Below, in pieces: positions 1 through 6,018 of a DNA stretch of 6,018 nucleotides. Each line of letters starts with the position of its first letter. The first letter of the stretch is position 1. The notes beneath the pieces were generated by a model that was not told where the DNA came from, did not search any database, and was given only the letters and a program-made list of their open reading frames with translations. The stretch covers positions 1 to 6,018 of the forward strand of contig VBHV01000475.1 in NCBI GenBank assembly GCA_005881995.1. The letters are read 5' to 3'. The stretch comes from Chloroflexota bacterium. GTDB taxonomy: Bacteria > Chloroflexota > Ktedonobacteria > Ktedonobacterales > Ktedonobacteraceae. The translations under genes were made by a program, and so were the position numbers.

Positions 1-1
1 C

Positions 2-49
2 ATCACAGCCACATCACAGCAAGGCACAGCAATATCACAAACGGCTCAC
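2..49 (-). promoter_or_regulatory. Leftward array of phased GTGA motifs, probably the promoter region of a gene beyond the left edge
   Basis: Read on the minus strand, GTGA motifs begin at 49, 38, 17 and 6, giving spacings of 11, 21 and 11 bp. A degenerate GTGC lies in the middle at 27. The second site reads GTGATAT. This matches, in order and spacing, the arrays upstream of the genes at 337 and 5194. In those two copies the -10 hexamer starts 15 bp after the start of the last GTGA. Here that point would fall about 9-14 bases outside the window, so the -10 and the gene cannot be seen. On the plus strand the same bases look like a run of ATCACAGC-type repeats. The direct-repeat geometry suggests a tandem-binding OmpR/PhoB-family regulator; which protein binds is inference. 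Confidence 0.6.
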
Positions 50-76
50 AAGACACGAAAAACAGAGGATTACAGC

Positions 77-220
77 TTATGCTTCAGCGAACACCTGTGT
101 CTCCACCTCAACAATGCAGTACATAGGTCTGAGCACAAGCACCTGGTAGCCGGTCACTGTGACGTACTTTTGCTGTTTCTCGCAACTCTGCTCCGCCGGA
201 AGGCAGGTTTCATTCCTCAT
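77..220 (-). CDS. Doubtful short leftward ORF (47 aa), unrecognised
   Basis: An ATG at 220-218 opens a 47-residue frame ending at a stop at 79-77. Its second half (KYVTVTGYQVLVLRPMYCIV) looks protein-like and the codons mostly end in G or C, which is why it is listed. I do not recognise a family, signal peptide or motif beyond two cysteines near the start (CLPAEQSC). There is no Shine-Dalgarno sequence before this ATG or before the in-frame ATG at 277. The frame stays open upstream to an ATG at 376, but that extension would run antisense through the GTGA array, the -10 box and the start of the kinase gene, so it is unlikely to be the true start. It could be a leaderless small protein, a gene remnant, or chance. 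Confidence 0.2.
   Translation of the reverse strand: MRNETCLPAEQSCEKQQKYVTVTGYQVLVLRPMYCIVEVETQVFAEA
153..163. repeat. Perfect 11-bp palindrome GTCAC-T-GTGAC
   Basis: GTCAC at 153-157 and GTGAC at 159-163 are exact reverse complements around a single T. The site contains the GTGA core of the nearby arrays in inverted rather than direct orientation. It lies about 60 bp upstream of the rightward array, inside the doubtful leftward ORF. It may be an extra operator or simply chance. Confidence 0.3.
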
Positions 221-221
221 T

Positions 222-284
222 GTGATGCGTTTGTGATATGCTCCCTCATTCCGTGATGGGAATGTGAGCATTACCATGTATAAT
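222..284 (+). promoter_or_regulatory. Promoter of the first kinase gene: four-site GTGA array plus TATAAT
   Basis: GTGA motifs begin at 222, 233, 253 and 264 (spacings 11, 20, 11 bp), the second reading GTGATAT and the third CCGTGAT. A perfect -10 hexamer TATAAT lies at 279-284, 15 bp after the start of the last GTGA. At the usual -35 distance (256-261) the bases are ATGGGA, so there is no normal -35 and the array occupies that place. This is the layout of activator-dependent PhoB/OmpR-type promoters, in which a direct-repeat box ends about 10 bp before the -10. The transcript should start near 291, giving a leader of about 46 nt with AGGAAG at 328-333 before the ATG at 337. Because the downstream pair encodes an OmpR-family regulator, autoregulation is the natural inference. 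Confidence 0.7.
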
Positions 285-336
285 GAACCACAAGCACAAT
301 GCAAAGAGGTGCTGAGTTTTTCATAGCAGGAAGAAC

Positions 337-1788
337 ATGACACTATTACACCCGGCCCTGGGCGAACCGCTGGCATCAGAAATAACCAACGCGCTCATCG
401 ACCTTGCAGCCTTAACGCGAAGGGCTGCTGGCGCTGACCATGCGCATCCCGACGCCATCTCTCACGAGATGTTACAGTGCGTGCTCGCCCTCTGTAAAGC
501 GCAGCGCGGCGCGGTCTTGCTGGCTGAGGGCCACGACAGCTCACAGACGCACGGGGAATCTGCTCAGCCCACCTCAGATCACGCAAAAGCATCGCGCGCG
601 CTGGCTTTGCACAACATCCACGAAGAAGATGCCCATGCCCTCTTGCGTGTGATTCCCCCGGCACATACGCACATCCACTCTGCCGAGATCACCTGCTGGA
701 TCACCTACGGGCTCTCTTTGAACGAGGTCGCAGGTGATAGCGGGAGTGCGCTTGACGTACCTTTGGGAGCTTCTTCTCACGTCGAAGGGGGGCAGAACGC
801 GCTCCTGGTGCTGGGATGGTCGAACGAATCCGACGAAGCATGCGCTTCCATGATAGCGCGCTGCCAGACGGTGCTCCCCCTGGTGGCCGATGCGGTCGGG
901 GCGGTCGTTGCCTGCATAGTAATGAAAGAGCGCGTGCAGGAACTCGAGTGCGCTTCTGTGTGCGAATCGCTGCAGGGCATGGAACTGCTGAAGGCGGAAC
1001 TGCTGGGGACGGTCAGCCACGAGCTGCGCAGTCCCCTGGCCTCCATCAAGGGCTACGCGGCCACGCTGTTGCGGCACGAACGCCGCCTGGCACGCGAAGA
1101 GCGCCACCAGTTCCTGCTGGCGATTACCGAGGCTAGCGACCGCCTGGAAGTCATCATCGAACGGCTCCTGGAGATCTCGCAATTTGAGACGGGCCAGGTG
1201 AGAATCGACCGCGCGCCCGTCGATATGGCTCATCTCGCGGGTGAGGCGATTGCGGCCATCCAGGAGCGGGTCGAAGCTGCATCCCCGCGGCATTTCGTGT
1301 TCGGCCTCCGTTTGAAGCGCGCCGATAGCACACCAGCCGATGCCGTTCCCCTCATCGTGGCCGATCAGCGCCACCTGCGTGAGATGCTGGACAACTTGCT
1401 CGAGAATGCAGTGAACTATTCACCCGGCGGGGGAGCAATCGACGTCACGATTCGCCCGGTCGTTCAGACCCACCCCATGGCAAAAGGCACAGCCCCCCGG
1501 CAAGATGGTGAGAACCCACCGGACGGGCACGTTCCCCGCAGCATGCTGGAAATCTGCGTTTCCGATACCGGCCAGGGGATTCCGGACGGTCACCTGCAGC
1601 GCATCTTTGAGCGCTTCCACCGGGTCGACACCCGCTTGACCCGCGAGACGAACGGACTCGGGCTCGGATTAACCATCTGCAAGCGCATCGTCGAACTGCA
1701 CGACGGTCTCATCTGGGTTGAAAACAGGCCACACGGCGGAGGCGCTGCTTTCTATGTGCGGCTCCCGATTGATGAACCACCAGGATGA
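337..1788 (+). CDS. Soluble sensor histidine kinase with GAF-like N-terminal domain
   Basis: A 483-residue protein that should autophosphorylate and pass phosphate to the response regulator encoded next. Residues about 15-195 form a GAF-like sensory region (core around LQCVLALCKAQRGAVLL), followed by a short coiled linker (about 195-222). The HisKA helix pair carries the phospho-accepting His228 in SHELRSPL. The ATPase domain has the N box with Asn357 (LLENAVNYSP), the G1 box DTGQGI (410-415), the F box RIFERF (422-427) and the G2 box GLGLGL (440-445), so all catalytic motifs are intact. No membrane segment or signal peptide is visible, so it acts in the cytoplasm. The region before His228 has 8 cysteines and 14 histidines, including HTHIH at 110-114. 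About 20 proline-rich residues are inserted between the N and G1 boxes (around 378-402). The ATG at 337 follows AGGAAG at 328-333. The signal is unknown. Confidence 0.93.
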   Translation: MTLLHPALGEPLASEITNALIDLAALTRRAAGADHAHPDAISHEMLQCVLALCKAQRGAVLLAEGHDSSQTHGESAQPTSDHAKASRALALHNIHEEDAHALLRVIPPAHTHIHSAEITCWITYGLSLNEVAGDSGSALDVPLGASSHVEGGQNALLVLGWSNESDEACASMIARCQTVLPLVADAVGAVVACIVMKERVQELECASVCESLQGMELLKAELLGTVSHELRSPLASIKGYAATLLRHERRLAREERHQFLLAITEASDRLEVIIERLLEISQFETGQVRIDRAPVDMAHLAGEAIAAIQERVEAASPRHFVFGLRLKRADSTPADAVPLIVADQRHLREMLDNLLENAVNYSPGGGAIDVTIRPVVQTHPMAKGTAPRQDGENPPDGHVPRSMLEICVSDTGQGIPDGHLQRIFERFHRVDTRLTRETNGLGLGLTICKRIVELHDGLIWVENRPHGGGAAFYVRLPIDEPPG

Positions 1789-1876
1789 TTTTCCAGAGTG
1801 TGCGTGTGCTCATGGAAGGGCAATGAAGCGCTTCTCTATGAACACGGTATGGTTATTTTGTACATCTAGTATCTTA

Positions 1877-1884
1877 AGAAGGAG
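1877..1884 (+). promoter_or_regulatory. Strong Shine-Dalgarno site that fixes the response regulator start
   Basis: AGAAGGAG at 1877-1884 stands 7 nt before the ATG at 1892. The frame is open further upstream to an ATG at 1718 inside the kinase gene, but that part has no ribosome site, overlaps the kinase out of frame and does not resemble a receiver domain. The ATG at 1892 places ILTADDDP exactly where a receiver domain begins. Confidence 0.85.
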
Positions 1885-1891
1885 AACACCT

Positions 1892-2620
1892 ATGCCCGCA
1901 AAGAAAACAACCATCCTGACCGCAGATGACGATCCACAGCTGTTACGGCTGATCACCCGCAATCTCCAGTTGGAGGGCTATGAGGTTCTGCCAGTGAGTG
2001 ATGGCCAGCAGGCGTTGGAGCAGATCGAGCAAAAGTCGCCCGACGTGGTGCTGCTGGACGTGATGATGCCGCGCATGGACGGCTTTACCGTCTGCCACAA
2101 AGTGCGCGAGTTTTCCTCGGTGCCCATCATCATCGTCACCGCGCGCGGGCAAGATCAGGACAAGGTGCGGGGGCTCGACCTGGGCGCTGACGACTACCTG
2201 ACCAAACCCTTTAGCGTCGATGAGCTGCTGGCGCGGGTGCGCTCCGTCCTGCGCCGGGCGCAGTTCTCGGCCAAAGAAAGCGCCCAGGGACTGCAGTCCA
2301 CCATGGCCACGGGCGAGCTGACGATAGACTTTTCGCAGCACCTGGTGGCCCTGGCGGGCAAAGAGATAGCCCTCACCCCCACCGAATTTAGCATCATCGC
2401 TTACCTGGCGCAGAACGCCGGGCGCGTCGTGACCCAGGATCTGCTGCTCGAGCATGTCTGGGGGTCCGAATACCTGGGCGAGGGGCACATGCTGCAGGTC
2501 AACATCAACCGCCTGCGGCGCAAGATCGAAACGGATCCCACCCATCCGCGCTACATCCTCACCAAAGTCGGGATAGGCTATTCGCTGGCCGCGTTACCCC
2601 CATTTGAAATGGCGCCCTAA
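1892..2620 (+). CDS. OmpR/PhoB-family response regulator (receiver plus winged helix)
   Basis: A 242-residue DNA-binding response regulator. The receiver domain (about 6-120) has the acidic pair Asp12-Asp13, the phospho-acceptor Asp56 (VVLLDVMMPRMDG), Thr83 and Lys105 (LTKPF), so it should be switched by phosphorylation. A linker of about 20 residues leads to a winged-helix effector domain (about 139-233) with LTPTEF (161-166), the recognition helix LQVNINRLRRKIE (201-213) and the wing VGIGYSL (226-232). Most relatives have RGxGY at the wing; here valine replaces the arginine. The gene starts 103 nt after the stop of the first kinase. I see no convincing promoter in that gap, so the two are probably cotranscribed. 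The second kinase follows 177 nt later and could also address this regulator. It is the best candidate to bind the GTGA direct repeats in this window, which is inference. Confidence 0.95.
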   Translation: MPAKKTTILTADDDPQLLRLITRNLQLEGYEVLPVSDGQQALEQIEQKSPDVVLLDVMMPRMDGFTVCHKVREFSSVPIIIVTARGQDQDKVRGLDLGADDYLTKPFSVDELLARVRSVLRRAQFSAKESAQGLQSTMATGELTIDFSQHLVALAGKEIALTPTEFSIIAYLAQNAGRVVTQDLLLEHVWGSEYLGEGHMLQVNINRLRRKIETDPTHPRYILTKVGIGYSLAALPPFEMAP

Positions 2621-2666
2621 GATAGATAGATACTCTCATCCTCTTCACAGGGTGGCGGTTATCTCT

Positions 2667-2689
2667 TCCCTGACTTCGCGGTACAGGGA
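2667..2689 (+). other. Small hairpin after the response regulator gene
   Basis: TCCCTG at 2667-2672 and CAGGGA at 2684-2689 are reverse complements, with a possible inner AC/GT pairing. The stem sits 47 nt after the regulator stop and is not followed by a T-run, so it is not a clear intrinsic terminator. It may slow read-through or protect the 3' end. A (GATA)3 run lies at 2621-2632, just after the stop codon. Confidence 0.3.
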
Positions 2690-2724
2690 GCTGGCGCTCG
2701 GCAGGTGCAAGGTCAATCGAGACA

Positions 2725-2754
2725 TGCACAGCTTCTGGTTGAGAATGCTATAAT
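2725..2754 (+). promoter_or_regulatory. Extended -10 promoter of the triple-PAS kinase gene
   Basis: A perfect TATAAT lies at 2749-2754, preceded by TG at 2746-2747 in the extended -10 position (TGCTATAAT). A weak -35, TGCACA at 2725-2730, matches 4 of 6 consensus bases with an 18-nt spacer. Transcription should start near 2761, about 37 nt before the ATG at 2798. No phased GTGA motifs are present, so this promoter looks constitutive or controlled differently from those upstream of 337 and 5194. Confidence 0.65.
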
Positions 2755-2783
2755 GAGATGAGATTCTTTGATGATATAGCAAC

Positions 2784-2790
2784 AAGGGAG
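2784..2790 (+). promoter_or_regulatory. Shine-Dalgarno site that decides the second kinase start
   Basis: AAGGGAG at 2784-2790 lies 7 nt before ATG 2798 but only 4 nt before the adjacent in-frame GTG at 2795. The spacing favours the ATG. The two choices differ by a single residue. Confidence 0.7.
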
Positions 2791-2797
2791 TACAGTG

Positions 2798-4792
2798 ATG
2801 TCCGATGGTCAGGTCCCCCAGAGCGTGGCTGATTCTTCAGCCGCTCCCCCCTCTATCTCATCCGCCAACATCCATCCATTTCTGGACATCTCTCCCGACG
2901 CGCTGGTGATCGTGGACCGAAACGGGAACATTGTGCTGGTGAACGGGCAGACCGAGGCCGTCTTCGGCTATGCGCGCTCCGAATTGCTTGGGCAACCGCT
3001 CGAACTGCTCCTCCCCCAGCGCTTTCACGCCGCCCATGCCTCGCATCGGGAGCGCTATTTCTCAGCCCCGCGCACCCGCCCCATGGGCATCGGGCTGAAC
3101 CTCGTCGGGCGGCGCAAGGATGGTACGGAATTCCCGGTGGAGATCAGCCTGAACCCCCTGCTGCTCGATGGCACGCTCCACGCGCTGGGGGCCGTGCGCG
3201 ATGTGAGCGCCCAGCGCGCCGTCGAGCGCGAGCGCCTCCAGCAAGCACAGCAGATCCGCCTGCAGGCGGATCTGCTCAATCTCGCCCACGACGCCATCTT
3301 CGTCCGCGACCCCGCGAGCCGCGTGTCCTTCTGGAATTCGGGGGCCGAGGAACTCTACGGCTGGGCCGAGCAGGAGGCACTGGGCCGCGTCAGCCATGTG
3401 CTGCTCAAAACGCGCTTCCCCGTCGACCTCGCCACCATTGAGGCCCAGGTCGCCCACGATGGCCAGTGGGAAGGAGAGCTCGTGCAGACCCGCCGGGATG
3501 GTAGCACCGTGATCGTCGAAAGTCGCTGGGCCGGAGTACGCGACGAGCAAGGACATCCAACGACCATCATGGAGATCAACCGCGATATCACCCGCCGCCG
3601 CGAGCTGGAGCAGGCCGAGCACGCCGTGTATGCCGAGACCGCGGCGCGTCTGACCTTCATGCAGCAGGTGCTCGACGCGCTACCCAGCGGGATCTATCTC
3701 GTATATGGGCGAGAGGCGCGCCTGCTGCTGGCCAACCGCGCTACCGCTAGCGTGTGGGGAGCGCAGTGGTCGACCGATCAACCGATGCTCGAGTTCCTGG
3801 CGACCAACGGGATCGCGCTCTTCGATGCGCAGGGATACCCTATGCAGCCGGAACAGTACGCGACGCTGCGCGCCGTCGGGCGGGGGGAGACGGTACTCCA
3901 GCAGCAGGAGGCGATCCGCCGCCCTGGTGGCTCCAGCCTGCCCGTCCTGGTCAGCGCTCTGCCGCTGCTCCAGCAGCCGGGAACCGATCAACTGGGCCCA
4001 CTGGGAGAGGCAGTGGCGCTGGTGGTCCATCAAGACGTCACCGCCCTCAAAGAGGCGGAGTACCTCAAAGACGAGTTCGTGGGCATCGTGGCGCATGAAT
4101 TGCGCACGCCCCTCGCGGCTCTGCGCGGCTTTGCCGACATGCTGCTGGTGCAAACGGCGCGCCGACGCGGCCCCAAGCTGGCTGATTGGCAGCAGGAAGC
4201 GCTGGAGGAGATCGAACTGGCCGTCAAACGGCTGGTTGATCTCACGGAGGAATTGCTGGATGTGACCCGCCTGCAGGCCGGGCGCCTGCTGCTGCAGCGC
4301 GCTCCGACCAACGTGGTAACGCTCGCTAGGCGCATCGCGACGTTCCTGCAGCAAACGACCACGCGGCATCAGATAGAGGTGCACACCGAGCATGCCTCGC
4401 TTGTAGCCGACGTCGACCCGGGCCGCGTCGAGCAGGTACTCACTAACCTCATCGGCAATGCCATCAAGTACAGCCCGCAGGGAGGCCTGGTGACTGTCAC
4501 CCTCTGGGAAGAAGCGGCTACCGGAGTGGTGAAGATCAGCGTGCAGGATCACGGCATCGGCATTCCAGGTTCCCAACAGGCTCAGATCTTCGGGCGCTTC
4601 ACACGCGCCGACAACGCCCAGGCGTGGGGGATCAGCGGTACGGGGCTGGGACTGTACATCTGCCGCGAACTGGTGGAACGGCACGGAGGGCAGCTCTGGT
4701 TTGAGTCGCGGGAAAATGTCGGTTCTACCTTTTTCTTGACGCTGCCAATCGGTGCCCACCAGAAGAGCAGCGAGCCACCTTCATCTCCTTGA
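2798..4792 (+). CDS. Soluble histidine kinase with three PAS domains
   Basis: A 664-residue cytoplasmic sensor kinase with no membrane segment or signal peptide. Three PAS modules come first: PAS1 about 25-138 (FLDISPDALVIVD; typical PAC end VGRRKDGTEFPVEISL), PAS2 about 155-266 (LLNLAHDAIFVRD; ends in NRDITRR) and a more divergent PAS3 about 287-418 (VLDALPSGIYLV). Charged helical linkers join them (about 138-155 and 266-287). The HisKA domain (about 422-490) has the phospho-acceptor His433 in AHELRTPL. The ATPase domain has Asn554 in the N box (NLIGNAIKYSP), the G1 box DHGIGI (584-589) and the G2 box GTGLGL (614-619), all intact. The C-terminus is a short polar tail. It has no receiver domain of its own, so its partner is probably the regulator just upstream or one encoded elsewhere. 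PAS domains can hold haem, flavin or small ligands; none of these can be assigned from this sequence. Confidence 0.94.
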   Translation: MSDGQVPQSVADSSAAPPSISSANIHPFLDISPDALVIVDRNGNIVLVNGQTEAVFGYARSELLGQPLELLLPQRFHAAHASHRERYFSAPRTRPMGIGLNLVGRRKDGTEFPVEISLNPLLLDGTLHALGAVRDVSAQRAVERERLQQAQQIRLQADLLNLAHDAIFVRDPASRVSFWNSGAEELYGWAEQEALGRVSHVLLKTRFPVDLATIEAQVAHDGQWEGELVQTRRDGSTVIVESRWAGVRDEQGHPTTIMEINRDITRRRELEQAEHAVYAETAARLTFMQQVLDALPSGIYLVYGREARLLLANRATASVWGAQWSTDQPMLEFLATNGIALFDAQGYPMQPEQYATLRAVGRGETVLQQQEAIRRPGGSSLPVLVSALPLLQQPGTDQLGPLGEAVALVVHQDVTALKEAEYLKDEFVGIVAHELRTPLAALRGFADMLLVQTARRRGPKLADWQQEALEEIELAVKRLVDLTEELLDVTRLQAGRLLLQRAPTNVVTLARRIATFLQQTTTRHQIEVHTEHASLVADVDPGRVEQVLTNLIGNAIKYSPQGGLVTVTLWEEAATGVVKISVQDHGIGIPGSQQAQIFGRFTRADNAQAWGISGTGLGLYICRELVERHGGQLWFESRENVGSTFFLTLPIGAHQKSSEPPSSP

Positions 4793-4809
4793 GCCTGACC
4801 ACCCCTGGA

Positions 4810-4949
4810 ATGCCTGTAATGATGCCATACCGATTGTTGTGTACGTATCCTTCTTTTGAAGATGAACAGGCATAGATACAGTTTATGGGATACGTACCCA
4901 TGGATGACCTCTGTTGTCAAAAGTAACAATAGCAAGATGGGAACAGAGG
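4810..4949. repeat. Cluster of inverted repeats in the gap after the second kinase
   Basis: The 401-nt gap 4793-5193 has no convincing gene. Its first part carries three perfect inverted repeats. ATGCCTGT at 4810-4817 pairs with 4866-4873. GTACGTATCC at 4841-4850 pairs with 4888-4897. CCTCTGTT at 4908-4915 pairs with 4942-4949. The first two are interleaved, so as RNA they could form a pseudoknot but not two simple nested hairpins. A small CTTC-TTTT-GAAG hairpin lies at 4850-4861. None is followed by a T-run, so no standard intrinsic terminator for the kinase gene is seen. No flanking target-site duplication was found, so a small transposon remnant is not supported. Confidence 0.45.
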
Positions 4950-5029
4950 AAAAATAGCGAATCGGAGGGAAGAAGGGATGCCACAGACTCCACACATTGA
5001 GCACCATTTTACCGCAGGAGAGACTGTTT

Positions 5030-5093
5030 GTGACATCTTAGTGATATATTTAGGTGTTGCCGTGATTTTTCCGTGAGATGAAAGGGGTATGCT
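5030..5093 (+). promoter_or_regulatory. Promoter of the DoxX-family gene: four-site GTGA array plus TATGCT
   Basis: GTGA motifs begin at 5030, 5041, 5062 and 5073 (spacings 11, 21, 11 bp). The second reads GTGATAT, the third CCGTGAT and the fourth GTGAG, as in the array upstream of the first kinase. The -10 hexamer TATGCT at 5088-5093 starts 15 bp after the start of the last GTGA, the same distance as in that promoter. The usual -35 position (5065-5070) reads ATTTTT, so activation by a bound regulator is likely. The transcript should start near 5100, giving a leader of about 94 nt. Confidence 0.68.
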
Positions 5094-5147
5094 AAGAGTG
5101 TCAAAGGACAAGCTCTGAGCGAGGCGCAGCTTCGCAGGGCACTCAAC

Positions 5148-5156
5148 GTACGTATC
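5148..5156 (+). repeat. Third copy of GTACGTATC, in the DoxX-gene leader
   Basis: The nonamer GTACGTATC at 5148-5156 repeats 4841-4849 directly and 4889-4897 in inverted form. It lies within the predicted leader, about 37 nt before the ATG at 5194. It contains the palindrome TACGTA. It may be a protein-binding site; no binder is recognised. Confidence 0.4.
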
Positions 5157-5193
5157 TTTTCGAGAAGGTTCATCCTTCACAGAGGTAAAAATC

Positions 5194-5853
5194 ATGAGTA
5201 TTATGAAAAACGTGCAGCCCAAGGCTGCTTCGCAAGTTCCCGAACCGCCCATCGCGCGGTTCCTATTCGCCGACACACGTATGGCGTGGTTCTGGTTGAT
5301 CGTGCGCGTCTATGTAGGTTGGCAGTGGCTGGTAGCGGGCATTGACAAGCTGACCGGCTACTCGATAGACGTGGGAACGTTTGGACAGCATGTGGGCAAT
5401 TCCTGGATTGTCACGAGCCATCCGGGAGCCGCGCTGAGCGGGTTCCTCAATGGCGCGCTCGCTCAGACCACCGGCGCACATCCGGCGGTGCAGGGCTGGT
5501 ACGGCTGGTTCGTGCAGAACCTGGCACTGCCAAGTGCTCCTTTCCTCTCGTATGTCGTCACCTTTGGGGAAATCCTGGTCGGGCTGGGCCTGATCTTTGG
5601 GGTTTTGACCGGCATCGCCGCCTTCTTCGGATTGTTCATGAACATGAACTTCCTGCTGGCAGGCGCCGTCAGCATCAACCCCATTATCGGGGGACTGGCC
5701 CTGTTCATTCTGCTGGCCTGGCGCGTCGCGGGCTACTACGGTGGCGACCGCTACCTGCTGCCGCTGCTGGGTACTCCCTGGACGGGCAGGCTCACCGCGC
5801 AGCCCAAGCCAGAAGTCACACCAACGCCTCCTCCGGTACCCGTTATGAGCTGA
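5194..5853 (+). CDS. DoxX/DoxD-family integral membrane protein
   Basis: A 219-residue membrane protein. Four hydrophobic helices are visible at about 31-50 (WFWLIVRVYVGWQWLVAGI), 117-138, 140-158 and 161-180. A long hydrophilic stretch (about 51-115) separates helices 1 and 2, and the tail is proline-rich (about 204-217). The first helix with R-x-x-x-G-W-x-W-x-x-x-G-I-D-K and the later GEILVGLGLIFGVLTG pattern fit the DoxX/DoxD family. One member is the small subunit of archaeal thiosulfate:quinone oxidoreductase; others are linked to redox or oxidative-stress functions, and most are uncharacterised. No partner subunit is encoded here, so thiosulfate oxidation should not be assumed. The start follows GAGGT at 5182-5186 with a 7-nt gap. 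It seems to be a single-gene unit, with its own GTGA-array promoter and a terminator 28 nt after the stop. Confidence 0.85.
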   Translation: MSIMKNVQPKAASQVPEPPIARFLFADTRMAWFWLIVRVYVGWQWLVAGIDKLTGYSIDVGTFGQHVGNSWIVTSHPGAALSGFLNGALAQTTGAHPAVQGWYGWFVQNLALPSAPFLSYVVTFGEILVGLGLIFGVLTGIAAFFGLFMNMNFLLAGAVSINPIIGGLALFILLAWRVAGYYGGDRYLLPLLGTPWTGRLTAQPKPEVTPTPPPVPVMS

Positions 5854-5880
5854 CGTAAAGCCTGGAGAGGTATGACCGGA

Positions 5881-5923
5881 CGGGGCGAGAGGAGCAATAC
5901 TCCTCTCGCCCCGCTCATTTTCT
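5881..5923 (+). terminator. Strong rho-independent terminator of the DoxX-family gene
   Basis: A perfect 14-bp GC-rich stem, CGGGGCGAGAGGAG at 5881-5894 pairing with 5900-5913, closes a CAATA loop and is followed by CTCATTTTCT (5914-5923). It begins 28 nt after the stop codon at 5853. On the minus strand the stem is not followed by a T-run, so it should work mainly rightward. Confidence 0.88.
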
Positions 5924-6018
5924 GCCTCGGCAACCTTTTCCAGGAGAGAAACGTCAATTTCCCAATAGAACAGCGTAAAGACAAGAAACTATGGCGAACG
6001 GGATGGGAGTAATGCCAC

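Follow-up and report, generated by a model that had tools for sequence, protein, structure and literature searches.

Organization of the locus

The window, i.e., the whole 6,018-nucleotide stretch that was analysed, carries the following features:

3..49, minus strand: array 1, four GTGA half-sites 11/21/11 bp apart, with GTGC midway, facing left (sequence, pattern, profile)
222..267, plus strand: array 2, four GTGA half-sites 11/20/11 bp apart, 5′ of the kinase-regulator genes (sequence, pattern, profile)
279..284, plus strand: -10 hexamer TATAAT of array 2 (sequence; position kept in 23 of 29 arrays)
337..1788, plus strand: histidine kinase HK1, with a predicted N-terminal GAF-like domain, HisKA and HATPase_c (Pfam, structure comparison)
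1892..2620, plus strand: OmpR/PhoB-family response regulator (Response_reg and Trans_reg_C), proposed reader of the arrays (Pfam, orthologues, linkage)
2798..4792, plus strand: histidine kinase HK2, with at least two PAS domains, HisKA and HATPase_c (Pfam)
5030..5076, plus strand: array 3, four GTGA half-sites 11/21/11 bp apart, 5′ of the DoxX gene (sequence, pattern, profile)
5088..5093, plus strand: -10 hexamer TATGCT of array 3 (sequence; position kept in 23 of 29 arrays)
5194..5853, plus strand: DoxX-family membrane protein, recurrent array target (Pfam, homologue loci)

The preliminary description had reported three GTGA arrays on both strands, with start-to-start half-site spacings of 11, 20 or 21, and 11 bp. 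Both points were reproduced. The gapped pattern GTGA-N7-GTGAT-N(15,16)-GTGAT-N6-GTGA gave exactly three matches in the window and was absent from all 200 dinucleotide shuffles of it. When the window was searched with an array profile, whose training set included arrays 2 and 3 and excluded array 1, the same three arrays and no others were recovered. Array 1 aims past the left edge, and its -10 element would fall outside the window.

The response regulator contains a receiver domain (PF00072, E 5.6e-34) and a winged-helix Trans_reg_C domain (PF00486, E 9.1e-26); a GerE/LuxR helix-turn-helix was not found in it by Pfam. In the case of HK1, the GAF assignment of the N-terminus is suggested by its topology and by weak Foldseek matches (lowest E 1.1e-3, with no E value reaching 0.001), and this domain gave no match in Pfam or PDB sequence searches. 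A DosS-like heme sensor in HK1 is not supported, as no His of the N-terminal domain is invariant across an alignment of 18 kinases. The kinase was also used in a plasmid search, which returned remote kinases only, all below 60% identity. A scan of genome contigs with the kinase alignment gave mostly remote kinases, together with two Ktedonobacterales loci (L001 and L002).

Occurrence of the arrays in related genomes

The strict gapped pattern occurred 27 times, in 17 of 47 genomes of the class Ktedonobacteria. A version with 10-bp repeats had no match in these 47 genomes, the reversed pattern had none in them or in all 400 genomes scanned, and the strict array was absent from the 353 other Chloroflexota genomes. 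These controls, with the empty window shuffles, speak against a chance origin of the GTGA groups. TGTGA is also the half-site of CRP, and this shared half-site is what would favor sites of the CRP/FNR type. The array half-sites, however, lie in direct orientation, and the inverted arrangement TGTGA...TCACA was not found in them. We consider CRP/FNR-type sites or chance a highly improbable explanation. In viral contigs the gapped pattern had three matches, two in simple repeats (L112 and L114) and a third at L113; these were set aside.

The array profile identified 150 sites in 35 of the 47 related genomes, and up to 29 sites per genome were listed at the loose cut-off of E<=0.5. The preliminary description had proposed scanning related Ktedonobacteria for enrichment of the motif upstream of genes, and the motif proved not to be equally common inside them: 7 of the 150 sites lie in the interior of long open reading frames, whereas 67% of positions drawn at random in those loci fall there. 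A gene start follows within 450 bp downstream of 134 of the 150 arrays.

Promoter geometry

As had been described, the first base of TATAAT (279) and that of TATGCT (5088) each lie 15 bp downstream of the first base of the last GTGA in the array. Among the 29 arrays with downstream sequence, a TAnnnT hexamer was found at this exact offset, 11 bp beyond the last GTGA, in 23. Only strict arrays served as evidence here; the corresponding count among non-strict profile matches was discarded as circular, because the profile contains the -10 element. A fifth half-site midway in the arrays was seen with four letters in 3 and with three letters in 11 of the 150 sites, which is not clearly above chance.

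In the arrays, a box stands in the position of the -35 element and keeps one spacing to the -10, and the repeats are direct and recur about every 11 bp (27 matches for the 11-bp pattern and none for the 10-bp pattern in 47 genomes). Both properties are known from PhoB. The pho box is described as two 11-bp direct repeats (PMC3978041), and PhoB promoters as lacking a -35 element, PhoB touching sigma domain 4 instead (PMC4496699). The same regulator could also act mainly as a repressor or in a dual manner, with RNA polymerase using the -10 unaided, since a box that overlaps the -35 zone can also block polymerase. Against this, 23 of the 29 arrays keep the last repeat at one exact distance from the -10, as would be the case for an activator touching sigma. 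Moreover, no -35 was noticed in the window arrays, where the last GTGA pair fills its place, as reported for PhoB promoters (PMC4496699). Repression or dual control therefore appears unlikely, and activation is the reading we prefer.

Linkage of the response regulator to the arrays

The recognition helix of the regulator is nearly invariant across the window's protein and 30 orthologues. A regulator orthologue lies within 2 kb of 25 of the 150 profile sites, against 0.13 expected, so that the sites are linked to the regulator's own gene. The linkage is also seen among the 115 sites scoring below 29.5 bits, none of which came from the training set (19 within 2 kb of the regulator; 0.10 expected). 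An orthologue at E<=1e-80 is present in all 17 genomes with strict arrays, and the 10 class genomes without one have no strict array (Fisher p=0.006). Five arrays (18.4-22.1 bits) occur in three genomes (G006, G013 and G046) that lack the regulator at the cut-off used; they may reflect incomplete genomes or chance matches.

The proposal of a shared regulator behind the arrays is upheld by this clustering beside one and the same response regulator. The accompanying idea of a small regulon is not, given 150 profile sites in 35 of 47 genomes.

Could another factor read the arrays, be it a paralogue from the OmpR family or a protein unrelated to it, the kinase-regulator genes being incidental targets? 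Response regulators are abundant in Ktedonobacteria (a first pass gave 41-196 candidate places in each genome). No array was listed within 5 kb of 29 of the 52 regulator places, and several of the small gene clusters beside arrays either matched nothing in Pfam or fell outside the Pfam scan. Yet when genes lying up to about 3.5 kb from arrays were clustered, the regulator's cluster proved the most widespread, with 22 genes from 19 genomes, and the sole other DNA-binding family among the cluster representatives scanned with Pfam is of the NarL/LuxR type, in three genomes. Strict arrays occur only in genomes with the window-type regulator, and winged-helix OmpR/PhoB regulators are the kind that reads 11-bp direct repeats. 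Another reader of the arrays is accordingly improbable, and the adjacent response regulator very probably binds the three window arrays.

Proposed target genes

The preliminary description had named the kinase-regulator pair, the DoxX gene and a leftward neighbour outside the window as regulon members, and the first two recur behind arrays. A kinase is the first gene after 15 of the 150 listed arrays in related genomes, with the regulator within 4 kb in 12 of the 15. Fourteen of these kinases are good matches to HK1 and weaker ones to HK2; the fifteenth is a short frame of doubtful standing. HK2 relatives also occur near arrays, their largest cluster covering 13 genomes. An HK1 match at E<=1e-100 was found in 2 of 47 genomes, which makes the kinase far less conserved than the regulator, and the sensor domain varies among kinase relatives, being GAF-like or PAS. 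A single common signal is for these reasons not assured.

A DoxX homologue lies downstream of 10 arrays in nine genomes, eight at 63-69% and two at 49-50% identity. One further case, in G021 (array at C27:15844), was found by comparing array sites with DoxX loci; our crude gene caller had missed this gene because of a longer antisense frame. Of 30 DoxX loci, 15 scored above the best control match and the other half had no such match. Many related genomes thus keep these genes together with arrays.

The first genes downstream of arrays also include universal stress proteins, relatives of the kinase, Fe-S flavin oxidoreductases, phosphoketolase, P-type ATPases and pyruvate:ferredoxin oxidoreductase; several had no Pfam family. 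Universal stress proteins account for 18 of the 134 first downstream genes. Their background in the 47 genomes is 277 genes (E<=1e-15), rising to no more than 1113 when loose candidates are counted, which is about 0.1-0.4% of the estimated gene number. By this measure the set is rich in universal stress proteins, a trait of the DosR regulon. A multicopper oxidase, not obviously anaerobic, was also seen among the regulon members.

Proposed mechanism

With a probability of about 0.85, we propose that the arrays are activator-dependent promoters read by the regulator at 1892-2620, which would control its own genes and a redox/anaerobic-type regulon. HK1, and perhaps also HK2, would phosphorylate the regulator, which would then bind as a head-to-tail dimer to each of two boxes, both made of direct repeats with an 11-bp period (TGTGA-N6-TGTGAT). 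Spaced by two helical turns, the boxes would lie on the same side of the helix. Of the two, the downstream one would take the -35 position and, in a PhoB-like manner, recruit RNA polymerase to a -10 without a -35. In the window, the regulator would activate the kinase-regulator genes and DoxX; across Ktedonobacteria, it would activate stress, fermentation and redox genes. The signal would probably be low oxygen, or limitation of electron acceptor or energy.

Comparison with known systems and significance

PhoB and the pho box share with the present system a winged-helix response regulator and 11-bp direct repeats (PMC3978041), as well as a -10 without a -35, the box standing in the -35 place (PMC4496699, PMC4971064), as those reports describe it. 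The half-site here is, in contrast, (T)GTGA(T), four half-sites recur as two pairs 20-21 bp apart, and the targets are stress and redox genes. Among solved structures, the best sequence matches were the actinobacterial OmpR-family regulators RegX3 (2oqr, E 4e-58) and MtrA (2gwr, E 3e-51); the likeness is one of sequence match, while phylum and targets differ.

Like the present one, the DosRS dormancy/hypoxia regulon of mycobacteria is described as including a gene for a sensor kinase besides several universal stress proteins (PMC11876180). The regulator here is, unlike DosR, of the OmpR/PhoB family and has direct repeats, and its regulon is a predicted one. Further parallels with DosRS are a P-type cation ATPase, a CBS protein and a GAF-domain kinase. 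DosR itself belongs to the NarL/LuxR family and recognizes a palindrome.

The mechanism is of a known kind; among the titles and abstract openings listed in literature searches on Ktedonobacteria and on Chloroflexi regulon reconstruction, neither a regulon of such kind nor this assignment of regulator, site and regulon was found. Here the regulator, its site, the promoter geometry and the target genes emerge together, with controls, and a stress/anaerobic programme in a large bacterial group thereby becomes directly testable. Because the motif had no match in 353 other Chloroflexota genomes, it is specific enough to annotate promoters in uncultured genomes. At roughly even odds, the Ktedonobacteria as a class have their own counterpart of the DosR regulon, reached with another type of regulator, in which an OmpR/PhoB switch, four-half-site promoters and soluble GAF/PAS kinases would turn on stress, fermentation and electron-transfer genes when respiration fails.

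The arrays in the window

A strict pattern, GTGA-N7-GTGAT-N(15,16)-GTGAT-N6-GTGA, matched the window exactly three times, at the places where the preliminary description had put the four-site GTGA promoter arrays. Both -10 hexamers (TATAAT at 279 and TATGCT at 5088) also stand in the window sequence at the positions it had given. No match was found in 200 dinucleotide shuffles of the window. The arrays and genes are as follows.

3-49, minus strand: array 1
222-267, plus strand: array 2
337-1788, plus strand (rightward): histidine kinase HK1
1892-2620, plus strand (rightward): OmpR/PhoB-family response regulator, the proposed reader of the arrays ("the regulator")
2798-4792, plus strand (rightward): second kinase, HK2, with PAS domains
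5030-5076, plus strand: array 3
5194-5853, plus strand (rightward): DoxX-family gene

Among 120 listed relatives of HK1, all six with an organism-named source come from Ktedonobacteraceae, which agrees with the group assumed in the preliminary description. Between HK2 and array 3 lies an imperfect inverted repeat, TGTGTACGTATCC / GGATACGTACCCA (4838-4850 and 4888-4900; 92% complementary, 37 nt apart), which is possibly another operator; a similar sequence, ACGTACGTATC, is found at 5146. At 5881-5921, on the 3' side of the DoxX gene, the GC-rich inverted arms cggggcgagagga...tcctctcgccccg, with a short T-rich run behind them, resemble an intrinsic terminator.

Distribution and geometry of the arrays

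The class Ktedonobacteria was entered through two loci titled Ktedonobacterales (L001 and L002) and sampled with 47 genomes. The strict pattern gave 27 matches in 17 of them, and its reversed form gave none in the 47. A version with 10-bp in place of 11-bp repeats was absent from all 47, and the reversed control of that version matched twice, in one genome (G026). A search of 400 Chloroflexota genomes, these 47 included, returned the same 27 matches, with none in the other 353.

Geometry was determined on the 27 class arrays and the three of the window, 30 distinct arrays in all, 29 of them with downstream sequence. Exactly 11 bp separate the last GTGA from TAnnnT in 23 of the 29; the second commonest offset occurs in three. 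In 26 of the 30 arrays a T precedes the first GTGA. The spacer between the pairs measures 16 bp in 24 arrays and 15 bp in six, so the GTGA pairs stand 20-21 bp, or two helical turns, apart.

Linkage to the regulator

A regulator orthologue (E<=1e-80) was found in 37 of the 47 genomes, at 52 places. All 17 genomes with strict arrays hold one, and none of the ten genomes without it has a strict array (Fisher p=0.006). A profile that includes the -10 was trained, by sequence only, on 29 arrays (27 from the class, two from the window). It matched in 44 of the 47 genomes at E<=0.5, where many matches may be chance; the counts below rest on the best 150 matches listed (about E<=0.005), in 35 genomes. 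These contain nine back-to-back divergent pairs, the layout of window arrays 1 and 2, and no convergent pair.

The shared regulator proposed from the window is supported by the clustering of arrays near its orthologues: 25 of the 150 matches lie within 2 kb of one, where 0.13 would be expected, and at 5 kb the count is 32 against 0.29. The same was seen for 19 of the 115 matches below 29.5 bits, all outside the training set, at 2 kb (0.10 expected). Conversely, 23 of the 52 regulator places have one of the best 150 matches no more than 5 kb away, and the remaining 29 have none so near. When the search was restricted to 30 regulator loci (one each from 30 of the 37 genomes, with ~1.5 kb flank), 19 gave a match at E<=0.1, and 18 outscored the best control match. 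As a control, 57 of the loci L004-L080 (77 in number) were searched, 727 kb with kinases of many groups, some of which may belong to the class; two weak matches appeared, one of 12.4 bits (E 0.07) and one of 11.8 bits (E 0.1).

The most widespread gene cluster beside arrays is the regulator's own (22 genes in 19 genomes); the stress-protein cluster has 28 genes but in 12 genomes. The DNA-recognition helix is almost invariant among the window regulator and 30 orthologues. In genome G003, contig C12 has what resembles a regulon island at about 78-109 kb (L123, L243, L202): six listed arrays and the regulator share ~31 kb, and a universal stress gene lies near 104.7 kb.

Genes downstream of the arrays

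The regulon is larger than the small one suggested earlier. Most matches stand upstream of genes: for 134 of the 150, a gene begins no more than 450 bp downstream. Only seven of the 150 fall in long ORFs, against 67% of random placements in the same loci.

Table. First-downstream-gene clusters, counted by arrays (best 150 profile matches). Families come from scanned cluster representatives, not every member; several clusters and many singletons had no Pfam match or were unscanned.
Universal stress protein: 18 arrays, 11 genomes
Kinase: 15 arrays, 15 genomes
DoxX: 10 arrays, 9 genomes
Fe-S/flavin GltD-like oxidoreductase: 9 arrays, 9 genomes (Fe-S part not seen in the G026 frame)
MurB-like: 6 arrays
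Phosphoketolase: 6 arrays
P-type ATPase: 6 arrays
Multicopper oxidase: 6 arrays, 5 distinct genes
Pyruvate:ferredoxin oxidoreductase: 5 arrays
2-hydroxyacid dehydrogenase: 3 arrays
OsmC: 2 arrays

Singletons include cytochrome bd subunit I, GAPDH and a CBS protein. The 47 genomes hold 277 universal stress genes at E<=1e-15, or 1113 with every loose candidate. Against a background of about 0.1-0.4% of genes (gene number estimated from genome size), 18 of 134 first downstream genes is thus a strong excess. Fourteen of the 15 array-linked kinases are good HK1 matches, closer to HK1 than to HK2 (35-61% identity over the aligned part), and the fifteenth is a doubtful 142-aa frame; the regulator lies within 4 kb of 12 of the 15. 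Array-linked DoxX proteins show 63-69% (eight) or 49-50% (two) identity. From 45 DoxX places in 36 genomes, the best places of 30 genomes were searched: 17 have an upstream, correctly oriented array at E<=0.1 (four of these contain training arrays) and 15 at E<=0.01, all 15 outscoring the best control match.

Proteins of about 220 aa (the cluster of L120 5482-7024; 14 genes, seven genomes) recur near arrays. No Pfam match was found in the two members scanned, and the family possibly represents regulon members of unknown function. After one strict array (L129 7193-7239, G001) no rightward gene was called; its leftward neighbour encodes a BsuBI/PstI-type restriction endonuclease.

Proposed mechanism and signal

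The arrays share the anatomy of PhoB promoters: direct repeats of 11 bp, a response regulator of the winged-helix type, a fixed-distance -10 and no -35. At PhoB promoters the regulator contacts sigma domain 4 and so compensates for the lack of a -35 (PMC4496699, PMC4971064, PMC3978041). By sequence, RegX3 and MtrA come closest to the regulator among proteins of solved structure. MtrA boxes are direct repeats of GTCACAgcg (PMC4285127), the reverse complement of which resembles the (T)GTGA(T) half-site. Phosphorylation of the regulator, its binding to the arrays and activation are predicted steps.

The promoter type is already known. Three things appear to be new: the assignment of regulator, site and regulon to one another, the conservation of the two-box layout across the class, and a gene content reminiscent of the mycobacterial DosR regulon (PMC11876180) under a regulator of another family. 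No earlier report of this turned up among the papers listed by literature searches that covered few subscription papers.

Predicted topology and weak structural matches suggest that the N-terminal domain of HK1 is GAF-like, and a PAS domain was found in two of the eight array-linked kinases scanned; hence we infer the signal only from the targets, which point to low oxygen, redox or energy limitation.
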